A DNA stretch of 64,000 bases from Rhodoglobus sp. (GTDB lineage: Bacteria; Actinomycetota; Actinomycetes; Actinomycetales; Microbacteriaceae). The translations under genes and the position numbers were made by a program. The stretch lies in the NCBI GenBank assembly GCA_025464445.1, contig JAODLY010000034.1, positions 62,001 through 126,000 of the forward strand, read 5' to 3'. A model generated the notes under the pieces. That model worked only from the letters and a program-made list of their open reading frames with translations, did not search any database and was not told the origin of the DNA. Shown one piece after another: positions 1 through 64,000 of this stretch (the stretch's first letter is position 1; each line of letters starts with the position of its first letter).

Positions 1-2
1 AG

Positions 3-164
3 GCCCGGGTCTACCAGAGAATCGACATCGGCGCCGTCGAATGGCATCCCGCACTCGCTCTTACCGGAGGAGCACCTAGTCCCCAGGTGCCGCTCTGGGG
101 AATGCTGTTCCTCTTCATCGGTCTCGCCCTCGTCGCGGCCTCCCGGATTCGGCAGCCCATCTAA
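3..164 (+). CDS. C-terminal end of an unidentified membrane protein (partial)
   Basis: The frame is open from the window edge and ends at TAA 162-164, giving the last 53 residues. The visible part has a polar stretch (ARVYQRIDIGAVEWHP) and then one hydrophobic helix of about 18 residues (GMLFLFIGLALVAA) with a short basic tail (SRIRQPI). This is typical of the last transmembrane segment of an inner-membrane protein, but too little is visible to name a family. It lies 8 bp upstream of nagA on the same strand, so the two may be cotranscribed. Confidence 0.5.
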   Translation, partial: ARVYQRIDIGAVEWHPALALTGGAPSPQVPLWGMLFLFIGLALVAASRIRQPI

Positions 165-172
165 CTAGGCTG

Positions 173-1321
173 GTGCCCGTGACCAGCACCCTCTTCCACG
201 GCGCGCGCAAGCTCGACGCCAACGGGCAAGTCGACGACTTCTGGATGCTCGTGGACGACCGTGAGATCGTCGCGACCGGTAGCGGCCGCACCCCCGATTC
301 CGCAGCGGACGCCGACCGGGTCGACGTCGCCGGCCACTGGCTGGTCCCCGGATTCATCGACCTCCACGGCCACGGCGGCGGCGGCCACTCCTACGATGAC
401 GGGGCCGACGAGATCCTCGCCGCGCTCGCGCCGCATCGCGCCCATGGCACCACCCGCTCCGTGCTGAGCCTCGTGGCGAACCCGATACCGAGCCTGCTCG
501 CGAGCCTCGCGACGATCGCCGACCTCGCCGAGAGTGACCCGCTCATCCTCGGTTCCCACCTCGAGGGGCCATTCCTCGCCGGTGAGAACCGCGGGGCCCA
601 CAATGCCGAGTTCCTGCTCGAGCCTGAACCGTACGAGGTGGAGGAGCTCATCGGCGCCGCCCGGGGAACGCTGCGCCAGCTCACCATCGCACCGGAACTG
701 CCCGGCGCCATGGAGGCGATCGGGGTGCTCATCGAGGCGGGTGTGACCGTCGCGATCGGGCACACGATGGCCGACCTCGAGGTGACCCGCGCGGCGTTCC
801 ACAGGGGCGCCAGGATCCTCACCCATGCGTTCAACGCGATGCCGGGCATCCACCATCGCGCTCCCGGGCCGGTTGTCGCCGCGTTCGAGGACGAGCGGGT
901 GACCCTCGAGCTGATCCTCGACGGCAAGCACGTGCATCCGAGCGTCGCAGCGCTCGCGTTCGGCGAGGCCCCGGGGCGAATCGCCCTCGTCACGGATGCC
1001 ATGGCGGCAGCGGGGGCAAGCGACGGCGACTACCGCCTCGGCTCGCTCAACGTGTCGGTGCGCGAAGGGCTCGCCCTGCTCAGCGGCACCGCGACGATCG
1101 CCGGGTCGACCCTCACCCAGGATGCCGCGCTGCGCTGCGCGATCCACGAGGCTGGGATCGAGCCGCGCGACGCTGTCGCCGCCCTCACCCATGTTCCCGC
1201 GTCGGCCATCGGACTCGGGCACCGCCACGGCCTGCTCGCTACCGGCTACACCGCCGACGCCGTGGTGCTCGACCACGAGTGGCGGGTCACCGGCGTCTGG
1301 GCCGACGGTGTGAAGCTCTAA
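173..1321 (+). CDS. nagA: N-acetylglucosamine-6-phosphate deacetylase
   Basis: Cytoplasmic amidohydrolase that converts GlcNAc-6-phosphate to glucosamine-6-phosphate and acetate. The 382 residues match the family length. Visible signatures are the metal motif LHGHGGGGH (His65, His67), HLEGPF with Glu131, IGHTMAD with His197, THAFNAM with His218, GKHVHP (His253/255) and LVTDAMAAAG with the catalytic Asp275. The start is GTG 173 or GTG 179; neither has a clear Shine-Dalgarno sequence. The 3' end overlaps that of nagB by 4 bp (1318-1321) in convergent orientation, so nagA is transcribed separately from the operon that supplies its substrate. Confidence 0.95.
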   Translation: MPVTSTLFHGARKLDANGQVDDFWMLVDDREIVATGSGRTPDSAADADRVDVAGHWLVPGFIDLHGHGGGGHSYDDGADEILAALAPHRAHGTTRSVLSLVANPIPSLLASLATIADLAESDPLILGSHLEGPFLAGENRGAHNAEFLLEPEPYEVEELIGAARGTLRQLTIAPELPGAMEAIGVLIEAGVTVAIGHTMADLEVTRAAFHRGARILTHAFNAMPGIHHRAPGPVVAAFEDERVTLELILDGKHVHPSVAALAFGEAPGRIALVTDAMAAAGASDGDYRLGSLNVSVREGLALLSGTATIAGSTLTQDAALRCAIHEAGIEPRDAVAALTHVPASAIGLGHRHGLLATGYTADAVVLDHEWRVTGVWADGVKL

Positions 1322-2085
1322 CGCTCCCAATCGAGCCGATTGTCCCAAGCGTGGCGGTAGTAGTCGGCGTGCGCGAGCCTCGCAGCGGCCGATTCGTCCA
1401 CTATCACCGTCACCCGTGGGTGCAGTTGCACCACGGATCCGGGCGTGCTCGCCGAGACCGGTCCCTCGAGCGCGGCCGCGATCGGCCCGGCCTTGGCCTT
1501 ACCGAACGCGAGCAGCACGAGGTGCCTTGCCCGCAGGATCGTGCCAAGCCCCTGGGTGATGCAGTGCATGGGCACGTCGTCGATCGACGGGAAGAAGCGC
1601 GCATTGTCGACCCTGGTCTGCTCGGCGAGAGTCTTGACTCGCGTGAGCGATGCGAGGGATGAACCCGGCTCGTTGAATCCGATGTGGCCCGTGCGCCCGA
1701 TGCCGAGCACCTGCAGATCGATGCCGCCGGCCTCAAGAATCGCGCGCTCATAGCTCTCACCGGCGAGCTTGAGGGGCCCCTCGTCTCCCGGCACCCGCAC
1801 CAGCGACGGGGTCAGCCCGAGCGGTTCGACGACCTCACGAGCGATCACCGCACGATAGCTTTCTGGGTGCCCGGGCGGCAGCCCCACGTACTCGTCCAGC
1901 GCGAACCCGCGCACCCGCGAGAGGTCGAGGCCGCGGGCGGCGAGCGCGCGCCAGGTCGTGAGCGGCGTGGATCCCGTCGCGAGGCCGAGCACGGCATCGG
2001 GCTTCGTGCGCACGAGGCGCTCGATCGCGGCGGCGGCCAGCTCGCCCGCGGCATCCGCCGACTCGACGATCACGACCTCGGCCAT
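1318..2085 (-). CDS. nagB: Glucosamine-6-phosphate deaminase
   Basis: Converts glucosamine-6-phosphate to fructose-6-phosphate and ammonia, the entry of amino sugars into glycolysis. The 255 residues show the phosphate loop GLATGSTPL, the general-base Asp64 in FALDEYVGL, and GIGRTGHIGFNEP with the ring-opening His134 and a following Glu. At the place where the E. coli enzyme has Asp141 (DGH) this protein has Thr133 (TGH), which is worth noting although family members vary here. It is the last gene of the minus-strand amino-sugar operon, starting 13 bp after the ROK kinase stop, and its end overlaps nagA by 4 bp. Confidence 0.93.
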   Translation of the reverse strand: MAEVVIVESADAAGELAAAAIERLVRTKPDAVLGLATGSTPLTTWRALAARGLDLSRVRGFALDEYVGLPPGHPESYRAVIAREVVEPLGLTPSLVRVPGDEGPLKLAGESYERAILEAGGIDLQVLGIGRTGHIGFNEPGSSLASLTRVKTLAEQTRVDNARFFPSIDDVPMHCITQGLGTILRARHLVLLAFGKAKAGPIAAALEGPVSASTPGSVVQLHPRVTVIVDESAAARLAHADYYRHAWDNRLDWER

Positions 2086-2098
2086 TAGCGGCGCTCCC

Positions 2099-3052
2099 TC
2101 ACCCGAGGCCGACGAGGGCCGCGCCCACGGCGGCGGCGGGAAAATCGACGGGAACTATTGCGAGCCTGTCGCTCAGGTGGATCGAGGCGAGGAAGCCAGA
2201 CGCGCGCTCCCACGACGCGAGCACCTCGCGCACGTCGTCGAGCAGTACGGGGCCGAGGGACGACAGCCCTCCACCGATCACCACGCTGTCGACATCGACG
2301 GTAAGCACGAGGATGCGCACCGCCGCCGCGACATTCTCGACGAAACGCGTCTTGACCTCGATCGCCTCGGCCTCACCGGATGCCGCCGCCGCAAACAGCG
2401 CACGCGCCGGCTTCGGGTCATCGGTCGGCCACTGCCGTGCGATCGCCGAGCCCGACGCCACCATCTCGAGGCACCCGCGCTGGCCGCACGGGCACTCAGG
2501 GCCGTTCGGGTCGACCGGGATGTGGCCGATCTCGCCCGCAGTGCCTCGCGAGCCGCGCCAGAGCTGGCCCCGCAACACGAGTCCAGCCGCAAGCCCGGTC
2601 CCGAGATTGAGATAGGCCATCGAGTGGCTGGCCGACTTCTCCAGCAGGTGGAATGCGCCGAGTGCCGCAGCATTCACGTCATTGTCGACGCGGACCGCGC
2701 GGCCGAGCCGGGCGGACAGCTCCGCGCCGAGGTCGAGCCCCTCGAGTCCGAGGTTCACAGCGTGCGAGACCCTGCCGGTACCGTTGTCGACGGCGCCAGG
2801 GATGCCGATGCCGATCGAGCCGAAGCCCGCTATCGAGATGCCCGCGAGTTCTGCCAGCCGGGTGACGGCGGAGACAGCCGTCTCGAGCACCGCTTCTGGA
2901 CCGAACCCGGTGGGCAGGCGCAATTGCTGCACGACGCGGCCATCGTGGCTCATCGCCACGGCATCCGTCTTCGTTCCGCCGATGTCGATACCGACGCGCA
3001 GCGACTCAATCGTCGGAGCCGTCGAAGGCTTCTCGGTGAGCACGTCGCTCAT
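2099..3052 (-). CDS. ROK family sugar kinase, probable N-acetylglucosamine kinase
   Basis: A 317-residue ATP-dependent kinase of the ROK family. It has the N-terminal phosphate-binding loop GIDIGGTKTD (21-30), the catalytic-base region RVDNDVN (about Asp125), EIGHIPV with His177 and the zinc cluster CPCGQRGCLE (Cys187, 189, 194). The ATG at 3052 was chosen because it overlaps the upstream permease stop as ATGA; the frame is open further upstream but that part reads as permease shadow. Its place between the sugar ABC transporter and nagB, with nagA next door, makes GlcNAc the likely substrate: sugar imported by an ABC system arrives unphosphorylated and NagA needs the 6-phosphate. Glucokinase activity cannot be excluded. 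Confidence 0.88.
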   Translation of the reverse strand: MSDVLTEKPSTAPTIESLRVGIDIGGTKTDAVAMSHDGRVVQQLRLPTGFGPEAVLETAVSAVTRLAELAGISIAGFGSIGIGIPGAVDNGTGRVSHAVNLGLEGLDLGAELSARLGRAVRVDNDVNAAALGAFHLLEKSASHSMAYLNLGTGLAAGLVLRGQLWRGSRGTAGEIGHIPVDPNGPECPCGQRGCLEMVASGSAIARQWPTDDPKPARALFAAAASGEAEAIEVKTRFVENVAAAVRILVLTVDVDSVVIGGGLSSLGPVLLDDVREVLASWERASGFLASIHLSDRLAIVPVDFPAAAVGAALVGLG

Positions 3053-3885
3053 CCCTTGACCGCCCCGCTCACGAGGCCGGAGGTGAGCCTGCCCTGCACG
3101 ATCAGGAAGAACACGATCACCGGAACAGCGACAAGTGTCGAGGCGGCCATGACCTGCCCCCAGTCGGTCTCCTTCGTCGCGCTGGCCTGCACGAACCCGC
3201 GCAACCACAGCGGCAGGGTCTGTGAAGACCCCGATGGCAGCAGCACGAGCGCCACGGTGAACTCGTTCCAGGCCTGCAAGAACGCGTAGACACCGGATGC
3301 GACGAGCCCGGGTGCCAGCAGCGGGAACGTTATCCGCATGAACGCACCGAACCGCGAAAGCCCGTCCACCATCGCGGCCTCCTCGAGGTCGGCGGGAACG
3401 CCTGCGACGAAGCCGCGCAGCATCCAGATCGTGAACGGCACGACGGCGGCGATGTAGATCACGCTCACCCCGATGACGGTGTCGAGCAGGTGCACGCTCG
3501 CCACCATCTTGTACTGGGCGATGAACAAGCCCTCGGCGGGGAGCATCTGTACGACGAGCACCGCGATCACGAAGCTCTTGCGCCCTCGAAAACGAAACCG
3601 GCTGATCGCGACGGCCGCGAGGAATGCGAAGAGCAGGCAGAACAGCACGACAGTGAGGGTGACCGCGACGCTCATTCCCAGCGCGCTGAAGAAGGTGCCA
3701 TCGGCGAGGGTGCCGGTGAAGTTACTGAGCGTGCCGCTCACCGGGAAGAATGTCGGAATGAACGATTGCAGGATGATCGTCGGCAGGAACGCGGAGTTGA
3801 CCATCCAGTAGACCGGGAAGATCCAGAGCAGTGCTATGACCACCGCGAGCGCGCCGAGGAGGGCTTTTGCGAGACGACGGCTCAT
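3049..3885 (-). CDS. Carbohydrate ABC transporter permease, MalG type
   Basis: A 278-residue inner-membrane permease with about six hydrophobic segments. It carries the EAA loop that docks the ATPase (EEAAMVDGLSRFGAFMRI followed by FPLLAPG). The short N-terminus and the end (LTSGLVSGAVKG) are typical of the second permease in CUT1 sugar importers. It overlaps the first permease (3882-3885) and the kinase (3049-3052) by ATGA, so translation is probably coupled. No ATP-binding subunit is encoded here. In actinobacteria a shared MsiK-type ATPase usually serves several such importers, so it is inferred to lie elsewhere. Confidence 0.92.
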   Translation of the reverse strand: MSRRLAKALLGALAVVIALLWIFPVYWMVNSAFLPTIILQSFIPTFFPVSGTLSNFTGTLADGTFFSALGMSVAVTLTVVLFCLLFAFLAAVAISRFRFRGRKSFVIAVLVVQMLPAEGLFIAQYKMVASVHLLDTVIGVSVIYIAAVVPFTIWMLRGFVAGVPADLEEAAMVDGLSRFGAFMRITFPLLAPGLVASGVYAFLQAWNEFTVALVLLPSGSSQTLPLWLRGFVQASATKETDWGQVMAASTLVAVPVIVFFLIVQGRLTSGLVSGAVKG

Positions 3886-4799
3886 GCTTCATCGTCTTTC
3901 AGGAGGCTGCGGATGTAGAACCAGCTCAGCGCGATGGTTATCGCAAGCACGAGGATCGACACTGCCGACGCCATCCCGAAGTCTTCAGAACTGGTGCCGA
4001 GCTTGTAGATGTATGTGCCGAGCAGGTCGTATTCGCCGGACTTGGAGCCGGCATCCTTGAGCATGGTGATCTGGGTGAACACCCTGAGATCCCAGATCAG
4101 CTGCAGTAGCAGCACTATCGCGATCACCGGCCGGATCATCGGCAGGATGATGCCCCAGAATCGGCCCCAGCCGTTCGCCCCGTCGAGCTGGGCGGCCTCC
4201 AGTACCTCATCGGACACCTGGGTGAGGCCGGCGTAGATCGAGAATGCGACGAAGGGAACGCTCATCCAGATCACGATGATCGAGGCCACTGCGAAGAAGG
4301 TAATCGGTGTCGAGAGCCAGTCGAAGCGGTTCATGTTCACGCCGGGAATCATGTCGAGCAGGTAGTTGATCGCACCGCGCCTTCGGTCGAACAACCAGAT
4401 CCACACAGTCATCGCCGCGACCACCGGCATCGACCAGGCCAACAGCAGCGACACCTGCAGGATGAGGCGGGGCACCTTGCCGACCGCAGCCATCAGCAGC
4501 GACAGCAGCGTGCCGATCGCGAGGGTGAGGGCCGCCGTCACGATGCAGAACAGCAGCGACCTGGCAACCACCGCCCACAACTGCGGATTAGTGGCGAGGG
4601 TCACGTAATTGTCGAAGCCGACGAACGGGGCGGGCTTGCCGAACTGCTGTGCGAGCCCGTACTGCTGCAGGGAGGTGACTATCTGCCAGATGACCGGGTA
4701 GCCCATCCCGAGCAGAAGGATGACTATCGCCGGAATCAGGAGGACGTGCGGTGTGCGGATGCCGCGGCGCGGTGGTCGCAGTGTGCTGGTTGCAGACAT
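3882..4799 (-). CDS. Carbohydrate ABC transporter permease, MalF type
   Basis: A 305-residue permease with an N-terminal basic segment (LRPPRRGIRTPHV), about six membrane segments and the EAA loop EAAQLDGANGWGRFWGIILP. It pairs with the downstream MalG-type permease (4-bp overlap) to form the translocation pore for the binding protein encoded upstream. It starts at ATG 4799, with AGGAGG about 8 nt upstream. A long hairpin separates it from the binding-protein gene. Confidence 0.92.
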   Translation of the reverse strand: MSATSTLRPPRRGIRTPHVLLIPAIVILLLGMGYPVIWQIVTSLQQYGLAQQFGKPAPFVGFDNYVTLATNPQLWAVVARSLLFCIVTAALTLAIGTLLSLLMAAVGKVPRLILQVSLLLAWSMPVVAAMTVWIWLFDRRRGAINYLLDMIPGVNMNRFDWLSTPITFFAVASIIVIWMSVPFVAFSIYAGLTQVSDEVLEAAQLDGANGWGRFWGIILPMIRPVIAIVLLLQLIWDLRVFTQITMLKDAGSKSGEYDLLGTYIYKLGTSSEDFGMASAVSILVLAITIALSWFYIRSLLKDDEA

Positions 4800-4852
4800 G
4801 GCAGGTCCTCCTCTCGAGAGGTCGGGCGAAAAGTTGAGGGGGGATGGCGGGC

Positions 4853-4894
4853 CGAGCCCGTCGAGACCTCACGCGGAGGTCTCGACAGGGCTCG
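4853..4894 (-). terminator. Intercistronic hairpin between binding-protein and permease genes
   Basis: A 17-18 bp stem with a single bulge: the left arm 4853-4869 ends GTCGAGACCT and the right arm 4877-4894 begins AGGTCTCGAC, with a 7-nt loop. No T-run follows. Hairpins at this spot in sugar ABC operons are known to let the binding-protein mRNA outlast the permease mRNA, by partial termination or 3'-end protection; that role is inferred here. The arm sequence resembles a dispersed GGTCTCGACA-type palindrome I associate with Microbacteriaceae intergenic DNA. Confidence 0.6.
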
Positions 4895-4906
4895 ACCCGC
4901 CTGGCA

Positions 4907-6196
4907 CTAACCGTTGATCAGTGCGTCGATCTTCTTGTCGTACTCCGCGGCGAGCGTCTTGATGTCGCCGCCGCCGTTCACCTTGCCGAAGAACTCCTCG
5001 AGCAGGCCGGAACCCTCGACTGCCGCCCAGCCGGGAGCGGCTGGGGTCAGCTTGGAACCGGCAGCGGAATCGGACAGGGCCTTCGCGAACTGGTCGTCAC
5101 CGAGCGATGACGCGTAGTCCAGGTTGGCCGGGCCGAGGCCGTTGGCGCCGAGCATCTTCTGGTAGTCGGCGGAGAAGATGATCTTCATCAGTTCACGTGC
5201 CGACGACTGGTTCTTGCTTGCAGCCGAGATCGCGATGTTCGAGCCACCGGCGAACACCGGAGCAGCTCCACCATCCACGCCCGGAAGCACGAAGGCACCG
5301 AAGGTTGCATCGTTCCAGGTTGCGACAGTCTTCGTGCTGTCCTTCGGGTCGGGCGTGAGATCACCGATCGACCAGTGCGCCCAGCCGGGTGCGATGATCG
5401 TCGCGGCCTCTGGCGCACCTGTCGATGCGTTGTTGTTGATGTTCACCCACGGCGTGCTGTCCGCCTCGGTCACCGGGGCGAGAGACGCACTGGTGTAGAG
5501 GGCCTGCAGCTGCTCGAGCCCGGTCTGCGTCTTGGCGGAGGAGAGCGCGGACTTCCAGGTGCTGCCATCCTTGGTCGCGAGGTCACCACCGTTCGCGAAG
5601 ATCCAGGAGACGCCGTTGCGCCAGTCTTCGCCACCGAGGTAGAACCCAGACTGGCCAGCTGTCTTCAGCGTGGCGACGTCGCTGTTGAACTCGGCGAGCG
5701 TCGTGGGCACGGTGAGGCCGGCGGCCGTCCAGATGTCCTTGCGGTAGAAGACGTAACGCGAACCGAAGTAGTACGGCAGCGCGTAGTTCTTGCCGTCGAC
5801 AGCGCCGACATCCACGAACGACTGCAGCAGCTTGGAGCCACCGAGATCCTTGTACATGTCGCTGATGTCGCTGAATGCCCCGACGCTGGTGAACGTGGGC
5901 GACCAGGTGTTCCCGATCTCCGTGACGTCCGGAGTATTCTCGGGATCAGGCAGTGCTGTGGTCAGCTTCGAAAGGGCGTCGGCCCAGTCCTGTTGCTCGA
6001 TAGTGAGGGTGCCCCCGGTTGCACTTGCGTATTCTGTCTTAAGGTATTCGCGCAGCGCATCCGGGGTGTCACCTCCCATTACCCAGAGGGTGATGTTCTT
6101 GCTACCCGTGTCGGCCGGCGGCGTGGCAGTGGCGCACCCGGCGAGAACGATAAGTGAGGCGGTCGCGAGGGCGACCACTCCGATCTTTCGCTTCAT
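4907..6196 (-). CDS. Extracellular sugar-binding lipoprotein of ABC importer
   Basis: A 429-residue CUT1-type solute-binding protein. The N-terminus MKRKIGVVALATASLIVLAG ends in a lipobox (VLAGC), so it should be anchored to the outer face of the membrane. Family-1 binding features follow: ITLWVMGG near the mature start, PYYFGSRYVFYRKDIWTAAG, and a C-terminus ending EYDKKIDALING. With its permeases, the ROK kinase, nagB and nagA, the likely ligand is GlcNAc or chitobiose; this is inferred from context only. ATG 6196 has AAGGAAG upstream. The gap to the upstream repressor is 70 bp. Confidence 0.92.
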   Translation of the reverse strand: MKRKIGVVALATASLIVLAGCATATPPADTGSKNITLWVMGGDTPDALREYLKTEYASATGGTLTIEQQDWADALSKLTTALPDPENTPDVTEIGNTWSPTFTSVGAFSDISDMYKDLGGSKLLQSFVDVGAVDGKNYALPYYFGSRYVFYRKDIWTAAGLTVPTTLAEFNSDVATLKTAGQSGFYLGGEDWRNGVSWIFANGGDLATKDGSTWKSALSSAKTQTGLEQLQALYTSASLAPVTEADSTPWVNINNNASTGAPEAATIIAPGWAHWSIGDLTPDPKDSTKTVATWNDATFGAFVLPGVDGGAAPVFAGGSNIAISAASKNQSSARELMKIIFSADYQKMLGANGLGPANLDYASSLGDDQFAKALSDSAAGSKLTPAAPGWAAVEGSGLLEEFFGKVNGGGDIKTLAAEYDKKIDALING

Positions 6197-6266
6197 TGTG
6201 TGTCTTCCTTTTCTTGGGGCGACGGGGTGTCCGAATGGCCACTCCGCTGGTGCAGGGGTGTAACGC

Positions 6267-7406
6267 TCAAGAGACCCCGAGTTGCGCGGAGAGCACCATG
6301 ACGGCAGCGCCGCGCATGACGATGTCCTCTCCGAGCGTGGTCATCCGCAACGTGAGATCACCGTGGAATTCGGCCATCGTCCTGTTGCGGAGTGTTTCGA
6401 TGGTCGCCTGCGCGAGCGTGCCATCAAGCAGGTGGGTCGGGCCGCTGAGCACGATCTCGGCGAGGTTGAGCGCCCCGACCACTGGGGCGAGGGCGATGCC
6501 GAGGCGCTGTCCGGCCTCCCTCAGGATCTGCTCCCTGGCCCCAGGGGTCGTCGCCGCTGCCAACCCGGCGTCCAGCCGCGGCGTCGCGAGCCAGGTCTCG
6601 AGGCAGCCGTGCTTGCCGCACACGCAGAGCAGCCCGCCATCGGTGCCGACAACGACATGGCCGATCTCCCCGGCCGCGAACCTGCTGCCGAAGAGCGGGG
6701 TGCCGTCGAGCAGCAGGCCGGCACCAACGCCGTGCCCGACCTTGATGAGCATCATGTCGCTATCGGCGTCGCCGAAGCTGTGCTCGGCGAGCGCGGCGAC
6801 GTTCGCGTCGTTTGCAACGACGACCGGGATGCCGAAGCGGGCGGCAAGGGAGGCCTGCAGTTGCTCACCACCCCAGCCGAGGTTCGGGGCGCTGAGCACC
6901 ACGCCGGCGAGGTCGACGACCCCGGGGGATCCGACGCCGAGCCCGAGGATCGGGAGGGTGGCCTGGGCCACGAGGGTCGCGGCGAGGCGCGTGACGAGCG
7001 CGGTGGCATCCTTACCTGTCGCTCCGGCGAGCGGTAGTTCGGCGCGGGAGAGGATCTTGCCGTCGAGGTCGAGCACCGCGCCGCGGAAGATCGCGTACTC
7101 GCTCAGGTCGATGCCGATTATCTGGAACGCGTTGCGGTTCAGGTCGAGCAATGTGGCTGGCTTGCCCGGCCTGGCGTCTTCCCGCTGTCCGGTCTCGATC
7201 ACGAGACCCTCGACGATCAACTCGGCGACGAGATCTGAGATCGTCACCTTCGTGAGCCCGGTTTCGCGCGCGATGTCGGCACGGCTCTGGGTGCCCGCGC
7301 GGTACAGCGTCTGGAGCACGAGTGAACGGTTGTGGCCGCGGGCGTGCTCAGGAAGCACTTTCTGTGTTGGGCGTAGCGCCCGTCCTGATGCGAACCCCGT
7401 CGTCAT
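6267..7406 (-). CDS. ROK family transcriptional regulator (NagC/XylR type)
   Basis: A 379-residue repressor-type ROK protein. An N-terminal winged helix (about residues 25-75, with QSRADIARETGLTKVTISDL) precedes a sugar-kinase-like sensor domain with EIGHVVVG and the zinc motif CVCGKHGCLETW. It is the first gene of the minus-strand amino-sugar operon and lies directly behind a 25-bp palindrome, which suggests autoregulation and induction by an amino-sugar derivative. There is no Shine-Dalgarno sequence before the ATG, and the candidate -10 element ends about 7 bp upstream, so the message is probably leaderless. Role by family; ligand inferred. Confidence 0.88.
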   Translation of the reverse strand: MTTGFASGRALRPTQKVLPEHARGHNRSLVLQTLYRAGTQSRADIARETGLTKVTISDLVAELIVEGLVIETGQREDARPGKPATLLDLNRNAFQIIGIDLSEYAIFRGAVLDLDGKILSRAELPLAGATGKDATALVTRLAATLVAQATLPILGLGVGSPGVVDLAGVVLSAPNLGWGGEQLQASLAARFGIPVVVANDANVAALAEHSFGDADSDMMLIKVGHGVGAGLLLDGTPLFGSRFAAGEIGHVVVGTDGGLLCVCGKHGCLETWLATPRLDAGLAAATTPGAREQILREAGQRLGIALAPVVGALNLAEIVLSGPTHLLDGTLAQATIETLRNRTMAEFHGDLTLRMTTLGEDIVMRGAAVMVLSAQLGVS

Positions 7407-7407
7407 G

Positions 7408-7442
7408 TTTGTTAGTAAAGCTTACGAACAAACTCCGCGCAA
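7408..7442 (-). promoter_or_regulatory. Promoter and palindromic operator of the amino-sugar operon
   Basis: A 25-bp near-palindrome at 7408-7432 centred on 7420 (left arm TTTGTTAGTAAA, right arm CTTACGAACAAA; 10 of 12 positions pair). It ends 1 bp before the regulator's ATG. On the minus strand a weak promoter can be read: -35 TTGCGC (7442-7437), 17-bp spacer, -10 TTTACT (7419-7414). The operator would cover the -10 box and the transcription start. AT-rich inverted repeats of this kind are usual ROK repressor targets. I found no second copy before nagA. Confidence 0.65.
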
Positions 7443-7493
7443 GTGCCTTTTCGGCTGTTTACGTGCTTGTTACATTCGGCTGCGCACAGCAAA

Positions 7494-7528
7494 CTGCCCG
7501 GACGGTGCGATGGGAGTCGTCCGGGCAG
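7494..7528 (-). terminator. Rho-independent terminator of the subtilase gene
   Basis: A perfect 11-bp stem: left arm CTGCCCGGACG at 7494-7504, right arm CGTCCGGGCAG at 7518-7528, 13-nt loop. It starts 15 bp beyond the subtilase stop codon in the direction of that gene and is followed on the minus strand by TTTG, a short U-tract. It separates the protease transcript from the amino-sugar operon. Confidence 0.75.
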
Positions 7529-7543
7529 CTTGGTTGGGCGGAG

Positions 7544-10500
7544 TTAGAAGACTACCCAGAGCACTGCGGTGCCGCTCCGCGATCCCGAGGTGCTGTCATC
7601 CCCGCCGTAGCTGGCGCGGAGGAAGTAGACCGTCGCGGAGAGCCTCGGCAGCTGGAACGTCGCAATCCCATCGATGAGCTGGGCCTGGTACGGACGGCCA
7701 CTGATCGTCAGGGTGACGGTGCCGGTGGGCGGCGTAGGCGACGAGCTGTGCACGGTCACCGTGGCGGTGTTGTGCTGCCACGAGAACTGCACGTGGCGGC
7801 TGAGCGAGAGTTCGGTCGTCGACGCGAACCGCACTGTCACGGGTGCCGAGGTCGCGACGCCCGGCGGCAGCCCGGCCGTCGTCGCCGTGACCACCACCGT
7901 GAGCGACTTGCCCTGGTCGGCGGCCGTGATGCGATAGGTGGAGGACGTCGCCCCGGGGATGTCGGCGCCATCGGCCTGCCACTGGAACGCGAAGTCGAGG
8001 CCCTCGGTGTCCCACTCCCCGGGTGTCGCAGTCAGCGTCTTCCCCACATCCGGTGTGCCGGTGATCGTCGGCAGGGTGATGTTGACAGGCGCCCCCGGTG
8101 CGGGAGCCTCCCCGGTCTTGACCTGCACGATCGTCGTCACCCCGGTGTCGCCGTAATCGACGAGGCCGACATACGTGGTCATCGGTGTGAGATCGGCCCA
8201 TGAGGCTGTGTAGGTCACCGGCACACCCTGCACGCCGGGCAGCACCGGCGGGTCGAGCGCGAGGGGCGCTCCACCCGGAACGACCGAGGTCGCCGTGACA
8301 TCCCACACCGCACCGTTGCCCGCGGCGAAGACATCGACAAGCACCAGGTAGGTCCCGGCCTGCGGGGCGACGATGTCCACCCGCTCGTCGGCGGCGCCGG
8401 TTGCCGACTGCCAGCCCGCGACGGGGTTGCCGTCGGCATCGAGCAGGTAGACGGTGAGGTCGAGGTCGACCGAGTCGTCGAGCGCGTCGAGGTCGAAACG
8501 CGCGAGCCGGGCGCCGTCGGGCACCGTCACCGAATACTGGGCGCCGTCACCGGTGACCCCGGAGCCGGAGTGCGCGGTCTCCACCCCCGCCGGGTCGGGC
8601 AGCAGGAGGCCCGCTGAGAGTCCGGATGTCGCGAGCGGGATGTCCCCGTTCCCGCCAGGGGTCACCTCCACCTGGGCCGTCCCGCTCACGCCGGTGCCGT
8701 CCACCGAGGCGGGCGCCACGAGTGTGACAGGCTGCACGGCGATCGGGCTGCGCACCGTCGTGTCCCCCGAGGTCCAGGTCAGCGAGCCGGTGGCGAACTG
8801 GTCGAGCGGCGCATCGGTCCGCGAGAACGTGACGTTGAACGACTGCTGCTCACCCGCGCCGCCGAAGACGAGGGTCGAGGGTTCGACTGTGACGTCGATG
8901 CCGGAGAGCCCCGAGATCGTCGCGTCGAAGGTACCCGCCTGGGTGGATGTGACCGTTCTGGTCACGGTTTCAGGGGCGGTGAGGGTGCCGACCGAGATGG
9001 AGGCCAGGTTGAGGTTGCTGGCATCGATCGGATCCACCCCGGCGTCATAGCCCAGGCCCTCGAGGTACGCGTACCAGTCTGGCTGGCCGTTGAGGTAGAG
9101 CAGGCCCGGCTCGAAGAACCGGGTCGGGTCGACATGGCCGGCACCCTGGGCGAAGGGGTCGGTCACCGTGTTCCCGGCGGCGTCGAGGGTGTCGTACGCG
9201 GTGGTCATCATCGCCGATTTGATCTCGGACGGGGTCGCATTCGGCCGCTCACCGAGGTACAGGGCGGCGAGCCCCGAGATGTGGGGTGCTGCCATCGACG
9301 TGCCGCTCAGAAACTGGAACGTCGGGTCGGTGGTCTGCTGGTTCGCGCCCGCCGCGAGGATCGAGACGCCGGGCGCAGCAATGTCGGGCTTGAGCAGGTC
9401 GCTGCCGTCGGCAAGCACCGGGCCGCGCGAGGAGAAGCCCGCGACCTGGGGCGTGGGCGGCGTGTAGGCCGTCTGGTTGCCCGTGGTGAACGTCGCAGTC
9501 GCACCCGCCGTCGCCGCGTAGGCGACTACCTGGTCGTGGAACATCGCGTCGAGGTGCACCGTCGGCACCGAATGGAAGTCGGTGTCGATCGAGCCTGGGG
9601 TGACATTGACAAGCACCATGCCGATGCCGCCGACGCGCGCTACCTCCGCCGACTTGGCGACGCGGTTGTAGACGCCGCGTTCGCAGACGATTATCGTTCC
9701 CGGCGCGACAAGTGCCGGGTCGAGCGTGCCAGGGCCGCAGAGCGTCGGATCGGGTACGCCAGGCAACGCGACCGTCGCTGCGTTGACGATCGATCCGGTG
9801 AGCGGCGCGGCCGCCGGATCCATGTCCACTGTGATGGATGCCCCTGCGAACGCCTGCCCGTCGCCGAAGGTCACCGTGGCCTCGTAGCTGGGGATGGTGC
9901 TGGCGGCCACCGTGGTGATCCACGGCGACGCGTTGTCCAGGGTCGACGCGGCCGGGCCGTCGTTGCCGGCGGAGGCCGCCACGAAGATGCCGGCCGAGGC
10001 GGCACCGAGGAACGCGTCATCCGTCGCCGAGTATGTCGTCTGCGCCGCACCGCCGCCGATCGAGTAGTTGAGCACGTCGACTCCATCGATCACCGCCTGG
10101 TTGATGCCGGCGAGCAGGTCGGTGGTCGTGCAGCCATCATCGGTGAGCACCGAGGGATCCGGTCCCGACCAGCACACCTTGTAGACAGCGATCTTCGCGG
10201 CGGGGGCGATGCCGGTGATCGTGCCGAAGTCGACGCCGCCGACGGATGCGGGTGTCGCGACATCCCCTGCAGCCGTGCTGGAGGTGTGCGAGCCGTGCCC
10301 ATCGCCGTCGCGCGGCGAGACGAACTCGCCGGATCCGGTGCTGGCATCGCCGATGTTCCCCGCGCCGAAACCGTCGAGGAAGTATCGGGCGCCGATGATC
10401 TTGGTGCTGCAATCGCTCGCCGTGAACTGCTCGCCCTCCTCGCAGATGCCGTGGAAGGTGCCGCCGTCTGACTTGGGAAAGCTGATGCCGCCGCCGTCCA

Positions 10501-11158
10501 GGTAGGGGGCGGGTGCGGCGGAGCCGTCGAGCGGCGCGCCCGCGAACGCCGGGTTCTCAGGCGCGATGCCGGTGTCGAGCACGCCGAGCACTACGCCATC
10601 GCCGGCCTGGTCTGCCCCACCGATCGACTCCCAGACCCCACCGGGACCATCGAGCCCGAGGAAGCTCGTCGACGGTGTTGCCGTTATGTGCTTGAGCTCG
10701 TCGGGGGTCACGGCGACCACCTCGTGGCTCGCCAGCAGCTGGGCGGCCTGGGCCGAGGTGAGTTCGGCGGAGAATGCGTTGAGCGCCATCGTGTACGAGG
10801 CATCGATCGTCACGCCGGCCTCAGCGGCCACCGCGTCCTGCTTGCCTGCCAGGTAGGCGCTGTAATCCTGCGCCGGAGCGCGGCGGGCGTTGAGCTGGTC
10901 GCCCTCACCCGGCTTCGTCGCCGGGTATCCGGGAATGCCGCCGGTGTAGGTGGCGACCGCGTCATCCGCCAGTGTCACGATGTAGCGCCCGGGCACGAAG
11001 GTGGTCTGGCCTCCGCCGTTGCCGGGCCCGGCCGGTGCGGCGCTGGCGGCTATCGGGCCCGCGACCGCTCCCGTCGCGACGACGGCTGCCGCGGCGAGGA
11101 GGGCGAGGATCGGGCGACGGAAACGGGGTGCCGCAATGCGGCCGAAACTGTTTCTCAC
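7544..11158 (-). CDS. Secreted subtilisin-like serine protease with C-terminal Ig-like domains
   Basis: A 1204-residue S8 family peptidase. In order: a long signal peptide (about 1-40, cleavage near ASAAP); an inhibitor-I9 propeptide (RYIVTLADDA); the catalytic core with Asp195 (VLDTGIAP), His291 (GDGHGSHTSS), oxyanion Asn399 (SAGNDGP) and Ser621 (LSGTSMAAPH); a protease-associated insert at about 440-560; a fibronectin-III-like region and a pre-peptidase-like beta domain (about 790-960); then two Ig-like domains, one with the TPGEWDTEGLDFAFQWQADG-type fold and one at the very end. No sortase motif or C-terminal membrane anchor is seen, so it is probably released. GTG 11158 is supported by AGAAGGAAAT 7 nt upstream. 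It is monocistronic with its own terminator. Confidence 0.94.
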   Translation of the reverse strand: MRNSFGRIAAPRFRRPILALLAAAAVVATGAVAGPIAASAAPAGPGNGGGQTTFVPGRYIVTLADDAVATYTGGIPGYPATKPGEGDQLNARRAPAQDYSAYLAGKQDAVAAEAGVTIDASYTMALNAFSAELTSAQAAQLLASHEVVAVTPDELKHITATPSTSFLGLDGPGGVWESIGGADQAGDGVVLGVLDTGIAPENPAFAGAPLDGSAAPAPYLDGGGISFPKSDGGTFHGICEEGEQFTASDCSTKIIGARYFLDGFGAGNIGDASTGSGEFVSPRDGDGHGSHTSSTAAGDVATPASVGGVDFGTITGIAPAAKIAVYKVCWSGPDPSVLTDDGCTTTDLLAGINQAVIDGVDVLNYSIGGGAAQTTYSATDDAFLGAASAGIFVAASAGNDGPAASTLDNASPWITTVAASTIPSYEATVTFGDGQAFAGASITVDMDPAAAPLTGSIVNAATVALPGVPDPTLCGPGTLDPALVAPGTIIVCERGVYNRVAKSAEVARVGGIGMVLVNVTPGSIDTDFHSVPTVHLDAMFHDQVVAYAATAGATATFTTGNQTAYTPPTPQVAGFSSRGPVLADGSDLLKPDIAAPGVSILAAGANQQTTDPTFQFLSGTSMAAPHISGLAALYLGERPNATPSEIKSAMMTTAYDTLDAAGNTVTDPFAQGAGHVDPTRFFEPGLLYLNGQPDWYAYLEGLGYDAGVDPIDASNLNLASISVGTLTAPETVTRTVTSTQAGTFDATISGLSGIDVTVEPSTLVFGGAGEQQSFNVTFSRTDAPLDQFATGSLTWTSGDTTVRSPIAVQPVTLVAPASVDGTGVSGTAQVEVTPGGNGDIPLATSGLSAGLLLPDPAGVETAHSGSGVTGDGAQYSVTVPDGARLARFDLDALDDSVDLDLTVYLLDADGNPVAGWQSATGAADERVDIVAPQAGTYLVLVDVFAAGNGAVWDVTATSVVPGGAPLALDPPVLPGVQGVPVTYTASWADLTPMTTYVGLVDYGDTGVTTIVQVKTGEAPAPGAPVNITLPTITGTPDVGKTLTATPGEWDTEGLDFAFQWQADGADIPGATSSTYRITAADQGKSLTVVVTATTAGLPPGVATSAPVTVRFASTTELSLSRHVQFSWQHNTATVTVHSSSPTPPTGTVTLTISGRPYQAQLIDGIATFQLPRLSATVYFLRASYGGDDSTSGSRSGTAVLWVVF

Positions 11159-11361
11159 AGGATTTCCTTCTGTTCAGAAGTGGACACCGGAGGCAGTTCG
11201 GGCCTGCGCATCCACCACCCTAGCCCGGAACGACCCCCGAAGGGGGGTAGAACGAAAACCCGACATTTCGGGTGCCCGAACGAACCCCCAGCAGATCCCA
11301 AGGAAACATCTGGGCGCTACGCCATGCTTGAAGGACTCAGCCCCACCGACCAGGAGACCAC

Positions 11362-11814
11362 ATGCGCTCGTTCACCCCGCAGAAGCCCGCCATCGCCGTC
11401 TTCGCAGGCCTCGCGCTCGTCGGTGCCCTCGCGGGATGCAGCACCCCGGCGTCGGACAGCGCCGCGGCGACCACCGGCGCTCCCTCCACAAGCCCCTCCG
11501 ACCCCCGCGCCGCGAGCACCTACAAAGACGGCACCTACACGGAGAGCGCCGACTACCAGGCACCCAGCGGCACCGAGACCGTGGACGTCACGCTCACCCT
11601 TGCCAGCGGTGTCGTCACCGCGGTGACGGTGCAGGGGCACGCAAACGATCCCCAGGCAAAACTCCATCAGGGCCAGTTCGCGAGCGGTATCGCCGCTGTC
11701 GTCGTAGGCAAGAACATCAACGATCTGCAGGTCGACAAGGTGGGCGGATCCTCCCTAACCAGCGGCGGATTCAACGCCGCCGTTGAAGAGATCAAGGCAG
11801 ACGCTGCGGCCTAG
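11362..11814 (+). CDS. FMN-binding domain lipoprotein (flavinylated electron carrier)
   Basis: A 150-residue lipoprotein. The signal sequence ends in LAGC (Cys26), a Thr/Ser/Pro-rich linker spans about 28-55, and a single FMN_bind domain of the NqrC/RnfG type covers about 56-150. The flavinylation motif GSSLTSGGFN (about 129-138, acceptor probably Thr133) matches the site to which ApbE attaches FMN by a phosphoester bond. The next gene is apbE and the one after is a membrane electron-transfer fusion, so this is probably the outer-face redox carrier of that pathway. A Shine-Dalgarno-like AGGAGA precedes the ATG. Confidence 0.9.
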   Translation: MRSFTPQKPAIAVFAGLALVGALAGCSTPASDSAAATTGAPSTSPSDPRAASTYKDGTYTESADYQAPSGTETVDVTLTLASGVVTAVTVQGHANDPQAKLHQGQFASGIAAVVVGKNINDLQVDKVGGSSLTSGGFNAAVEEIKADAAA

Positions 11815-12676
11815 CCAGCGGTCGCACTCCCTCAGTTTCGAGGCGATCGGCACCGGCTGGCAGCTCGATACTGTTGAGCCGATCGAACCCGCACTGGCCG
11901 CCGCGATCGCGGACCGCATCGAGGACTTCGACAGAACCTGGTCGCGCTTTCGCGCCGACTCTCTCGTCTCGCGCATCTCGAAAACACCGGGGGTCTGGGA
12001 GTTCCCACCCGATGCGCCCGCGCTGTTCGACACCTATCGCAGGCTCTACGCAGCGACCGACGGCGCCATGAGCCCCCTCGTGGGCCAGGCACTCGATAAC
12101 CTCGGCTACGACAGGACATACTCGTTGCGGTCGAGCGGGAGCGCCTTCGCCGTACCGGCATGGGATGACGCAATCGGCTGGGATGGGCATGCCCTCACAA
12201 CGGTGCTGCCGGTGTCCATCGACGTCGGGGCGGCTGGCAAAGGGTACCTCGTGGACATCGTGAGCGACATGCTCGCAGCGGCTGGGCACGAGGACTTCGT
12301 GGTCGACGGCAGCGGCGACATCCGCCGGGTCGGACCCACGCCGATCAGGGTGGCCCTCGAGCATCCGCTGGATGCCGCGAAAGCCATCGGCGTCGCAAAC
12401 GTGGGCGCCGCGATCTGCTCGTCCGCGACGAACCGCCGCACCTGGGGTGACGGGTTGCATCACGTGATCGACGCGACCACCGGACTGCCCACCCGCGCGG
12501 TGATCGCAACCTGGGCCATGGCCGACACCGCGCTCGAGGCCGACGGTCTCGCGACCGCGCTTTTCTTCGTCGACGCCGAACTATTGGCCGCCGAGTTCAG
12601 TTTCAGCTACGTGAGGATGTTCGCGAACGGGACTGTAGAGTTCTCGCCAAACCTCGATGGGGAGTTGTTCACATGA
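11783..12676 (+). CDS. apbE: FAD:protein FMN transferase
   Basis: A 297-residue ApbE-family enzyme that transfers FMN from FAD to Ser/Thr of target domains outside the cytoplasmic membrane. Signatures: FEAIGTGWQLD at the N-terminus, the DRTWSRFRADSLVSRIS segment, DVGAAGKGYLVD and HHVIDATTGLPT, and the metal-binding ADTALEADGLATALFF. The only usable start is TTG 11783, 32 bp inside the FMN-binding gene; no signal peptide is visible in this reading, so a start at a rarer codon or export by another route is possible. It overlaps the next gene by ATGA, indicating a tight operon. Confidence 0.9.
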   Translation: MKRSRQTLRPSQRSHSLSFEAIGTGWQLDTVEPIEPALAAAIADRIEDFDRTWSRFRADSLVSRISKTPGVWEFPPDAPALFDTYRRLYAATDGAMSPLVGQALDNLGYDRTYSLRSSGSAFAVPAWDDAIGWDGHALTTVLPVSIDVGAAGKGYLVDIVSDMLAAAGHEDFVVDGSGDIRRVGPTPIRVALEHPLDAAKAIGVANVGAAICSSATNRRTWGDGLHHVIDATTGLPTRAVIATWAMADTALEADGLATALFFVDAELLAAEFSFSYVRMFANGTVEFSPNLDGELFT

Positions 12677-14202
12677 AGCAATGGCTCGACCGCAGCACCG
12701 GGGTCCTCACGATGTACAAGCTCGTGATCGTCCTGCTTTCCGCCATCGGGGTCATCGCCATCCTGCTCTCGCTGTTCGGCCAGCTCACCCCCTGGACCCC
12801 GCTGCAGCTGCTCGCCTCAGCGGCTGTGGCCATCGCGTTCACCTGCTCGACGAGCCTGCTGTTCGCCATGATCATGCGGGTCAAGCCGCACCTCGATTCG
12901 GCTCTCATCACCGGCCTGCTGCTGTTCTTCGTCATGCAGCCGCGGCTCGACCTGCCGGGGCTCGCCGGGATCGCCGTGGCGGGCATCCTCGCGAGCATCT
13001 CCAAGTACCTGCTGGCCATCCGGGGGCGCCACATCTTCAACCCGGCGGCCACCGGCGCGTTCCTGGTGACCCTCGTGGTGTTCGCCACGGGCATCGACTC
13101 GAGCTACGCGGCATGGTGGATCGGGGTCCCACAGCTCCTCATCCCGGTGGCGATCGCCGCCTTCCTCGTGCTCTACCGAACGCAACGCCTCACTGTCGGT
13201 GCCGCATTCGTGCTCATCGCCGTGGCCGTCGCGCTGGCCGATGCGGTGCTGCGGGGCGCGCCGGTGCTGGAGGTCCTCGGCTTCACGGTGCTCCAGTCCC
13301 CGCTGGTGTTCTTTGCCGGCTTCATGTTCAGCGAACCGCTCACCCTGCCCCCGCGGCGCTGGCAGCAGTTGCTCGAGGCCGTGGTGGTGGCGGTGCTGTT
13401 CACCGTGCCGTTCGCCTTCGGCGCGCTCAACAAGACGCCCCAGTTCGCGCTGCTCGTGGGCAACCTCGTCGGCTTCGCCTTCGGGCAGCGCCGCGGCATC
13501 CGGCTCGACTATCTCGGCAAACAGCAGCTCGGGCCCACGACGTGGGAGCTGTCATTCAGGCCCGCGCGGCCTGTGCGGTTCGTGGCCGGGCAGTACATGG
13601 AGCTGACAATCCCCCATCGCGGCGCCGACTTCCGCGGCAGCAGGCGCTACTTCAGCATCTCGTCGGCGCCAGCAAACGATGGGCCGATCACCTTCGCGAT
13701 CACCGTCCCCGAGAAGTCGAGCAGCTTCAAACAGGCACTGCTCGACCTGGAGCCGGGAGCGATCGTGCGCGGCACGGGAGTCGGCGGAGACTTCTCGCTG
13801 CCCGCCGACACGACCGAACCCCTCCTGCTCGTGGCGGGCGGCATCGGCATCACACCGTTCGCGAGCCAGCTTGCTGCGGCGACAGCCCGCGGCGAGAAGC
13901 GCGACGTGACAGTCGTCTACGCTAACAGCACGCCCGGCGAACTGCCCTACGCCGACCTGCTCAAAGAATCGGGCGCGCACGTCGTGCTGTACGCGCCCGA
14001 GGCGCCCAGTCCCCTCCCCGACAGCTGGGTGTACGCGGGGCCCGGCCGGGTCACTGGCGAGCGCCTGGCCGCGACGGTGCCGGACGTCTCGAAACGTCGC
14101 GCATTCGTGTCCGGCCCTCCCGCCCTGGTCAACGACCTGCGCAAGGCCCTGCGCTCGCAGGGAGCCAGGCGCGTGCACTCCGACTATTTCTCGGGGTACT
14201 GA
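12673..14202 (+). CDS. NqrB/RnfD-like membrane protein fused to a ferredoxin-NADP reductase domain
   Basis: A 509-residue fusion. Residues 1 to about 270 are hydrophobic, with about nine helices and the NqrB/RnfD motif GRHIFNPAATGAF (118-130). Residues about 280-509 form an FNR-type flavin reductase: RRYFSISS (324-331, FAD-binding RxYS type), the NAD(P) loop GGIGITPF (389-396), SGPPALV, and a terminal YFSGY. This arrangement would pass electrons from cytoplasmic NAD(P)H through FAD and the membrane to the flavinylated lipoprotein encoded two genes upstream. The family and cassette type are known from surveys of extracytosolic flavinylation; the terminal acceptor here is unknown. Confidence 0.88.
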   Translation: MKQWLDRSTGVLTMYKLVIVLLSAIGVIAILLSLFGQLTPWTPLQLLASAAVAIAFTCSTSLLFAMIMRVKPHLDSALITGLLLFFVMQPRLDLPGLAGIAVAGILASISKYLLAIRGRHIFNPAATGAFLVTLVVFATGIDSSYAAWWIGVPQLLIPVAIAAFLVLYRTQRLTVGAAFVLIAVAVALADAVLRGAPVLEVLGFTVLQSPLVFFAGFMFSEPLTLPPRRWQQLLEAVVVAVLFTVPFAFGALNKTPQFALLVGNLVGFAFGQRRGIRLDYLGKQQLGPTTWELSFRPARPVRFVAGQYMELTIPHRGADFRGSRRYFSISSAPANDGPITFAITVPEKSSSFKQALLDLEPGAIVRGTGVGGDFSLPADTTEPLLLVAGGIGITPFASQLAAATARGEKRDVTVVYANSTPGELPYADLLKESGAHVVLYAPEAPSPLPDSWVYAGPGRVTGERLAATVPDVSKRRAFVSGPPALVNDLRKALRSQGARRVHSDYFSGY

Positions 14203-14242
14203 ACACCTCCGTAGTAACGCCGTCCGCAGCATCACGATCCCC

Positions 14243-14350
14243 GTGAGCGAGCGGGCGAAACCGCGTAAGATCGCGATAACTGCGCAAGCGGAGAACGATG
14301 GAATGCCCGCCATCCACGCCGCGCAGAAGCAGGGTGCCAACGCATCCTGA
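14243..14350 (+). other. Candidate short transcript with a 35- or 15-codon ORF
   Basis: Between the reductase fusion and icd, an open frame runs from GTG 14243 to TGA 14348-14350 (35 codons, beginning MSERAKPRKIAITAQ). An internal ATG at 14303 would give MPAIHAAQKQGANAS and has AGCGGAG about 9 nt upstream. A possible promoter (GTGAGC, 17 bp, TAAGAT at 14266-14271) lies in front and a T-tailed hairpin follows. I do not recognise the peptide. The hairpin is equally well explained as the terminator of the upstream operon, so coding is uncertain. Confidence 0.2.
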
Positions 14351-14362
14351 CGAGAATTCCCG

Positions 14363-14400
14363 AGGCCGGGCCGCGATGCGGTTCCGGCCTTTCGTCGTTT
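14363..14400 (+). terminator. Rho-independent terminator of the flavin electron-transfer operon
   Basis: The stem pairs AGGCCGG (14363-14369) with CCGGCCT (14384-14390) and the inner CCGC with GCGG around a GAT loop. The run TTCGTCGTTT (14391-14400) follows on the plus strand. The T-rich side is on the plus strand, so it fits the apbE operon better than icd, which ends 6 bp away on the other strand, though it may serve both. Confidence 0.7.
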
Positions 14401-14405
14401 CCGGG

Positions 14406-15620
14406 CTATGCCAGCCTGGCCGCGAGGTTCTTGTCGAGGGTGTCGAGGAACTCCTCGGTGGTCTCCCACTTCTGGTCGGGCCCGACGAGCGCGGCCAGGT
14501 CCTTCGTCATGTGGCCGGCCTCGACCGACTTGATCACGACATCCTCGAGCGTCAGCGAGAAGTCGATGAGCTCCTGGTTGCCGTCGAGCAGGCCGCGGTG
14601 CGCGAGGCCACGCGTCCAGGCATAGATCGAGGCGATCGGGTTCGTGGACGTGGGCTTGCCCTGCTGGTGCATGCGGTAGTGCCGCGTCACGGTGCCGTGC
14701 GCTGCCTCCGCCTCGACGACCTTGCCGTCGGGAGTGGAGAGCACGCTCGTCATGAGGCCGAGCGAACCGAAGCCCTGCGCGACGGTGTCGGACTGCACAT
14801 CGCCGTCGTAGTTCTTACATGCCCAGACGTAGCCGCCCTCCCACTTCATGGCCGAGGCGACCATGTCGTCGATGAGGCGGTGCTCGTAGGTCAGGCCGGC
14901 AGCGTCGAACTGTGCCTTGAACTCCGCGTCGAATATCTCTTGGAAGATGTCCTTGAACCGGCCGTCGTACGCCTTGAGGATCGTGTTCTTGGTGGAGAGG
15001 TACACCGGGTAGTTGCGGCTGAGGCCGTAGTTCAGGCTCGCGCGGGCGAAGTCGCGGATCGAGGCATCCTGGTTGTACTGCACCTGGGCGATGCCGTCGT
15101 CAGGGGCGTCGTAGACGTCGAACTTGAGCGGCTCCGAGCCATCGTCCGGCGTGAACTGCACCGTGAGCTTGCCCTTGCCCTTGAAGACGAAGTCGGTGGC
15201 CTTGTACTGGTCGCCGAAGGCGTGGCGGCCGATGATTATCGGCTTGTTCCAGCCGGGCACGAGGCGCGGGATGTTCGAGATGATTATCGGCTCACGGAAG
15301 ATGACGCCGCCGAGGATGTTGCGGATGGTGCCGTTCGGGCTCTTCCACATCTGCTTGAGGCCGAATTCTTCGACGCGCGCCTCGTCGGGCGTGATCGTCG
15401 CACACTTGACGCCGACGCCGTGCTTCTGGATCGCGTGGGCCGCATCGATGGTCACCTGGTCGCCGGTGGCATCCCGATTTTCGATCCCGAGGTCGTAGTA
15501 CTCGAGGTTCACGTCGAGGTACGGGTGGATCAGCGTGTCCTTGATCTTGTGCCAGATGATGCGGGTCATCTCGTCGCCATCGAGCTCGACGACGGTGCCT
15601 TCTACCTTGATCTTGGACAA
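14406..15620 (-). CDS. icd: NADP-dependent isocitrate dehydrogenase
   Basis: A 404-residue TCA-cycle enzyme (isocitrate to 2-oxoglutarate, CO2 and NADPH) of the homodimeric type also found in eukaryotes. It begins [19 protein letters not shown] and has the substrate loop [33 protein letters not shown], and the metal-binding [11 protein letters not shown]. The start is TTG 15620, supported by AAGGAG 6 nt upstream. The upstream region holds a palindrome that also occurs upstream of sucCD, pointing to common control of TCA genes. Confidence 0.95.
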
Positions 15621-15671
15621 GCGGAACTCCTTAGTCTGTGGGCCGTGAACAGCATACCCGCTCGTAGAAGT

Positions 15672-15694
15672 ATCTTGATGTCAAGATATCTTGG
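15672..15694. promoter_or_regulatory. Overlapping palindromes in the icd upstream region (TCA-type operator)
   Basis: ATCTTGA (15672-15678) and TCAAGAT (15681-15687) form a perfect 7-bp inverted repeat with a 2-bp spacer. It overlaps a second perfect palindrome CAAGATATCTTG. A closely matching block lies upstream of sucC at 35191-35212; the common core is CTYGAYGTCAAGAYA. The position, about 50-80 bp upstream of icd, suits a transcription-factor site. I cannot name the regulator. Confidence 0.55.
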
Positions 15695-15720
15695 CGCTTG
15701 CCGGACGCAGCGGTTAGCCT
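15691..15720 (+). promoter_or_regulatory. Promoter of the GNAT acetyltransferase gene
   Basis: TTGGCG at 15691-15696, an 18-bp spacer and TAGCCT at 15715-15720. Transcription would begin about 7 bp later, at the ATG (15727), so the message is probably leaderless. No Shine-Dalgarno sequence is visible. The promoter abuts the icd palindromes on their downstream side. Confidence 0.4.
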
Positions 15721-15726
15721 GTGGAC

Positions 15727-16179
15727 ATGGCCGAACTGCGACTAGAAGAACTGTCCGCGAAGACGATCGTCGCGGCCAACGGCCTCACCCTGCGGCGCGG
15801 CCAGGAGCAGTTCGTGACGCCGCCCTCATACGCCATCGCGGACAGTTTCATCAACCCGGTGACCTCCTGGCCACGCGTCGTGCTTGACGGCGACAAGGTC
15901 GTCGGCTTCATCAGGGGCAACTTCGACCCGGAGGCGATCCAGGAGGAGTTTCGCAGCTGTGTCTGGCGTGTGACAGTCGCCGCGGATGCCCAGGGGCTGG
16001 GTGTGGGCAGGTTCGCGGTACTGGCACTCGCCGCGGAGGCGAAGAGCCGTGGATTCGAGCGCCTCACCGCCATCTGGGAGCCGGGCGATAACGGGCCCGA
16101 GGAGTTCTTCCTGCGCGTCGGCTTCACCATCGTCGGCCAGACCCAGTACGGGGAGAATCTCGGGGCGCTCAGTCTCTGA
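15727..16179 (+). CDS. GNAT family N-acetyltransferase
   Basis: A protein of about 150 residues with the GNAT fold: a substrate-side N-terminal half, the core beta strand VVLDGDKVVGFIRG, the acetyl-CoA loop VAADAQGLGVGRFAVLALA (Q/R-x-x-G-x-G type) and the C-terminal EEFFLRVGFTIVGQT. The length and the FLRVGF segment resemble SpeG/diamine acetyltransferase-like proteins, but the substrate cannot be read from sequence. ATG 15727 is preferred to GTG 15721 because of the promoter spacing. The next gene starts 15 bp downstream on the same strand. Confidence 0.8.
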   Translation: MAELRLEELSAKTIVAANGLTLRRGQEQFVTPPSYAIADSFINPVTSWPRVVLDGDKVVGFIRGNFDPEAIQEEFRSCVWRVTVAADAQGLGVGRFAVLALAAEAKSRGFERLTAIWEPGDNGPEEFFLRVGFTIVGQTQYGENLGALSL

Positions 16180-16194
16180 CGAGCGGAGTCTGTA

Positions 16195-16503
16195 GTGCGC
16201 GAGCCCGCCCCCGACTTCATCTCGCAGGTGCTCGAGGTCGTGGCATCCATCCCGGAAGGCCGGGTCATGGCGTACGGCGATGTTGCCGCCGCGATCGGGT
16301 CGCGCGCCGCCCGCGCCGTCGGCACGGTGATGTCGCATTACGGGTCGGACTCGCCGTGGTGGCGGGTGGTGCGCGCCAGCGGGCATCCCCCCATCGACCA
16401 CGAGACTCGCGCCCTGCAGTACTACCGCGCCGAGGGCACCCCGCTGAAGTGGAGCCGCGACGGCGGCTACCGCGTGGACCTCGCCGCGCGCTGGCGGCCG
16501 TAG
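16195..16503 (+). CDS. Alkyltransferase-like protein (MGMT family without catalytic cysteine)
   Basis: A 102-residue single-domain member of the O6-alkylguanine-DNA alkyltransferase fold. VASIPEGRVMAYGDVAAAIG is the DNA-binding helix-turn-helix with the nucleotide-flipping Arg. Where MGMT has PCHRV this protein has PWWRVV, so the alkyl-acceptor Cys is replaced by Trp. Such ATL proteins are known to bind O6-alkylguanine and flag it for nucleotide excision repair. GTG 16195 follows GAGCGGAG; the gene is 15 bp behind the acetyltransferase and probably cotranscribed. Confidence 0.88.
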   Translation: MREPAPDFISQVLEVVASIPEGRVMAYGDVAAAIGSRAARAVGTVMSHYGSDSPWWRVVRASGHPPIDHETRALQYYRAEGTPLKWSRDGGYRVDLAARWRP

Positions 16504-16519
16504 CCGCGCCCGCCGCCTT

Positions 16520-16607
16520 CTTCCGAAATGACGGAGATTCGGGCATCCCGGGCTGCTCGACCAGCACTTTTCGCGCGGAACAGCCCTCTTCTCCGTCATT
16601 TCGGAAG
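16520..16607. repeat. Inverted-repeat element, family A, copy 1
   Basis: Perfect 18-bp arms: CTTCCGAAATGACGGAGA (16520-16537) and its reverse complement (16590-16607), separated by 52 bp. The spacer starts TTCGGGCATCCCG, as in copy 2, and holds an inner stem GGGCTG/CAGCCC (16550-16555 and 16581-16586). It lies between the alkyltransferase-like gene and the DUF559 gene. Related copies are at 17572-17662 and 35379-35468. Confidence 0.85.
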
Positions 16608-16676
16608 GCGAGGCGCGTTGTGCACCGTTCCGGACGCGGCCGCCGCCCGCCTCGACGGGGACGCCACGCTCGGTGC

Positions 16677-17531
16677 ATGGCATCGGTGTACTACGACGTG
16701 CAGCGCCGCGGAGGAATAGCGCGCACCTACGAATTGCTCCGCGACGGGCACACCTCGCACCGGTTGACCGCGGCGGTACGCGCCGGTGAGGTGGTCCGCG
16801 TGCGGCAGGGGCATTACGCCTGTCCCGAGCTGGGCGACGAGGAGACTCGCGCCGTACGTGTCGGTGGACGCCTCACCGGCGTCGCGGGTGCCCGGCGCCA
16901 CGGCATCTGGACGCCGCCCCTTTCCCGCATCGACGTGTCGGTGCCGGCGGATGCCCGCGCGCTGCGCACCCCGACCGACGCGCGGTCCCGGCTCGCCGCA
17001 CATCCCGACCCGGGCGTTCGCGTGAGCTGGACGGATCACGGCGCTCGAGGCACCCGTTCGGCCCTCGAAGTGCGTGAGTGTCTTCGGGATATCGTGCGAA
17101 GCCAGTCGGCGATCGTCGCCTTCGCGGTGCTCGAATCCGCCCTCCACCTCGGCCTCGTCACCCGGACGTCGCTGCGGCGGCTGGACCTGCCCCGCCGCCT
17201 GCGCGCGGCCGACCGCCTGAGCGAGAGTGGGGGTGAGTCCATGCTCAGATTCCGCCTGCTGGCGCAGCGGACCGCGTTTCGGCAGCAGGTGCAGATCCCG
17301 CGAGTCGGCCGCGTCGACTTCGTGGTCGGCCAGCGGCTCGTCATCGAAGTGGATGGCGCGGCGTTCCACACCGGTCGCGACGACTTCGAGGAGGACCGCA
17401 GGCGCGACGCCGTGCTCGCGGCCCTCGGCTACCTCGTGCTGCGGTTCAGCTACCGGCAGGTGGAGGGGCGCTGGCGCGAGGTATCCGCGGCCATCGGCGC
17501 GACGATCGCCCGCGGCGACCACCTGTGGTGA
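16677..17531 (+). CDS. DUF559 nuclease-like protein with N-terminal AbiEi-type winged helix
   Basis: A 284-residue protein. Residues about 5-60 (GGIARTYELLRDGHTSHRL, VRAGEVVRVRQGHYA) read as the AbiEi-like winged helix found at the front of many actinobacterial DUF559 proteins. Residues about 195-280 hold the DUF559 / Vsr-related PD-(D/E)XK core: IPRVGRVDFVVGQRLVIEVD, then GAAFHTGRDDFEEDRRRDAV and LVLRFSYRQV. The Asp and Glu of the DF...IEVDG segment are candidate metal ligands. No function is established for this family. The gene sits between two family A inverted repeats. ATG 16677 was chosen by where homologous sequence begins; longer readings enter the repeat. Confidence 0.75.
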   Translation: MASVYYDVQRRGGIARTYELLRDGHTSHRLTAAVRAGEVVRVRQGHYACPELGDEETRAVRVGGRLTGVAGARRHGIWTPPLSRIDVSVPADARALRTPTDARSRLAAHPDPGVRVSWTDHGARGTRSALEVRECLRDIVRSQSAIVAFAVLESALHLGLVTRTSLRRLDLPRRLRAADRLSESGGESMLRFRLLAQRTAFRQQVQIPRVGRVDFVVGQRLVIEVDGAAFHTGRDDFEEDRRRDAVLAALGYLVLRFSYRQVEGRWREVSAAIGATIARGDHLW

Positions 17532-17571
17532 GCGCGCGCCACCGCGAACTCGGCGCTTCCGCGAACGCGGC

Positions 17572-17662
17572 CCTTCCGAAATGACGGAGATTCGGGGCAT
17601 CCCGTAGAAAAAAATGCTGATGGGCAGGGATGACACGTCCGAATCTCCGTCATTTCGGAAGG
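17572..17662. repeat. Inverted-repeat element, family A, copy 2
   Basis: Perfect 24-bp arms at 17572-17595 and 17639-17662 (outer end CCTTCCGAAATGACGGAGAT) with a 43-bp spacer. The spacer opens GGCATCCCG like copy 1 and contains CATCCC/GGGATG, able to form an inner hairpin. It is the longest-armed of the three copies and lies 40 bp after the DUF559 gene, in the gap before the convergent VOC gene. Confidence 0.88.
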
Positions 17663-17734
17663 CAGGGGCGGGCGGCCACGGAAGGCGGCGCGGGGCCGAG
17701 GGCGGACCGGCGCGCGGGCGGAGCCCCGCCCCGG

Positions 17735-18208
17735 TCAGGCGGCGTAGGCCGCGTCGAGGTCCGCGATGACGATCTTCTGCATCTGCATCATCGCCTGCCC
17801 GACACGACCGGCCTTCACCGGGTCGGGGTCGGTGAGGTAGCGCATCAGGGCGGTCGGCACTATCTGCCAGGACAGCCCGAACTTGTCCTTCAGCCATCCG
17901 CACTGCGACTCTTCGCCGCCGTCGGCGGTGAGGGCGTTCCAGTACCTGTCGACCTCCTCCTGGGTCTCCACGGAGACCAGGAACGAGATCGCCTCGGTGA
18001 ACGTGAAGGCGGGGCCGCCGTTGAGGACGATGAACTTCTGCCCGGCGAGTTCGAAGCTCGCGTTCATGAGGGTGCCCGCCGGAACGGGACCGCCCTCCGG
18101 CCAGCGCGCCTCGTCGGTGGTCTTCGCGTCCGGGAAGATGCGGGAGTAGAACTCGATTGCCTCCTCGGCGTTGTTGTCGAACCAGAGGTATGGGGTGATG
18201 GTTGTCAT
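17735..18208 (-). CDS. VOC family protein (PhnB-like)
   Basis: A 157-residue protein of the vicinal-oxygen-chelate superfamily, subgroup often labelled PhnB or 3-demethylubiquinone methyltransferase-like. It begins ITPYLWFDNNAEEAIEFYSR and contains GTLMNASFELAGQKFIVLNG, SFLVSVETQEEVDRYWNAL, and CGWLKDKFGLSWQIVP. These proteins usually act as metal-dependent isomerases, dioxygenases or resistance proteins, but this subgroup has no settled reaction. The ATG has a strong AAAGGAG 6 nt upstream. It has its own start region and no obvious operon partner. Confidence 0.85.
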   Translation of the reverse strand: MTTITPYLWFDNNAEEAIEFYSRIFPDAKTTDEARWPEGGPVPAGTLMNASFELAGQKFIVLNGGPAFTFTEAISFLVSVETQEEVDRYWNALTADGGEESQCGWLKDKFGLSWQIVPTALMRYLTDPDPVKAGRVGQAMMQMQKIVIADLDAAYAA

Positions 18209-18263
18209 TGTTGTGCTCCTTTCACCGATGAGTCGGAACCGGCAGCCGATTCTCTACACACGT

Positions 18264-20069
18264 CTACACCAACGAGTCGCGCCAGGCCGCATGCAATTGG
18301 GCGAACCGCCCCGTGCCGGCGATGAGGTCGCGGGGCGTGCCGTCTTCGACGATCCTGCCGTGCTCCATCACGAGCACCCTGTCGGCGATCGCCACCGTCG
18401 AGAGGCGGTGGGCGATAATCACCGCTGTGCGGTCGGAGAGCAGCGTCTGCAGGCCCTCCTGCACGAGCCGCTCCGAGGGGATGTCGAGCGACGCCGTCGC
18501 CTCGTCGAGGATGAGCACGACGGGGTCGGCGATGAACGCGCGCGCGAACGAGAGCAGTTGCCGCTGGCCCGCAGAGACCCGTCCGCCGCGCTTGTTCACG
18601 TCGGTGTCGTACCCGGCGGGCAGTGACTCGATGAACTCGTGAGCGCCGACCGCCCTGGCCGCACGCACGATCTCTTCGCGCGTGGCATCCGGTTTGCCGA
18701 GGGCGATGTTGTCTGCAACGGTCCCAGAGAACAGATACGCCTCCTGGGTCACCATGACTATCGCGCGGCGCAGATCTTTGGGATGCAGCATCCTCAGGTC
18801 CACACCGTCGAGCGAAACGGTTCCCCGGCTCGGGTCGTAGAACCGCGAGATCAGCTTCGCGAGCGTCGACTTGCCGGCTCCCGTCGACCCGACGAGCGCG
18901 ACCGTCTGGCCGGCCGGAAGGTCGAGGCTGAACTCGGGGAGCACTACACGATCCGTCTTGTACGCGAACTCCACGTGGTCGAACGTGACCCGGCCCTGTG
19001 CTTTGCGCAGGTCGATCGGCCTGGTGGGGTCGGGCACGCTCGGCTGCTCCTCGAGCACGCCCGAGATCTTCTCGAGCGCGGCGGCGGCCGACTGGTAGGA
19101 GTTGTAGAACATCGCCATCTCCTGGGCCGGCGCGAAGAACTGCCTCGCATAGAGGAGGGATGCCAGCAGCACGCCGATCGCGACCCCTCCCGTTGCCACC
19201 CTCAGGCCGCCGATCAGCAGGATGAGCGCGAGCGCGACGTTGCCGATGAGCACGAGTCCAGGGTCGAAGATGCCGAACAGCTGGATGGTGCGACCGTTGG
19301 TGTAGCGATAATCCTCGACGAGCCCGCCGAACTCCACCTCGTTGCGCTTCTCCTTGCGGAACGCCTTGACAGCACGGATGCCGGTCATCGTCTCGACGAA
19401 CATCACGATCAGCCGGGCAGACGCCGTTCTCGTGTCACGGAAGTACAGCTGCGAGCGCACCTGGAACCAGCGGGTAAGAAACGCCAGTGGCACGAGTGAG
19501 CCGAGCAGCACGAGGCCGCTCGTCCAGTCCAGCGAGAACAGCGCGATCGCGATGAACAGCATGTAGAGCGCACCCTGGACCAACTGGTTGATGCCGGAGT
19601 CGAGCAACTCCCTGATCGCATCGAGGTCGCTCGTCTGGCGGGCGATGATGCGGCCGGAGGTGTAGCTCTCGTGGAACTCGAGGGACAACCGCTGGGTGTG
19701 GATGAATACCCGTTTGCGCAGGTCGAACAGGATCGCCTGGCTCACCCGGGCGGTCAGCACGGTGTACCACGCGATGAGTCCGGCTCCGATGACGCCGGTG
19801 ACCAGGTACGCCACGACGGCGAGGCCGAGCGGCAGCCAGTCCTGCCTGACCAGGGCGGGCAGCCCGCTGTCGATGCCGTAGGCGATGAGCGCCGGGCCGA
19901 CTACCTGCGCGGCGGTGCTCACGACGACCACGACCATGGTCAACACGACCATCGGACGCACCGGCCGGATCAACGATCCGAGCAGCCTGAGCGAACGCTG
20001 CCTGATCTGCCGACTCTCGACCTTCGAGTAGTCGTTGCGCTCTTCGCCTTCTACGCCCGTGACGCTCAT
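18264..20069 (-). CDS. ABC exporter, fused permease and ATPase (second half-transporter)
   Basis: A 601-residue half-transporter: six membrane helices (about 30-320) followed by an ATPase domain with Walker [11 protein letters not shown]-loop [10 protein letters not shown], signature VSAGQRQ, Walker [13 protein letters not shown] and H-loop IAHRLSTV. It overlaps the upstream half-transporter by ATGA, so the two form a heterodimer of the BmrCD/TM287-288 class. In such pairs one ATP site is often degenerate; the catalytic Glu after Walker B is present here (LDEATA). The substrate is unknown: drugs, peptides and lipids are all handled by relatives. Confidence 0.92.
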
Positions 20070-21865
20070 GCGTTTGCCCTCTCGCGCTTTTCCTCGTCTT
20101 CGAGCGACGAGATGACGAAGCGATAGTGCTCGCTCGACACGAGCAGGTCGGAATGCCGCCCAACCGCGGTTATGCGCCCGGCTTCGAGCAGGGCGACGCG
20201 GTCGGCGAGCATGACGGTGGACGGCCGGTGCGCCACGATGAGCGCAGTTGTCGACGCGAGCACGCGGCGCAGGGCGGCTTCGACAAGTGCCTCAGTGTCG
20301 ACGTCGAGTGCCGACAGGGGGTCATCGAGCACGAGCACCGATGGCTTCGCCGCCACGGCGCGCGCGAGGGCGAGCCGCTGTCGCTGTCCGCCCGAGAGCG
20401 ACAGCCCTTCTTCGCCGACCTTCGTGTCGAGCCCGTCGGGCAGCTCATAGACGAAGGATGCCTGCGCGATGTCTATCGCCTCGGCGAGGTCGGCCTCAGA
20501 GGCATCCGGTCGGCCGAGCAGCACATTGTCGCGCACGCTCGCCGAGAACAGCGTGGCGTCTTCGAACGCCATCGCCAGGTGGGTGCGCAGCTCGTACAGT
20601 GTGAGGTCGCGCACGTCGACGCCGTCGACGGTGATCGACCCGCCCGTGACGTCGTAGAGCCGGGTAGTCAGCGCGGTGAGCGTGGACTTTCCCGAACCGG
20701 TGAGCCCGACGAGTGCCATCGTCTCCCCCGGCTCGATGGCGAGGTCGACCCCGTCGAGCAGGTCGGGCACGCGCTCCGGCGAGTCCTGGTAGCGGAAGTG
20801 CACGCCGTCGAAGGCAAGTCGCCCGAGCGGGGCGGCAATCGTCTTCGGCTTCACCGGGTCGACGATGTCGTTGGGCGTGTCCATGACCTCGAAGAACCTG
20901 TCGGCCGCCGTGCGCGTGTCGAACGTCATCGAGAGCAGGAAGCCGATGGATTCCACCGGCCAGCGCAGCACGGTCGCTGTGGCGAAGAACGCCACGAGCT
21001 CACCGACGCTGAGTTGCCCGGCCACGGCAAGCCAGACACCGCCGAGGAGGCACAGGGCGAATGTGACATCCGGAACCAGCAGCAGCCAGAGCCAGATGCC
21101 CGCGATCGCGCGCGCCTTCTCGATCTCGGTGCCGCGCAGCTGTTCGGCCTGCACGGCGAAGTTCTTGAGTGCATGGCTGCCCCGGCCGAACGCCTTGAGC
21201 ACCCGGATGCCGTGCACGGACTCTTCGACGGTTGTCGCGAGATCGCCCGCCTGGTCCTGGCTCCTGCGGGCGACTATCGAGTACTTGTTCTCGAAGAGGT
21301 ACCCGTAGATCCAGAGCGGGATCGAGCACACGATGAACAACACACCGAGGATCCAGGAGATATTGAGCAGGAAGAAGAAGCCGATCGCGATGGTCACGAC
21401 GTTGACCACGAGAAGGACGAGGCCGAACGAGATCCAGCGCCTGATGAGGTTGAGGTCGCTGATCGCGCGCGAAAGCAGCTGGCCACTCGGCCAACGGTCG
21501 TGGAAGCTCACGGGCAGGTTCTGCAACCGCAGGTAAAGCCCATTGCGAAGGCGCGCCTCGACATGGGTGCCCGGGGTGAGCACGAACGTGCGTCGCAGGT
21601 AGACCATGAGTGCCTCGAGGATGCCCAGGCCGAGCACCATCGCGAACGCCGGCCAGATCTGGGCGGAGTCACCCGACTTGAGCGGACCGTCGACGAGGTT
21701 CCTGAGCACCTGCGGGATCAGGAGCGCCACGATGCCCGCGAACAGGGCTGCGACCATGCCGAGGTAGATCCTGGGCATTGCGGGCTTCGCATACGGATAT
21801 AGCCGGAGGATCGCGCCAAAAGTGCCGCCGCGTTTTGCGACTGCTGGGGGAACTGCTGAAGACAT
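20066..21865 (-). CDS. ABC exporter, fused permease and ATPase (first half-transporter)
   Basis: A 599-residue half-transporter from ATG 21865 ([18 protein letters not shown]), with AGGGAC upstream; longer readings begin in non-conserved sequence. The ATPase domain has Walker [10 protein letters not shown], signature LSGGQRQ and H-loop VAHRPSTV. After Walker B the sequence is [12 protein letters not shown]: the catalytic glutamate is Asp (LDDP), so this is the degenerate-site partner, while the other half keeps LDEA. That is the expected asymmetry of heterodimeric exporters. Confidence 0.92.
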
Positions 21866-21965
21866 GAATGTCCCTAAATGCGGGAGGACGCCTCGGCGCC
21901 CGGAGTCTGGATTTGGTCTGGTACGGGCGTCGAACGCCCTCGAAATGCCGGTGGTACTTGTCGCG

Positions 21966-22058
21966 CTACGGGAGCGGGGCGAGTCGCGGGGCCTTGGCAC
22001 CGAAGACAGCGCCCATGGTCGCGATCGTGCGCGCCGTGGCGACTACTGTCTCTGTCAT
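21966..22058 (-). CDS. Candidate 30-residue small protein in the exporter leader
   Basis: ATG 22058 is preceded by GGGGAGA with a 5-nt spacing, a better ribosome-binding site than most genes here, and the frame ends at TAG 21966-21968. The peptide starts [20 protein letters not shown] and ends APLP; it has a mildly hydrophobic centre and two basic residues. I recognise no family. It could be a small membrane-associated protein, a leader peptide controlling the exporter or, less likely, chance. The exporter start is 100 bp downstream. Confidence 0.45.
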
Positions 22059-22134
22059 GATGCTCTCCCCTGGCCTGGTGCCGTGCTTGGTGGTGGTGTA
22101 CTCGGGGCCGATTGACGGGCCCGGGCAGCCTTCC

Positions 22135-22164
22135 AGACTAGGCCAGTATCGGGTCGCAGGGCAA
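22135..22164 (-). promoter_or_regulatory. Candidate promoter for the small ORF and ABC exporter operon
   Basis: On the minus strand: TTGCCC (22164-22159), 18-bp spacer, TAGTCT (22140-22135). Transcription would begin near 22128, about 70 nt before the 30-codon ORF and 260 nt before the exporter. No palindrome is evident here. Confidence 0.35.
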
Positions 22165-22201
22165 GGATTGGCGCAAGATCGGCGGGCGATTCCGCCGTTG
22201 C

Positions 22202-23425
22202 CTACCTGATGCGCACGGACAGGCAGGTGACGCAGCCCTCGAGCTTCTCGAACTCGCTCACGTCGACGGTGACGACACGGTAGCCGAGGCTCTCAACGAG
22301 CTTTACCGACTTCGGAACGGATGCCGCCATGAGCACGGTGTCCGCCGAGAGCACGACTACTGCCGCGCCGGGCTCCGGCATCGCCAGGAAGCGCTCGAAC
22401 GCCGTGGGGCTCTCTACCGCCTTGGTGAAACCGATGACCGTGCCGTCGGGCAGCGCGGTGACGGCGCTCTTGAGGTGCAGTGCCTTGGTTACCGGTACTG
22501 CGACCACCGAATAGCCCAGCGGCGCCAGGATGGCCCGCAGCTGGCTGATGCCCTCCGCGTTGGTCCGCGTGCTGCGGCCGACATAGACAGTGCTGCCGAC
22601 CTCGAGCACGTCTCCGCCGTCGAGTGTTCCGGGAAGCGCGATCTCGTGGATCTTCAGGCCGAGGGTCTTCGCGGTGGCGCGCACGGCATCCGTCTCGCCA
22701 CGTCGGCTCTCCGCGCCCGGGCTCGTGACGATTCCGACGCCGCCGAAAACGACGAGGGCGTCCTCGACGAACACGGAGTCCGGCAGGTCATCTGCCGTCG
22801 GCACTTCGACGATCTCGAAACCGGCGGTTTCGAGAGCCTCGACGTACGCGTCCCACTGCCCGTCCGCGAGATCGGCGTCGATGGTCGAGCGCTCGATGTG
22901 GGTCACCTGCCCGGCCTGCAGGTTCGAGGATGGCTGGCGCACGAGCGCGATCGGCTTGCTCGCGTGAGAGAACCGGTTCCACCTCGCCCAGATCGGACGG
23001 CCCACGAACACGGCGATGAGAGCCGAGGCGACGATGACTATGAGGTTGTTGCCGACAAGGGTGCCGAGCACGGCCCCGACGACGTCAGGGCCGAACGCAG
23101 TGCCCTTGGACACCACGCCGTAGATCGTGCCCAGGAATGCCGCGAGGATGCCGCCGACAAGCCCGGCGCCGAGTGCCGCGTACCAGGTGCGCATGGCCCC
23201 GAGCGCCGCCGCGACGGTCACCAGCACGAACAGCACGAGGCTCACCGGCAGGAAGAAATCGCTGATCGGCACGATGTTCGCCGACGAGGCGCCGTTGGCG
23301 GTGAAGAACACGAGCACCACGGCCACATGGGTCGTCACCGCAACGACAAAACCGGTGACGAGGGATGCCGCGGCGCGGCGTCCGAGGGAGAGCGGACGAG
23401 TGGAGGGCGCTATGGGCATTGTCAC
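22202..23425 (-). CDS. DDAH/arginine-deiminase-fold amidinohydrolase with N-terminal membrane domain
   Basis: A 407-residue fusion. Residues 15 to about 145 are four or five membrane helices. Residues about 155-407 form a guanidino-group-modifying domain similar to dimethylarginine dimethylaminohydrolase: DSVFVEDALVV (Glu221, Asp222), GTLDGGDVL (Asp269), the catalytic His317 in ALHLKSAVTALPDG, and the nucleophile Cys401 in EGCVTCLSVRI. All catalytic residues are present, so it should be active; dimethylarginine-to-citrulline is the usual DDAH reaction, but the substrate is inferred. It follows purH by 31 bp on the same strand and may be cotranscribed. DDAH proteins are normally soluble, about 255-285 residues. 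Confidence 0.82.
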   Translation of the reverse strand: MTMPIAPSTRPLSLGRRAAASLVTGFVVAVTTHVAVVLVFFTANGASSANIVPISDFFLPVSLVLFVLVTVAAALGAMRTWYAALGAGLVGGILAAFLGTIYGVVSKGTAFGPDVVGAVLGTLVGNNLIVIVASALIAVFVGRPIWARWNRFSHASKPIALVRQPSSNLQAGQVTHIERSTIDADLADGQWDAYVEALETAGFEIVEVPTADDLPDSVFVEDALVVFGGVGIVTSPGAESRRGETDAVRATAKTLGLKIHEIALPGTLDGGDVLEVGSTVYVGRSTRTNAEGISQLRAILAPLGYSVVAVPVTKALHLKSAVTALPDGTVIGFTKAVESPTAFERFLAMPEPGAAVVVLSADTVLMAASVPKSVKLVESLGYRVVTVDVSEFEKLEGCVTCLSVRIR

Positions 23426-23456
23426 AACCTATCGAGGGGGAGCTATGAAGTAGCTG

Positions 23457-25067
23457 TCAGTGGAAGAAGTGCCGCTCGCCGGTGAAGTACATCGTCACCC
23501 CGGCGTTTTGCGCGGCGAGGATGACCTCGTCGTCGCGGATCGACCCGCCCGGCTGCACTATGGCCCGCACGCCCGCGGCGATGAGGATCTCGGCGCCGTC
23601 GGCGAAGGGGAAGAACGCGTCGCTCGCGGCGACGGAGCCGGCCGCGCGCTCCCCCGCGCGGGTGACGGCCAGCTGGCAGGAGTCGACCCGGTTCACCTGT
23701 CCCATGCCCACCCCGACCGACGCACCGTCGTGTGCGAGCAGGATGGCGTTGGATTTCACCGAACGCACGGCGCGCCAGGCGAATTCGAGGTCGGCCCGTG
23801 TCGGGGCGTCCGCCTCTTCGCCGGCGACGAGGGTCCAGGCATCCGAGCTGAAGCCCGCGTAGGTGTCGGCGGTCTGGATCAGGGCACCGCCGGAGACCTG
23901 CCTGAACTCCTCGGCCGCACGACGGTAGCCGGACGGCAGTTTGAGCAGGCGCAGGTTCTTCTTCGACTGCAGGATCGCCAGCGCGTCCGGGTCGAAGTCG
24001 GGCGCGACGATGACCTCGGTGAAGATGTCGCGGATCGACTCCGCCGCGGCGCGGGTGATCGGGCGGTTGGCCGCGATCACTCCGCCGTATGCCGAGACCG
24101 GGTCACAGGCGTTGGCGCGCTCGTGGGCAGAGGCGATCGGATCGCCCGCTCCGCGGGACACGGCGATTCCGCACGGGTTCGCGTGCTTGATGATGGCCAC
24201 AGCCGGCTCGTCGAAATCGTAGGCGGCGCGCAGGGCGGCGTCGGCATCCACGTAGTTGTTGTACGACATCTCCTTGCCGTTCAGTTGCGTCGCCTGGGCG
24301 ATTCCCGTGCCGTCGGCCTCGACGTAGAGCGCGGCAGACTGGTGCGCGTTCTCGCCGTAACGCAGAGGGGTCTTGAGGTGCACCTCGTAGGCGACGGTGT
24401 CCGCGAAGTCTTCGGAGAGCGGGTTCTCGGCACGCACGCCGATATTGTCCGCGAACCACTCGGCGACGGCCTTGTCGTACGCCGCTGTGTGCGCGAACGC
24501 CTCCCCCGCGAGGCGCTGGCGCTGGGCCAGGGTCGTGCCGCCGAGCTTGAGCGCCTTGAGCACCTGCGCATATCCGGAGGGGGATGTCACGATCGCCACG
24601 TTCGCGTGGTTCTTCGCGGCGGCGCGCACGAGCGCCGGTCCGCCGATGTCGATCTGCTCGATCACGTCATCCGGCGCTGCCCCCGGAAGGGCCGTCTCGA
24701 CGAAGGGATAGAGGTTCGACACCACGAGCTCGAAAGGCTTGATGCCGAGTGCCTCGAGTTCGGCCTCGTGCGCTTCGAGCCGGAGGTCGGCGAGCAGGCC
24801 GGCGTGGATCGCGGGGTGCAGGGTGCGCACCCGCCCGTCGAGCGATTCGGGGAAGCCGGTGACGGCGGCGACCTCGGTGACGGCCAGGCCGGCATCCGCA
24901 ATCGTCTTCGCTGTCGACCCTGTTGAGACGATCTCGACCCCGGCTTCGACGAGCGCCTTGGCGAGGTCGACGAGCCCGGTCTTGTCACTCACCGAGATGA
25001 GCGCCCGATGGATCGGGATGGCATCCCTGCTGCGGTAGTCGGCGGGGTCGTGAGTAGGGCCGCTCAT
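23457..25067 (-). CDS. purH: Bifunctional AICAR formyltransferase / IMP cyclohydrolase
   Basis: A 536-residue enzyme for the last two steps of IMP synthesis. The N-terminal MGS-like cyclohydrolase domain ([45 protein letters not shown]) is followed by the AICAR transformylase domain ([26 protein letters not shown] with the Lys-His pair, [19 protein letters not shown], and the terminal TGERHFFH). It starts at ATG 25067, overlapping purN by ATGA. Confidence 0.97.
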
Positions 25068-25663
25068 GATCGCGCGAGCTCCTTAAGGTCGATTTGCGAA
25101 TTGGCGATATCGAGGATCGCCTGGATGAGCAGGCGCCGCTCGACTGGCTTGATGCGCTCGTGAAGCCGCTCTTCGGTGTCCCCGGGCAGCACGGGGATGC
25201 GCTCCTGCGAGATGATCGGCCCGCTGTCGACACCGTTGTCAACGACGATGACGCTCGCGCCGGTCTGGGTGGCCCCGGCGGCAAGCGCGTCCCGCACGGC
25301 GTGGGCACCCGGAAATTCCGGGAGGTAGGCGGGATGCGTGTTGATGAGGTTCGGCGAGAGGGCTGCGACAACCCGCGGCGGCAGCAGCTTCATGAATCCG
25401 CTCAGCACGACGAGGTCGGGGCTCCAGGCGAGCACCTGTTCCAGGATCGAGTCGCCCCACGCCTCACGATCCGGGAAGTTCGTCATGGCCACGGAGAATG
25501 TCGGGATGCCGAACTCCTCGGCGTGCTCGAACCCGTCGGCATCGCGATCGGCCCCGACCGCGACGACCCGTGCCGGGAACTCCGCGTCCTCGGACGCCTC
25601 GAGAAGCGCCCTGAGATTGGACCCGCCCCCCGAGATCAGGACAACGAGTGAAAGCACCCGCAC
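25064..25663 (-). CDS. purN: Phosphoribosylglycinamide formyltransferase
   Basis: A 199-residue GAR transformylase using 10-formyltetrahydrofolate. Motifs: [14 protein letters not shown] (phosphate-binding loop), the catalytic block [23 protein letters not shown] with Asn, His, and [16 protein letters not shown] containing the conserved Asp. It starts at GTG 25663, with an in-frame GTG two codons downstream also possible. It is 3 bp after perM and overlaps purH by 4 bp, giving a perM-purN-purH unit as in other actinobacteria. Confidence 0.96.
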
Positions 25664-25666
25664 AGC

Positions 25667-26869
25667 CTACCGCGACGCCTTCGCGCGCCTCACTGTCGTG
25701 AGCAGGCCGATGGTGGCCGCAACCCCGAGTTCGATGGCGGCGGCAACCCCGACAGCCCACGGGTTCGGGCCGACATCGGCGAGGCGCCCCGGCCCAGCAG
25801 CCCCCGCCGAGAACCAGGCGAGGAGCCCCAGGATGACGCCGCCCACGAGCCCAACGCCGAGGCCGGCGGCCACGAGCAGCGCGCCGCCCGCCTCACGCCG
25901 CAGCGCGGGGCCGAGGATCGCCCCGACGAGAAACCCCGCGACGACCGGCACGAGCAACCCGACGAATCCGAAGGCGAGCTGCCCGGGTGGTAGCGCACCG
26001 AGAATCGGGATGGCGGGTACTGGGCCGAGCTGGGTGCCCAGCGGGGAGACCGACGACCCCGTGCCGAGCGCGAAGCCGGGGCCGACAAGCCAGCTCGCCG
26101 TCCAGATCACGATATTGGGCAGCAACGCGATCTGCCCGAGCGTGACCGCGATGCCGCCGAGCAGCTCGCTGTGCAGGCTCTCGTAAAGCGAGATGACTTT
26201 GGCGTATGAGGCGACGATGAGCGCCGCGGTGGCGAGGGAGGCGAGAGTGATGATCCCGGCTGCCGCCGCGGCACCGCCGCGCAGCGCAGCAACCAGGGTG
26301 GCGCGCGCGTCTGGCCGCCAGTCGCGGGTCGGATCGCGGAAACTGCCCGGCGCGGCATCCTGGCCCGCCTGCGTGCGTCGCACACCGATGACCAGCCCGA
26401 TCGCGAATACGGCAGTGGGCAGCACGGTGCCCTGCCACAGCGAAGGGCTAGCGTCGGGATGCCGCGACGTGAACGTCACAGCGAACGACGCGAGCCCAAA
26501 CGCGCCGAGCGAGGCCAGCTCACCGAGCGCCCGATGCCTGGTCTCGGCCAGGCGCCTGCCGGCGCGCACGCCCAGCACAACAGTCAGCAGGGCGAAGCCG
26601 AGCGCGGCGATGGTCAGGGTCACTGGCGCGCCCGCGTCCGGGATGCCGAGGCCGGCTGCCGTGGCCGGGTCGAGCACGAGGGTGATGTCCACCCCGTGCC
26701 CGACCAGCCACAGGTCGACGGAGGCGCGCCAGAACGCCGTCCAGTCGACGGCGAAGCCATACTGGGCGCCCCAGAGGATTGTCAGCGGCACGAGCGGGAT
26801 GCCGATGCCGATCGCGATCACGAGCAGCGCCTCGAACGCCGCGAAGAGCGCCGTGAGCTGGCGGTTCAC
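25667..26869 (-). CDS. DUF6350 / PerM-like integral membrane protein
   Basis: A 400-residue protein of about ten hydrophobic segments, including PGFALGTGSSVSPLGTQLGP and LGALPPGQLAFGFVGLLVPV. The position just upstream of purN-purH, downstream of the sucCD neighbourhood, matches PerM of mycobacteria (DUF6350 family), which supports cell division and persistence there. Family assignment rests on position, size and hydrophobic pattern. GTG 26869; the gap to the upstream membrane-protein gene is 16 bp. Confidence 0.72.
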   Translation of the reverse strand: MNRQLTALFAAFEALLVIAIGIGIPLVPLTILWGAQYGFAVDWTAFWRASVDLWLVGHGVDITLVLDPATAAGLGIPDAGAPVTLTIAALGFALLTVVLGVRAGRRLAETRHRALGELASLGAFGLASFAVTFTSRHPDASPSLWQGTVLPTAVFAIGLVIGVRRTQAGQDAAPGSFRDPTRDWRPDARATLVAALRGGAAAAAGIITLASLATAALIVASYAKVISLYESLHSELLGGIAVTLGQIALLPNIVIWTASWLVGPGFALGTGSSVSPLGTQLGPVPAIPILGALPPGQLAFGFVGLLVPVVAGFLVGAILGPALRREAGGALLVAAGLGVGLVGGVILGLLAWFSAGAAGPGRLADVGPNPWAVGVAAAIELGVAATIGLLTTVRRAKASR

Positions 26870-26885
26870 CTGGTGCCGTCCGCCA

Positions 26886-27368
26886 TCAGTGGACGATGAC
26901 GTTGAGCAGTATCAGCAATAGCCCGAACAGCGCGGTGCCGATGCCACCAAGGATCCGGATGGCGACCGGCCGCTTGCGTTGGGCGAACGCGTTGTAGCCC
27001 AGTGCCCCCAGTACGACAGTGGCCACCAGAAGTGCGAGATTGACCGCGTCGTCGGCTCCGACCAGGTGGGCTACCCCGAACAGCAGCGCGAGCGATGGCA
27101 GGATCGCGACGTACAGCATCCCCGAGGAATGGCCAAAGGATCGGCGCAAGGCACCGCCGAGGTTCGTCTCGGCACCGTGACCGGCGACAGTGCCCGCGAA
27201 CACGTGGGCGCCCCAGAAGATCACGAGGGATGCCGCGGAGACCAGCAGCACCTCGAGCGCCGTCGAGTTCTCGTCCGAAACCCCGGCGACGAGCGCGGAA
27301 TAGAGAATGAGGCCGTACACGGCGTCGGCGGTGACGAAGCGGTCTCGTACCCACTGCCGGAATCGCAT
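26886..27368 (-). CDS. Unidentified membrane protein, about five helices
   Basis: A 160-residue hydrophobic protein from ATG 27368 (MRFRQWVRDRFVTADAVYGL), with segments GLILYSALVAGV, VLLVSAASLVIFWGAHVFAG, LYVAILPSLALLFGVAHLVG, LALLVATVVLGALGYNAFAQ and IGTALFGLLLILLNVIVH. I do not recognise the family. It lies between dhaM (25 bp upstream) and the PerM-like gene (16 bp downstream), all on the minus strand, so it is probably cotranscribed with one of them. Confidence 0.75.
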   Translation of the reverse strand: MRFRQWVRDRFVTADAVYGLILYSALVAGVSDENSTALEVLLVSAASLVIFWGAHVFAGTVAGHGAETNLGGALRRSFGHSSGMLYVAILPSLALLFGVAHLVGADDAVNLALLVATVVLGALGYNAFAQRKRPVAIRILGGIGTALFGLLLILLNVIVH

Positions 27369-27393
27369 GCTGCCAAGATACAGGCGGGGCGTA

Positions 27394-28116
27394 TCAAGAC
27401 CCGGGCAACTCCCCGAAGCCATCGGCAGCGAGCGTGCGAAGCGCCTCGACCGCGGCATGGGCCTCCGCTCCGGAACCGGAGATGCGGATGACATCGCCCT
27501 CCTTTGCCCCGAGCGACATGATGCCGATGAGACTTGCCGCGTTCACGGGGCCTTTGCCATTTGTCAGGTCTGAGATCGTCAGCTTCGCGTCGAAACCCAC
27601 GAGCGCCTTGACGATGGCCGCCGCTGGGCGTGAATGCAGGCCATCCGGGTTCACCAGCCTCTCGTCGGCAGTCGCCTCGCCCGCCCCCGACACGACCACG
27701 GGGCCCCCGGGCACGGAGTGATCGAGCTGGCCACGCTTTGCGTCCATCGCGCCGTGGGCTTCCCGCTCGACCTCGTCGAGGCTGGCTCCGACGGCCGCGA
27801 GCACGACGGCGGCGATGATGCCCTCGACGAATGGAGCGTCACTGAGCCGTACCTCGCCGTGCGTCGAGGTGAATTCGAGGGCCATTGTCGCGCTCAGCAC
27901 CGCCGAGCCGAGGTCCATGAACACGAGCACGCCGTCCGGGGAGGAGATCTCGTCGATCGCCGCCGCCACCTTCGTGGCATCCGTGCCGATGATGCCGTCG
28001 CCGGCCCCTGCAGCGATCGCGATCGGCGGCGGGTTGTCGCCGACCATCTCGAGTGCGAGCTCCACGGTCGCCTGGGCGAGCCGGGGGCTGTGGGACACCA
28101 CGACTATCCCGATCAC
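27394..28116 (-). CDS. dhaM: Dihydroxyacetone kinase phosphotransferase subunit DhaM (EIIA-HPr fusion)
   Basis: A 240-residue PTS phosphocarrier that recharges ADP bound to DhaL. The N-terminal EIIA-mannose-like domain has the phospho-His9 in VVSHSPRLA and the GTDATKV/VFMDLGSA core. A C-terminal HPr-like domain has phospho-His161 in NPDGLHSRPAA and GIMSLGAKEG. The EI-like third domain of E. coli DhaM is absent, as in many Gram-positives, so phosphate should come from the general PTS enzyme I. It starts 2 bp after dhaL. Confidence 0.94.
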   Translation of the reverse strand: MIGIVVVSHSPRLAQATVELALEMVGDNPPPIAIAAGAGDGIIGTDATKVAAAIDEISSPDGVLVFMDLGSAVLSATMALEFTSTHGEVRLSDAPFVEGIIAAVVLAAVGASLDEVEREAHGAMDAKRGQLDHSVPGGPVVVSGAGEATADERLVNPDGLHSRPAAAIVKALVGFDAKLTISDLTNGKGPVNAASLIGIMSLGAKEGDVIRISGSGAEAHAAVEALRTLAADGFGELPGS

Positions 28117-28118
28117 CG

Positions 28119-28763
28119 CTACCCCTTCGCGAGCGCGCCCGCGAGCGCCTCGAAGAGCAGCGCGGTGGACGTGGCACCCGGGTCGAGGTGACCCGCACTG
28201 CGCTCGCCGAGGTAGCTCGCGCGACCCTTGCGGGCGGTGAGCGGCTCTGTCGCGTCCCTGCCGGCCACTGCTGCCGTGAAGGCTGCGGATGACGCGGCCG
28301 CGAGATCATCGCCCGCCGCGAGACTCGCGTCAAACGCGTCGAGGGCTGGGGCCATCGCATCGAACATCGTCTTATCGCCGGCCTCCGCCTTACCCCTCGC
28401 CACGACTCCCTCGAGTCCGGCGCGCATGGCGGCGGACAGGGCTGTGCCGTCGAGGGCGGTCGCGGCCCCCGCGGTCATCCCGATGCGCAGGAAGAACGTG
28501 CCGTAGAGGGGACCGCTCGCGCCGCCGACGGATGTCACGAGGGTCATGCCCACGGACTTGAACAACTCGTCGACGGCGCCCGCGCCGCCAGCACCGATCT
28601 TCTCCATGACGGCATTCATTCCCCTCGTCATGTTCGACCCGTGGTCGGCGTCGCCGATGGCCGAGTCCAGCTCGGTCAGGTAGCTCTGCTGCTCGGTCAC
28701 GAGGTCGCGGAATCTCGACAGCCAGTCGGTCAGCTGGTCGAGGGATGCGGTGCCTGCTGTCAT
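28119..28763 (-). CDS. dhaL: Dihydroxyacetone kinase subunit DhaL (ADP-binding)
   Basis: A 214-residue protein holding the ADP that is rephosphorylated by DhaM and donates phosphate to dihydroxyacetone on DhaK. The nucleotide/Mg site is ELDSAIGDADHGSNMTRGM (Asp ligands), with the lid GGASGPLYGTFF and the terminal LDPGATSTALLFEAL. The ATG at 28763 is preferred because AGGAGC lies 7 nt upstream and the size matches the family; a TTG eight codons earlier would overlap dhaK. Confidence 0.95.
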   Translation of the reverse strand: MTAGTASLDQLTDWLSRFRDLVTEQQSYLTELDSAIGDADHGSNMTRGMNAVMEKIGAGGAGAVDELFKSVGMTLVTSVGGASGPLYGTFFLRIGMTAGAATALDGTALSAAMRAGLEGVVARGKAEAGDKTMFDAMAPALDAFDASLAAGDDLAAASSAAFTAAVAGRDATEPLTARKGRASYLGERSAGHLDPGATSTALLFEALAGALAKG

Positions 28764-28783
28764 CTCTTTAGCTCCTGCGTCTC

Positions 28784-29782
28784 TCAAATACCCCAGCGAA
28801 GCCCGGCGGTGTTGACCGGGGCGTCCCAGAGCTTCAGGAACTCATCATCCGCCTTCAGCAGGGTGACCGAGCACCCAGCCATGTCGAGGCTCGTGATGTA
28901 GTTGCCCACGAGGTTGCGGGCGATCTTCACGCCGGCCTTCTCGAGCAGCTTCGCCACTTCGCCGTACATGAGATACAGCTCGATGAGCGGGGTGCCGCCC
29001 ATGCCGTTGAGCATTGCGATGACCGGACCCTTGGTGAAGTCCAGGTCGGCCAGGATGGGCTCGACAAGCTGCTGCGCGATCGACGCGGCACCGGCGAGCG
29101 GCACGCGGTGGCGACCGGGCTCGCCGTGGATGCCCACGCCGATCTCCATCATGTCGTCGGGGATCTCGAAAGTCGGCTTGCCGGCGGACGGCACCGTACA
29201 ACTCGTGAGGGCCATGCCCATCGAGCGGCCAGCCGCATTGACACGCGTGGCGAGGTCGGTGACGGCCGCGAGGTCGCGCCCCTCCTCGGCTGCTGCACCC
29301 ACGATCTTCTCGAGGAGCACCGTGACGCCGACGCCTCGTCGTCCCGCAGTCCAGGTGGAGTCCTCGACCGCGACGTCGTCGTTGGTGACGACGGATGCCA
29401 CCTTGACGCCGGTCTCGGCCTCGGCCATCTCCGCCGCCATCTCGAAGTTCATCACGTCGCCCGTGTAGTTCTTCACGATGTGCAGCACCCCTGCGCCCGA
29501 GTCCGCGACCTTCGTGGCCTCCTGCATCTGGTCGGGGGTCGGGGAGGTGAAGACCTCGCCGGCGCAGGCGGCATCGAGCATGCCGAGCCCGACGAAGCCG
29601 CCGTGCAGCGGCTCGTGGCCGGAGCCGCCGCCCGAGATCAGGGCGACCTTGCCCTTCCTCGTCGGTGTGCCGCGGTAGATGATGCGATTGACGTGGTCGA
29701 CCTTGAGTTCGGGATGCGCGGCAGCCACCCCGTTCAGGGCGTCGGCGAGCACCGCCTCCGGTGCGTTGATGAGTTTCTTCAT
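28784..29782 (-). CDS. dhaK: Dihydroxyacetone kinase subunit DhaK (substrate-binding)
   Basis: A 332-residue protein that binds dihydroxyacetone covalently as a hemiaminal. The active-site His219 is in GIHGEPG, and the substrate loop is ISGGGSGHEPLHGGFVG (His56). NYTGDVMNFEMA and TNDDVAV are further family blocks. It is coupled to glpF: the stop TAA and this ATG share one base (TAATG at 29782). Together with dhaL and dhaM it makes DHA phosphate for glycolysis. Confidence 0.96.
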   Translation of the reverse strand: MKKLINAPEAVLADALNGVAAAHPELKVDHVNRIIYRGTPTRKGKVALISGGGSGHEPLHGGFVGLGMLDAACAGEVFTSPTPDQMQEATKVADSGAGVLHIVKNYTGDVMNFEMAAEMAEAETGVKVASVVTNDDVAVEDSTWTAGRRGVGVTVLLEKIVGAAAEEGRDLAAVTDLATRVNAAGRSMGMALTSCTVPSAGKPTFEIPDDMMEIGVGIHGEPGRHRVPLAGAASIAQQLVEPILADLDFTKGPVIAMLNGMGGTPLIELYLMYGEVAKLLEKAGVKIARNLVGNYITSLDMAGCSVTLLKADDEFLKLWDAPVNTAGLRWGI

Positions 29783-30537
29783 TACCTGGCCTTCTCTTCC
29801 GTGAGTGCCTCAGTGAGGGTGGTCTTGTCGGCTTCGGTCCTGGAGATCAGGCCGAAGACCAGCGCGGCTGCAATACCGGCAGCCAACTCCGCGACGACGT
29901 AGACCCACCACTGTTCCCAGTGCACCTGCCCGCCGAGGATGGATTGCACGATCATCGGGCCGGTCGTGCGTGCCGGGTTGATTGACGCGCCCGTGGTCGG
30001 GGCCACCGGGATGATCGCGGCGAAGACGACGAAGCCGATGACCAGTCCGGCGAAGCCCGGGCTCGCCTTGCGGTGGATGACGCCGAACACCGTGAACACG
30101 AGGATGAACGTGCCGACGAACTCGGCGATGAGCGCCGTGTAGATCGGAGTGGCCGCACCGTACGAGGCGATGCCGAGGCCGACCTCGCTGGCCTTCGGGC
30201 CGAGCACGCCGACTATCGCGAACGACCCGAGGATCGCTCCGAGCACCTGCGCGATGAGGTAGCCGGGAACCTGCCGCCAGGGGAACTTGCCAGAGACGGC
30301 GAGACCGATGGTCACGGCCGGGTTGATGTGGTTACCCGAGATGTACCCGAAGATGTAGACGGTCGCGATCACGACGGTGCCGAAGGCCAGCGAGATGAAC
30401 CCGAGGCTGGCCATCGTGAACGGGGCATCCCCGTTGACGATGAGGGTTGCCGGCACCGACCCGACGCCGATGAAGACGAGGAAGGCCGTGCCGATGAATT
30501 CCGCAGCGAGCTTCTGCCACTGCTTGTTCTCATCCAT
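29782..30537 (-). CDS. glpF: Glycerol facilitator / aquaglyceroporin (MIP family)
   Basis: A 251-residue channel with six helices and both pore motifs: NHINPAV and GASINPARTTGP (each an NPA box). The residue after the second NPA box is R, as in all MIPs, and the operon context favours glycerol or dihydroxyacetone over water. ATG 30537 has AAAGGAG six bases upstream; open sequence further upstream is promoter. It is the first gene of the glpF-dhaKLM operon, divergent from an IclR regulator. No glycerol dehydrogenase is in the window, so the route from glycerol to DHA is not shown here. Confidence 0.92.
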   Translation of the reverse strand: MDENKQWQKLAAEFIGTAFLVFIGVGSVPATLIVNGDAPFTMASLGFISLAFGTVVIATVYIFGYISGNHINPAVTIGLAVSGKFPWRQVPGYLIAQVLGAILGSFAIVGVLGPKASEVGLGIASYGAATPIYTALIAEFVGTFILVFTVFGVIHRKASPGFAGLVIGFVVFAAIIPVAPTTGASINPARTTGPMIVQSILGGQVHWEQWWVYVVAELAAGIAAALVFGLISRTEADKTTLTEALTEEKAR

Positions 30538-30606
30538 GTGTTCTCCTTTGAACGGGGGGATATCGATGCGGCGTGACGTCGCTGGCATCCGATTCTCTGG
30601 AATGTC

Positions 30607-30650
30607 ATTCGATAATGTCGAATATGCTGCGTAGATCCCCCCGTTGTCAA
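30607..30650 (-). promoter_or_regulatory. glpF-dhaKLM promoter with operator
   Basis: On the minus strand: TTGACA (30650-30645), 18-bp spacer, CATATT (30626-30621). A perfect inverted repeat ATTCGA-N5-TCGAAT (30607-30623) overlaps the -10 box and the expected start near 30614, which is the place for a repressor. The divergent IclR-family gene makes that protein the natural candidate. Confidence 0.65.
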
Positions 30651-30656
30651 GAGCGT

Positions 30657-30690
30657 GGCCGAATGTAAATCGGCCAGGACACCCCATAAT
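30657..30690 (+). promoter_or_regulatory. Candidate promoter and palindrome of the IclR regulator gene
   Basis: A -10 box CATAAT lies at 30685-30690 (5 of 6 to consensus); no clear -35 box is visible. Just upstream is GGCCGA-N7-TCGGCC (30657-30675), a perfect 6-bp inverted repeat that could be a second regulator site. The expected leader is about 20 nt, with GAGGGAC before the GTG start. Confidence 0.35.
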
Positions 30691-30716
30691 GAGAAAACAC
30701 GAGCAGAGGGACGCCG

Positions 30717-31490
30717 GTGATCCAGTCGATCGATAGGGCGGCGAAGGTGCTGTCCTCACTGCAGGGCGCGCGCCACCTCGGAATCACCGAACTCGCTGCG
30801 GCCCTCGAACTGCCGCCCTCGACGGTGCACGGGATCGTCAAATCGCTGCAGTCGCACGGCCTCGTGGCCAAGGAGCCGAGCGGCAGCAGGTACATGCTCG
30901 GGCCGGCCCTGCTCAAGCTCTCCAACGTGTACCTCGACACGCTCGACGTGCGCGCACGGGCGATGCGCTGGACCCGTGAACTCGCGCGGCGAACCGGCCT
31001 CGCCACCCGCCTGGGCGCGGAGCTGTTCGATGAGGTCATCATCATCCATCACAACCGGCGACCCGACGGCAGCGAGCAGATGCCGGAGACCGGCTTGTCG
31101 ATACCGGCTCACGCCTCCGCAATGGGCAAGGTGCTGCTCGCCTATAACCCGAGCGCCGCCGACGATCTCTTCTCCCGGCCGCTGCGCAGCCTTACCGGCG
31201 ACACGATCACCGACCCCGCCGAACTCGCCATCCAGTTCGCCCAGATCGCCGAGCGCGGCATCGCGACCGAGGAGGATGAGGCGGTGCTCGGCGAGTCATC
31301 CATCGCCGCACCCGTCGTCGACCGCAGCGGCAGCGTGATCGCCGCGGTCGCGGTCGTGCTGCCCTCCAGCGAATGGCCTCCCGAAGACAACGTGCTCAAC
31401 GACCTTCGCGAGACTGCACGCAATATCTCGCGCGAACTCGGCGCGACGGCGTGGCCGCCACCGGTATCCCCGTCACAGCGCGAGGAATAG
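30717..31490 (+). CDS. IclR family transcriptional regulator
   Basis: A 257-residue regulator: an N-terminal winged helix (IDRAAKVLSSL, ITELAAALELPPSTVHGIV) and a GAF-like effector domain (RLGAELFDEVIIIHH, SIPAHASAMGKVLLAY, ERGIATEEDEAVLGESSIAAPV). The start GTG 30717 places the helix-turn-helix at the family's usual distance from the N-terminus. It is transcribed away from glpF-dhaKLM and probably controls it; in family members the ligand is often a metabolite of the adjacent pathway. It ends 1 bp before the convergent peptidase gene. Confidence 0.88.
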   Translation: MIQSIDRAAKVLSSLQGARHLGITELAAALELPPSTVHGIVKSLQSHGLVAKEPSGSRYMLGPALLKLSNVYLDTLDVRARAMRWTRELARRTGLATRLGAELFDEVIIIHHNRRPDGSEQMPETGLSIPAHASAMGKVLLAYNPSAADDLFSRPLRSLTGDTITDPAELAIQFAQIAERGIATEEDEAVLGESSIAAPVVDRSGSVIAAVAVVLPSSEWPPEDNVLNDLRETARNISRELGATAWPPPVSPSQREE

Positions 31491-31491
31491 G

Positions 31492-33033
31492 TCAGCACAT
31501 CGGGTCGGAGGCGGGAACCGTGCCCTTCACGAAGTAGTTGTCGACGGCGTCATCCACGCAGGTGTTGCCCTGGTTGTATGCGGTGTGCCCTTCGCCCTTG
31601 TGGGTGATGAGCACGCCGCTGGAGAGCTGACTGGCGAGCGACTGTGCCCAGGCGAGCGGTGTGGCAGGGTCGTTCGTCGTGCCGATCACGAGGATGGGCG
31701 CGGCGCCGGCCGCATCGAAGACTGTCGGCAGGGTGGCCTTGGGCACCGGCCAGTTGTTGCAGGCGGTGTCGAGCACCGCATAGTCGTCGTAGGCGAAGTA
31801 CTTGCCGAGGATGGGGGCCGTGGCGTCGATCTCCGCGATGCCGTCGAGGGTCGAGCGCGGGTCATCCACGAAGTCCCCGTCGAGGCAGTTGACAGCCGTG
31901 TAGACCTCGAACGAGTTGCCCGAATACGAGCCGTCGGGGTTGCGCGAGTTGTAGTAGTCGGCGTTGATGAACACCTCGGAGGGGTCGCCCTGCCGCAAGG
32001 CGTTGAACATGGATGTCTCGTCCGGCCAGTAGTCCTGCGAGTAGAGGTTCTCGCCGATGGCGGTGCCGAGAGTCGCGGAGTCGAGCACCCGGCCGTCGGA
32101 GTTCACGAGCCGCTTGGCGTCGACGGTGTCGAGCACCCCGCGCGCCTGCGCGAGCGCCTCGTCTACCGAGCCGGTGAACGGGCACTCCGGCTGCTGCAGG
32201 CAGTACGCCATGTATGCCCGGAACGCGCCGTCGAAACCGGCCATCTGCACCTTGAGCTCATCGAGCGCGCTCAGCTTCGGGTCGAGCGCACCATCGAGCA
32301 CGAGGCGGCCGACGTTCTGCGGGAAGAGCTCCGCGTAGACGGTGCCGAGGAACGTGCCGTACGAGTACCCGAGATAGTTGAGCTTCGCGTCGCCAAGCAG
32401 GGCGCGGATGAGGTCCATGTCTTTCGCTGTGCTCACGCTGTCCACGTGGGCAAGCAGCTCACCGGTGTTCTTCTCGCACGCCGCGGCGAACGCCTTCTCC
32501 TCGACTGTCAGCTCGTCGAGCCACCCCTGCGTGTCGTACGCGTCGGCGAAGGTGCCGTACAGCGTCTTGTCCGTTGCGATCGGATCGGTGTAGCACGTCA
32601 CCGGTGTCGACTGCCCGACCCCGCGCGGGTCCCAGCCCACGACGTCGTAGTTGTCCGCAACGGTGCTCGAGACGGCGTAGCTCAGGCCTTGAGAGACGAA
32701 GTCGAATCCGGATCCGCCCGGGCCTCCTGGGTTTACCAGGAGCGAGCCGAGCGATGTGCCTGTGGCCTTGTGGCGCACTACAGCCAGGTCGATCGTGCCG
32801 TCGGCCGGGGCATCCCAGTTCACCGGCGCCTTGACAGTCGTGCACTGCATGCCGTCAGCGCAGTCGTGCCACGCCAGCGACTGGCCGTATGCCTCTTCGA
32901 GACCCGCGGGCGCGTTCGTCGCGCCGGGGCGGCCGACCGGGGTCGAAGGGAACAGCGTGCAACCCGACAGCACGATAAGCACTGCGGATGCCGCGGCGGC
33001 GAGTACGACGGAACGGCGAGGATTCATCGGCAT
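31492..33033 (-). CDS. Secreted alpha/beta-hydrolase lipoprotein, tripeptidyl-aminopeptidase type (S33)
   Basis: A 513-residue exported peptidase. The signal sequence ends in a lipobox (VLSGC), then an alpha/beta-hydrolase core with HGPGGSG-like VNPGGPGGSGFDF, nucleophile elbow LGYSYGTFLG (GxSxG), and the C-terminal TAP domain that supplies the acid (IGTTNDPATP) and His (HKGEGHTAYNQG). Relatives cleave tripeptides from protein N-termini in Streptomyces. The start is ATG 33033 or ATG 33027; neither has a clear ribosome-binding site. It lies 25 bp after sucD. Confidence 0.9.
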   Translation of the reverse strand: MPMNPRRSVVLAAAASAVLIVLSGCTLFPSTPVGRPGATNAPAGLEEAYGQSLAWHDCADGMQCTTVKAPVNWDAPADGTIDLAVVRHKATGTSLGSLLVNPGGPGGSGFDFVSQGLSYAVSSTVADNYDVVGWDPRGVGQSTPVTCYTDPIATDKTLYGTFADAYDTQGWLDELTVEEKAFAAACEKNTGELLAHVDSVSTAKDMDLIRALLGDAKLNYLGYSYGTFLGTVYAELFPQNVGRLVLDGALDPKLSALDELKVQMAGFDGAFRAYMAYCLQQPECPFTGSVDEALAQARGVLDTVDAKRLVNSDGRVLDSATLGTAIGENLYSQDYWPDETSMFNALRQGDPSEVFINADYYNSRNPDGSYSGNSFEVYTAVNCLDGDFVDDPRSTLDGIAEIDATAPILGKYFAYDDYAVLDTACNNWPVPKATLPTVFDAAGAAPILVIGTTNDPATPLAWAQSLASQLSSGVLITHKGEGHTAYNQGNTCVDDAVDNYFVKGTVPASDPMC

Positions 33034-33058
33034 GCCCAGCAGACTACAGTGCCGCGGA

Positions 33059-33949
33059 TTACAGGGACGCGAGCACCTCGCGCATGAGCGCCGCGGTCTC
33101 GCTCGGCGTCTTGCCGACCTTCACGCCAGCGGCCTCGAGCGCTTCTTTCTTGCCCTGCGCCGTGCCAGCCCCCGCCGACACGATCGCGCCGGCGTGGCCC
33201 ATCGTCTTGCCTTCGGGAGCGGTGAAGCCCGCGACGTACGCGACCACCGGCTTGGTGAGATTCGCCTTGATGTAGTCGGCCGCGCGCTCTTCGGCGTCGC
33301 CACCGATCTCGCCGATCATGACGATCGCCTTGGTCTCCGGGTCCGCCTCGAACGCGGCGAGCGCGTCGATGTGGGTGGTGCCGATGATCGGGTCGCCGCC
33401 GATACCGATCGCCGTAGAGAAGCCGAGGTCACGCAGCTCGTACATCATCTGGTAGGTCAGGGTGCCCGACTTGGAGACGAGGCCGATCGGGCCCTTGCCG
33501 GTGATGGTGGCCGGGGTGATGCCGACGAGCGACTCGCCCGGCGTGATGATGCCGGGGCAGTTCGGGCCGATGATGCGGGTCTTGTTTCCCTTCGCCTTGG
33601 CGAGGGCCCAGAACTCCGCTGAGTCCTGCACCGGGATGCCCTCGGTGATCACGACGACCAGCGGGATGCCGGCCTCGATGGCCTCGACCACGGCATCCTT
33701 GGCGAAAGCCGGCGGCACGAACACTATCGAGGTGTCAGCGCCGGTCTCGGCAATCGCCTCGGCGACTGTGCCGAACACCGGCAGCGTGACCCCGCCGTCG
33801 TGCTCGACGGTCGTGCCAGCCTTGCGCGCGTTGACGCCGCCGACGACCTTGGTGCCGGCCTTGAGCATGAGGGCCGTGTGCTTGGTGCCTTCGCCGCCCG
33901 TGATGCCCTGGACGATGACCCTGTTGTCCTTGTTGAGGAAGATCGACAT
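33059..33949 (-). CDS. sucD: Succinyl-CoA synthetase, alpha subunit
   Basis: A 296-residue subunit beginning [20 protein letters not shown] (CoA-binding Rossmann domain). It has the active-site phospho-histidine in [17 protein letters not shown], and [14 protein letters not shown] 33949 is chosen by homology; the frame is open upstream but that part is sucC shadow. It follows sucC by 17 bp. With SucC it interconverts succinyl-CoA and succinate with formation of ATP or GTP in the TCA cycle. Confidence 0.96.
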
Positions 33950-33966
33950 GTCTGTGCTGCCCTTAC

Positions 33967-35130
33967 TTACTTCGAAGCCAGTTCGGCGGCCTTGTCGGCG
34001 CCTTCGTCCATGGTGTCCGCCAGTGTCACGAGCGGGTTGTTCGCCGCACGCAGGATGGCGCGGCCCTCCTCGACCTTGTTGCCGTCGAGCCGCACGACGA
34101 GCGGTTTTGTCGCGGCATCCCCGAGGATCTCGAGCGCCTTCACTACCCCATTGGCCACGGCGTCGCATGCCGTAATGCCGCCGAAGACGTTGACGAATAC
34201 GCTCTTCACCTGCGGGTCACCGAGGATCACGTCGAGCCCGGCCGCCATGACCTCAGCGGATGCCCCGCCGCCGATGTCCAGGAAGTTCGCCGGCTTCACG
34301 CCGCCGTGCCGCGCCCCCGCATAGCTGACCACGTCGAGGGTGGACATCACGAGTCCTGCGCCATTGCCGATGATCCCCACCTCCCCGTCGAGCTTCACGT
34401 AGTTGAGGTCGTGCGCCTTGGCCTTCGCCTCGAGTGGGTCGGCGGCATCCTTGTCTTCGAGCGCCTCGTGGTTCGGGTGCCGGAAGGCCGCGTTCTCGTC
34501 CAGGGTGACCTTGCCGTCGAGGGCCAGGACCTGGCCGTCTTCGGTGAGCACCAGCGGGTTGACCTCGACGAGCGTCGCATCCTCGCCCTTGTAGACGTCG
34601 TACAGCTTGACGATCACGGGCGCGACCTTGTCGGCGGTGTCCGCGTCGAAGCCACCGGCGATGGCGATGTCCCTGGCCTTCGCGAGGTCGATGCCACCGA
34701 GCGGGTCGACCTCCACCTTGGCGAGGGCCTCAGGGCGCTCGACGGCGAGCTCCTCGATCTCCATGCCGCCCTCGACACTGCACAGCGAGAGGTATGAGCG
34801 GTTTGCCCGGTCGAGCAGCACCGAGAAGTAGTACTCCTTCGCGATCCTCGCCCCCGCCGCCACCATGACGCGCTTGACGATGTGCCCCTTGATGTCGAGG
34901 CCGAGGATCGCCTCAGCGGCAGTCGCCGCGTCATCCGGGTTGTGCACGACCTTCACGCCGCCGGCCTTGCCGCGGCCGCCGGCTTTCACCTGCGCCTTGA
35001 CGACGACCGTGCCGCCGATCTTCTCTGCGGCTGCCTTCGCCTCGGCCGGGGTGTCGGCGATGATGCCGGCAAGTACAGGCACTCCGTAGGATTCGAAAAG
35101 GTCCCGAGCCTGGTACTCGAAAAGGTCCAC
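33967..35130 (-). CDS. sucC: Succinyl-CoA synthetase, beta subunit
   Basis: A 387-residue ATP-grasp subunit starting [20 protein letters not shown], with [20 protein letters not shown] (nucleotide-binding), [20 protein letters not shown] and [15 protein letters not shown]. The start codon is GTG 35130. It is the first gene of sucCD; the block 35191-35212 upstream matches the icd palindrome. Confidence 0.96.
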
Positions 35131-35190
35131 GTAACTCTCGCAATCGCGCGTCGGTTTGCTGTTCTGGGGGCCGCGGTCGCCCGTCGAGAT

Positions 35191-35212
35191 AACTCGACGT
35201 CAAGACACTTGG
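35191..35212. promoter_or_regulatory. sucCD upstream operator matching the icd site
   Basis: The block AACTCGACGTCAAGACACTT aligns without gaps to the icd site ATCTTGATGTCAAGATATCT: the shared core is CTYGAYGTCAAGAYA. It retains the dyad CTYGA/TCAAG. It lies about 60-80 bp upstream of the sucC GTG. Two TCA-cycle operons 20 kb apart sharing the block suggests a common regulator. Confidence 0.55.
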
Positions 35213-35378
35213 GCCATCCGAAACTCTACTCGCTCGTTCTTGCGGGTTCGCCCGGGCGGTCCCGTCGCCCGGGTTAACTTCGCGCGATCTTTCGCCGGCG
35301 GCGGCAGCCGCGGCCCGTCGGCCGTTCGGCGCGCCCGCGGGCATCCCGTTCGCCTCCGGCCGTTCGACCCTCCAGGCC

Positions 35379-35468
35379 CCTTCCGAAATGACGGAGATTT
35401 GGGCTCGTGGTGCACGCTGACGGCTTCGTTGTCGGCCCAGGTGGGCAAATCTCCGTCATTTCGGAAGG
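35379..35468. repeat. Inverted-repeat element, family A, copy 3 (plus adjacent half-arm)
   Basis: Perfect 23-bp arms at 35379-35401 and 35446-35468 (outer end CCTTCCGAAATGACGGAGAT), spacer 44 bp, unrelated in sequence to the other spacers. Ten bases on, CATTTCGGAAGG recurs at 35478-35489 as a solitary half-arm, a sign of past duplication or slippage. It lies 76 bp upstream of the DUF2236 gene. Confidence 0.88.
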
Positions 35469-35543
35469 CGGGCGCGGCATTTCGGAAGGGGCGGAAGCCG
35501 GGCGCGGCGTCGCGGGGAGGGCCTGCCCCGCGAGAATGGGAGC

Positions 35544-36311
35544 GTGCGCGCGACAACACCTTTGAGGATCGCGGATGTCTCGGCTGAGGCGATGCTGCTG
35601 GCCGGGGGTGCCCGCGCCATCCTGCTCCAACTTGCGAACCCCGCCGTCGGCCACGGCGTCGCCGAGCACAGCGACTTCGCGGACCGCCCCCTCGACCGCC
35701 TGCGCGGCACACTCACCTACCTGTACGTCATCGGTTTCGGCACGCCGGACGAGATCGCAAGGGTGGCCCGCGAGGTCGGTCGGGCCCACGCGCCCGTGCG
35801 ATCGGAGACGTATGACGCGCGCGATCCCGGTTTGCAGCTCTGGGTTGCCGCGACCCTGTACGCCAGCGCAGTGCAGATGTACGAGCTCGTCTACGGGACC
35901 CTCGGCGAGACCGACGCGCAGGCCCTGCTCGATGACAGTGCCGCGGTCGCGACAACGCTTGGCGTTCCGCGCGCGTCGTGGCCGGCGACCCCCGCGGCAT
36001 TCGCGGAGTACTGGCAGCGTTGCGAGCGCGGCCTGCGGGTGGACGACGTCGCCCGAGCGGTGGCGCTGGCGTTGCTGCATCCCCGGTCCGGCCCGTGGTG
36101 GTTCCGGCTCGCCATGCCCTCGGTGCGTGTCGTGACCGCCGGGCTGCTCAGCGCGCAACTGCGCGATGCGTACGGCTTGCAACTCGACGAGAGACGGTTC
36201 GGCCGCTTCGTGTGGTTTGCGCAGACCGTCTACCCGCGCCTGCCGCGGGTGATCAGGCATGCGCCGAAGCGGCACTACCTCAAGGTGTTCCGCTCCGGGG
36301 ATATGGGATGA
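35544..36311 (+). CDS. DUF2236 / MpaB-like oxygenase family protein
   Basis: A 255-residue protein of the DUF2236 family (related to MpaB and latex-clearing Lcp heme proteins). Features: LLAGGARAILLQLANPAVGHGVAEHSDF near the N-terminus, RLRGTLTYLYVIGFGTPDEI, HAPVRSETYDARDPGLQLWV, and FGRFVWFAQTVYPRLPRVIR at the end. The conserved His/Arg positions of the heme-type relatives are present in part, but the reaction is unknown. GTG 35544. It overlaps the mannosyltransferase gene by ATGA. Confidence 0.82.
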   Translation: MRATTPLRIADVSAEAMLLAGGARAILLQLANPAVGHGVAEHSDFADRPLDRLRGTLTYLYVIGFGTPDEIARVAREVGRAHAPVRSETYDARDPGLQLWVAATLYASAVQMYELVYGTLGETDAQALLDDSAAVATTLGVPRASWPATPAAFAEYWQRCERGLRVDDVARAVALALLHPRSGPWWFRLAMPSVRVVTAGLLSAQLRDAYGLQLDERRFGRFVWFAQTVYPRLPRVIRHAPKRHYLKVFRSGDMG

Positions 36312-37480
36312 CCCGCGCCATCGACAGGCTCGGGGGCGGCATGCCGGGCTGGGCCGCCGTGCTCATCGTCTACGCAGCATCCCGCATCGTGTCGACAGCG
36401 CTGCTGCTCGGGATGTTCCTGCTCGCCACGAACGAGGGCTGGACCTTTGCCAGCCACCGCGACAACCCCACGTTCTTCACGTTCTCCGGTTCGTGGGACA
36501 GCTCCTTCTACCGGGGGATTGCGTTACAGGGCTATCCGACGGAGCTTCCCGTCGACTCCCGCGGCAACGTCTTGCCGAATCCATGGGCGTTCCTGCCGGT
36601 CTTCCCGTGGGTCACCCGCGGGCTCATGGCGATCAGCGGGCTGGACTTCTACGTCGCGGGCGTCATCGTGTCCACGGTCTTCGGGGCTGCGGCGGCCATC
36701 GTGCTGTACCGGCTGTTGCTGCTGCGCACGAACGAGCGCTCAGCCCTCTGGGCAGTGATCCTGTTCTGCTTCGGCCCCGTGTCGTTCATCCTGCAGACCG
36801 CATACGCCGAGAGCCTCTTCCTGTTCCTCATCTTCGCCAGCCTCCTGGCTCTCGTGGCCAGGCGCTATCTGGTCATGATCCCCGCCGGCGTGCTCGCCGC
36901 GTTCACCCGGCCGGGCGCGCTGGCCCTCGCGCTGGTGCTCGCCATCCACCTCATCGTGCGCATGCGTACGGGTCTTCTTCGTCGGGGGGAGGCGGCGACA
37001 ATAGTGCTCGCCGGGCTTGTCATCGCCGCCGCCGGTCTTGCCTGGCCGGTCATCGCCGACCAGGTCACCGGCCACCCGAACGCATACCTGCAGACGGAGC
37101 TCTCCTGGTGGGTCGGCTTCGTCGGGCGCCAGCACTTCGCCCCGCTGACCCCGTGGTTCCTCATGGCCGGGCGCTACCTCGGCATCGCGGGGCTCTTACT
37201 CGTCGTCGCCGTTGTCGGGGGATACGCCTGGTGGTTGTCCCGCCGGGCCCTGCGCGGCCTCGGGCACGAGTTCGTGGCATGGGGGGCGAGCTACGGGCTC
37301 TACCTCTTCGCCGTCTTCCTGCCGCAGCAGAGCCTCTTCCGAATGCTGATGCCGCTCGCCCCCCTGCTCGGCGATCCGGCGTTCTCTCGTTCGGCGGCGG
37401 TGAGACGCACGTTGCTCGTTGTCGGGATCGTGCTGCAGGGCGCAGCCGTCGTGCTGCTGTGGTTCCTGGGCTACCCCTAG
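36308..37480 (+). CDS. Multi-pass membrane mannosyltransferase-like protein (PIG-V / DUF2029-like)
   Basis: A 390-residue protein from ATG 36308 with about nine helices. Following the first helix are the acidic loop SGSWDSSFYRGIALQGYP (catalytic-type Asp of GT-C enzymes) and NPWAFLPVFPWVTR, both characteristic of PIG-V-like lipid-linked mannosyltransferases. It is likely to use polyprenyl-phosphate-mannose on the outer face of the membrane; the acceptor is unknown. It overlaps the DUF2236 gene by 4 bp, so they form a two-gene operon, convergent with the RNB gene 3 bp away. Confidence 0.75.
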   Translation: MTRAIDRLGGGMPGWAAVLIVYAASRIVSTALLLGMFLLATNEGWTFASHRDNPTFFTFSGSWDSSFYRGIALQGYPTELPVDSRGNVLPNPWAFLPVFPWVTRGLMAISGLDFYVAGVIVSTVFGAAAAIVLYRLLLLRTNERSALWAVILFCFGPVSFILQTAYAESLFLFLIFASLLALVARRYLVMIPAGVLAAFTRPGALALALVLAIHLIVRMRTGLLRRGEAATIVLAGLVIAAAGLAWPVIADQVTGHPNAYLQTELSWWVGFVGRQHFAPLTPWFLMAGRYLGIAGLLLVVAVVGGYAWWLSRRALRGLGHEFVAWGASYGLYLFAVFLPQQSLFRMLMPLAPLLGDPAFSRSAAVRRTLLVVGIVLQGAAVVLLWFLGYP

Positions 37481-37483
37481 CGT

Positions 37484-38932
37484 TCAGACGGTGAAGAGCG
37501 TGGTGCCCGTGGCGATGTCGGCGCTCACGAGGGTGGCCTTCACCGTCTGCCCGGCCTCAACCGTGCCCTCGATGGTCGCCGTGACCACAGGGTCGGTCAG
37601 CTGGATGACGCCCCCGCCCGCCTTCGCCGAGATCACCACGGCGTCGAAAACCTCACCGACCCGCGCCACGAGCAGCGCCGCCTCGATCGCGTCGACCGAG
37701 GCGTGCTCGAGCCGGGACGCCACCCCGTCCGAGCGGCTCATGATCTTCGGCAGCGTCGGCAGCGCGTCGCGGGCCCACGCCGGCACCGGCTTACCGGCGA
37801 TGAGCGCCTCGCAGGTCACGAGCACGAAGCGGTCGACGAGCCGCCGAAGTGGGGCTGTCGCATGGGCATATGGCGCGGCGACGGCCGCCTGGACCGGATT
37901 CTCTGGCACCGAACCGTCGAAGGCCGTGTACCCGGCCCCGCGGAACAGCGACGCCGCGGCATGGATCGCGGCCAAGCCCCGGGAATCGTTGCGGTCGAGC
38001 CCCCGCAGGTACTCGCCGTACGCCATCTCGCGTGGCCACGGCACCCCCAGGGCCGCGACCTGGTTCCTGAACCGTTCGAGGGTGTCCGGCCAGGGCGCGG
38101 GCATCGTGCGCAGGATGCCGACGCCGCCATCCATCATGATCTTCGCGGCGGCCATGCCGGTCATGAGCGAGACCTGGGCGTTCCAGTCCTCCACCGGCAG
38201 GGGGCTGCGCCGCACGAGCCTGTACTGGCCGTTCTCGAAGACGACCTCCTCGTCGGGCCGGTTGAGGCTCGCCCCGCCGCGCTCCCGTTCGAGCACTATG
38301 CGCTTGAGACCCACCTCCCTGAGCAGCTGCAGTGATTCGTCCGCCGAGCCGGAGTCGAGCTGCGCCTGCACCTGGGCATAGGTGTACTGGTGGCGGCTGC
38401 GGATGCGCGCCCGCACGAGGGTCGTCGCTGTGACGTTCGCCGCGGCATCCAGGTCGAATGTCCACACGAACGCGCCGCGCAGCTGGCCCTCGAGCAGTGA
38501 CGCCGCGTGCTCGCTGATGGCGACGGGATGCAGCGGCACGCGGCCATCCGGCGCGTACATCGTCTGGCCGCGCAACCTCGCCTCCTCATCGATTGCGCCG
38601 CCCGGCGGCACGAAGCTCGGAACATCGGCTATCGCATAGCGGACGCGATATCCGTCCCCCAGCCGCTCCAGCTGCAGGGCCTGGTCGAGGTCGGTCGAGC
38701 CGGCGGGGTCGATCGTGACGAAGTCGATGTCGGTGGCATCCGCGTCGGGCAGCACGGCCGTCTCGATCGAACGCCGGGCCTCGTTCTCGACCTGCCCCGG
38801 GAAGTGCTCGGCAAGACCCAGGTCATCGCGGATGCCCTGCAACGTCGTCGCGAGCAGGTCTGTGGGCCGTGTGACCCGGGGAACGACGACGCGTTCGCGC
38901 AGGTCGGGGTCAGATCTTTTCAATTGGCGCAA
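37484..38932 (-). CDS. RNB domain exoribonuclease (RNase II/R family)
   Basis: A 482-residue 3'-5' exoribonuclease-like protein. The RNB catalytic domain covers about 60-380, with DIDFVTIDPAGSTDLDQAL supplying the metal-ligand Asp residues, YAIADVPSFVPPGGAID, and the helix YAHATAPLRRLVDRFVL. A short C-terminal beta region stands in for S1; no clear cold-shock domains precede RNB, so it is smaller than RNase R (about 800) and RNase II (about 640). The start is uncertain: TTG 38932 lies 23 bp inside pcrA, and a second TTG is at 38920. Confidence 0.85.
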   Translation of the reverse strand: MRQLKRSDPDLRERVVVPRVTRPTDLLATTLQGIRDDLGLAEHFPGQVENEARRSIETAVLPDADATDIDFVTIDPAGSTDLDQALQLERLGDGYRVRYAIADVPSFVPPGGAIDEEARLRGQTMYAPDGRVPLHPVAISEHAASLLEGQLRGAFVWTFDLDAAANVTATTLVRARIRSRHQYTYAQVQAQLDSGSADESLQLLREVGLKRIVLERERGGASLNRPDEEVVFENGQYRLVRRSPLPVEDWNAQVSLMTGMAAAKIMMDGGVGILRTMPAPWPDTLERFRNQVAALGVPWPREMAYGEYLRGLDRNDSRGLAAIHAAASLFRGAGYTAFDGSVPENPVQAAVAAPYAHATAPLRRLVDRFVLVTCEALIAGKPVPAWARDALPTLPKIMSRSDGVASRLEHASVDAIEAALLVARVGEVFDAVVISAKAGGGVIQLTDPVVTATIEGTVEAGQTVKATLVSADIATGTTLFTV

Positions 38933-41276
38933 TCTTGATGAGAAGCCGTTTGCGGCCCGCGACGTCGAACTGCACCTCTGCGACCCGCCTGGGCCCCTCG
39001 CCAGTGACTGCCGTCACGCTGCCCTCGCCGAAGTCGGCGTGCCGGATGCGCCCGCCGACCTCGAGCGTGAGGTCGCCGTTGTCCCGCACGACGCCCGTCA
39101 CGGCGCTCGTCCACTCCGTCTTCACCCGCGGGGGCGCCGGCGGGAGCGAGCCCGCATAGCTCTCGCGCATCGCGGGCGCCCTGGCGTTGAGCGCCCGGGA
39201 CCCGGAGCGGAATCCTCCCCCACCGCCGGACTGCCGCCATTCGATGAGCCCGGCCGGGATCTCCTGCAGGTAGCGGCTCGGCAGCGACACGCTCACATCC
39301 CCGAAGCTGGCGCGGGATGCGGCGAGCGAAAGGTAGAGGCGCTTCTTCGCGCGCGTGATGCCGACGTAGAACAGCCGCCGTTCCTCGGCCAGTCCGCCGG
39401 GCTCGTTCGACGACATGCGGTGCGGCAGCAGGTCCTCCTCGAGACCGGTGAGGAACACGGAGTCGTACTCGAGCCCCTTCGCGGTGTGCAGCGTCATGAT
39501 CGACACAGTCCCGTCGCCGTCGTCGATCTCGTCGGCCGCAGCGAACAGAGCGATGCCGGTGAGGAAGTCGATGAGGGTACCCGCCGGGGTGATCGTGCGG
39601 AACTCCCTGGCCTGCGAGACGAGCTCTTCCAGGTTCTCTGCGCGGGCCGCATCCTGGGCGTCGCCACTCGACTTGAGCTGTGCGTGGTAGCCCGTCTTGT
39701 TCAGGATGTCGGTCAGGATGTCGTGCGGCGCCGCGGTGGCGGCGACTTTTCCCGCATCGTCGAGGATCGTGCCGAGCTCGATGATCGCCGCAGTCACCTT
39801 GGGCCCCATCCCCAGTTCGCCCGCGTCGAGCAGCGCCTCGCGCAGCGGCACCCCGACCCGGTCCGCGTATGCCTGCAGGCTCGCCTCCGTCGCCGGCCCG
39901 ATGCCGCGCTTGGGCACGTTCATGATGCGGCGCAGGGCAAGGTCGTCGTCGGGGTTGGCCACCTGGATGAGGTAGGCCATCGCATCCTTGATCTCGGCCC
40001 GCTCGTAGAACCTCGTGCCGCCGGGGATGCGGTACGGGATGGCCGAGCGGATGAAGATCTCTTCGAGCGGCCGCGTCTGGGAGTTGGTGCGCACGAAGAC
40101 CGCGACGTCGTTGAGGCTGAGGCCGGCCGAGCGCAACTTCTCGATCTCGTCGGCGACGAACTGGGCCTCGTCGTGTCCCGAATAGCCGGTGTACCCGATG
40201 ATCTTGTCGCCAGCGCCCACGACGGTGAACAGGTTCTTAGCCTTGCGGTCGAAGTTGTTGGAGATCACGCCGTTTGCGGCGTCCAGGATGTTCTGGGTGG
40301 AGCGGTAGTTCTGCTCGAGAAGGATGACCTTCGAGTTGGGAAAGTCGCGTTCGAACTCGACGATGTTGCGGATGTCGGCGCCGCGGAACGCGTAGATCGA
40401 CTGGTCGGAGTCGCCCACCACGGTCAGCGATGCCCCCGGGATGCCGCCGCTGCCGTCGAGCTTCATCAGGGTGCCCTCTGGCACGTACTCCGGCTTGACG
40501 GGCCTCACCAGTTCGCGGATGAGTGCGTACTGCGCGTGGTTCGTGTCCTGGAACTCGTCTACGAGCACGTACCGAAAGCGGCGCTGGTAGAGGGCGGCGA
40601 CATCCGGGAAGGCCCTGAACAGGTAGACGGTCTCGGCGATGATGTCGTCGAAGTCGAGTGCGTTCGCCCTGCGCAGCGCGGCCGTGTACCTGCGGAAGAT
40701 CTCGAGGAACCCGGACTCCTTCGGGTCGTCGACATTTGCCGAACGGGCGAAGGTCTCCGCGTCGGTGAGCTCGTTCTTGAGCTTCGAGATGCGACTGGAT
40801 GCCCCTCCCGCGGTGAACCCGAGGGTGTCGGCATCCAGCTCCTTGATGATGCGCTTGAGCAGGGCACGGGAGTCCTGGGTGTCGTAGATCGTGAAGCTCT
40901 GTTTCATCCCCATGGACTCGGCCTGGCGCCGCAGGATGCGCACGCACGCCGAGTGGAATGTGGAGATCCACATGCCTTCCGACTGGTCCCCGACGAGGGC
41001 CCGCACCCGCTCGCGCATTTCGGCTGCGGCCTTGTTCGTGAACGTGATCGCGAGGATCTGGCTCGGCCAGGCTTCCCGCGCCTGCAGCAGCCCCGCAATG
41101 CGGCGGGTGAGCACGCTCGTCTTGCCAGACCCCGCCCCCGCCACGATGAGCAGCGACTGGCCCCTGTACTGCACTGCTTCGCGCTGCTGCGGGTTGAGCC
41201 CGGCGAGAAGCGCGTCGTCGAGCCGACCGCCGCGGGGAGGATCGGCCGGATCGGCCGGGTCAAGGATGAAGGTCAT
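38910..41276 (-). CDS. pcrA: ATP-dependent DNA helicase PcrA/UvrD
   Basis: A 788-residue SF1A 3'-5' helicase for nucleotide excision and recombination control. Motifs: LNPQQREAV (Q), VAGAGSGKTSVLTRRI (I), ITFTNKAAAEMRERV (Ia), VLVDEFQDTNHAQY (II), VGDSDQSIYAFRGAD (III), EQNYRST (IV), IMTLHTAKGLEYDSVFL (V), and ERRLFYVGITRAKKRL (VI). The C-terminal Tudor-like tail (IRHADFGEGSVTAV) is the PcrA RNA-polymerase-interacting domain. Its position upstream of sucCD follows actinobacterial gene order (uvrD1-sucCD). Confidence 0.97.
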   Translation of the reverse strand: MTFILDPADPADPPRGGRLDDALLAGLNPQQREAVQYRGQSLLIVAGAGSGKTSVLTRRIAGLLQAREAWPSQILAITFTNKAAAEMRERVRALVGDQSEGMWISTFHSACVRILRRQAESMGMKQSFTIYDTQDSRALLKRIIKELDADTLGFTAGGASSRISKLKNELTDAETFARSANVDDPKESGFLEIFRRYTAALRRANALDFDDIIAETVYLFRAFPDVAALYQRRFRYVLVDEFQDTNHAQYALIRELVRPVKPEYVPEGTLMKLDGSGGIPGASLTVVGDSDQSIYAFRGADIRNIVEFERDFPNSKVILLEQNYRSTQNILDAANGVISNNFDRKAKNLFTVVGAGDKIIGYTGYSGHDEAQFVADEIEKLRSAGLSLNDVAVFVRTNSQTRPLEEIFIRSAIPYRIPGGTRFYERAEIKDAMAYLIQVANPDDDLALRRIMNVPKRGIGPATEASLQAYADRVGVPLREALLDAGELGMGPKVTAAIIELGTILDDAGKVAATAAPHDILTDILNKTGYHAQLKSSGDAQDAARAENLEELVSQAREFRTITPAGTLIDFLTGIALFAAADEIDDGDGTVSIMTLHTAKGLEYDSVFLTGLEEDLLPHRMSSNEPGGLAEERRLFYVGITRAKKRLYLSLAASRASFGDVSVSLPSRYLQEIPAGLIEWRQSGGGGGFRSGSRALNARAPAMRESYAGSLPPAPPRVKTEWTSAVTGVVRDNGDLTLEVGGRIRHADFGEGSVTAVTGEGPRRVAEVQFDVAGRKRLLIKIAPIEKI

Positions 41277-41307
41277 CGCCAGCCAATTCTACCGGCGACC
41301 CCCGATG

Positions 41308-42288
41308 CTACTGCGCGGTGAGCGCGGCCACGACGAGGTCGGGCTGGTCGGCGAACACCCCGTCGACCCCGGTGCCGATGATCGCGCGGAACTCCGCAAG
41401 CCAATCGCCGTAGTCGCCGGGGGACGAGCCTTTGCGATGTTGCCGCGCGAGAAACTCGTTCTCGGCCCGCAGCGTCCAGGTGAAGACACTGAGCCCTGCG
41501 GCATGCGCCCGCGCCACGAGTTCGCCGCCGGAGAGGATGAGCGGCTTGTCGACACTGATACCGTCGACGTCTTCCGCCAGCCGGGCCAGCCCATCGTCCG
41601 CGAGGTGCTCGGCGTAGCTCGGCGCGGCGGTGCCCAGCCGCGCCACGAGGTCTGCGGGAGCGCCGGATGCCTCGATGAGGAACACATATCGGCCGGGCAC
41701 GCCGCGCCCACGAATCGCGCCGAGCACACCCTGCTCGAACGACTCCACTATGAGGTTCGTCGGCGTCGCCCAACCGCCGATCTCCGCCGCGAACAACGCG
41801 TCCAGTGGCAGCCCGATCGATTCGAAGTACGTAGCATGCTTGATCTCCGCGACCAGCGCCAGCTGCTTGCCCAGCCTCGCGCTCTCCGCGTCGACGATGG
41901 CGAGCAGGCCAGACAGGCGCAGGATGCCGTACATCCCGTCGAAGGTGGCCGCCGCCTGGCGGACGGCGGGCAGTCGCTCGGTCGCGCGCAGCGTGCTGAG
42001 CTCCGACCACGTGAAATCCTCCGTGAACCAGCCGGACAGGCTTGCGCCGTCGATGACCTTCGTGGTGCGCCGAGCGGCGAACTCTGGGCGGGACGCGACA
42101 TCCGTTGTCCCGGAGATCTCGTTCTCGTGGCGGAGCACGAGCACCCCGTCTTTCGTCGCGACGATATCGGGCTCGACGGCGTCAGCTCCGAGCGCGAATG
42201 CGAGCTCGTAGGCAGCCCTGGTGTGCTCCGGCCGGTACCCGCTCGCCCCGCGGTGGCCGATGATGAGTGGTGCACGGCGCGTGTTCAC
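41308..42288 (-). CDS. Glycerophosphodiester phosphodiesterase family protein
   Basis: A 326-residue GDPD-fold enzyme: IIGHRGASGYRPEHTRAAYE (catalytic HR and the Glu), GADAVEPDIVATKDGVLVLR with the metal-binding Glu/Asp, HENEISGTTDVA (second catalytic His), LVAEIKHATYF and the terminal GVDGVFADQPDLVV. It hydrolyses glycerophosphodiesters to glycerol-3-phosphate and alcohol. No signal peptide is visible, so it appears cytoplasmic. The start codon is GTG 42288, and the gene is divergent from the next one across 44 bp. Confidence 0.92.
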   Translation of the reverse strand: MNTRRAPLIIGHRGASGYRPEHTRAAYELAFALGADAVEPDIVATKDGVLVLRHENEISGTTDVASRPEFAARRTTKVIDGASLSGWFTEDFTWSELSTLRATERLPAVRQAAATFDGMYGILRLSGLLAIVDAESARLGKQLALVAEIKHATYFESIGLPLDALFAAEIGGWATPTNLIVESFEQGVLGAIRGRGVPGRYVFLIEASGAPADLVARLGTAAPSYAEHLADDGLARLAEDVDGISVDKPLILSGGELVARAHAAGLSVFTWTLRAENEFLARQHRKGSSPGDYGDWLAEFRAIIGTGVDGVFADQPDLVVAALTAQ

Positions 42289-42332
42289 GGGTCAAGGCTA
42301 AGGGTGGGCGCGCGCGCCGCTAACATTCGTCT

Positions 42333-42650
42333 ATGTCCACGTGTGCGAGTTGCGGTGAGCAGCTGGAGTCGGATTGGAAGTTCTGCGTCTTCTGCGGAGC
42401 ACCGGCTGTGCCTGGGGCGATTCGTCCGACGACAGTGGCAACACCGCGCGTGAACCGGCTGGCAATCCTCGCTCTCGTGCTCGCCTGTATCGGCGGCCCA
42501 CTCGCGCTCGTGTTCGGGCATCTCGCGACCGCGCAGATCCGGCGCTCGGGCGAGCGCGGCCTCACGATCGCCCGCGTTGCCACAGTGCTCGGCTACGTGT
42601 GGCTGGCGGTGGTCATCGGGGTGCTGGTGTACCTCAATGTCCCGCACTGA
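42333..42650 (+). CDS. Zinc-ribbon DUF4190 membrane protein
   Basis: A 105-residue protein with a zinc ribbon (CASCGEQLESDWKFCVFCG, two CxxC pairs) followed by a DUF4190 module: two helices (LAILALVLACIGGPLALVFG and VATVLGYVWLAVVIGVLVYL) around GHLATAQIRRSGERG. The function is unknown. A TAACAT -10-like box ends 7 bp before the ATG and there is no ribosome-binding site, suggesting a leaderless message. The next gene overlaps its 3' end. Confidence 0.75.
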   Translation: MSTCASCGEQLESDWKFCVFCGAPAVPGAIRPTTVATPRVNRLAILALVLACIGGPLALVFGHLATAQIRRSGERGLTIARVATVLGYVWLAVVIGVLVYLNVPH

Positions 42651-43191
42651 AATGCCCCGCACCGGCGGGTCGACACTTGCGCAAGGCTGGCGTGAGCCGA
42701 GCTCCCTGCTGCCGCTGCACTGGGGCACCTACCGCGACCGCTACCTGTGGGGCCTCATCCTCATCGTCGGCGGGGCCATCCAGCTGCAGGGCTCGAACAC
42801 CTGGACGCTGCCCCTGCTGCTCATCGGCACCGCCGCGCACGCGACCGGCTGGGCGATCATGCCGGCGCGGGGCTGGCGGCGGTTGCTGGCGGTCGCGCCG
42901 GCCACCGGCCAGATCTGGCTGCTGCTCACGGGCCCACAGTCGATGTGGACGCTCGTCGTGCCATACCTGTGCTGGCTCGTGGTGCGGCACCGCCCGGTGA
43001 CCGCCTACCTGACGGTGCTTTTCCCGGTCGCGAACGGATTCATCATCCCCCAGTTGTTCAGCGAATACTCCGGGATGCCGCTGGCCCTCGTCATTTCGAT
43101 GGCGGTGTTCGTCGGCTCGGCCTGGCTCGCTCGGCTCATTGCCCAGTCCGCCCGCGTGCCCGCCCTGCAATCCCACAGCGGCCTGAAGTAG
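42637..43191 (+). CDS. Unidentified membrane protein, about five helices
   Basis: A protein of about 184 residues. The start may be ATG 42637, 14 bp inside the previous gene, or ATG 42652, 1 bp after its stop. Segments include YLWGLILIVGGAIQLQG, WTLPLLLIGTAAHATGWAIM, LLAVAPATGQIWLLLTG, YLTVLFPVANGFIIPQLF and PLALVISMAVFVGSAWLARL. No family is recognised. Coupling with the DUF4190 gene suggests a shared role. Confidence 0.65.
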   Translation: MSRTEMPRTGGSTLAQGWREPSSLLPLHWGTYRDRYLWGLILIVGGAIQLQGSNTWTLPLLLIGTAAHATGWAIMPARGWRRLLAVAPATGQIWLLLTGPQSMWTLVVPYLCWLVVRHRPVTAYLTVLFPVANGFIIPQLFSEYSGMPLALVISMAVFVGSAWLARLIAQSARVPALQSHSGLK

Positions 43192-43219
43192 ATTTGTAGT
43201 CCCCTTCCGAAAGGACACC

Positions 43220-44026
43220 ATGGCTCTCGCCAATCCGGCTTTCTCCCGCAACGCCGCGTTCAGCTCGCAGGGCGCAGTAGCCGCCGCGCAGAACGTGTCG
43301 GCCCAGCAACTCGATGAGCTCTACAACCGCGCGTCCGCGCCCGTCGAGGGCGAGTCGATGACCTTCGAGGACACCATCGCCAAGACGGTCGGGGCTTTCG
43401 CCCTGCTGCTCGTCGGTGCCGCAGTGGGCTGGCTCACCGCCGAGACACTTCCCTTCCTCTGGATCGGTGCCGCGATCGTCGGCCTCGTGCTCGGCCTCGT
43501 CAACAGCTTCAAGCGGGAGCCCTCCGCCCCGCTCATCCTCATCTATTCGGCAGTGCAGGGCGTGTTCGTCGGCGGCATCTCGGCCTTCTACGAGGCGATG
43601 TTCCCCGGGGTCGTCGTGCAGGCTGTCATCGCTTCGCTGGTCGTGGTCGGCGTAACGCTCGCGCTCTTCGCCAGTGGCAAGATCCGCGCGTCCAAGAAGG
43701 CCACCAAGATCTTCCTGATCGCGATGGTCGGCTACCTCGTGTTCTCGCTCGTCAACTTCGGACTCGTCGCGTTCGGGATCAACTCCGACCCGTACGGCTT
43801 GCGCGGCAGTGTCGAGATCTTCGGCATCCCGCTCGGCGTCATTCTCGGCGTCTTCGTCGTGATCCTCGCCGCATACTCCCTCGTGCTCGACTTCGACTTC
43901 ATCCAACGCGGAGTGCAGAACAAGGCTCCCCGCAAGTACGGCTGGACGGGCGCGTTCGGCATCATGGTCACGATCATCTGGCTGTACCTGGAGATCCTGA
44001 GGATGCTGGCGATCGCCCGCCGCTGA
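43220..44026 (+). CDS. Bax inhibitor-1 / YccA-like family membrane protein
   Basis: A 268-residue seven-helix protein of the Bax-inhibitor-1-like group common in actinobacteria. It opens MALANPAFSRNAAFSS and has MTFEDTIAKTVGAFALLLVG, GGISAFYEAMFPGVVVQAVI, and the C-terminal DFDFIQRGVQNKAPRKYGW, whose acidic residues match the family's pH/calcium-sensing Asp pair. GAAAGGAC precedes the ATG. The cellular role is not settled in bacteria. It is followed by family B repeat copy 1. Confidence 0.9.
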   Translation: MALANPAFSRNAAFSSQGAVAAAQNVSAQQLDELYNRASAPVEGESMTFEDTIAKTVGAFALLLVGAAVGWLTAETLPFLWIGAAIVGLVLGLVNSFKREPSAPLILIYSAVQGVFVGGISAFYEAMFPGVVVQAVIASLVVVGVTLALFASGKIRASKKATKIFLIAMVGYLVFSLVNFGLVAFGINSDPYGLRGSVEIFGIPLGVILGVFVVILAAYSLVLDFDFIQRGVQNKAPRKYGWTGAFGIMVTIIWLYLEILRMLAIARR

Positions 44027-44073
44027 CCCGCTCAAAGCCCTCTCTGGTCACGGGCGACAAGAGGTTTCGGAGA

Positions 44074-44119
44074 CTCGCGATCTCAAGGAGTCCCGCTCGG
44101 AGTTCCTTGAGATCGCGAG
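44074..44119. repeat. Inverted-repeat element, family B, copy 1
   Basis: Perfect 16-bp arms CTCGCGATCTCAAGGA (44074-44089) and TCCTTGAGATCGCGAG (44104-44119), loop 14 nt. It lies in the convergent gap between the Bax-inhibitor-like gene and guaA. Copies 2 and 3 are at 55981-56024 and 61603-61658, also between convergent genes. It could act as a two-way terminator, though no T-run follows this copy. Confidence 0.85.
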
Positions 44120-44153
44120 CGCGCGGAAGGTGTCGGCCCTGAGGGCGGCGGCG

Positions 44154-45740
44154 CTATTCCCACTCGATGGTGCCCGGCGGCTTCGACGTCACGTCGAGCA
44201 CGACACGGTTAACGCCCGGCACCTCGTTGGTGATGCGGTTGCTGATCTTCGCGAGCACGTCGTAGGGCAGTCGTGTCCAGTCGGCGGTCATCGCGTCTTC
44301 TGACGACACCGGCCGCAGCACTATCGGATGCCCGTAGGTGCGCCCGTCACCCTGCACGCCTACCGAGCGCACGTCGGCCAGCAGCACGACAGGGCACTGC
44401 CAGATCTCGGTGTCGAGCCCCGCGGCGGTCAACTCAAAACGGGCGATCGCGTCGGCCTTGCGCAGCAGCTCGAGTCGTTCGCGGGTGACCTCGCCGACTA
44501 TGCGGATGCCGAGCCCTGGGCCCGGGAACGGCTGGCGGGAGACGATGACCTCCGGCAGGCCCAACTCGCGGCCGATAGCCCTGACCTCGTCCTTGAACAG
44601 GGTGCGCAGCGGTTCGACGAGCTTGAACTGCAGGTCCTCCGGCAGTCCTCAGACGTTGTGGTGGCTCTTGATGTTGGCGGTGCCGGTGCCTCCGCCGGAT
44701 TCGACGACATCCGGGTAGAGCGTGCCCTGCACGAGGAAGTCGATCGTCGACCCGTCGCCCTGCGCCTCCAGCACGAGCGCTTCCGCCGCGTTCTCGAAGC
44801 TGCGGATGAACTCGCGGCCGATGATCTTGCGCGTGGTCTCGGGGTCGGTCACGCCGGCGAGCGCGTCGAGGAACTGGTCGACGGCGTCGACGGTGACCAG
44901 GCGCACCCCTGTGGATGCCACGTAGTCCTCTTCGACCTGGCGGCGCTCATCCTGTCGCAACAGCCCGTGGTCGACGAATATGCAGACCAGCTGGTCGCCG
45001 ACCGCCTTGTGCACGAGTGCCGCCGCGACCGCGGAATCGACGCCGCCGGACAGCCCGCAGATGACACGCGAGGTGCCGACCTGTTCGCGGATGCGGGCGA
45101 CCTGCTCCTCGATGACGTTCGCGCTGTTCCAGTCAGCCGGGATGCCGGCCGCGGTGTGCAGGAAGTTCTCGAGCACGCGCTGCCCGAACTGGCTGTGCTT
45201 GACCTCCGGATGCCACTGCACGCCGTACAGGCGACGCTCATCCGACGCGAACGCTGCCACTGGGGTGGAGTCACTCGACGCGAGCACTGTGAACCCCGCG
45301 GGCGCCCTCGACACCGAGTCCCCGTGGCTCATCCACACCGTCTGCTCGGTCGGCTGCCCGGCGAGCAGCGACCCACCATCGCCGGTTACCGTCATGCCGG
45401 TCGCGCCGTACTCGCGCAGGCCGGTATTGGCGACATCGCCGCCGAGCTGCTGCGCCATCACCTGGAACCCGTAGCAGATGCCGAGCACCGGGATGCCAAG
45501 CTCGAGGATCGCGGGATCGAGCGTCGGCGAACCCGGCTCGTACACGCTCGAGGGGCCGCCGCTGAGCACGATGCCGGAAGGGTGCTTCGCGGCCACCTCC
45601 GCCGCGGTTATCGTGTGCGGAACGATCTCGCTGTACACGCTCGCCTCACGCACCCTGCGGGCGATGAGCTGCGCATACTGGGCGCCGAAGTCGACAACGA
45701 GCACCGGGTTTGCTTCGGTGTCCTTCGCGGCTTCGCTCAC
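44154..45740 (-). pseudogene. guaA: GMP synthase (glutamine-hydrolysing), interrupted by in-frame TGA at codon 364
   Basis: The frame spans 528 codons plus a stop, the full family length. The glutaminase domain has [15 protein letters not shown] (nucleophile Cys) and [11 protein letters not shown] (His, Glu). The ATP-pyrophosphatase domain has [15 protein letters not shown]. The dimerisation domain has [19 protein letters not shown] and ends KPPGTIEWE. After SHHNV a TGA (44651-44649) stands where the family has Gly-Gly (NVGGLPEDL); the frame then continues GLPEDLQ to the natural stop 44154. A single T-to-G change would restore GGA. TGA ends other genes here, so it is not a sense codon. Nonsense mutation, readthrough and sequencing error are all open. 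GTG 45740 overlaps the upstream gene by 4 bp. Confidence 0.9.
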
Positions 45741-46162
45741 GCGGATACCTTCTCCGTCTGGAGGTGCGCGATGGCGGCAGCGGCTTCGCGAGGCACCCGG
45801 CGCTCGAGGAAAAACGACAGCAGCGGGATGATGCCGCCGAGCGCGATGAACAGGAAGCGCCCGAACGACCAGCGCACATACCGCCAGAGCAGGAAATCGC
45901 AGGCGAGGTACAGCACATACAGCCAGCCGTGCAGGATGAGGATCGTCGTGGAGAAGTCGACGCCGACGATCAACTCGCGCGGAGTGAGGGTGAGGAAGCC
46001 AAACGGGCCGCCCAGTTCGATGTCGACGCCGAGCCCGTAGCGCAGCACCATCATGGCCACCAGCAACAGCAGGAATGTGCCCGTGATGATCGACGAAACC
46101 TTGTAGACGGAGACCACCCGGCGGATCTTGGGAACGTCTGAAGGCCGGGGTCCTATGGGCAT
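45737..46162 (-). CDS. DUF3817 membrane protein
   Basis: A 141-residue protein with three membrane helices: [40 protein letters not shown] and [20 protein letters not shown], followed by a cytoplasmic tail starting [11 protein letters not shown]. The G.P.L-G-GWLY pattern and size fit DUF3817, which occurs next to guaA in many actinobacteria. The function is unknown. It overlaps guaA by ATGA, so guaA translation probably depends on it. Confidence 0.85.
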
Positions 46163-46166
46163 GCTC

Positions 46167-47006
46167 CTATTCTACGGTCGGCCCTTTCGCATCCTGCGCG
46201 GCCGCGGCCTCGGCCTCCCAGGCGTCTTTGACAAGGCGGTACCAGAGGAAGATCGCGAACCCGGCGAAGATCACCCATTCGATCGCGTAGAAGATATTGA
46301 GCAGATTGAGACTCACTTCGGTGCTGGGCGCGGGTGAGTCGATGAGGTCGAGCCCATCCACGACTTCGCGCGAGACCAGGTAGCCGCCGTAGACGCCGTG
46401 CGGCACGCTCCCCCAGGTGTTCAGGAGGTCTGCGACGGCCAGGCTGCTGTGCTTCCCGTGCTCGAAATCGGTCTCCTGGGCCGATTCGCTCGGCAGGTAG
46501 CGACCCGTGATGGCGGCGGCGGGCGGGTGCTGCTCGAGTGCCTGGATTGCGGATGCCGCGGCATCCGCAGTGGCGGCCCAGCCGAGCGCCACTGCGAGGC
46601 TCGCTCCGTCGGGCAGTACCGCGTGACCGACTACCCAGTAGCCCGGTGCCGCCAGGTTCACCCTGTCGGACAGCACGACGTAGTCCCCGGCCACGAACTG
46701 CGCGTCGACGCTCACGAGCTGCCCGGTCGCGATCGACAGCACGGGCGACTGCGGCTTGGCCACCGACTCGAGCGCCACGACGGTCTCGGTCTGCTGGTCG
46801 GGCACGACTGCGCTCTCGAAGCTGCGGGCCAGCTGCCACTGGCCGAGCGCGGCGAACCCAGCAGCAACGGCGAGCGCGAGGATGAGCGCGCCGATCCACC
46901 GCGGGCGCCGCGCGATCCGCCACAGGCTCGGGGTCGCGGCTGCCGCGGGGGCTGTGCGTTCTGCTGCCTCGCTCACTGCGCCCTGTCTCTCAATACTCTG
47001 GGTCAC
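46167..47006 (-). CDS. SURF1 family cytochrome oxidase assembly protein
   Basis: A 279-residue protein with two membrane helices, one near residue 40-60 (WIGALILALAVAAGFAALGQ, followed by WQLARS, the SURF1 signature) and one near 240-260 (LNIFYAIEWVIFAGFAIFLW). Between them is the extracytoplasmic domain with YVVLSDRVN and PGYWVVGHAV. SURF1 helps insert heme a into cytochrome aa3 oxidase. The start is ATG 47006, or a GTG ten codons in. It overlaps the end of the antiporter gene by 17 bp. Confidence 0.85.
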   Translation of the reverse strand: MTQSIERQGAVSEAAERTAPAAAATPSLWRIARRPRWIGALILALAVAAGFAALGQWQLARSFESAVVPDQQTETVVALESVAKPQSPVLSIATGQLVSVDAQFVAGDYVVLSDRVNLAAPGYWVVGHAVLPDGASLAVALGWAATADAAASAIQALEQHPPAAAITGRYLPSESAQETDFEHGKHSSLAVADLLNTWGSVPHGVYGGYLVSREVVDGLDLIDSPAPSTEVSLNLLNIFYAIEWVIFAGFAIFLWYRLVKDAWEAEAAAAQDAKGPTVE

Positions 47007-48393
47007 GCTTGCGGTCGGACAGTTCGTCCGACTGCTGGGCCGCCTGGTCCGCTACCGGATCGACCTCATCCGCCGGAACTGCCTCGAGGGCTGCGATCGG
47101 GTCGAACAGGCCGTCGTCGTCATCGTCGGCGTCGGTCTTCCTCGGCAGCTCGCCCGCCGTCGCGGCTTCCAGGAGGGCGATGCCCTCAGCACGCATCCTG
47201 TCACGCTCGGCTGTGGGGGCCTTCTTCTTCCTCGTGCGGAAGATCACGGCGCCCATGCGCTCCGAGTTCACCGCCAGGATGGGGCCGACGATCGCCATCG
47301 ACAGCACGTAGAGCCCGGCGAACGGCGTGAGCCGTGCATCCAACCCCGCCCCGACCGCGAGGGTCGCGAGGATCAGCGCGAACTCGCCGCGGTTCTGCAG
47401 CATGGCGCTCGCGTTGAAACCTTCCGCCGGGGTGAGCTTGTTCTGCCACGCGATCAGCTGGCCGCCAAGGGTGTTCACGACGAGAGTGACGACGACGGCG
47501 ACCGCGACCGGAAGGAGCACACCGCCGAACGTCGACACGTCGAGGGCGAGCCCGAAGTTGAGGAAGAAGAACGCACCGAACACGTCGCGAAGCGGCAGCG
47601 CGAACTGCTCGATGCGCCCGCGGAACCGGGTTGCCCCGAGCACGAGCCCGATCAGGAAGGCGCCGATCGCGTCGGAGACGCCGAGCAGCTGGCCGATGCC
47701 GCCGAAGGCGACGGCCAGGCCGAAGAACAGGATGGTGAAGAGCTCATCGTCCTTTGTCTGCACGAGTCGGGAGACCACTCGGCCACCCCAGCGCGCGATC
47801 ACGAACATCAGAACGAGGAACGTGAACGAGATGGCGAGTTGGAAGACAATCGCCAGGACGTCTGTCTTGCCTCCTATGACCACGGAGACGATGGCGAGGT
47901 AGATCGCGATGAAGACGTCCTCGAGCACCATGATGCCCAGGATCGCCGGAGTCTCCCGGTTGGCCAGGCGGCGCAACTCGATGAGGAGCTTCGTGATGAT
48001 CGCGCTTGAGGATGTCGCGGTCATGCCCGCGATGATCAGGGCTTCCCGGGTGCCCCAGCCGATCCACATCCCGAGCGCGAAGCCGACGGCGATGTTTATC
48101 AGGATGCGTGTGCCGCCGGAGACGAGCAGCGCGCCGATGTTGCCGTAGAACTCGTCCTGGTCGAACTCGAGGCCCAGGCTGAAGAGCAGGAGGATGAGGC
48201 CGAAGACGGCGACCAGCTCGACATCCGCCGACTGGAAGCTGAGCGGGAAGAAGTGCGAGTGCGGGCTCGCGATGAGCCCGACAAGCATGTAGATCGGAAT
48301 CGCGGGCAGGCCGACGAGTTTTCCGACCCTGCCGAGCACATACGCAATGACGAAGAGGACGCCTAAGACAACGAGGTCTTCACCGACGTGCAC
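46990..48393 (-). CDS. Monovalent cation:proton antiporter (KefB/KhtU, CPA2 type)
   Basis: A 467-residue protein from GTG 48393 (VHVGEDLVVLGVLFVIAYVL), one base after the stop of its partner gene (TAGCGTG). It has 12-13 membrane helices, with the ion-site region GLILLLFSLGLEFDQDEF, GMTATSSSAIITKLL, VLEDVFIAIYLAIV, and FFLNFGLALDV. The hydrophilic tail is acidic (DADDDDDGLFDP) and carries no TrkA-N domain. Together with the TrkA-C protein encoded upstream it matches the KhtTU potassium/proton antiporter. The final 17 bp overlap the SURF1 gene. Confidence 0.9.
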   Translation of the reverse strand: MHVGEDLVVLGVLFVIAYVLGRVGKLVGLPAIPIYMLVGLIASPHSHFFPLSFQSADVELVAVFGLILLLFSLGLEFDQDEFYGNIGALLVSGGTRILINIAVGFALGMWIGWGTREALIIAGMTATSSSAIITKLLIELRRLANRETPAILGIMVLEDVFIAIYLAIVSVVIGGKTDVLAIVFQLAISFTFLVLMFVIARWGGRVVSRLVQTKDDELFTILFFGLAVAFGGIGQLLGVSDAIGAFLIGLVLGATRFRGRIEQFALPLRDVFGAFFFLNFGLALDVSTFGGVLLPVAVAVVVTLVVNTLGGQLIAWQNKLTPAEGFNASAMLQNRGEFALILATLAVGAGLDARLTPFAGLYVLSMAIVGPILAVNSERMGAVIFRTRKKKAPTAERDRMRAEGIALLEAATAGELPRKTDADDDDDGLFDPIAALEAVPADEVDPVADQAAQQSDELSDRKRDPEY

Positions 48394-48394
48394 G

Positions 48395-48922
48395 CTACCC
48401 GCCGGATGGTGTGTCGGCGGGAGCTTTGTGCATCTCACCGGTGCGGTAGAAGGCGAACGCCTTGGCGACCTTTTCCGGTGTGCCAGCGACCACGAGCGTG
48501 TCTCCGGGGAACACTGTGAAGTCATCCGCGGGTGCAGGATTCGCGGACTCGCCGCGCACGACTGCCACGACTGTCAGGCCGACGACGCCGCGGCTCGCGA
48601 GACTGCCGAGCTTCTGCCCGGCGATGAAGTCGTCGTAGTCGACGGTGAACCAGTCGATGGACAGGCCGGGGATCTCGTCGAGCCGCGAAAGCGACTCGGT
48701 GATCCTCGTGCCGCCGAGCAGTTCGGCGAGGGTGTGGGCCTCATCCTCATCGAGGCGAAGCGACACTTTGCTCGCGTCAGACCCGCCCTCCGCGTCCGCG
48801 AAGGTGATGAGGTCGCTGTGGCCGGAGCGGTGGGTGATGACACCGACCTTGCCGCCATCCTCGGTGACGAATGTGTGCAGCACGCCGACACCGGGGAGTT
48901 TCACTCTCCTGACATCGACCAT
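48395..48922 (-). CDS. TrkA-C domain regulatory subunit of antiporter (KhtT-like)
   Basis: A 175-residue soluble protein: an N-terminal domain (VRRVKLPGVGVLHTFVTEDG, KVGVITHRSGHSDLITFAD), a linker rich in charged residues, and a C-terminal TrkA-C (RCK-C) domain (VVGLTVVAVVRGESANPAPA, FPGDTLVVAGTPEKV). KhtT of Bacillus gates the antiporter in response to nucleotides and pH; the same role is inferred here. AAGGAG lies 7 nt before the ATG. A -10-like TAGAAT is at 48956-48951. Confidence 0.9.
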   Translation of the reverse strand: MVDVRRVKLPGVGVLHTFVTEDGGKVGVITHRSGHSDLITFADAEGGSDASKVSLRLDEDEAHTLAELLGGTRITESLSRLDEIPGLSIDWFTVDYDDFIAGQKLGSLASRGVVGLTVVAVVRGESANPAPADDFTVFPGDTLVVAGTPEKVAKAFAFYRTGEMHKAPADTPSGG

Positions 48923-49019
48923 GACCTGCTCCTTCTTCTCGCCTAAGACAATTCTACATTTGGGTACCCGTCCGATCCCTCGGCCGGGTTGCGCCTCGCG
49001 CGAACTTCCTGCGATGGTC

Positions 49020-50141
49020 CTAGCCGGCGCGATAGGGCGCGACGACGACCTCGACGCGCTGGAATTCCTTGAGGTCGGAGTAGCCCGTCGTCGCCATCGC
49101 CCTGCGCAGCGCCCCGATGAGGTTGACCCTGCCGTCAGCGACCGTCGACGGCCCGTACAGGATCTCGCTGAGCGGGGCGAGCGTGCCGACCTCGACACGG
49201 TTGCCGCGTGGCAGTTCGGCGTGGTGCGCCTCCGCACCCCAGTGCCAGCCGCCGCCGGGCGCCTCACTCGAACGAGCGAGGGTGCTGCCAAGCATGACGG
49301 CGTCGGCGCCCACCGAGATCGCCTTGACGATGTCCCCGCTCGTGCCGAGCCCGCCATCGGCGATCACGTGTACGTAGCGGCCGCCGGACTCGTCCATGTA
49401 ATCGCGGCGAGCGCCCGCGACATCCGCGACCGCGGTCGCCATGGGGGCGTGGATGCCGAGGCTCGCCCTGGTCGTGGACGCCGCGCCGCCGCCGAAGCCG
49501 ACGAGCACCCCCGCAGCGCCAGTGCGCATGAGATGGAGGGCTGCCGTATAGGTGGCGGCGCCGCCGACGATCACGGGCACGTCTAGTTCGTAGATGAACT
49601 TCTTGAGGTTGAGCGGTTCGACGGTCTTTGAGACGTGTTCGGCGCTGACCGTCGTGCCCCGGATAACGAACAGGTCGACGCCGGCGTCGACAACTGTCTT
49701 GTACAGCTCCTGGGTGCGCTGCGGGCTGAGGGCACCAGCCACGGGAACCCCGGCAGCGCGGATCTCGGCGATTCGCTGCGTGACGAGCTCCGGCTTCACC
49801 GGCTCCGCGTAGATCTCCTGCATGCGCCTGGTCGCGGTTTCCCCGGGCAGCGCACGGATTTCCGCGAGCAGCGGCTCCGGGTCTTCGTAGCGGGTCCACA
49901 CCCCCTCGAGGTCGAGCACGCCCAGGCCGCCCAGCCTGCCGATAGCTATCGCCGTCGTCGGGCTCACCACGGAGTCCATGGGGGCGGCGAGCACCGGAAT
50001 GTCGAACGTGTAGGCGTCGATCGTCCAGCTCACCGAGACATCCTGCGGATCGCGGGTGCGCCGCGAAGGAACGATTGCGATGTCGTCAAACGCGTACACA
50101 CGGCGAGCGCGCTTCGCGCGACCGATCTCGATATCACTCAC
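49020..50141 (-). CDS. guaB3: GuaB3 family IMP dehydrogenase-related protein
   Basis: A 373-residue (beta/alpha)8 barrel similar to IMP dehydrogenase and GMP reductase but without CBS domains. Features: FDDIAIVPSRRTRDPQDVSV, LAAPMDSVVSP, ADGGLGTSGDIVKAI and GADAVMLGSTLARSSEAPGG. At the catalytic loop the sequence is FGGGAASTTRAS, lacking the Cys of GPGSICTTR in GuaB, as is usual in the GuaB3 group. The reaction of this group in actinobacteria is not firmly settled. It follows guaB by 59 bp on the same strand. Confidence 0.9.
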   Translation of the reverse strand: MSDIEIGRAKRARRVYAFDDIAIVPSRRTRDPQDVSVSWTIDAYTFDIPVLAAPMDSVVSPTTAIAIGRLGGLGVLDLEGVWTRYEDPEPLLAEIRALPGETATRRMQEIYAEPVKPELVTQRIAEIRAAGVPVAGALSPQRTQELYKTVVDAGVDLFVIRGTTVSAEHVSKTVEPLNLKKFIYELDVPVIVGGAATYTAALHLMRTGAAGVLVGFGGGAASTTRASLGIHAPMATAVADVAGARRDYMDESGGRYVHVIADGGLGTSGDIVKAISVGADAVMLGSTLARSSEAPGGGWHWGAEAHHAELPRGNRVEVGTLAPLSEILYGPSTVADGRVNLIGALRRAMATTGYSDLKEFQRVEVVVAPYRAG

Positions 50142-50200
50142 GCGACGAGCCTACCGGGGGTGGCTTTGGAGTGCTGAGCGATCAATCGCGTCTCGACGAG

Positions 50201-51810
<1,610 letters not shown>

Positions 51811-51834
51811 CGCGCATAATGGCCAGACCAGATT

Positions 51835-51850
51835 GTGTCCATTCCGAAAC
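51835..51850 (+). promoter_or_regulatory. GlnR-like box upstream of the liv operon
   Basis: GTGTC-N6-GAAAC at 51835-51850, one mismatch from the actinobacterial GlnR pattern GTNAC-N6-GAAAC. The region also forms the dyad TTGTGTC-N17-GACACAA (51833-51863). It is 94 bp before the livH GTG. A site with the full pattern lies upstream of the binding-protein gene (57526-57541). Confidence 0.35.
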
Positions 51851-51943
51851 ACGGGAGACACAAACTGCAAGTATCGTCAACGTCGACGGTGCGCCAGAAC
51901 CCGCGGGATGGCAATATTCCGGCTGGTCTCAAGTGGAGGTTCC

Positions 51944-53245
51944 GTGGAAGTCACTGGTTCGATTGACAAGCGCTGGTTGCGCGCATTGGTCCTCTTGTTC
52001 GTCGCCCTCATCACGGGGCTGGCGTTTGCGAGTGGAGCGACGCCTGCCCACGCCGACGACATCGGGGGGCAGTACGACTTCCAGTTCAGCGGCAACGTCC
52101 GCAACAATGATGCGCCGCTCGAGGGCGTGCTGATCTCGGTGAGCGGCGGAGGTTACAGCGCAGAAGTCAAGACCGATGCGAACGGCCACTGGAAGATCGG
52201 CGTGCCCAGCAAGGACACCTACACGATCACCCTCGACGAATCGACGTTGCCGAAGGGCATCATCGTGGTCAAGGGCGGCAACACCATCCAGGCCGAGTTC
52301 GGGCTCACCAACAACAAGTCGGTCAACTTCTTCCTCGGCGCGGGTGTGCGCGAGACGACGAGCTTTCTCGATCAGTTCATCCAACGGTCGTTCACCGGAC
52401 TCAGCTTCGGCCTCCTTCTGGCTCTTGCGGCCCTCGGCCTTTCGCTCATCTTCGGCACGACTGGGCTCAACAACTTCGCGCACGCCGAGATGGTCACCTT
52501 CGGCGCTCTCGCGACCCTGACCCTCGCCGTCGACCTGGCCTGGCCGCTGTGGCTGGCGCTTATCGCAGCGATCCTGCTGAGCGGCGCGTTCGGCTTCGTC
52601 CTGGATGCGGGGCTCTGGGCCCCACTGCGGCGCAGGGGCGTCGGGCTCGTGCCGATGATGATCGTGAGCATCGGGCTCTCCCTGGCCCTGCGCTACCTGT
52701 ACCAGTACCTGTACGGCGGTTCGACGAGGCAGTTGCCGGGCGCCGACGGCAAGGACCTCAAGTTCGGGGCGATCTCGCTCTCGCCGCTCGACCTGCTGAG
52801 CATGGGAATCTCGATCCTCGCCGTCCTGGGCGTCGCGTTCTTCCTGCTCCGCACCCGCCTCGGCAAGGCGACCCGCGCCGTGAGCGACAACCCGAGCCTC
52901 GCGGCGGCGAGCGGCATCGACGTCGACCGCGTGATCAGGATCGTGTGGGTCATCGGCGGCGCGCTCGCCGGGCTGAGCGGCATCCTCTTCGCGTTCTACC
53001 GGCCGGGCGTCTCGTGGGATATGGGCTTCCAGATCCTGCTGCTCATCTTCGCGGCAGTCACGCTCGGTGGACTCGGCACCGCATTCGGCGCGGTGATCGG
53101 ATCACTCATCGTCGGGTTCTTCATCGAGATCTCGACGCTCTGGATCCCGTCCGACATGAAGTACGTCGGGGCGCTTGTGATCCTCATCCTCGTGCTGTTG
53201 GTCAGGCCGCAGGGCATCCTGGGCCGCAAAGAGAGAATTGGCTAG
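51944..53245 (+). CDS. livH: LivH-type ABC permease with N-terminal extracellular beta domain
   Basis: A 433-residue fusion. Residues about 10-35 are a signal-like segment ending ATPAHADD. Residues about 38-125 form a soluble domain resembling a carboxypeptidase-regulatory/CNA-B beta sandwich (FQFSGNVRNNDAPLEGVLIS, TDANGHWKIGVPSKDTYTIT). From about 140 on is a normal LivH permease (LSLIFGTTGLNNFAHAEMVT, and the ATPase-docking TRAVSDNPSLAAASGIDVD). Standard LivH is about 300 residues. GTG 51944 has TGGAGG 5 nt upstream, and all start choices downstream would cut the signal. It is the first gene of livHMGF. Confidence 0.88.
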   Translation: MEVTGSIDKRWLRALVLLFVALITGLAFASGATPAHADDIGGQYDFQFSGNVRNNDAPLEGVLISVSGGGYSAEVKTDANGHWKIGVPSKDTYTITLDESTLPKGIIVVKGGNTIQAEFGLTNNKSVNFFLGAGVRETTSFLDQFIQRSFTGLSFGLLLALAALGLSLIFGTTGLNNFAHAEMVTFGALATLTLAVDLAWPLWLALIAAILLSGAFGFVLDAGLWAPLRRRGVGLVPMMIVSIGLSLALRYLYQYLYGGSTRQLPGADGKDLKFGAISLSPLDLLSMGISILAVLGVAFFLLRTRLGKATRAVSDNPSLAAASGIDVDRVIRIVWVIGGALAGLSGILFAFYRPGVSWDMGFQILLLIFAAVTLGGLGTAFGAVIGSLIVGFFIEISTLWIPSDMKYVGALVILILVLLVRPQGILGRKERIG

Positions 53246-53254
53246 GAGCCGACA

Positions 53255-54244
53255 ATGGTTGATTTTTGGCAGATCATTCAGAACGCCGCGGTTGAGATCA
53301 TCAGCCCGACGACCGCCGCGTACGCGCTCGCGGCACTCGGCCTCGCCATCCACTTCGGCTTCACCGGCCTCATCAACTTCGGCCAGGCCGGGTTCATGGC
53401 GATCGGCGCATACGGCTACGGCATCTCCACGCTGACATTCCACTTCCCGGTCTGGGGCGCTGTGCTCGTCGGCGTCGGTGGGTCCATCGTGTTCGCCCTG
53501 ATCCTCGGCATACCGACACTGAGGCTTCGAGCGGATTATCTGGCAATCGTGACGATCGCGGCATCCGAGATCCTGCGGTTGGTGTTCACGACGAACACGC
53601 TCGACTTCGTCACGGGTTCCGCCGACGGTCTAAGCGGCTACAAGGGCGGTTTTGCGGCCCTGAATCCGATTCCGAAGGGCACCTATGGCTTCGGCCCGTT
53701 CACGATGAACGAATACGACCTGTGGCTGCGCATCGTGGCCTGGGTCATCGTCGCCATCGCCATCCTGCTCGCCTGGCAGCTCATGCGCAGCCCGTGGGGC
53801 CGCGTGATCAAGGGCATCCGAGAAGACGAGGATGCCGTGCGCGCCCTCGGCAAGAACGTCTACTTCTACAAGATGCAGTCCCTCATCCTCGGCGGTGTCT
53901 TCGGCACCATCGCCGGCATGATCTTCATCCTGCCGAGAGCGATCGTCCCCGCCAACTACGCGACGACCCTCACGTTCTTCATCTACACGATCCTGCTGCT
54001 CGGCGGTGCTGCAACGATCTTCGGGCCCGTTGCCGGGTCGATCATCTTCTGGGTGGTCCTCTCGGCGGTGTCGGGTTTCATCGCCCGCGCCCAGGCCGCA
54101 GGCTGGTTCGACTTCATCGGGATGTCGAGCGTGCAGGCCGGCCAGAGCCGCTTCATCATCGTCGGGATCGTGCTGATGCTTCTCGTCATATTCAGGCCAC
54201 AGGGCATCTTCGGCAACAAGAAGGAGTTGGCTTTTGTCAAGTGA
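53255..54244 (+). CDS. livM: Branched-chain amino acid-type ABC permease
   Basis: A 329-residue LivM-family permease with about nine helices. Landmarks: IHFGFTGLINFGQAGFMAIG, LRADYLAIVTIAASEILRLV, the docking loop SPWGRVIKGIREDEDAVRAL, and the terminal LVIFRPQGIFGNKKELAFVK. It pairs with LivH to form the pore. It begins 9 bp after livH; the stop overlaps livG. Confidence 0.93.
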   Translation: MVDFWQIIQNAAVEIISPTTAAYALAALGLAIHFGFTGLINFGQAGFMAIGAYGYGISTLTFHFPVWGAVLVGVGGSIVFALILGIPTLRLRADYLAIVTIAASEILRLVFTTNTLDFVTGSADGLSGYKGGFAALNPIPKGTYGFGPFTMNEYDLWLRIVAWVIVAIAILLAWQLMRSPWGRVIKGIREDEDAVRALGKNVYFYKMQSLILGGVFGTIAGMIFILPRAIVPANYATTLTFFIYTILLLGGAATIFGPVAGSIIFWVVLSAVSGFIARAQAAGWFDFIGMSSVQAGQSRFIIVGIVLMLLVIFRPQGIFGNKKELAFVK

Positions 54245-55157
54245 CGCCAAGCCCACCAGGGGTGCTCCGGTCAAGAGCATCAACCTGCATGTCGGCGAGA
54301 TCGAACCGGGTGTGGCCAAGGTCGACGCGATAATCGTCGCCGACAACGTGACCCGCACCTTCGGCGGCCTCACCGCTGTGGATGTCGCCCACGTCGAGAT
54401 CCCGCGCAATGCGATCACGGCACTTATCGGCCCCAACGGCGCGGGGAAGACGACGTTCTTCAACCTGCTCACCGGATTTGACAAGCCGGACACCGGCACG
54501 TGGACGTTCCTCGGTAAGTCGCTTGCCGGCATCCCGTCGTTCAAGGTGGCGCGGCTCGGGCAGGTGCGCACCTTCCAGCTCACCAAGGCGCTCAGCCTGC
54601 TGACCGTGCTCGACAACATGAAGCTCGGCGCGAAGGGCCAGAAGGGCGAGAACATGTTTGCCGCCCTGTTGCCATGGCTGTGGCGCAAGCAGGAGGAGGA
54701 GATCGAGGCCAAGGCCATCGTTCTCCTCGAGAAGTTCAAGCTCGACACCAAGAGCGAGGACTTCGCGGCGAGCCTCTCCGGTGGACAGCGCAAGCTGCTC
54801 GAGATGGCGCGCGCCCTCATGAGCGACCCCACGCTGGTGATGCTGGATGAGCCGATGGCAGGCGTCAACCCCGCCCTCACCCAGTCGCTGCTCGACCACA
54901 TCCTCGACCTCAAGACGCAGGGCATGACGGTGCTCTTCGTCGAGCACGACATGCAGATGGTGCGCCACATCGCCGATTGGGTGATCGTGATGGCGGAGGG
55001 CAAGATCGTGGCGGAAGGCCCCCCGGATGCCGTTATGGCCAACCCTGCCGTGATTGACGCCTACCTGGGCAGCCACCACGACCAGGACCTCGGCGAAGAC
55101 GATCCCGAGACGATTCACGCGATGAAGGAGCTGCTCGATGCCGACGACGAGTCCTGA
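54234..55157 (+). CDS. livG: Branched-chain amino acid-type ABC transporter ATP-binding protein
   Basis: A 307-residue ATPase: Walker A GPNGAGKTTF, Q-loop RTFQLTKAL, signature SLSGGQRKLLEMARAL, Walker B LVMLDEPMAGV and H-loop FVEHDMQMV. An N-terminal extension of about 30 residues precedes the usual LivG start. TTG 54234 lies 11 bp inside livM and has AAGGAG about 6 nt upstream, so this rare start is well supported. Confidence 0.93.
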   Translation: MSSDAKPTRGAPVKSINLHVGEIEPGVAKVDAIIVADNVTRTFGGLTAVDVAHVEIPRNAITALIGPNGAGKTTFFNLLTGFDKPDTGTWTFLGKSLAGIPSFKVARLGQVRTFQLTKALSLLTVLDNMKLGAKGQKGENMFAALLPWLWRKQEEEIEAKAIVLLEKFKLDTKSEDFAASLSGGQRKLLEMARALMSDPTLVMLDEPMAGVNPALTQSLLDHILDLKTQGMTVLFVEHDMQMVRHIADWVIVMAEGKIVAEGPPDAVMANPAVIDAYLGSHHDQDLGEDDPETIHAMKELLDADDES

Positions 55158-55905
55158 CACCAAGAAGTCCCCGGCTCCTGCGGCGACGCCCGTCGTCGAG
55201 GTGCGGAACGTGACCGCTGGCTACGTGCCAGGCGTCAACATCCTCAACAGTTGCTCGCTCATCGCGAACCAGGGCGAGCTCATCGGCATCATCGGCCCGA
55301 ACGGCGCGGGCAAGTCGACGCTGCTGAAGGCGATTTTCGGGCTCGTCAAGGTGCGCGAGGGTGAGGTGCTGCTCAACGGCGACGACATCACCGGCCTCAA
55401 GGCGAACAGGCTCGTCTCGAAGGGCGTCGGCTTCGTACCCCAGACGAATAACGTATTCCCGACGCTCACCATCAAGGAGAACCTCGAGATGGGGCTGTTC
55501 CAGAAGCCCAAGGGCATCAAGGAGCGCCTCGAGTTCGTGACCGAGATCTTCCCAGAGCTGGGGAAGCGCCTGGCGCAGCGCGCCGGATCCCTCTCCGGTG
55601 GTGAACGGCAGATGGTGGCCATGAGCCGCGCGCTCATGATGGGACCGCACATCCTGCTGCTCGATGAGCCCTCTGCCGGCCTCTCCCCCGTGCGCCAGGA
55701 CGAGGCGTTCCTGCGCGTCAAGGAGATCAACAAGGCGGGCGTCACGACGATCATGGTGGAGCAGAATGCCCGCCGCTGCCTGCAGATCTGCGACCGCGGC
55801 TACGTGCTCGACCAGGGCACCGACGCGTACACCGGCACCGGCCGCGAATTGCTCGGTGACCCGAAGGTGATCTCGCTCTACCTCGGCACGCTCGGCGAGG
55901 ACTAA
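55138..55905 (+). CDS. livF: Branched-chain amino acid-type ABC transporter ATP-binding protein
   Basis: A 255-residue second ATPase: Walker A GPNGAGKSTLL, Q-loop VPQTNNVFPTLT, signature SLSGGERQMVAMSRALM, Walker B ILLLDEPSAGLSP, H-loop MVEQNARRCL. ATG 55138 has GAAGGAG upstream and overlaps livG by 20 bp. It completes the importer; the substrate-binding genes are convergent and downstream. Confidence 0.93.
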   Translation: MPTTSPDTKKSPAPAATPVVEVRNVTAGYVPGVNILNSCSLIANQGELIGIIGPNGAGKSTLLKAIFGLVKVREGEVLLNGDDITGLKANRLVSKGVGFVPQTNNVFPTLTIKENLEMGLFQKPKGIKERLEFVTEIFPELGKRLAQRAGSLSGGERQMVAMSRALMMGPHILLLDEPSAGLSPVRQDEAFLRVKEINKAGVTTIMVEQNARRCLQICDRGYVLDQGTDAYTGTGRELLGDPKVISLYLGTLGED

Positions 55906-55980
55906 CCGCCGGCCCTCCGGGGGGTGGTCATTGCGTGTGTCGTCCGCACGGCGCCAGCGCCCGGTCGACCCCGAATTCGT

Positions 55981-56024
55981 TCGCGATCTCAAGGAACTCC
56001 GTCTCCTACTCCTTGAGATCGCGA
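55981..56024. repeat. Inverted-repeat element, family B, copy 2
   Basis: Perfect 15-bp arms TCGCGATCTCAAGGA (55981-55995) and TCCTTGAGATCGCGA (56010-56024), loop 14 nt. GCGTTTTG follows on the plus strand, giving a weak terminator look. It lies in the convergent gap between livF and the binding-protein gene. Confidence 0.85.
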
Positions 56025-56138
56025 GCGTTTTGAGGCAGGCGTCGGGGGGGACTCCGACGAGGGCCGAGCCGACCTGACTGCAACCTTTCAGCGTTGGCGC
56101 GGCGCGGCGGCGCCCAAGGAGACGGACAGGGCACACGA

Positions 56139-56166
56139 AAGGGCCCCGGCCGAAGCCGGGGCCCTT
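56139..56166 (-). terminator. Rho-independent terminator of the Liv-type binding-protein gene
   Basis: A perfect 12-bp GC-rich stem AAGGGCCCCGGC (56139-56150) with GCCGGGGCCCTT (56155-56166). On the minus strand the loop is TTCG, an extra-stable UUCG tetraloop, and TTTCG follows the stem. It starts 24 bp after the gene's stop. Confidence 0.85.
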
Positions 56167-56189
56167 CGCTGCGAAGCAGCTAGTCGGAA

Positions 56190-57449
56190 CTAGTTGATGC
56201 GCTTGTAGGTGTTGTCAGCCTGGTACTGGTAGATGCCGATCGTGGCTTCCGTCGGGTCACCGTTCTTGTCGAACGTGACCGGGCCGGAGTAGCCGTCGTA
56301 GTCGACGACTCCACCATCGAGGATGATCTGGGCGGCCGACGCGAAGTCGGTTGCCTTCTTGCCACTACCCGAACCACCGGAGACCTCCTGCAGCTTGGCC
56401 GCGATGGCCTTGCCGTCGGTGGAGTTCGCCGCAAGGGCCGCGAGGGCGATCAGCACGACCGCGTCGTACGACTCGGGCGCGTAGCTGAACTCGGTCAGCG
56501 ACGGGTCGACAGCCTTCAGGCGGTCGGTGAAGTCACCGAGCTTGCTGACATCGAGACCCGGCAGGGTTCCCTTGTCGCCCGTGAGCGCTCCGGCAGCGAA
56601 GTCCTTGCTGTAGTCAGCGAGGTTTCCGTCAACGAAGTACAGCGGGCCGGTGTAGCCGGCACCCTGCAGCGCGGGGACGATGATCTTCGCCTCGTCGAAC
56701 GTGACGAGAGCAATCGCATCCGGGTTCGCAGCGAGCACTTCGGAGATCTGGGTCGTGAAGACCGTGTCACCCGTGTTGAAGAGCGGCGATGCGACGACCT
56801 TGCCGCCGGCTGCCTCGAACGTATCGGTCAGCTTCTTGCTGAGACCGGTGCCGTACGAGTCGTTCAGCTCGATGATGCCGAGGTTCTGCACACCGTCGTC
56901 GGCGATCAGGTTGCCGAGCACTTCACCCTGAAGAACGTCCGACGGGGCGGTGCGCCAGTAGAGGCCGTTGTCCGCGTAGTCGGTGAAGTCGATCGAGGTG
57001 TTCGCCGGGGAGAACTCGATGACGCCAGCGCCGGTGATCTGGTCGATGACTGTCTTCGAAACACCCGAGGATGCCGCACCAACGATGGCGGACACGCCGA
57101 GCGAAAGAAGGTCGGTCACCGAAACCGTCGCGGTGTCGGTCGTGGTGTCGCCCGAGTCGCGGTACTCCACGCTGACTGTGATACCCAGGTTCGCGTCGTT
57201 GATGTCCTTGACAGCGAGAGCAACGCCGGCTTCTTCGGGCGGGCCGAGGAACGCGAGCGTGCCACTCTGGGGAAGGATGGTACCGATCTTGAGGGTCAGC
57301 GGCGTCCGAGGTCCTGAGGTCGTGCTCGTGCCGGTGGGAGCGGCGCATCCACTGAGGACAAGCGCGCTTGCACCGACGATGGCAATGCCACCGAGGATCG
57401 ACTTGAGAGACCGCGAGCGCGAGGCCTTGGCCTTCACGAATACGCTCAT
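56190..57449 (-). CDS. livK: Liv-type ABC transporter substrate-binding lipoprotein (1)
   Basis: A 419-residue periplasmic-binding-type protein of the leucine family. ATG 57449 (MSVFVKAKASRSRSLKSILG) has AAGGAG 5 nt upstream; the lipobox is LVLSGC. Mature features: LKIGTILPQSGTLAFLGPPE, VEYRDSGDTTTDTATVSVTD, and AIVGAASSGVSKTVIDQITG. It is transcribed toward the livHMGF operon and is the likely ligand binder for it. The substrate (amino acid, amide or urea) cannot be read from sequence. Confidence 0.88.
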   Translation of the reverse strand: MSVFVKAKASRSRSLKSILGGIAIVGASALVLSGCAAPTGTSTTSGPRTPLTLKIGTILPQSGTLAFLGPPEEAGVALAVKDINDANLGITVSVEYRDSGDTTTDTATVSVTDLLSLGVSAIVGAASSGVSKTVIDQITGAGVIEFSPANTSIDFTDYADNGLYWRTAPSDVLQGEVLGNLIADDGVQNLGIIELNDSYGTGLSKKLTDTFEAAGGKVVASPLFNTGDTVFTTQISEVLAANPDAIALVTFDEAKIIVPALQGAGYTGPLYFVDGNLADYSKDFAAGALTGDKGTLPGLDVSKLGDFTDRLKAVDPSLTEFSYAPESYDAVVLIALAALAANSTDGKAIAAKLQEVSGGSGSGKKATDFASAAQIILDGGVVDYDGYSGPVTFDKNGDPTEATIGIYQYQADNTYKRIN

Positions 57450-57506
57450 GTTGCTCCTTGCAATTGAAATGTGTTGGGACACAGCGCTGCCGAGCAATGC
57501 TGTCCT

Positions 57507-57569
57507 GTCACGGTAATACCTGCGTGTTTCAGGCGCGTAACGCCAACGAAGATCGTTACCTACCGTGAC
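57507..57569 (-). promoter_or_regulatory. Nested inverted repeats with a GlnR-like box upstream of livK
   Basis: The outer arms GTCACGGTA (57507-57515) and TACCGTGAC (57561-57569) pair perfectly over 45 bp. Inner arms GTAACG/CGTTAC (57537-57542, 57554-57559) nest inside. On the minus strand GTTAC-GCGCCT-GAAAC (57541-57526) matches the full GlnR pattern GTNAC-N6-GAAAC, and GTCAC at the outer end adds a further half-site. This suggests nitrogen control of the binding protein. Confidence 0.45.
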
Positions 57570-57604
57570 CTTGCCGCAAACGGTGCCAAACGACCGAATG
57601 TTGG

Positions 57605-58867
57605 TCAGCCCGCGACGATCCCGTTCACGAAATCGAACTTGCTCTCGCCATTGAACGTGTACAGGCCGTAGTAGGCGGGGTTGGGATCGCCCGCGTCCGT
57701 CAGGTTCAACGGACCGGAGATGCCGTCGTAATCGATGTCATCGCCCGCATCGATGACGTCGAGGCATTCCGCGAACGTCGTGCACTTGATGCCCCCATGC
57801 GATACGTCCTGCATGGTGCGCGCGATGGCCGCCCCCGAGTCGTCGCCCGCAACTATCGCCGCGAGCGCAGTCATGATCGTGGCGTCGTAGGCCTCTGGGG
57901 CGTATCGGAAGGCGGTGAGGCCGGGTGTCACGGCGAGGAGGCGGGCCTGGAACGCGGCATCCGCCTGGGCGCCCTCGATGATGCCGTTGACGCCCGAGAT
58001 GAGCCCGGCGGGAAGCGCCTGCGAGTAGTCGCCGGCGTTCTGGGTGGTGAGCCACAGTTTCGTGCCGCCGAAACCCGCGCCGACAAGCTGCGTGATCAGG
58101 GCCGTGGTGAGATCTACCGAACTGTAGGAGGTCGCCAGCACCACGACATTCGGTTTGGCGGCCACGACATCCGCGATCATCGAGGCGAAGTCCGTCGCGG
58201 CGGCGGGCACCGGGTCCGCGAGCACGAGCCGGCTCCCCTTGGCCTTCAGGCCTGCGGTGAGGGTGGGCAGGATCGCGTTGCCGAGCTCGTCATCGACGTA
58301 GACGAGGGCGACATCCACGGGGCCCGACGCCGAGAGCACCGTGCCCAGCGCCGTGCCCTGGTCGCCGTACGCGGGAATCGTGCGGAAGAAGTAGCCGCCG
58401 TCTTTCGCCGTCGTCAGGTCGGGAAAGGTCGCCGCGGGGGAGATCATCGGGATCTTCGCCGCCGCGATCGCGGGGAGCAGGCGCGCGGCGAGCACCGAGG
58501 ATGTCGGGCCGATCACGGCATCGGCTCCATTCGACAGGAGGTCAGACAGGGATGCCTCGGCAGTGGTGGTGCTCGCATCGCCCGAGTCGCGCGGCAGCAG
58601 CTCGACGGGCTTGCCGTTCACGCCGCCGGCGGCGTTGATCTCCGCGACAGCCACGGATACCGCCGCGGCCTGCGCGGCGCCGAGGAACGCGAAGGTTCCC
58701 GAGACCGGCATGAGCGTGCCGAGCTTCAGGATGCCGTCACCTGCGGGACTATGCGGGGCACTCGGGCTGGGCACGGGAGCTGGGACCGGGGGGCTGCACG
58801 CTGCCAGCGACATGGCCACTGCGACGGCGGTGGCCAACACCACCGCGCGCGCCCTCCGGGTGGTCAT
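57605..58867 (-). CDS. Liv-type ABC transporter substrate-binding lipoprotein (2)
   Basis: A 420-residue paralogue of the first binding protein, from ATG 58867 (MTTRRARAVVLATAVAVAMS), lipobox SLAAC, then a Pro/Ser-rich linker (SPPVPAPVPSPSAPHSPAGD). Mature features: LKLGTLMPVSGTFAFLGAAQ, LLPRDSGDASTTTAEASLSD, and AVIGPTSSVLAARLLPAIAA. It is divergent enough (about half of positions, by eye) to bind a different ligand. It lies 155 bp upstream of livK on the same strand. Confidence 0.88.
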   Translation of the reverse strand: MTTRRARAVVLATAVAVAMSLAACSPPVPAPVPSPSAPHSPAGDGILKLGTLMPVSGTFAFLGAAQAAAVSVAVAEINAAGGVNGKPVELLPRDSGDASTTTAEASLSDLLSNGADAVIGPTSSVLAARLLPAIAAAKIPMISPAATFPDLTTAKDGGYFFRTIPAYGDQGTALGTVLSASGPVDVALVYVDDELGNAILPTLTAGLKAKGSRLVLADPVPAAATDFASMIADVVAAKPNVVVLATSYSSVDLTTALITQLVGAGFGGTKLWLTTQNAGDYSQALPAGLISGVNGIIEGAQADAAFQARLLAVTPGLTAFRYAPEAYDATIMTALAAIVAGDDSGAAIARTMQDVSHGGIKCTTFAECLDVIDAGDDIDYDGISGPLNLTDAGDPNPAYYGLYTFNGESKFDFVNGIVAG

Positions 58868-58901
58868 TCTCGCACTGTACCCGGGGGTGACAGGGCCGAG
58901 G

Positions 58902-59849
58902 CTACGGCGCGCCCTCACCGACGGCCGCGGCCGCTGAGCGTTGCCGGATTCCGTGGGCGAACATGTCAGCAGTGAGGATCGCGAGGGCGAGCCAGACGAT
59001 GCCAAACCCCAGCCAGCGCTCCGGCGGCATGTTCTCGTGCAGGAAGTAGACGCCGACGATGAGTTGCATCAGCGGCGCGATGTATTGCACGAGGCCGAGA
59101 TACACGAGGGGCAGCCTGCGCGCCGCAGCCGCGAAGAGGATGAGCGGCACAGCTGTGGCCACACCGACGCTGAGCATGAGCACTGTGTGCAGGGGGCCGA
59201 CGGTGCCGATGGTGAGGCCGGTGCTCGTGCCGACCACGACGAGGGCGACGAGCGCGAGCGGGCTGAGAACCGCCGTCTCGATCGACAGGCCGCTCACGGC
59301 ATCCGCACGGCTGCTCACGCGCTTCTTGATGAGGCCGTAGAGGCCGAAGCTGAACGCGAGGGTCAGGGCGATCCAGGGGAACGCCCCGTAGCCGATCGCC
59401 AGCACGAGCACCGCGGCGGCGCTCACCCCGATGGCCACCCACTGCAGCGGCCTGAGCCGCTCGCGCAGGATGATCACCCCGAGCAGCACTGTGACTATCG
59501 GGTTCGTGAAGTAACCGAGGGATGCCTCGACCACATGCCCGCTGACACTCGCGAACACGTAGACGAGCCAGTTGATGAGGATGAACACCGCCGCGAGGGC
59601 GAGGGTCAGCACGGCCGTGCGGTCTTTCAGGATGGCGAGCAGTCGAGGCCAGCTTCGGGTGACAGTGACAAGCAGCGCGCAGAAGATGAGCGACAGGACA
59701 ATACGCCAGGACACGATCTCGATCGCGCCCGACGGCCGGAGGCCGAAGAACAGCACGGGGAGGAATCCCCAGAGCAGGTAGGCGACTACCGCGAAAACCA
59801 GGCCGCTGCCGGAGACCCGGCCGATCGCGGGTGCTGGAGCGGATGACAC
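58902..59849 (-). CDS. rarD: RarD-type EamA/DMT transporter
   Basis: A 315-residue ten-helix transporter of the RarD branch of the drug/metabolite superfamily: GLVFAVVAYLLWGFLPVLFF, IVSWRIVLSLIFCALLVTVT, NWLVYVFASVSGHVVEASLG, YFTNPIVTVLLGVIILRERL, and the end FIVWLALAILTADMF-like GIVWLALAILTADMF. The transported compound is unknown despite the old chloramphenicol label. GTG 59849. Confidence 0.92.
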   Translation of the reverse strand: MSSAPAPAIGRVSGSGLVFAVVAYLLWGFLPVLFFGLRPSGAIEIVSWRIVLSLIFCALLVTVTRSWPRLLAILKDRTAVLTLALAAVFILINWLVYVFASVSGHVVEASLGYFTNPIVTVLLGVIILRERLRPLQWVAIGVSAAAVLVLAIGYGAFPWIALTLAFSFGLYGLIKKRVSSRADAVSGLSIETAVLSPLALVALVVVGTSTGLTIGTVGPLHTVLMLSVGVATAVPLILFAAAARRLPLVYLGLVQYIAPLMQLIVGVYFLHENMPPERWLGFGIVWLALAILTADMFAHGIRQRSAAAAVGEGAP

Positions 59850-59878
59850 GATCGCCAGCCTATGCCGCCGCGAACGAC

Positions 59879-59912
59879 AAAGGACCCGAAAGGCAGCGCC
59901 CCCGGGTCCTTT
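59879..59912 (-). terminator. Rho-independent terminator of groES
   Basis: A 10-bp stem AAAGGACCCG (59879-59888) with CGGGTCCTTT (59903-59912), loop 14 nt, followed on the minus strand by TTGTCGTTCG. It starts 18 bp beyond the groES stop, so groES is probably monocistronic, separate from rarD. Confidence 0.75.
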
Positions 59913-59930
59913 GGCAGGATGTTGTCGCTG

Positions 59931-60227
59931 TTAGCGCACGACCACAGCGAGCACGTCGCGGGCCGACAGGACGAGCAGGTCCTGGCCGTCGTACTTGACC
60001 TCGGTTCCGCCGTACTTGGAGTAGATCACCTTGTCGCCGACGGCGATGTCAAGGGGAACCCGGTTGCCGTTGTCGTCGATGCGGCCTGGGCCGACGGCGA
60101 CGACATCGCCCTCCTGGGGCTTCTCCTTGGCTGTGTCAGGAATGACAAGGCCGGATGCTGTCGTCTGCTCCGCCTCTACCTGCTTGATGACAATTCGATC
60201 CTCGAGCGGCTTGATGGACACCGACAC
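59931..60227 (-). CDS. groES: Co-chaperonin GroES
   Basis: A 98-residue chaperonin-10: [40 protein letters not shown] with the mobile loop, [20 protein letters not shown] and [14 protein letters not shown]. It forms the heptameric lid of GroEL. No groEL follows within the window, and a terminator closes the gene, so its partner is elsewhere. The promoter is flanked by two HrcA (CIRCE) sites. Confidence 0.97.
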
Positions 60228-60275
60228 GGTTGACCTCTTCTTTCTACCTGCTTATTAAGTGCATAGGCCTTGGGG

Positions 60276-60302
60276 CTGGCACACTCCCTGTGAGAGTGCC
60301 AG
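60276..60302 (-). promoter_or_regulatory. CIRCE element, imperfect (HrcA site)
   Basis: CTGGCACAC-N9-GAGTGCCAG: 8 of 9 arm positions pair. It lies at the transcription start and leader of groES, just downstream of the -10 box. CIRCE is the operator of the heat-shock repressor HrcA. Confidence 0.8.
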
Positions 60303-60306
60303 AACC

Positions 60307-60335
60307 ACTATAAGGCCTCGCTGGCACTCGATCAA
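60307..60335 (-). promoter_or_regulatory. groES promoter
   Basis: On the minus strand TTGATC (60335-60330), a 17-bp spacer, TATAGT (60312-60307), the strongest promoter match in the window. The start is expected near 60300. The -35 box lies inside the perfect CIRCE and the start inside the imperfect one. Confidence 0.75.
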
Positions 60336-60347
60336 CGTGAGTGCCAG
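60321..60347. promoter_or_regulatory. CIRCE element, perfect (HrcA site)
   Basis: CTGGCACTC (60321-60329), 9-bp spacer, GAGTGCCAG (60339-60347): perfect dyad with canonical spacing. It overlaps the groES -35 box and ends 18 bp before the ATG of the divergent methyltransferase-like gene, which may therefore also respond to HrcA. Confidence 0.9.
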
Positions 60348-60365
60348 TGGTTGTACCGTGGGGGC

Positions 60366-61541
60366 ATGGACCAGGCCGAACTGCGCGAGCTACTCGCGGT
60401 GGAGGGGATGCGCCTGCTCGACTCCCTGCCGCCGTACGAGTCAACGGCGGACGTCGTGCGCATCGTGTCAGACCTGCGCAAGGCGGGACACTCGGCTGGT
60501 CTTGTGGCCGCGGTGCTCAACCAGGCGAAGCTCCGTTCCCGCGCGCTGCCCAAGTTCGGCCAGTTCGCGGACCGCATGCTCTTCACCGAAGCGGGCCTCG
60601 AGCAGGCGACCCGGCTCAGTGTCGCCGCCCAGCACGCCGGCCGTTTCCAGCGGGCAGGGCTCAAGTGGATCGCAGACCTCGGCTGCGGGATCGGCGCGGA
60701 TGCCCTCGCCATGGCCGCGCTCGAGCTGGAGGTCACTGCGGTGGAACGCGACGAGGTGACCGCCGCCATCGCCGCGTACAACCTCGCGCCATGGTCGAAC
60801 GCGCGCGTGGAGCACCACGACGCCGAGAACTTCGACCTCGCCGGTGTCGACGGCATCTACCTCGACCCGGCGCGGCGCAACGCGAAGAAGCGGCTCAAAG
60901 ACCCGCGGGACTGGTCCCCTTCCCTCGATTTCGCGTTCGGGCTCGCCGAGAGATACCCGACGGGCATCAAGCTCGGCCCAGGCGTCGACCGGGAGATCAT
61001 TCCGGAGGGCGCTGAGGCCCAGTGGGTGTCCGTGGACCGGGATGTCGTCGAACTCGCCCTGTGGTTCGGGCCGCTCGCGCGGGAAGGCGTGCGCCGCGCT
61101 GCGCTCGTCGTGGGCGAGCACGGCACCGCCGAGCTCGCCGCGGCAGCAGACAGTACGGATGCCGAAGTCGGCGACCTCGGAGCGTACGTCTACGAGCCAG
61201 ACGGCGCGGTCATCCGTGCCCGCCTCATCGGGGACCTCGCCCGCAGCCTCGACGCGCGGATGCTGAGCGATTCGATCGCGTACCTCACCTCGGACACTGC
61301 CATGGCCACGCCTTTCGCCGCCGGCTTTCGCGTTCTGGAGAACTTTCCCCTCGACCAGCGGACGATAAAACGTGAACTCGCGTCGCGCGACATCGGCACA
61401 GTCGAGATCAAGAAGCGCGGTGTCGACATCGACCCGGCTGTGTTCCGCACCGCCCTGGCGCCGAGGGGCGATGCGAGCGGCACGCTCATCCTCACGAGGG
61501 TGGCGGGCAAGCGGCGGGCGCTGCTCGTGGAACGGCTTTAG
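60366..61541 (+). CDS. Class I SAM-dependent methyltransferase with THUMP-like C-terminal domain
   Basis: A 391-residue protein. It has an N-terminal helical domain (LLAVEGMRLLDSLPPYESTA), then a Rossmann methyltransferase core with the SAM loop ADLGCGIGADALAMAAL and YLDPARRNAKKRL, a DPxR-type motif near the active site, and a C-terminal THUMP-like region (FRVLENFPLDQRTIKRELAS, EIKKRGVDIDPAVFR). The family is annotated as THUMP-like methyltransferase in actinobacteria; the RNA or other target is unknown. ATG 60366 has a G-run (GGGGG) upstream. It is divergent from groES. Confidence 0.85.
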   Translation: MDQAELRELLAVEGMRLLDSLPPYESTADVVRIVSDLRKAGHSAGLVAAVLNQAKLRSRALPKFGQFADRMLFTEAGLEQATRLSVAAQHAGRFQRAGLKWIADLGCGIGADALAMAALELEVTAVERDEVTAAIAAYNLAPWSNARVEHHDAENFDLAGVDGIYLDPARRNAKKRLKDPRDWSPSLDFAFGLAERYPTGIKLGPGVDREIIPEGAEAQWVSVDRDVVELALWFGPLAREGVRRAALVVGEHGTAELAAAADSTDAEVGDLGAYVYEPDGAVIRARLIGDLARSLDARMLSDSIAYLTSDTAMATPFAAGFRVLENFPLDQRTIKRELASRDIGTVEIKKRGVDIDPAVFRTALAPRGDASGTLILTRVAGKRRALLVERL

Positions 61542-61602
61542 CCCACGTAAAAGGACTTTCGGAATGCCGCTGGCCCAGCCCCGGCTTCGGCAGACCTCCT
61601 CA

Positions 61603-61658
61603 AAACGTTCGCGATCTCAAGGAGCGCCGACGGCAACTCCTTGAGATCGCGAACGTTT
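61603..61658. repeat. Inverted-repeat element, family B, copy 3
   Basis: Perfect 22-bp arms at 61603-61624 and 61637-61658 (outer half AAACGTTCGCGATCTCAAGG), loop 12 nt. It is the longest-armed copy, with A-rich and T-rich ends (AAAACG, CGTTTGAG) that resemble a two-way terminator. It lies between the convergent methyltransferase-like and DUF4190 genes. Confidence 0.88.
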
Positions 61659-61729
61659 GAGTGCAGCCCATCGAGCCGCGAGCAGTCGCGTGGCGCGAGG
61701 GAACCCGTTGGGCTGAGAGCCACGCCTTG

Positions 61730-62026
61730 CTAGTAGCCGTAGGTGGTTCCGGCCACACCGAGCGTGGCGGCGATGATCACGAAATAGACGATGAAGAAGA
61801 TCAGGTAGAACGCGGTGAAGACGAAGCCGAGCACGACCCCAGCGAGTGCGAGCCCGTGGCCTGCCTCTCCGGTCTTCTTGATCTGGCCGAGTGCGATGAA
61901 TCCGACGATGATGCCGGCCAGGGGGATGATGAACGCGGCGATGAGCGCGATGATCGACAGGACGTTTGTGGGACGAGCCGGTCCGGCCGCCGGCGCGGTG
62001 TACGGAGTCGGAGTGGGTTCAGTCAT
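61730..62026 (-). CDS. DUF4190 small membrane protein
   Basis: A 98-residue protein from ATG 62026 with AAAGGAG upstream. It has a Pro/Thr-rich N-terminus (MTEPTPTPYTAPAAGPARPT) and two helices (VLSIIALIAAFIIPLAGIIV and LAGVVLGFVFTAFYLIFFIV) joined by GFIALGQIKKTGEAGHGLAL, the DUF4190 pattern. The function is unknown. It resembles the second half of the zinc-ribbon protein at 42333. Confidence 0.85.
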   Translation of the reverse strand: MTEPTPTPYTAPAAGPARPTNVLSIIALIAAFIIPLAGIIVGFIALGQIKKTGEAGHGLALAGVVLGFVFTAFYLIFFIVYFVIIAATLGVAGTTYGY

Positions 62027-62108
62027 CTTGGTCTCCTTTGGGAATGCCGATTTCGGCGCAGCCCATAGTCTCGCAGCGGTCGGGAGCCTGTCAACGGCTT
62101 TGCCCGCT

Positions 62109-62142
62109 GTTACGACGCCGATCAGGCCTGGATCGTCGTAAC
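62109..62142 (-). terminator. Weak hairpin at the end of tsaD
   Basis: Perfect 9-bp arms GTTACGACG (62109-62117) and CGTCGTAAC (62134-62142), the latter inside the last codons of tsaD. No T-run follows on the minus strand, so a role in termination or 3'-end stability is only possible. Confidence 0.35.
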
Positions 62143-63165
62143 CGGCAGCGTCGAGTCCGCGCCGAAACCGAGGCCAGATGGTGCATGACCCGCGATGATC
62201 AGCTGGGCTCCCAGCGCGGCGATCATGGCCCCGTTGTCTGTGCACAGTTCGAGCGGTGGGATCCGCAACCGGATGCCGGCGGCTGCACAGCGCTCGGCCG
62301 CGATCTCGCGCACGCGCGCATTGGCCACCACCCCGCCGCCGAGCAGCAGCCTGGGAACCCCGTAGTCTGCGCACGCGGCGATCGCCTTGGCGATGAGCAC
62401 ATCCACGACCGCCTCGCGGAAACTCGCTGCCACATCCGCTACCGGCACGACCGCACCGGCATCGCGTTCACGCTCCACCCAGCGGGCTACCGCCGTCTTC
62501 AACCCGGAGAACGAGAAGTCGTAGCGGTGCTTGTCCAGGTCCTTGGGCTGGCTCAGGCCGCGTGGGAACCGGATGGCCGCCGGATCCCCGCCGGACGCCG
62601 CTCGATCGATCTGCGGCCCCCCGGGGTAGGGCAGGCCGAGCAGGCGGGCGACCTTGTCGAAGGCCTCCCCCGCCGCATCGTCGATGGTCTCGCCGAGCAG
62701 CTCGACATCGCTCACGAGGTCACGCACGAGCAGCAGGGAGGTGTGGCCGCCCGAGACGAGCAGGGCGATTGTCGGGTACTCCAGCGGCTCGCCGTCGAGC
62801 AGGTCGACGCCGACATGGCCGACGAGGTGATTGACAGCGTAGAGCGGCTTTCCGAGCGCGATCGAGAGCGCTTTGGCTGCGCCGACCCCGACCATGAGCG
62901 CCCCGGCGAGCCCTGGACCGCTCGTCACGGCGATCGCGTCGATGTCGGCGAGCGCGATGCCCGCCTCGGCGAGAGCCCGCTTCAACGCCGGCGTGAGCGC
63001 TTCGAGGTGGGCGCGCGCGGCCACCTCGGGCACGACGCCGCCGTAGCGGGCGTGCTCATCCATTGATGACGCGATGACGTTGGCGAGCAGGGTCGAGCCG
63101 CGCACGATGCCGATTCCGGTCTCGTCGCAGCTCGTCTCGATCCCGAGGACAAGTGGCTCGCTCAT
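62122..63165 (-). CDS. tsaD: tRNA threonylcarbamoyladenosine (t6A) transferase subunit TsaD
   Basis: A 347-residue ASKHA-fold enzyme that transfers threonylcarbamoyl to A37 of ANN-decoding tRNAs. Motifs: [15 protein letters not shown], the metal-binding [12 protein letters not shown] (HxxxH), [43 protein letters not shown] and [10 protein letters not shown]. It overlaps rimI by ATGA in the tsaB-rimI-tsaD operon. Confidence 0.97.
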
Positions 63166-63656
63166 GCGACGCTCACCCGCGGCTCCGGAATCACCAGGCG
63201 CATGACCACGGCGTCAACGCCGCCGGGGTAGTAGCGCGGCCGAACAGCTATCCGCTCGAAGCCGAGCGAGTCGTACAGCGCTTGCGCTGCCGGGTTGTCT
63301 GCGCGCACCTCGAGGAAGATCTCCTTCGCGCCACGGTCGCGTGCCTCCGCGATCATCCGCTGCATGAGCGTGCGCCCAAGCCCGTGCCTGCGCGCGGATT
63401 CCGTGACCGCGATTGTCTGGATGTCCGCCTGCGGCAGGTTGCGCGGCGCGCGCAGGCCCGCATAGGCCTCGATCCGCTCCGGCCGTCCAGGCGGGAACGC
63501 GACGAGGTAGTACCCGTTGCTGTCGGCCAGCTCCGCACTCATGTTCCCCGTCGACCAGGCATCGTCGGTGAATACCGCGTTCTCGATCGCCATTATCGCA
63601 ACCAGATCATCACCCGCCGCTCTGCGCAACTGCCAGGCCGGCGCCTTCCCGGTCAT
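63162..63656 (-). CDS. rimI: Ribosomal protein-alanine N-acetyltransferase RimI-like (GNAT)
   Basis: A 164-residue acetyltransferase: [40 protein letters not shown] with the acetyl-CoA loop [26 protein letters not shown], and [15 protein letters not shown]. RimI acetylates the N-terminal Ala of ribosomal protein bS18 in E. coli; in actinobacteria broader substrates are reported. It overlaps tsaB and tsaD by 4 bp each. Confidence 0.93.
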
Positions 63657-64000
63657 CCGGTGACCCGCTTCGGGCCCGCGGAAATCGTGACATCCGGGGA
63701 CCGGAGATAGAGCGGAACGTCGGCGGCGAATTGCCTGCCGTTCGCGTAGAGCGACTCGGCGAGGAGCCCGAGGGGAGCCGCGGAGACCGTCCGCGCCTGG
63801 ATCAGGCGATGGCCGGGGTGCGCCGACACGATGGACTCGAGCTCTGCGGCCCTGGCGAGGGATGGCCCGCTCGTACGGGTGGGCAGGCCCGCGGCATCCG
63901 GCATCGCATAGGAAGACCAGTGGATCTCGTTGCGGCGGGCGTCGGTGACGACGAGCACCGGCTGCACGACGCCGAACGCGACGGCGTCGTGGCTCACGAT
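63653..64000 (-). CDS. tsaB: t6A biosynthesis protein TsaB, C-terminal part
   Basis: The frame is open to the window edge; about the last 115 residues are visible. They contain VLVVTDARRNEIHWSSYAMP (the TsaB core with the DARR motif), and [20 protein letters not shown] at the end, typical of TsaB's YLR-P terminus. TsaB dimerises with TsaD to make t6A. The N-terminal nucleotide-binding half is outside the window. Confidence 0.92.
   Translation of the reverse strand: MVSHDAVAFGVVQPVLVVTDARRNEIHWSSYAMPDAAGLPTRTSGPSLARAAELESIVSAHPGHRLIQARTVSAAPLGLLAESLYANGRQFAADVPLYLRSPDVTISAGPKRVTG

Follow-up and report, generated by a model that had tools for sequence, protein, structure and literature searches.

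Genes for a family of actinobacterial proteins that are predicted to cut DNA lie mostly between two copies of a private palindrome, which is also dispersed in the genome. The nuclease gene and its palindromes appear to be partners of a kind not recognised before, an enzyme together with its repeat. A link of DUF559 proteins to palindromes was not found in the literature that we searched, with most subscription journals lying outside that search. The starting point was one gene (16677 to 17531, forward strand) in a 64-kb window, the whole stretch of DNA that was analysed. As an earlier sequence-only reading of the window had stated, this gene is bracketed by two family A elements. Element A1 (16520 to 16607) is separated from the gene by 69 bp, which places it at about -157 to -70 relative to the start codon, and A2 (17572 to 17662) follows after a gap of 40 bp. 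A1 is a loop enclosed by two inverted arms (CTTCCGAAATGACGGAGA); its arms of 18 bp are 100% complementary and its core of 86 bp spans 16521 to 16606. The arms of A2 measure 24 bp, again with 100% complementarity, and its loop is homologous to the A1 loop in opposite orientation (z 5.9). A third element without a gene, A3 (35379 to 35468), has the same arms and an 86-bp core and is followed by a partial extra half-arm at 35475 to 35489. With up to two mismatches, TTCCGAAATGACGGAG occurs six times in the window, where 0.01 occurrences are expected. The earlier count of three family A copies holds for the window, but the whole genome (2.84 Mb in 57 contigs) contains ten, including one whose second arm is degenerate. 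Terminal inverted repeats are present, as they would be in a transposon with TIRs (composite or MITE).

The gene encodes a protein of 284 aa. According to the predicted fold, it is composed of an AbiEi-like half (residues 1-179) and a nuclease half with Vsr/EDxHD fold (residues 180-284). The only Pfam families matched were DUF559 (43 bits, cut-off 20.6), MTES_1575 and AbiEi_4, the last scoring 15 bits where 25 are required. An AlphaFold2 model with a mean pLDDT of 95.6 was compared with known structures. Residues 180-284 matched I-Bth0305I (3r3p) with a Z of 11.6 and an rmsd of 2.4 over 96 residues, followed by NGO0050 (Z 11.3) and Vsr (1cw0, Z 9.8). Residues 1-179 matched the AbiEi antitoxin 6y8q with a Foldseek E of 2.6e-5 and a middling Z of 6.8. 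The modelled fold supports both halves, and with them the earlier proposal of a Vsr-like nuclease core joined to an AbiEi-like part, although the AbiEi_4 score in Pfam is below the cut-off. A PADLOC model for homing endonucleases also matched the protein (E 2e-4). The curated Vsr model TIGR00632 was not passed (14 bits against a cut-off of 97.85), and an HUH tyrosine transposase domain is absent both by Pfam and by the predicted fold, which is Vsr/EDxHD-like. We aligned two diverse sets of 39 and 44 proteins, in both of which E187 and D214 were invariant. D226 was kept in 37/39 and 44/44 proteins, D240 in 39/39 and 43/44, E224 in 39/39 and 38/44, and H231 in 37/39 and 36/44. In the set of 44, E224 is replaced by Q in six proteins and H231 is retained in 36, so that part of the presumed active site is variable. 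E187, D214, D226, D240 and H231 are candidates for the E, D, H and D residues of an EDxHD active site.

Between one and nine DUF559 hits were detected per genome in the genus, and we asked how many of these genes are bracketed like the one in the window. In the bracketing test, a single 11-base word had to fill all four arms as an inverted repeat on each side, and mismatches were counted out of 44 positions. The genus sample started from 74 DUF559 rows, equal to 73 places after two pieces of one gene had been merged; 70 were fetched and three partial hits were left out. A further sample of 53 loci was reduced to 40 by removing ten that repeated genus loci and three with too little flank. By title these 40 are mostly Microbacteriaceae, with some MAGs titled otherwise. 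As a control, ORFs were picked mechanically in the window and in the tested loci. At up to two mismatches, 75 of 98 full-length genes (mostly Microbacteriaceae) were bracketed, in contrast to 5 of 214 control ORFs, and the word in all five passing controls is the one that forms the DUF559 arms of their own locus. At up to four mismatches the numbers rose to 87/98 (53/60 in the genus and 34/38 in the further loci) and 18/214. Full-length genes failed the test in 23 cases at two mismatches and in 11 at four, and none of 12 short genes was bracketed. Flanking of other DUF559 genes, which had been proposed as a check on the first observation, is hence general in this sample.

Bracketing was also examined outside Microbacteriaceae. 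A class-level set of 44 places, of which four partial ones were left out, was searched with flanks of 400 bp and without controls of its own. Among its 36 full-length genes, 10 passed at up to two mismatches (26 failures) and 16 at up to four (20 failures); one pass (L238) is a C-rich word. The ten strong units had left and right spacings agreeing within 1 bp in nine cases. In a genome of another family (G155), the arm word occurs in four pairs, each spaced 55 bp, two adjoining the gene and two elsewhere, while in G313 it is paired only beside the gene.

The arm words agree clade by clade with the protein tree (59 proteins): CCGAAATGACGGAG, CAAATGAAGGAG, GGAAATTCAGGA, CGAAAACGCAGGAG and GCGGAGGACG each belong to one clade. 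Mantel and spacing tests were carried out with 74 of the 75 strong units, as one with a stop codon was left out. Arm word and protein were correlated with a Mantel r of 0.546 across the 74 units, a value reached in none of 5000 permutations, and r was still 0.37 for pairs below 60% identity. Type V, with the arm word GGAAATTCAGGA, was followed genome by genome. Exact 12-mers numbered 3-31 per genome in the 14 genomes with a type-V gene, gene-adjoining arms included, compared with 0-2 in the 13 genomes lacking such a gene. Alignment columns were ranked by their association with arm identity, and 10 of the best 12 belong to residues 1-179, a stretch that accounts for 63% of the protein. High ranks went to residues 44, 45 and 47, located in the wing according to our reading of the model, but not to the putative recognition helix (27-35). 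These rankings hint that the arm-linked residues are situated mostly, not only, in the N-terminal half.

We then analysed the form of the elements. Among 49 distinct elements of the family-A pattern, 37 measured 86 or 87 bp and three 98 or 108 bp, the remainder being 84, 85, 88 or 70 bp long. Type-V pairs were spaced 67-69, 77-80, 88-90 or 99-100 bp apart. Their spacing had a best period of 10.65 bp (R 0.92, 49 pairs), which was reached in none of 2000 uniform draws, a null that disregards the orthology of many pairs. Within a unit, left and right spacings were equal within 1 bp in 62 of 74 cases, 10-12 bp apart in six and different by other amounts in six. Folding of the loops was computed with RNA energy parameters and compared with shuffles. 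Type-V loops showed no folding excess (z -0.11), and family-A loops a very slight one (z -0.52) together with some more pairing next to the inner ends of the arms. Arm changes in type V were one-sided in 66 cases and matched in 9, where 7.8 are expected under independence. The family-A set, into which other arm types are mixed, gave 21 one-sided and 13 matched changes against 1.2 expected; as they stand, these counts run counter to independence of half-sites. Because of this mixing, the half-site reading rests on type V. In the close species G013 and G014, which share five elements, the arms differed at 3/140 sites and the loops at 35/375 (p 0.004), and the flanks at 106/613. Helical spacing and independent arm variation in type V fit half-sites on duplex DNA and therefore disfavour the cleavage of an arm hairpin that the sequence-only reading had put forward as an assay. 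Our conclusion, which draws chiefly on type V, is that each arm is a half-site recognised in double-stranded DNA and that the arms share one face of it and are under selection.

Two gene-less family A elements, on contigs C11 and C27, were compared with gene-flanking elements and with the corresponding places in the other genomes, where their flanking genes recur. Their loops are homologous to those of gene-flanking elements (z 8.8 and 7.1). Both copies are intergenic, that on C11 between two divergent genes and that on C27 as judged from flanking alignments, and a family-A arm (up to three mismatches) was absent between the flanking genes in the 10 (C11) and 7 (C27) relatives read. The suggestion that gene-less copies are derivatives of gene-flanking ones gains support from these two, which share loop ancestry with them and occupy lineage-specific sites. 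Empty sites were found, yet they are too diverged for a clean junction or a target duplication to be read. Comparison of 32 loci revealed gene-less copies common to two species, one C27 copy shared with G021 and one G022 copy shared with G026. Loop kinship was examined for 36 of the 49 family-A elements and for the type-V elements of five genomes. It exceeded z 4 in 52 of 1260 family-A comparisons, orthologues and an overlapping pair included, and in 8 of 358 type-V comparisons inside the five genomes, where most loops have no recognisable kin. Element copies thus seem to arise now and then and to be able to persist. Gene orientation around elements taken from the longest ORF was discarded as unreliable in G+C-rich DNA; it called the C11 genes convergent, whereas they are divergent.

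The window holds a second palindrome family, B, with CGATCTCAAGGA arms. Its copies lie at 44074 to 44121 (arms 26 bp apart, start to start), 55978 to 56030 and 61606 to 61658. This genome contains 15 exact pairs, all spaced 26 bp, and for the other 26 genomes the matches listed are scattered single words. One family B copy (G000:C3:29180-29217, L106) lies upstream of a gene of the DUF559 family that is truncated to 155 residues and lacks the nuclease half; downstream of that gene, no copy was present in the stretch read. Family B therefore also has, or had, such an adjoining gene.

The history of the locus was followed across the genus. To the left, the gene is preceded by a gene for a protein with an MGMT-like DNA-binding domain (16195 to 16503, forward strand), which is conserved and served as the anchor of the locus. 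To the right, a 3-dmu-9_3-mt (VOC/PhnB-like) protein is encoded on the reverse strand (17735 to 18208) and is retained in part of the genus. Exact 16-base family-A arms were found in 7 of 27 genomes, and proteins at least 58% identical in 5 of 27, all five among the seven with arms. The remaining two, G022 and G024, carry arms but no close family-A gene, so elements persist in its absence. Of the 27 places at the MGMT-like gene, five (G000, G018, G020, G021, G026) contain element, gene and element, and that of G004 contains one element and a remnant of 47 residues. The other 21 lack both a DUF559 match and a family-A arm (up to two mismatches of 14) within the roughly 1.5 kb read. At the empty place on a second contig of G021, only a short stretch separates the MGMT stop from the stop of the neighbour. 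The MGMT gap of G024 holds a diverged palindrome with a AAATGACGGA-like arm. Presence and absence of the block, whose comparison had been suggested as a check, could be followed in relatives, but clean junctions were unreadable. All five intact orthologues at the GNAT-MGMT locus have a palindrome on both sides, and none sits there without repeats, which would have spoken against a unit.

Beyond the genus, the gene is found near the same GNAT and MGMT genes in two further records. It is adjacent to them in an actinomycetote MAG (L194), and in Lacisediminihabitans (L147) about 1.5 kb lie between MGMT and the gene. The block adjoins GNAT-MGMT in five species of the genus and lies close to it in these two records, which suggests that it was inherited at a fixed position and lost repeatedly. 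In the simplest reading the block is old, inherited in place and often lost. The earlier idea that gene and palindromes travel together is not supported, as the block stays at one locus. A recent composite transposon was ruled out for the gene block on the same grounds. Phage cargo was rejected, as the protein has no phage match, and so was plasmid cargo, with two weak partial matches of the protein in Tsukamurella plasmids and no plasmid DNA match of the block.

Based on these observations, we propose a mechanism. The AbiEi-like N-terminal half of a site-specific DNA nuclease would read the palindrome arm as duplex DNA, and two inverted arms, a whole number of helical turns apart, would form one element. 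A dimer, or two dimers, would bind the arm pair with the spacer bent or looped, and the Vsr/EDxHD-fold C-terminal half would cut within or next to the element. Processing or repair of this cut could allow copies of the element to appear in other intergenic regions. Lying between two copies, the gene would itself stay at its locus and act in trans on the gene-less copies dispersed elsewhere. Paired inverted repeats are targets of AbiEi proteins, which in one case bound cooperatively and bent the DNA (PMC7319586), and I-Bth0305I has been described as a dimer on a target almost 60 bp long (PMC3943268). Both precedents suggest that the protein may bind the two arms over a looped spacer and cut there. 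Binding of the arms by the protein is likely and cutting of the element somewhat probable. That the DUF559/AbiEi-like protein spreads the element has roughly an even chance, and we infer that cutting would be the cause of the spread. As an explanation of the whole, an arm-binding and element-cutting nuclease whose elements spread via the cut, with the gene acting in trans, is the best that we can offer, and we judge it evenly balanced between right and wrong.

The AbiEi-like half might instead repress its own promoter and act on other genes, so that the elements are operators, the dispersed copies a regulon and the nuclease half unrelated. Binding of AbiEi proteins to inverted repeats that precede the genes encoding them has been reported (PMC7319586), A1 lies upstream of the start codon, the C11 copy is flanked by divergent genes, and helical phasing with independent half-sites would suit any dimeric DNA binder. 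However, most units have an element of equal spacing also downstream, where repression of a promoter needs none. The invariance of E187 and D214 across 39 and 44 diverse proteins and the lineage-specific C11 and C27 copies argue further against an operator, which we regard as unlikely. A selfish gene resembling a homing endonuclease would cut the allele that lacks the block, repair would copy element, gene and element, and the elements would be recognition half-sites. Such a gene would agree with the I-Bth0305I fold of the nuclease half, with the PADLOC match and with a block that is present or absent at one fixed site. It leaves the dispersed gene-less copies unexplained, and the family-A arm is absent from the stretch read at 21 of 27 MGMT loci. 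The block also lies near GNAT-MGMT in the Lacisediminihabitans record, and we consider homing quite improbable.

The elements could also be moved by another transposase of the genome and accumulate beside DUF559 genes by chance or preference. Their lineage-specific copies are compatible with this, and movement by the DUF559 protein is itself our deduction. In contrast, DUF559 genes are flanked on either side by arm words particular to their clade, and type-V arms are numerous only where a type-V gene is present, so that we give little credence to an unrelated transposase. Finally, arms able to pair as stems of 16-24 bp might be ordinary transcription terminators or RNA hairpins beside an unrelated gene. 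The very slight folding excess of family-A loops and the joint changes of family-A arms are in favour of this. Type-V loops, however, lack such an excess, type-V arms change independently, and the helical spacing already disfavours a hairpin. Arm words are moreover specific to the neighbouring protein, and the C11 copy is placed between two divergent genes; terminators or RNA hairpins are therefore extremely unlikely. An RNA family was rejected as well, since Rfam returned three microRNA matches only, far below gathering scores.

With regard to known systems, the nuclease partnership resembles REPINs and their RAYT genes (REPtrons) in logic, not in homology, as the sequence-only reading had already suggested; a nuclease-fold gene with its palindromes recurs as a unit. 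REPINs are dispersed inverted pairs of a word; two of them enclose a dedicated gene, which stays in place (PMC3116915, PMC3733652). Common to both are inverted pairs of a short word in multiple copies, a conserved spacer length and a dedicated single-copy gene that is flanked by the elements. The proteins differ, RAYT being an HUH tyrosine transposase and the protein studied here a Vsr/EDxHD-fold nuclease with an AbiEi-like half. Type-V spacers lack the long hairpin pairing, and type-V arms the compensatory changes, of the elements described in PMC3116915, the mixed family-A set being equivocal. In addition, spacing here is quantised by the DNA turn, and the GTAG tag of REP ends is missing, as the arm words of A, V and B contain neither GTAG nor CTAC. 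The catalytic fold is shared with the EDxHD homing endonuclease I-Bth0305I, which has another DNA-binding half and for which flanking palindromes and dispersed gene-less elements are not mentioned in the portion of its description available (PMC3943268). Like the AbiEi antitoxin of type IV AbiE, residues 1-179 have the AbiEi fold and inverted repeats lie near the gene. In contrast to AbiE, a nuclease is fused, an element is present on both sides, and none of the three neighbouring genes scanned in the window, for GNAT, MGMT-like and 3-dmu-9_3-mt proteins, encodes a DUF1814 toxin. Vsr and the DUF559 protein VsrA share the nuclease fold, but Vsr lacks the AbiEi-like half added here and its curated model is not passed. 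VsrA of Caulobacter is linked to DNA damage in cells without a cytosine methylase and causes their SOS response (PMC12907096).

Tentatively, and with slightly less than even confidence, we propose that DUF559/AbiEi-like proteins of Actinomycetes are element-propagating nucleases, each clade with palindromes of helically registered duplex half-sites, and that they form a non-homologous counterpart of REPIN/RAYT on double-stranded DNA. If true, short palindromic repeats would have a second, independent route to spread and persist in bacteria, via duplex DNA. A little-studied family, DUF559 fused to an AbiEi-like half, gains a concrete candidate DNA partner that can be read from the flanks of the gene, and dozens of natural nuclease-arm pairs would permit direct tests of specificity.

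Several minor observations were made along the way. In G000, G022 and G026, 16 of 24 gene-less type-V elements were 81-83 bp long, one helical turn below the usual 91-95 bp (L283-L302, L269, L271), and only 1 of 27 gene-flanking type-V elements belonged to this short class. Lengths of 113-114 bp were found for 12 of 27 gene-less type-V elements in the other genomes. G021 carries two GNAT-MGMT loci, C7 and C55, one with the block and one without, and is probably a MAG bin containing two organisms. DUF559 units in records titled as Acidobacteria MAGs (L163, L169, L189) resemble actinobacterial units; our guess is that these records are misbinned. Another palindrome (TATCGAAA and CTACTCAACC) fills two of the compared intergenic places, L202 and L336 (G017, G020). 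Tandem arrays of partial half-arms were observed beside some elements, at L012:1587-1680 (GGCATTTCGGAAGGGCAGCGC repeats), at 35469 to 35490 of the window and, with a different unit, in the left flank of L173.
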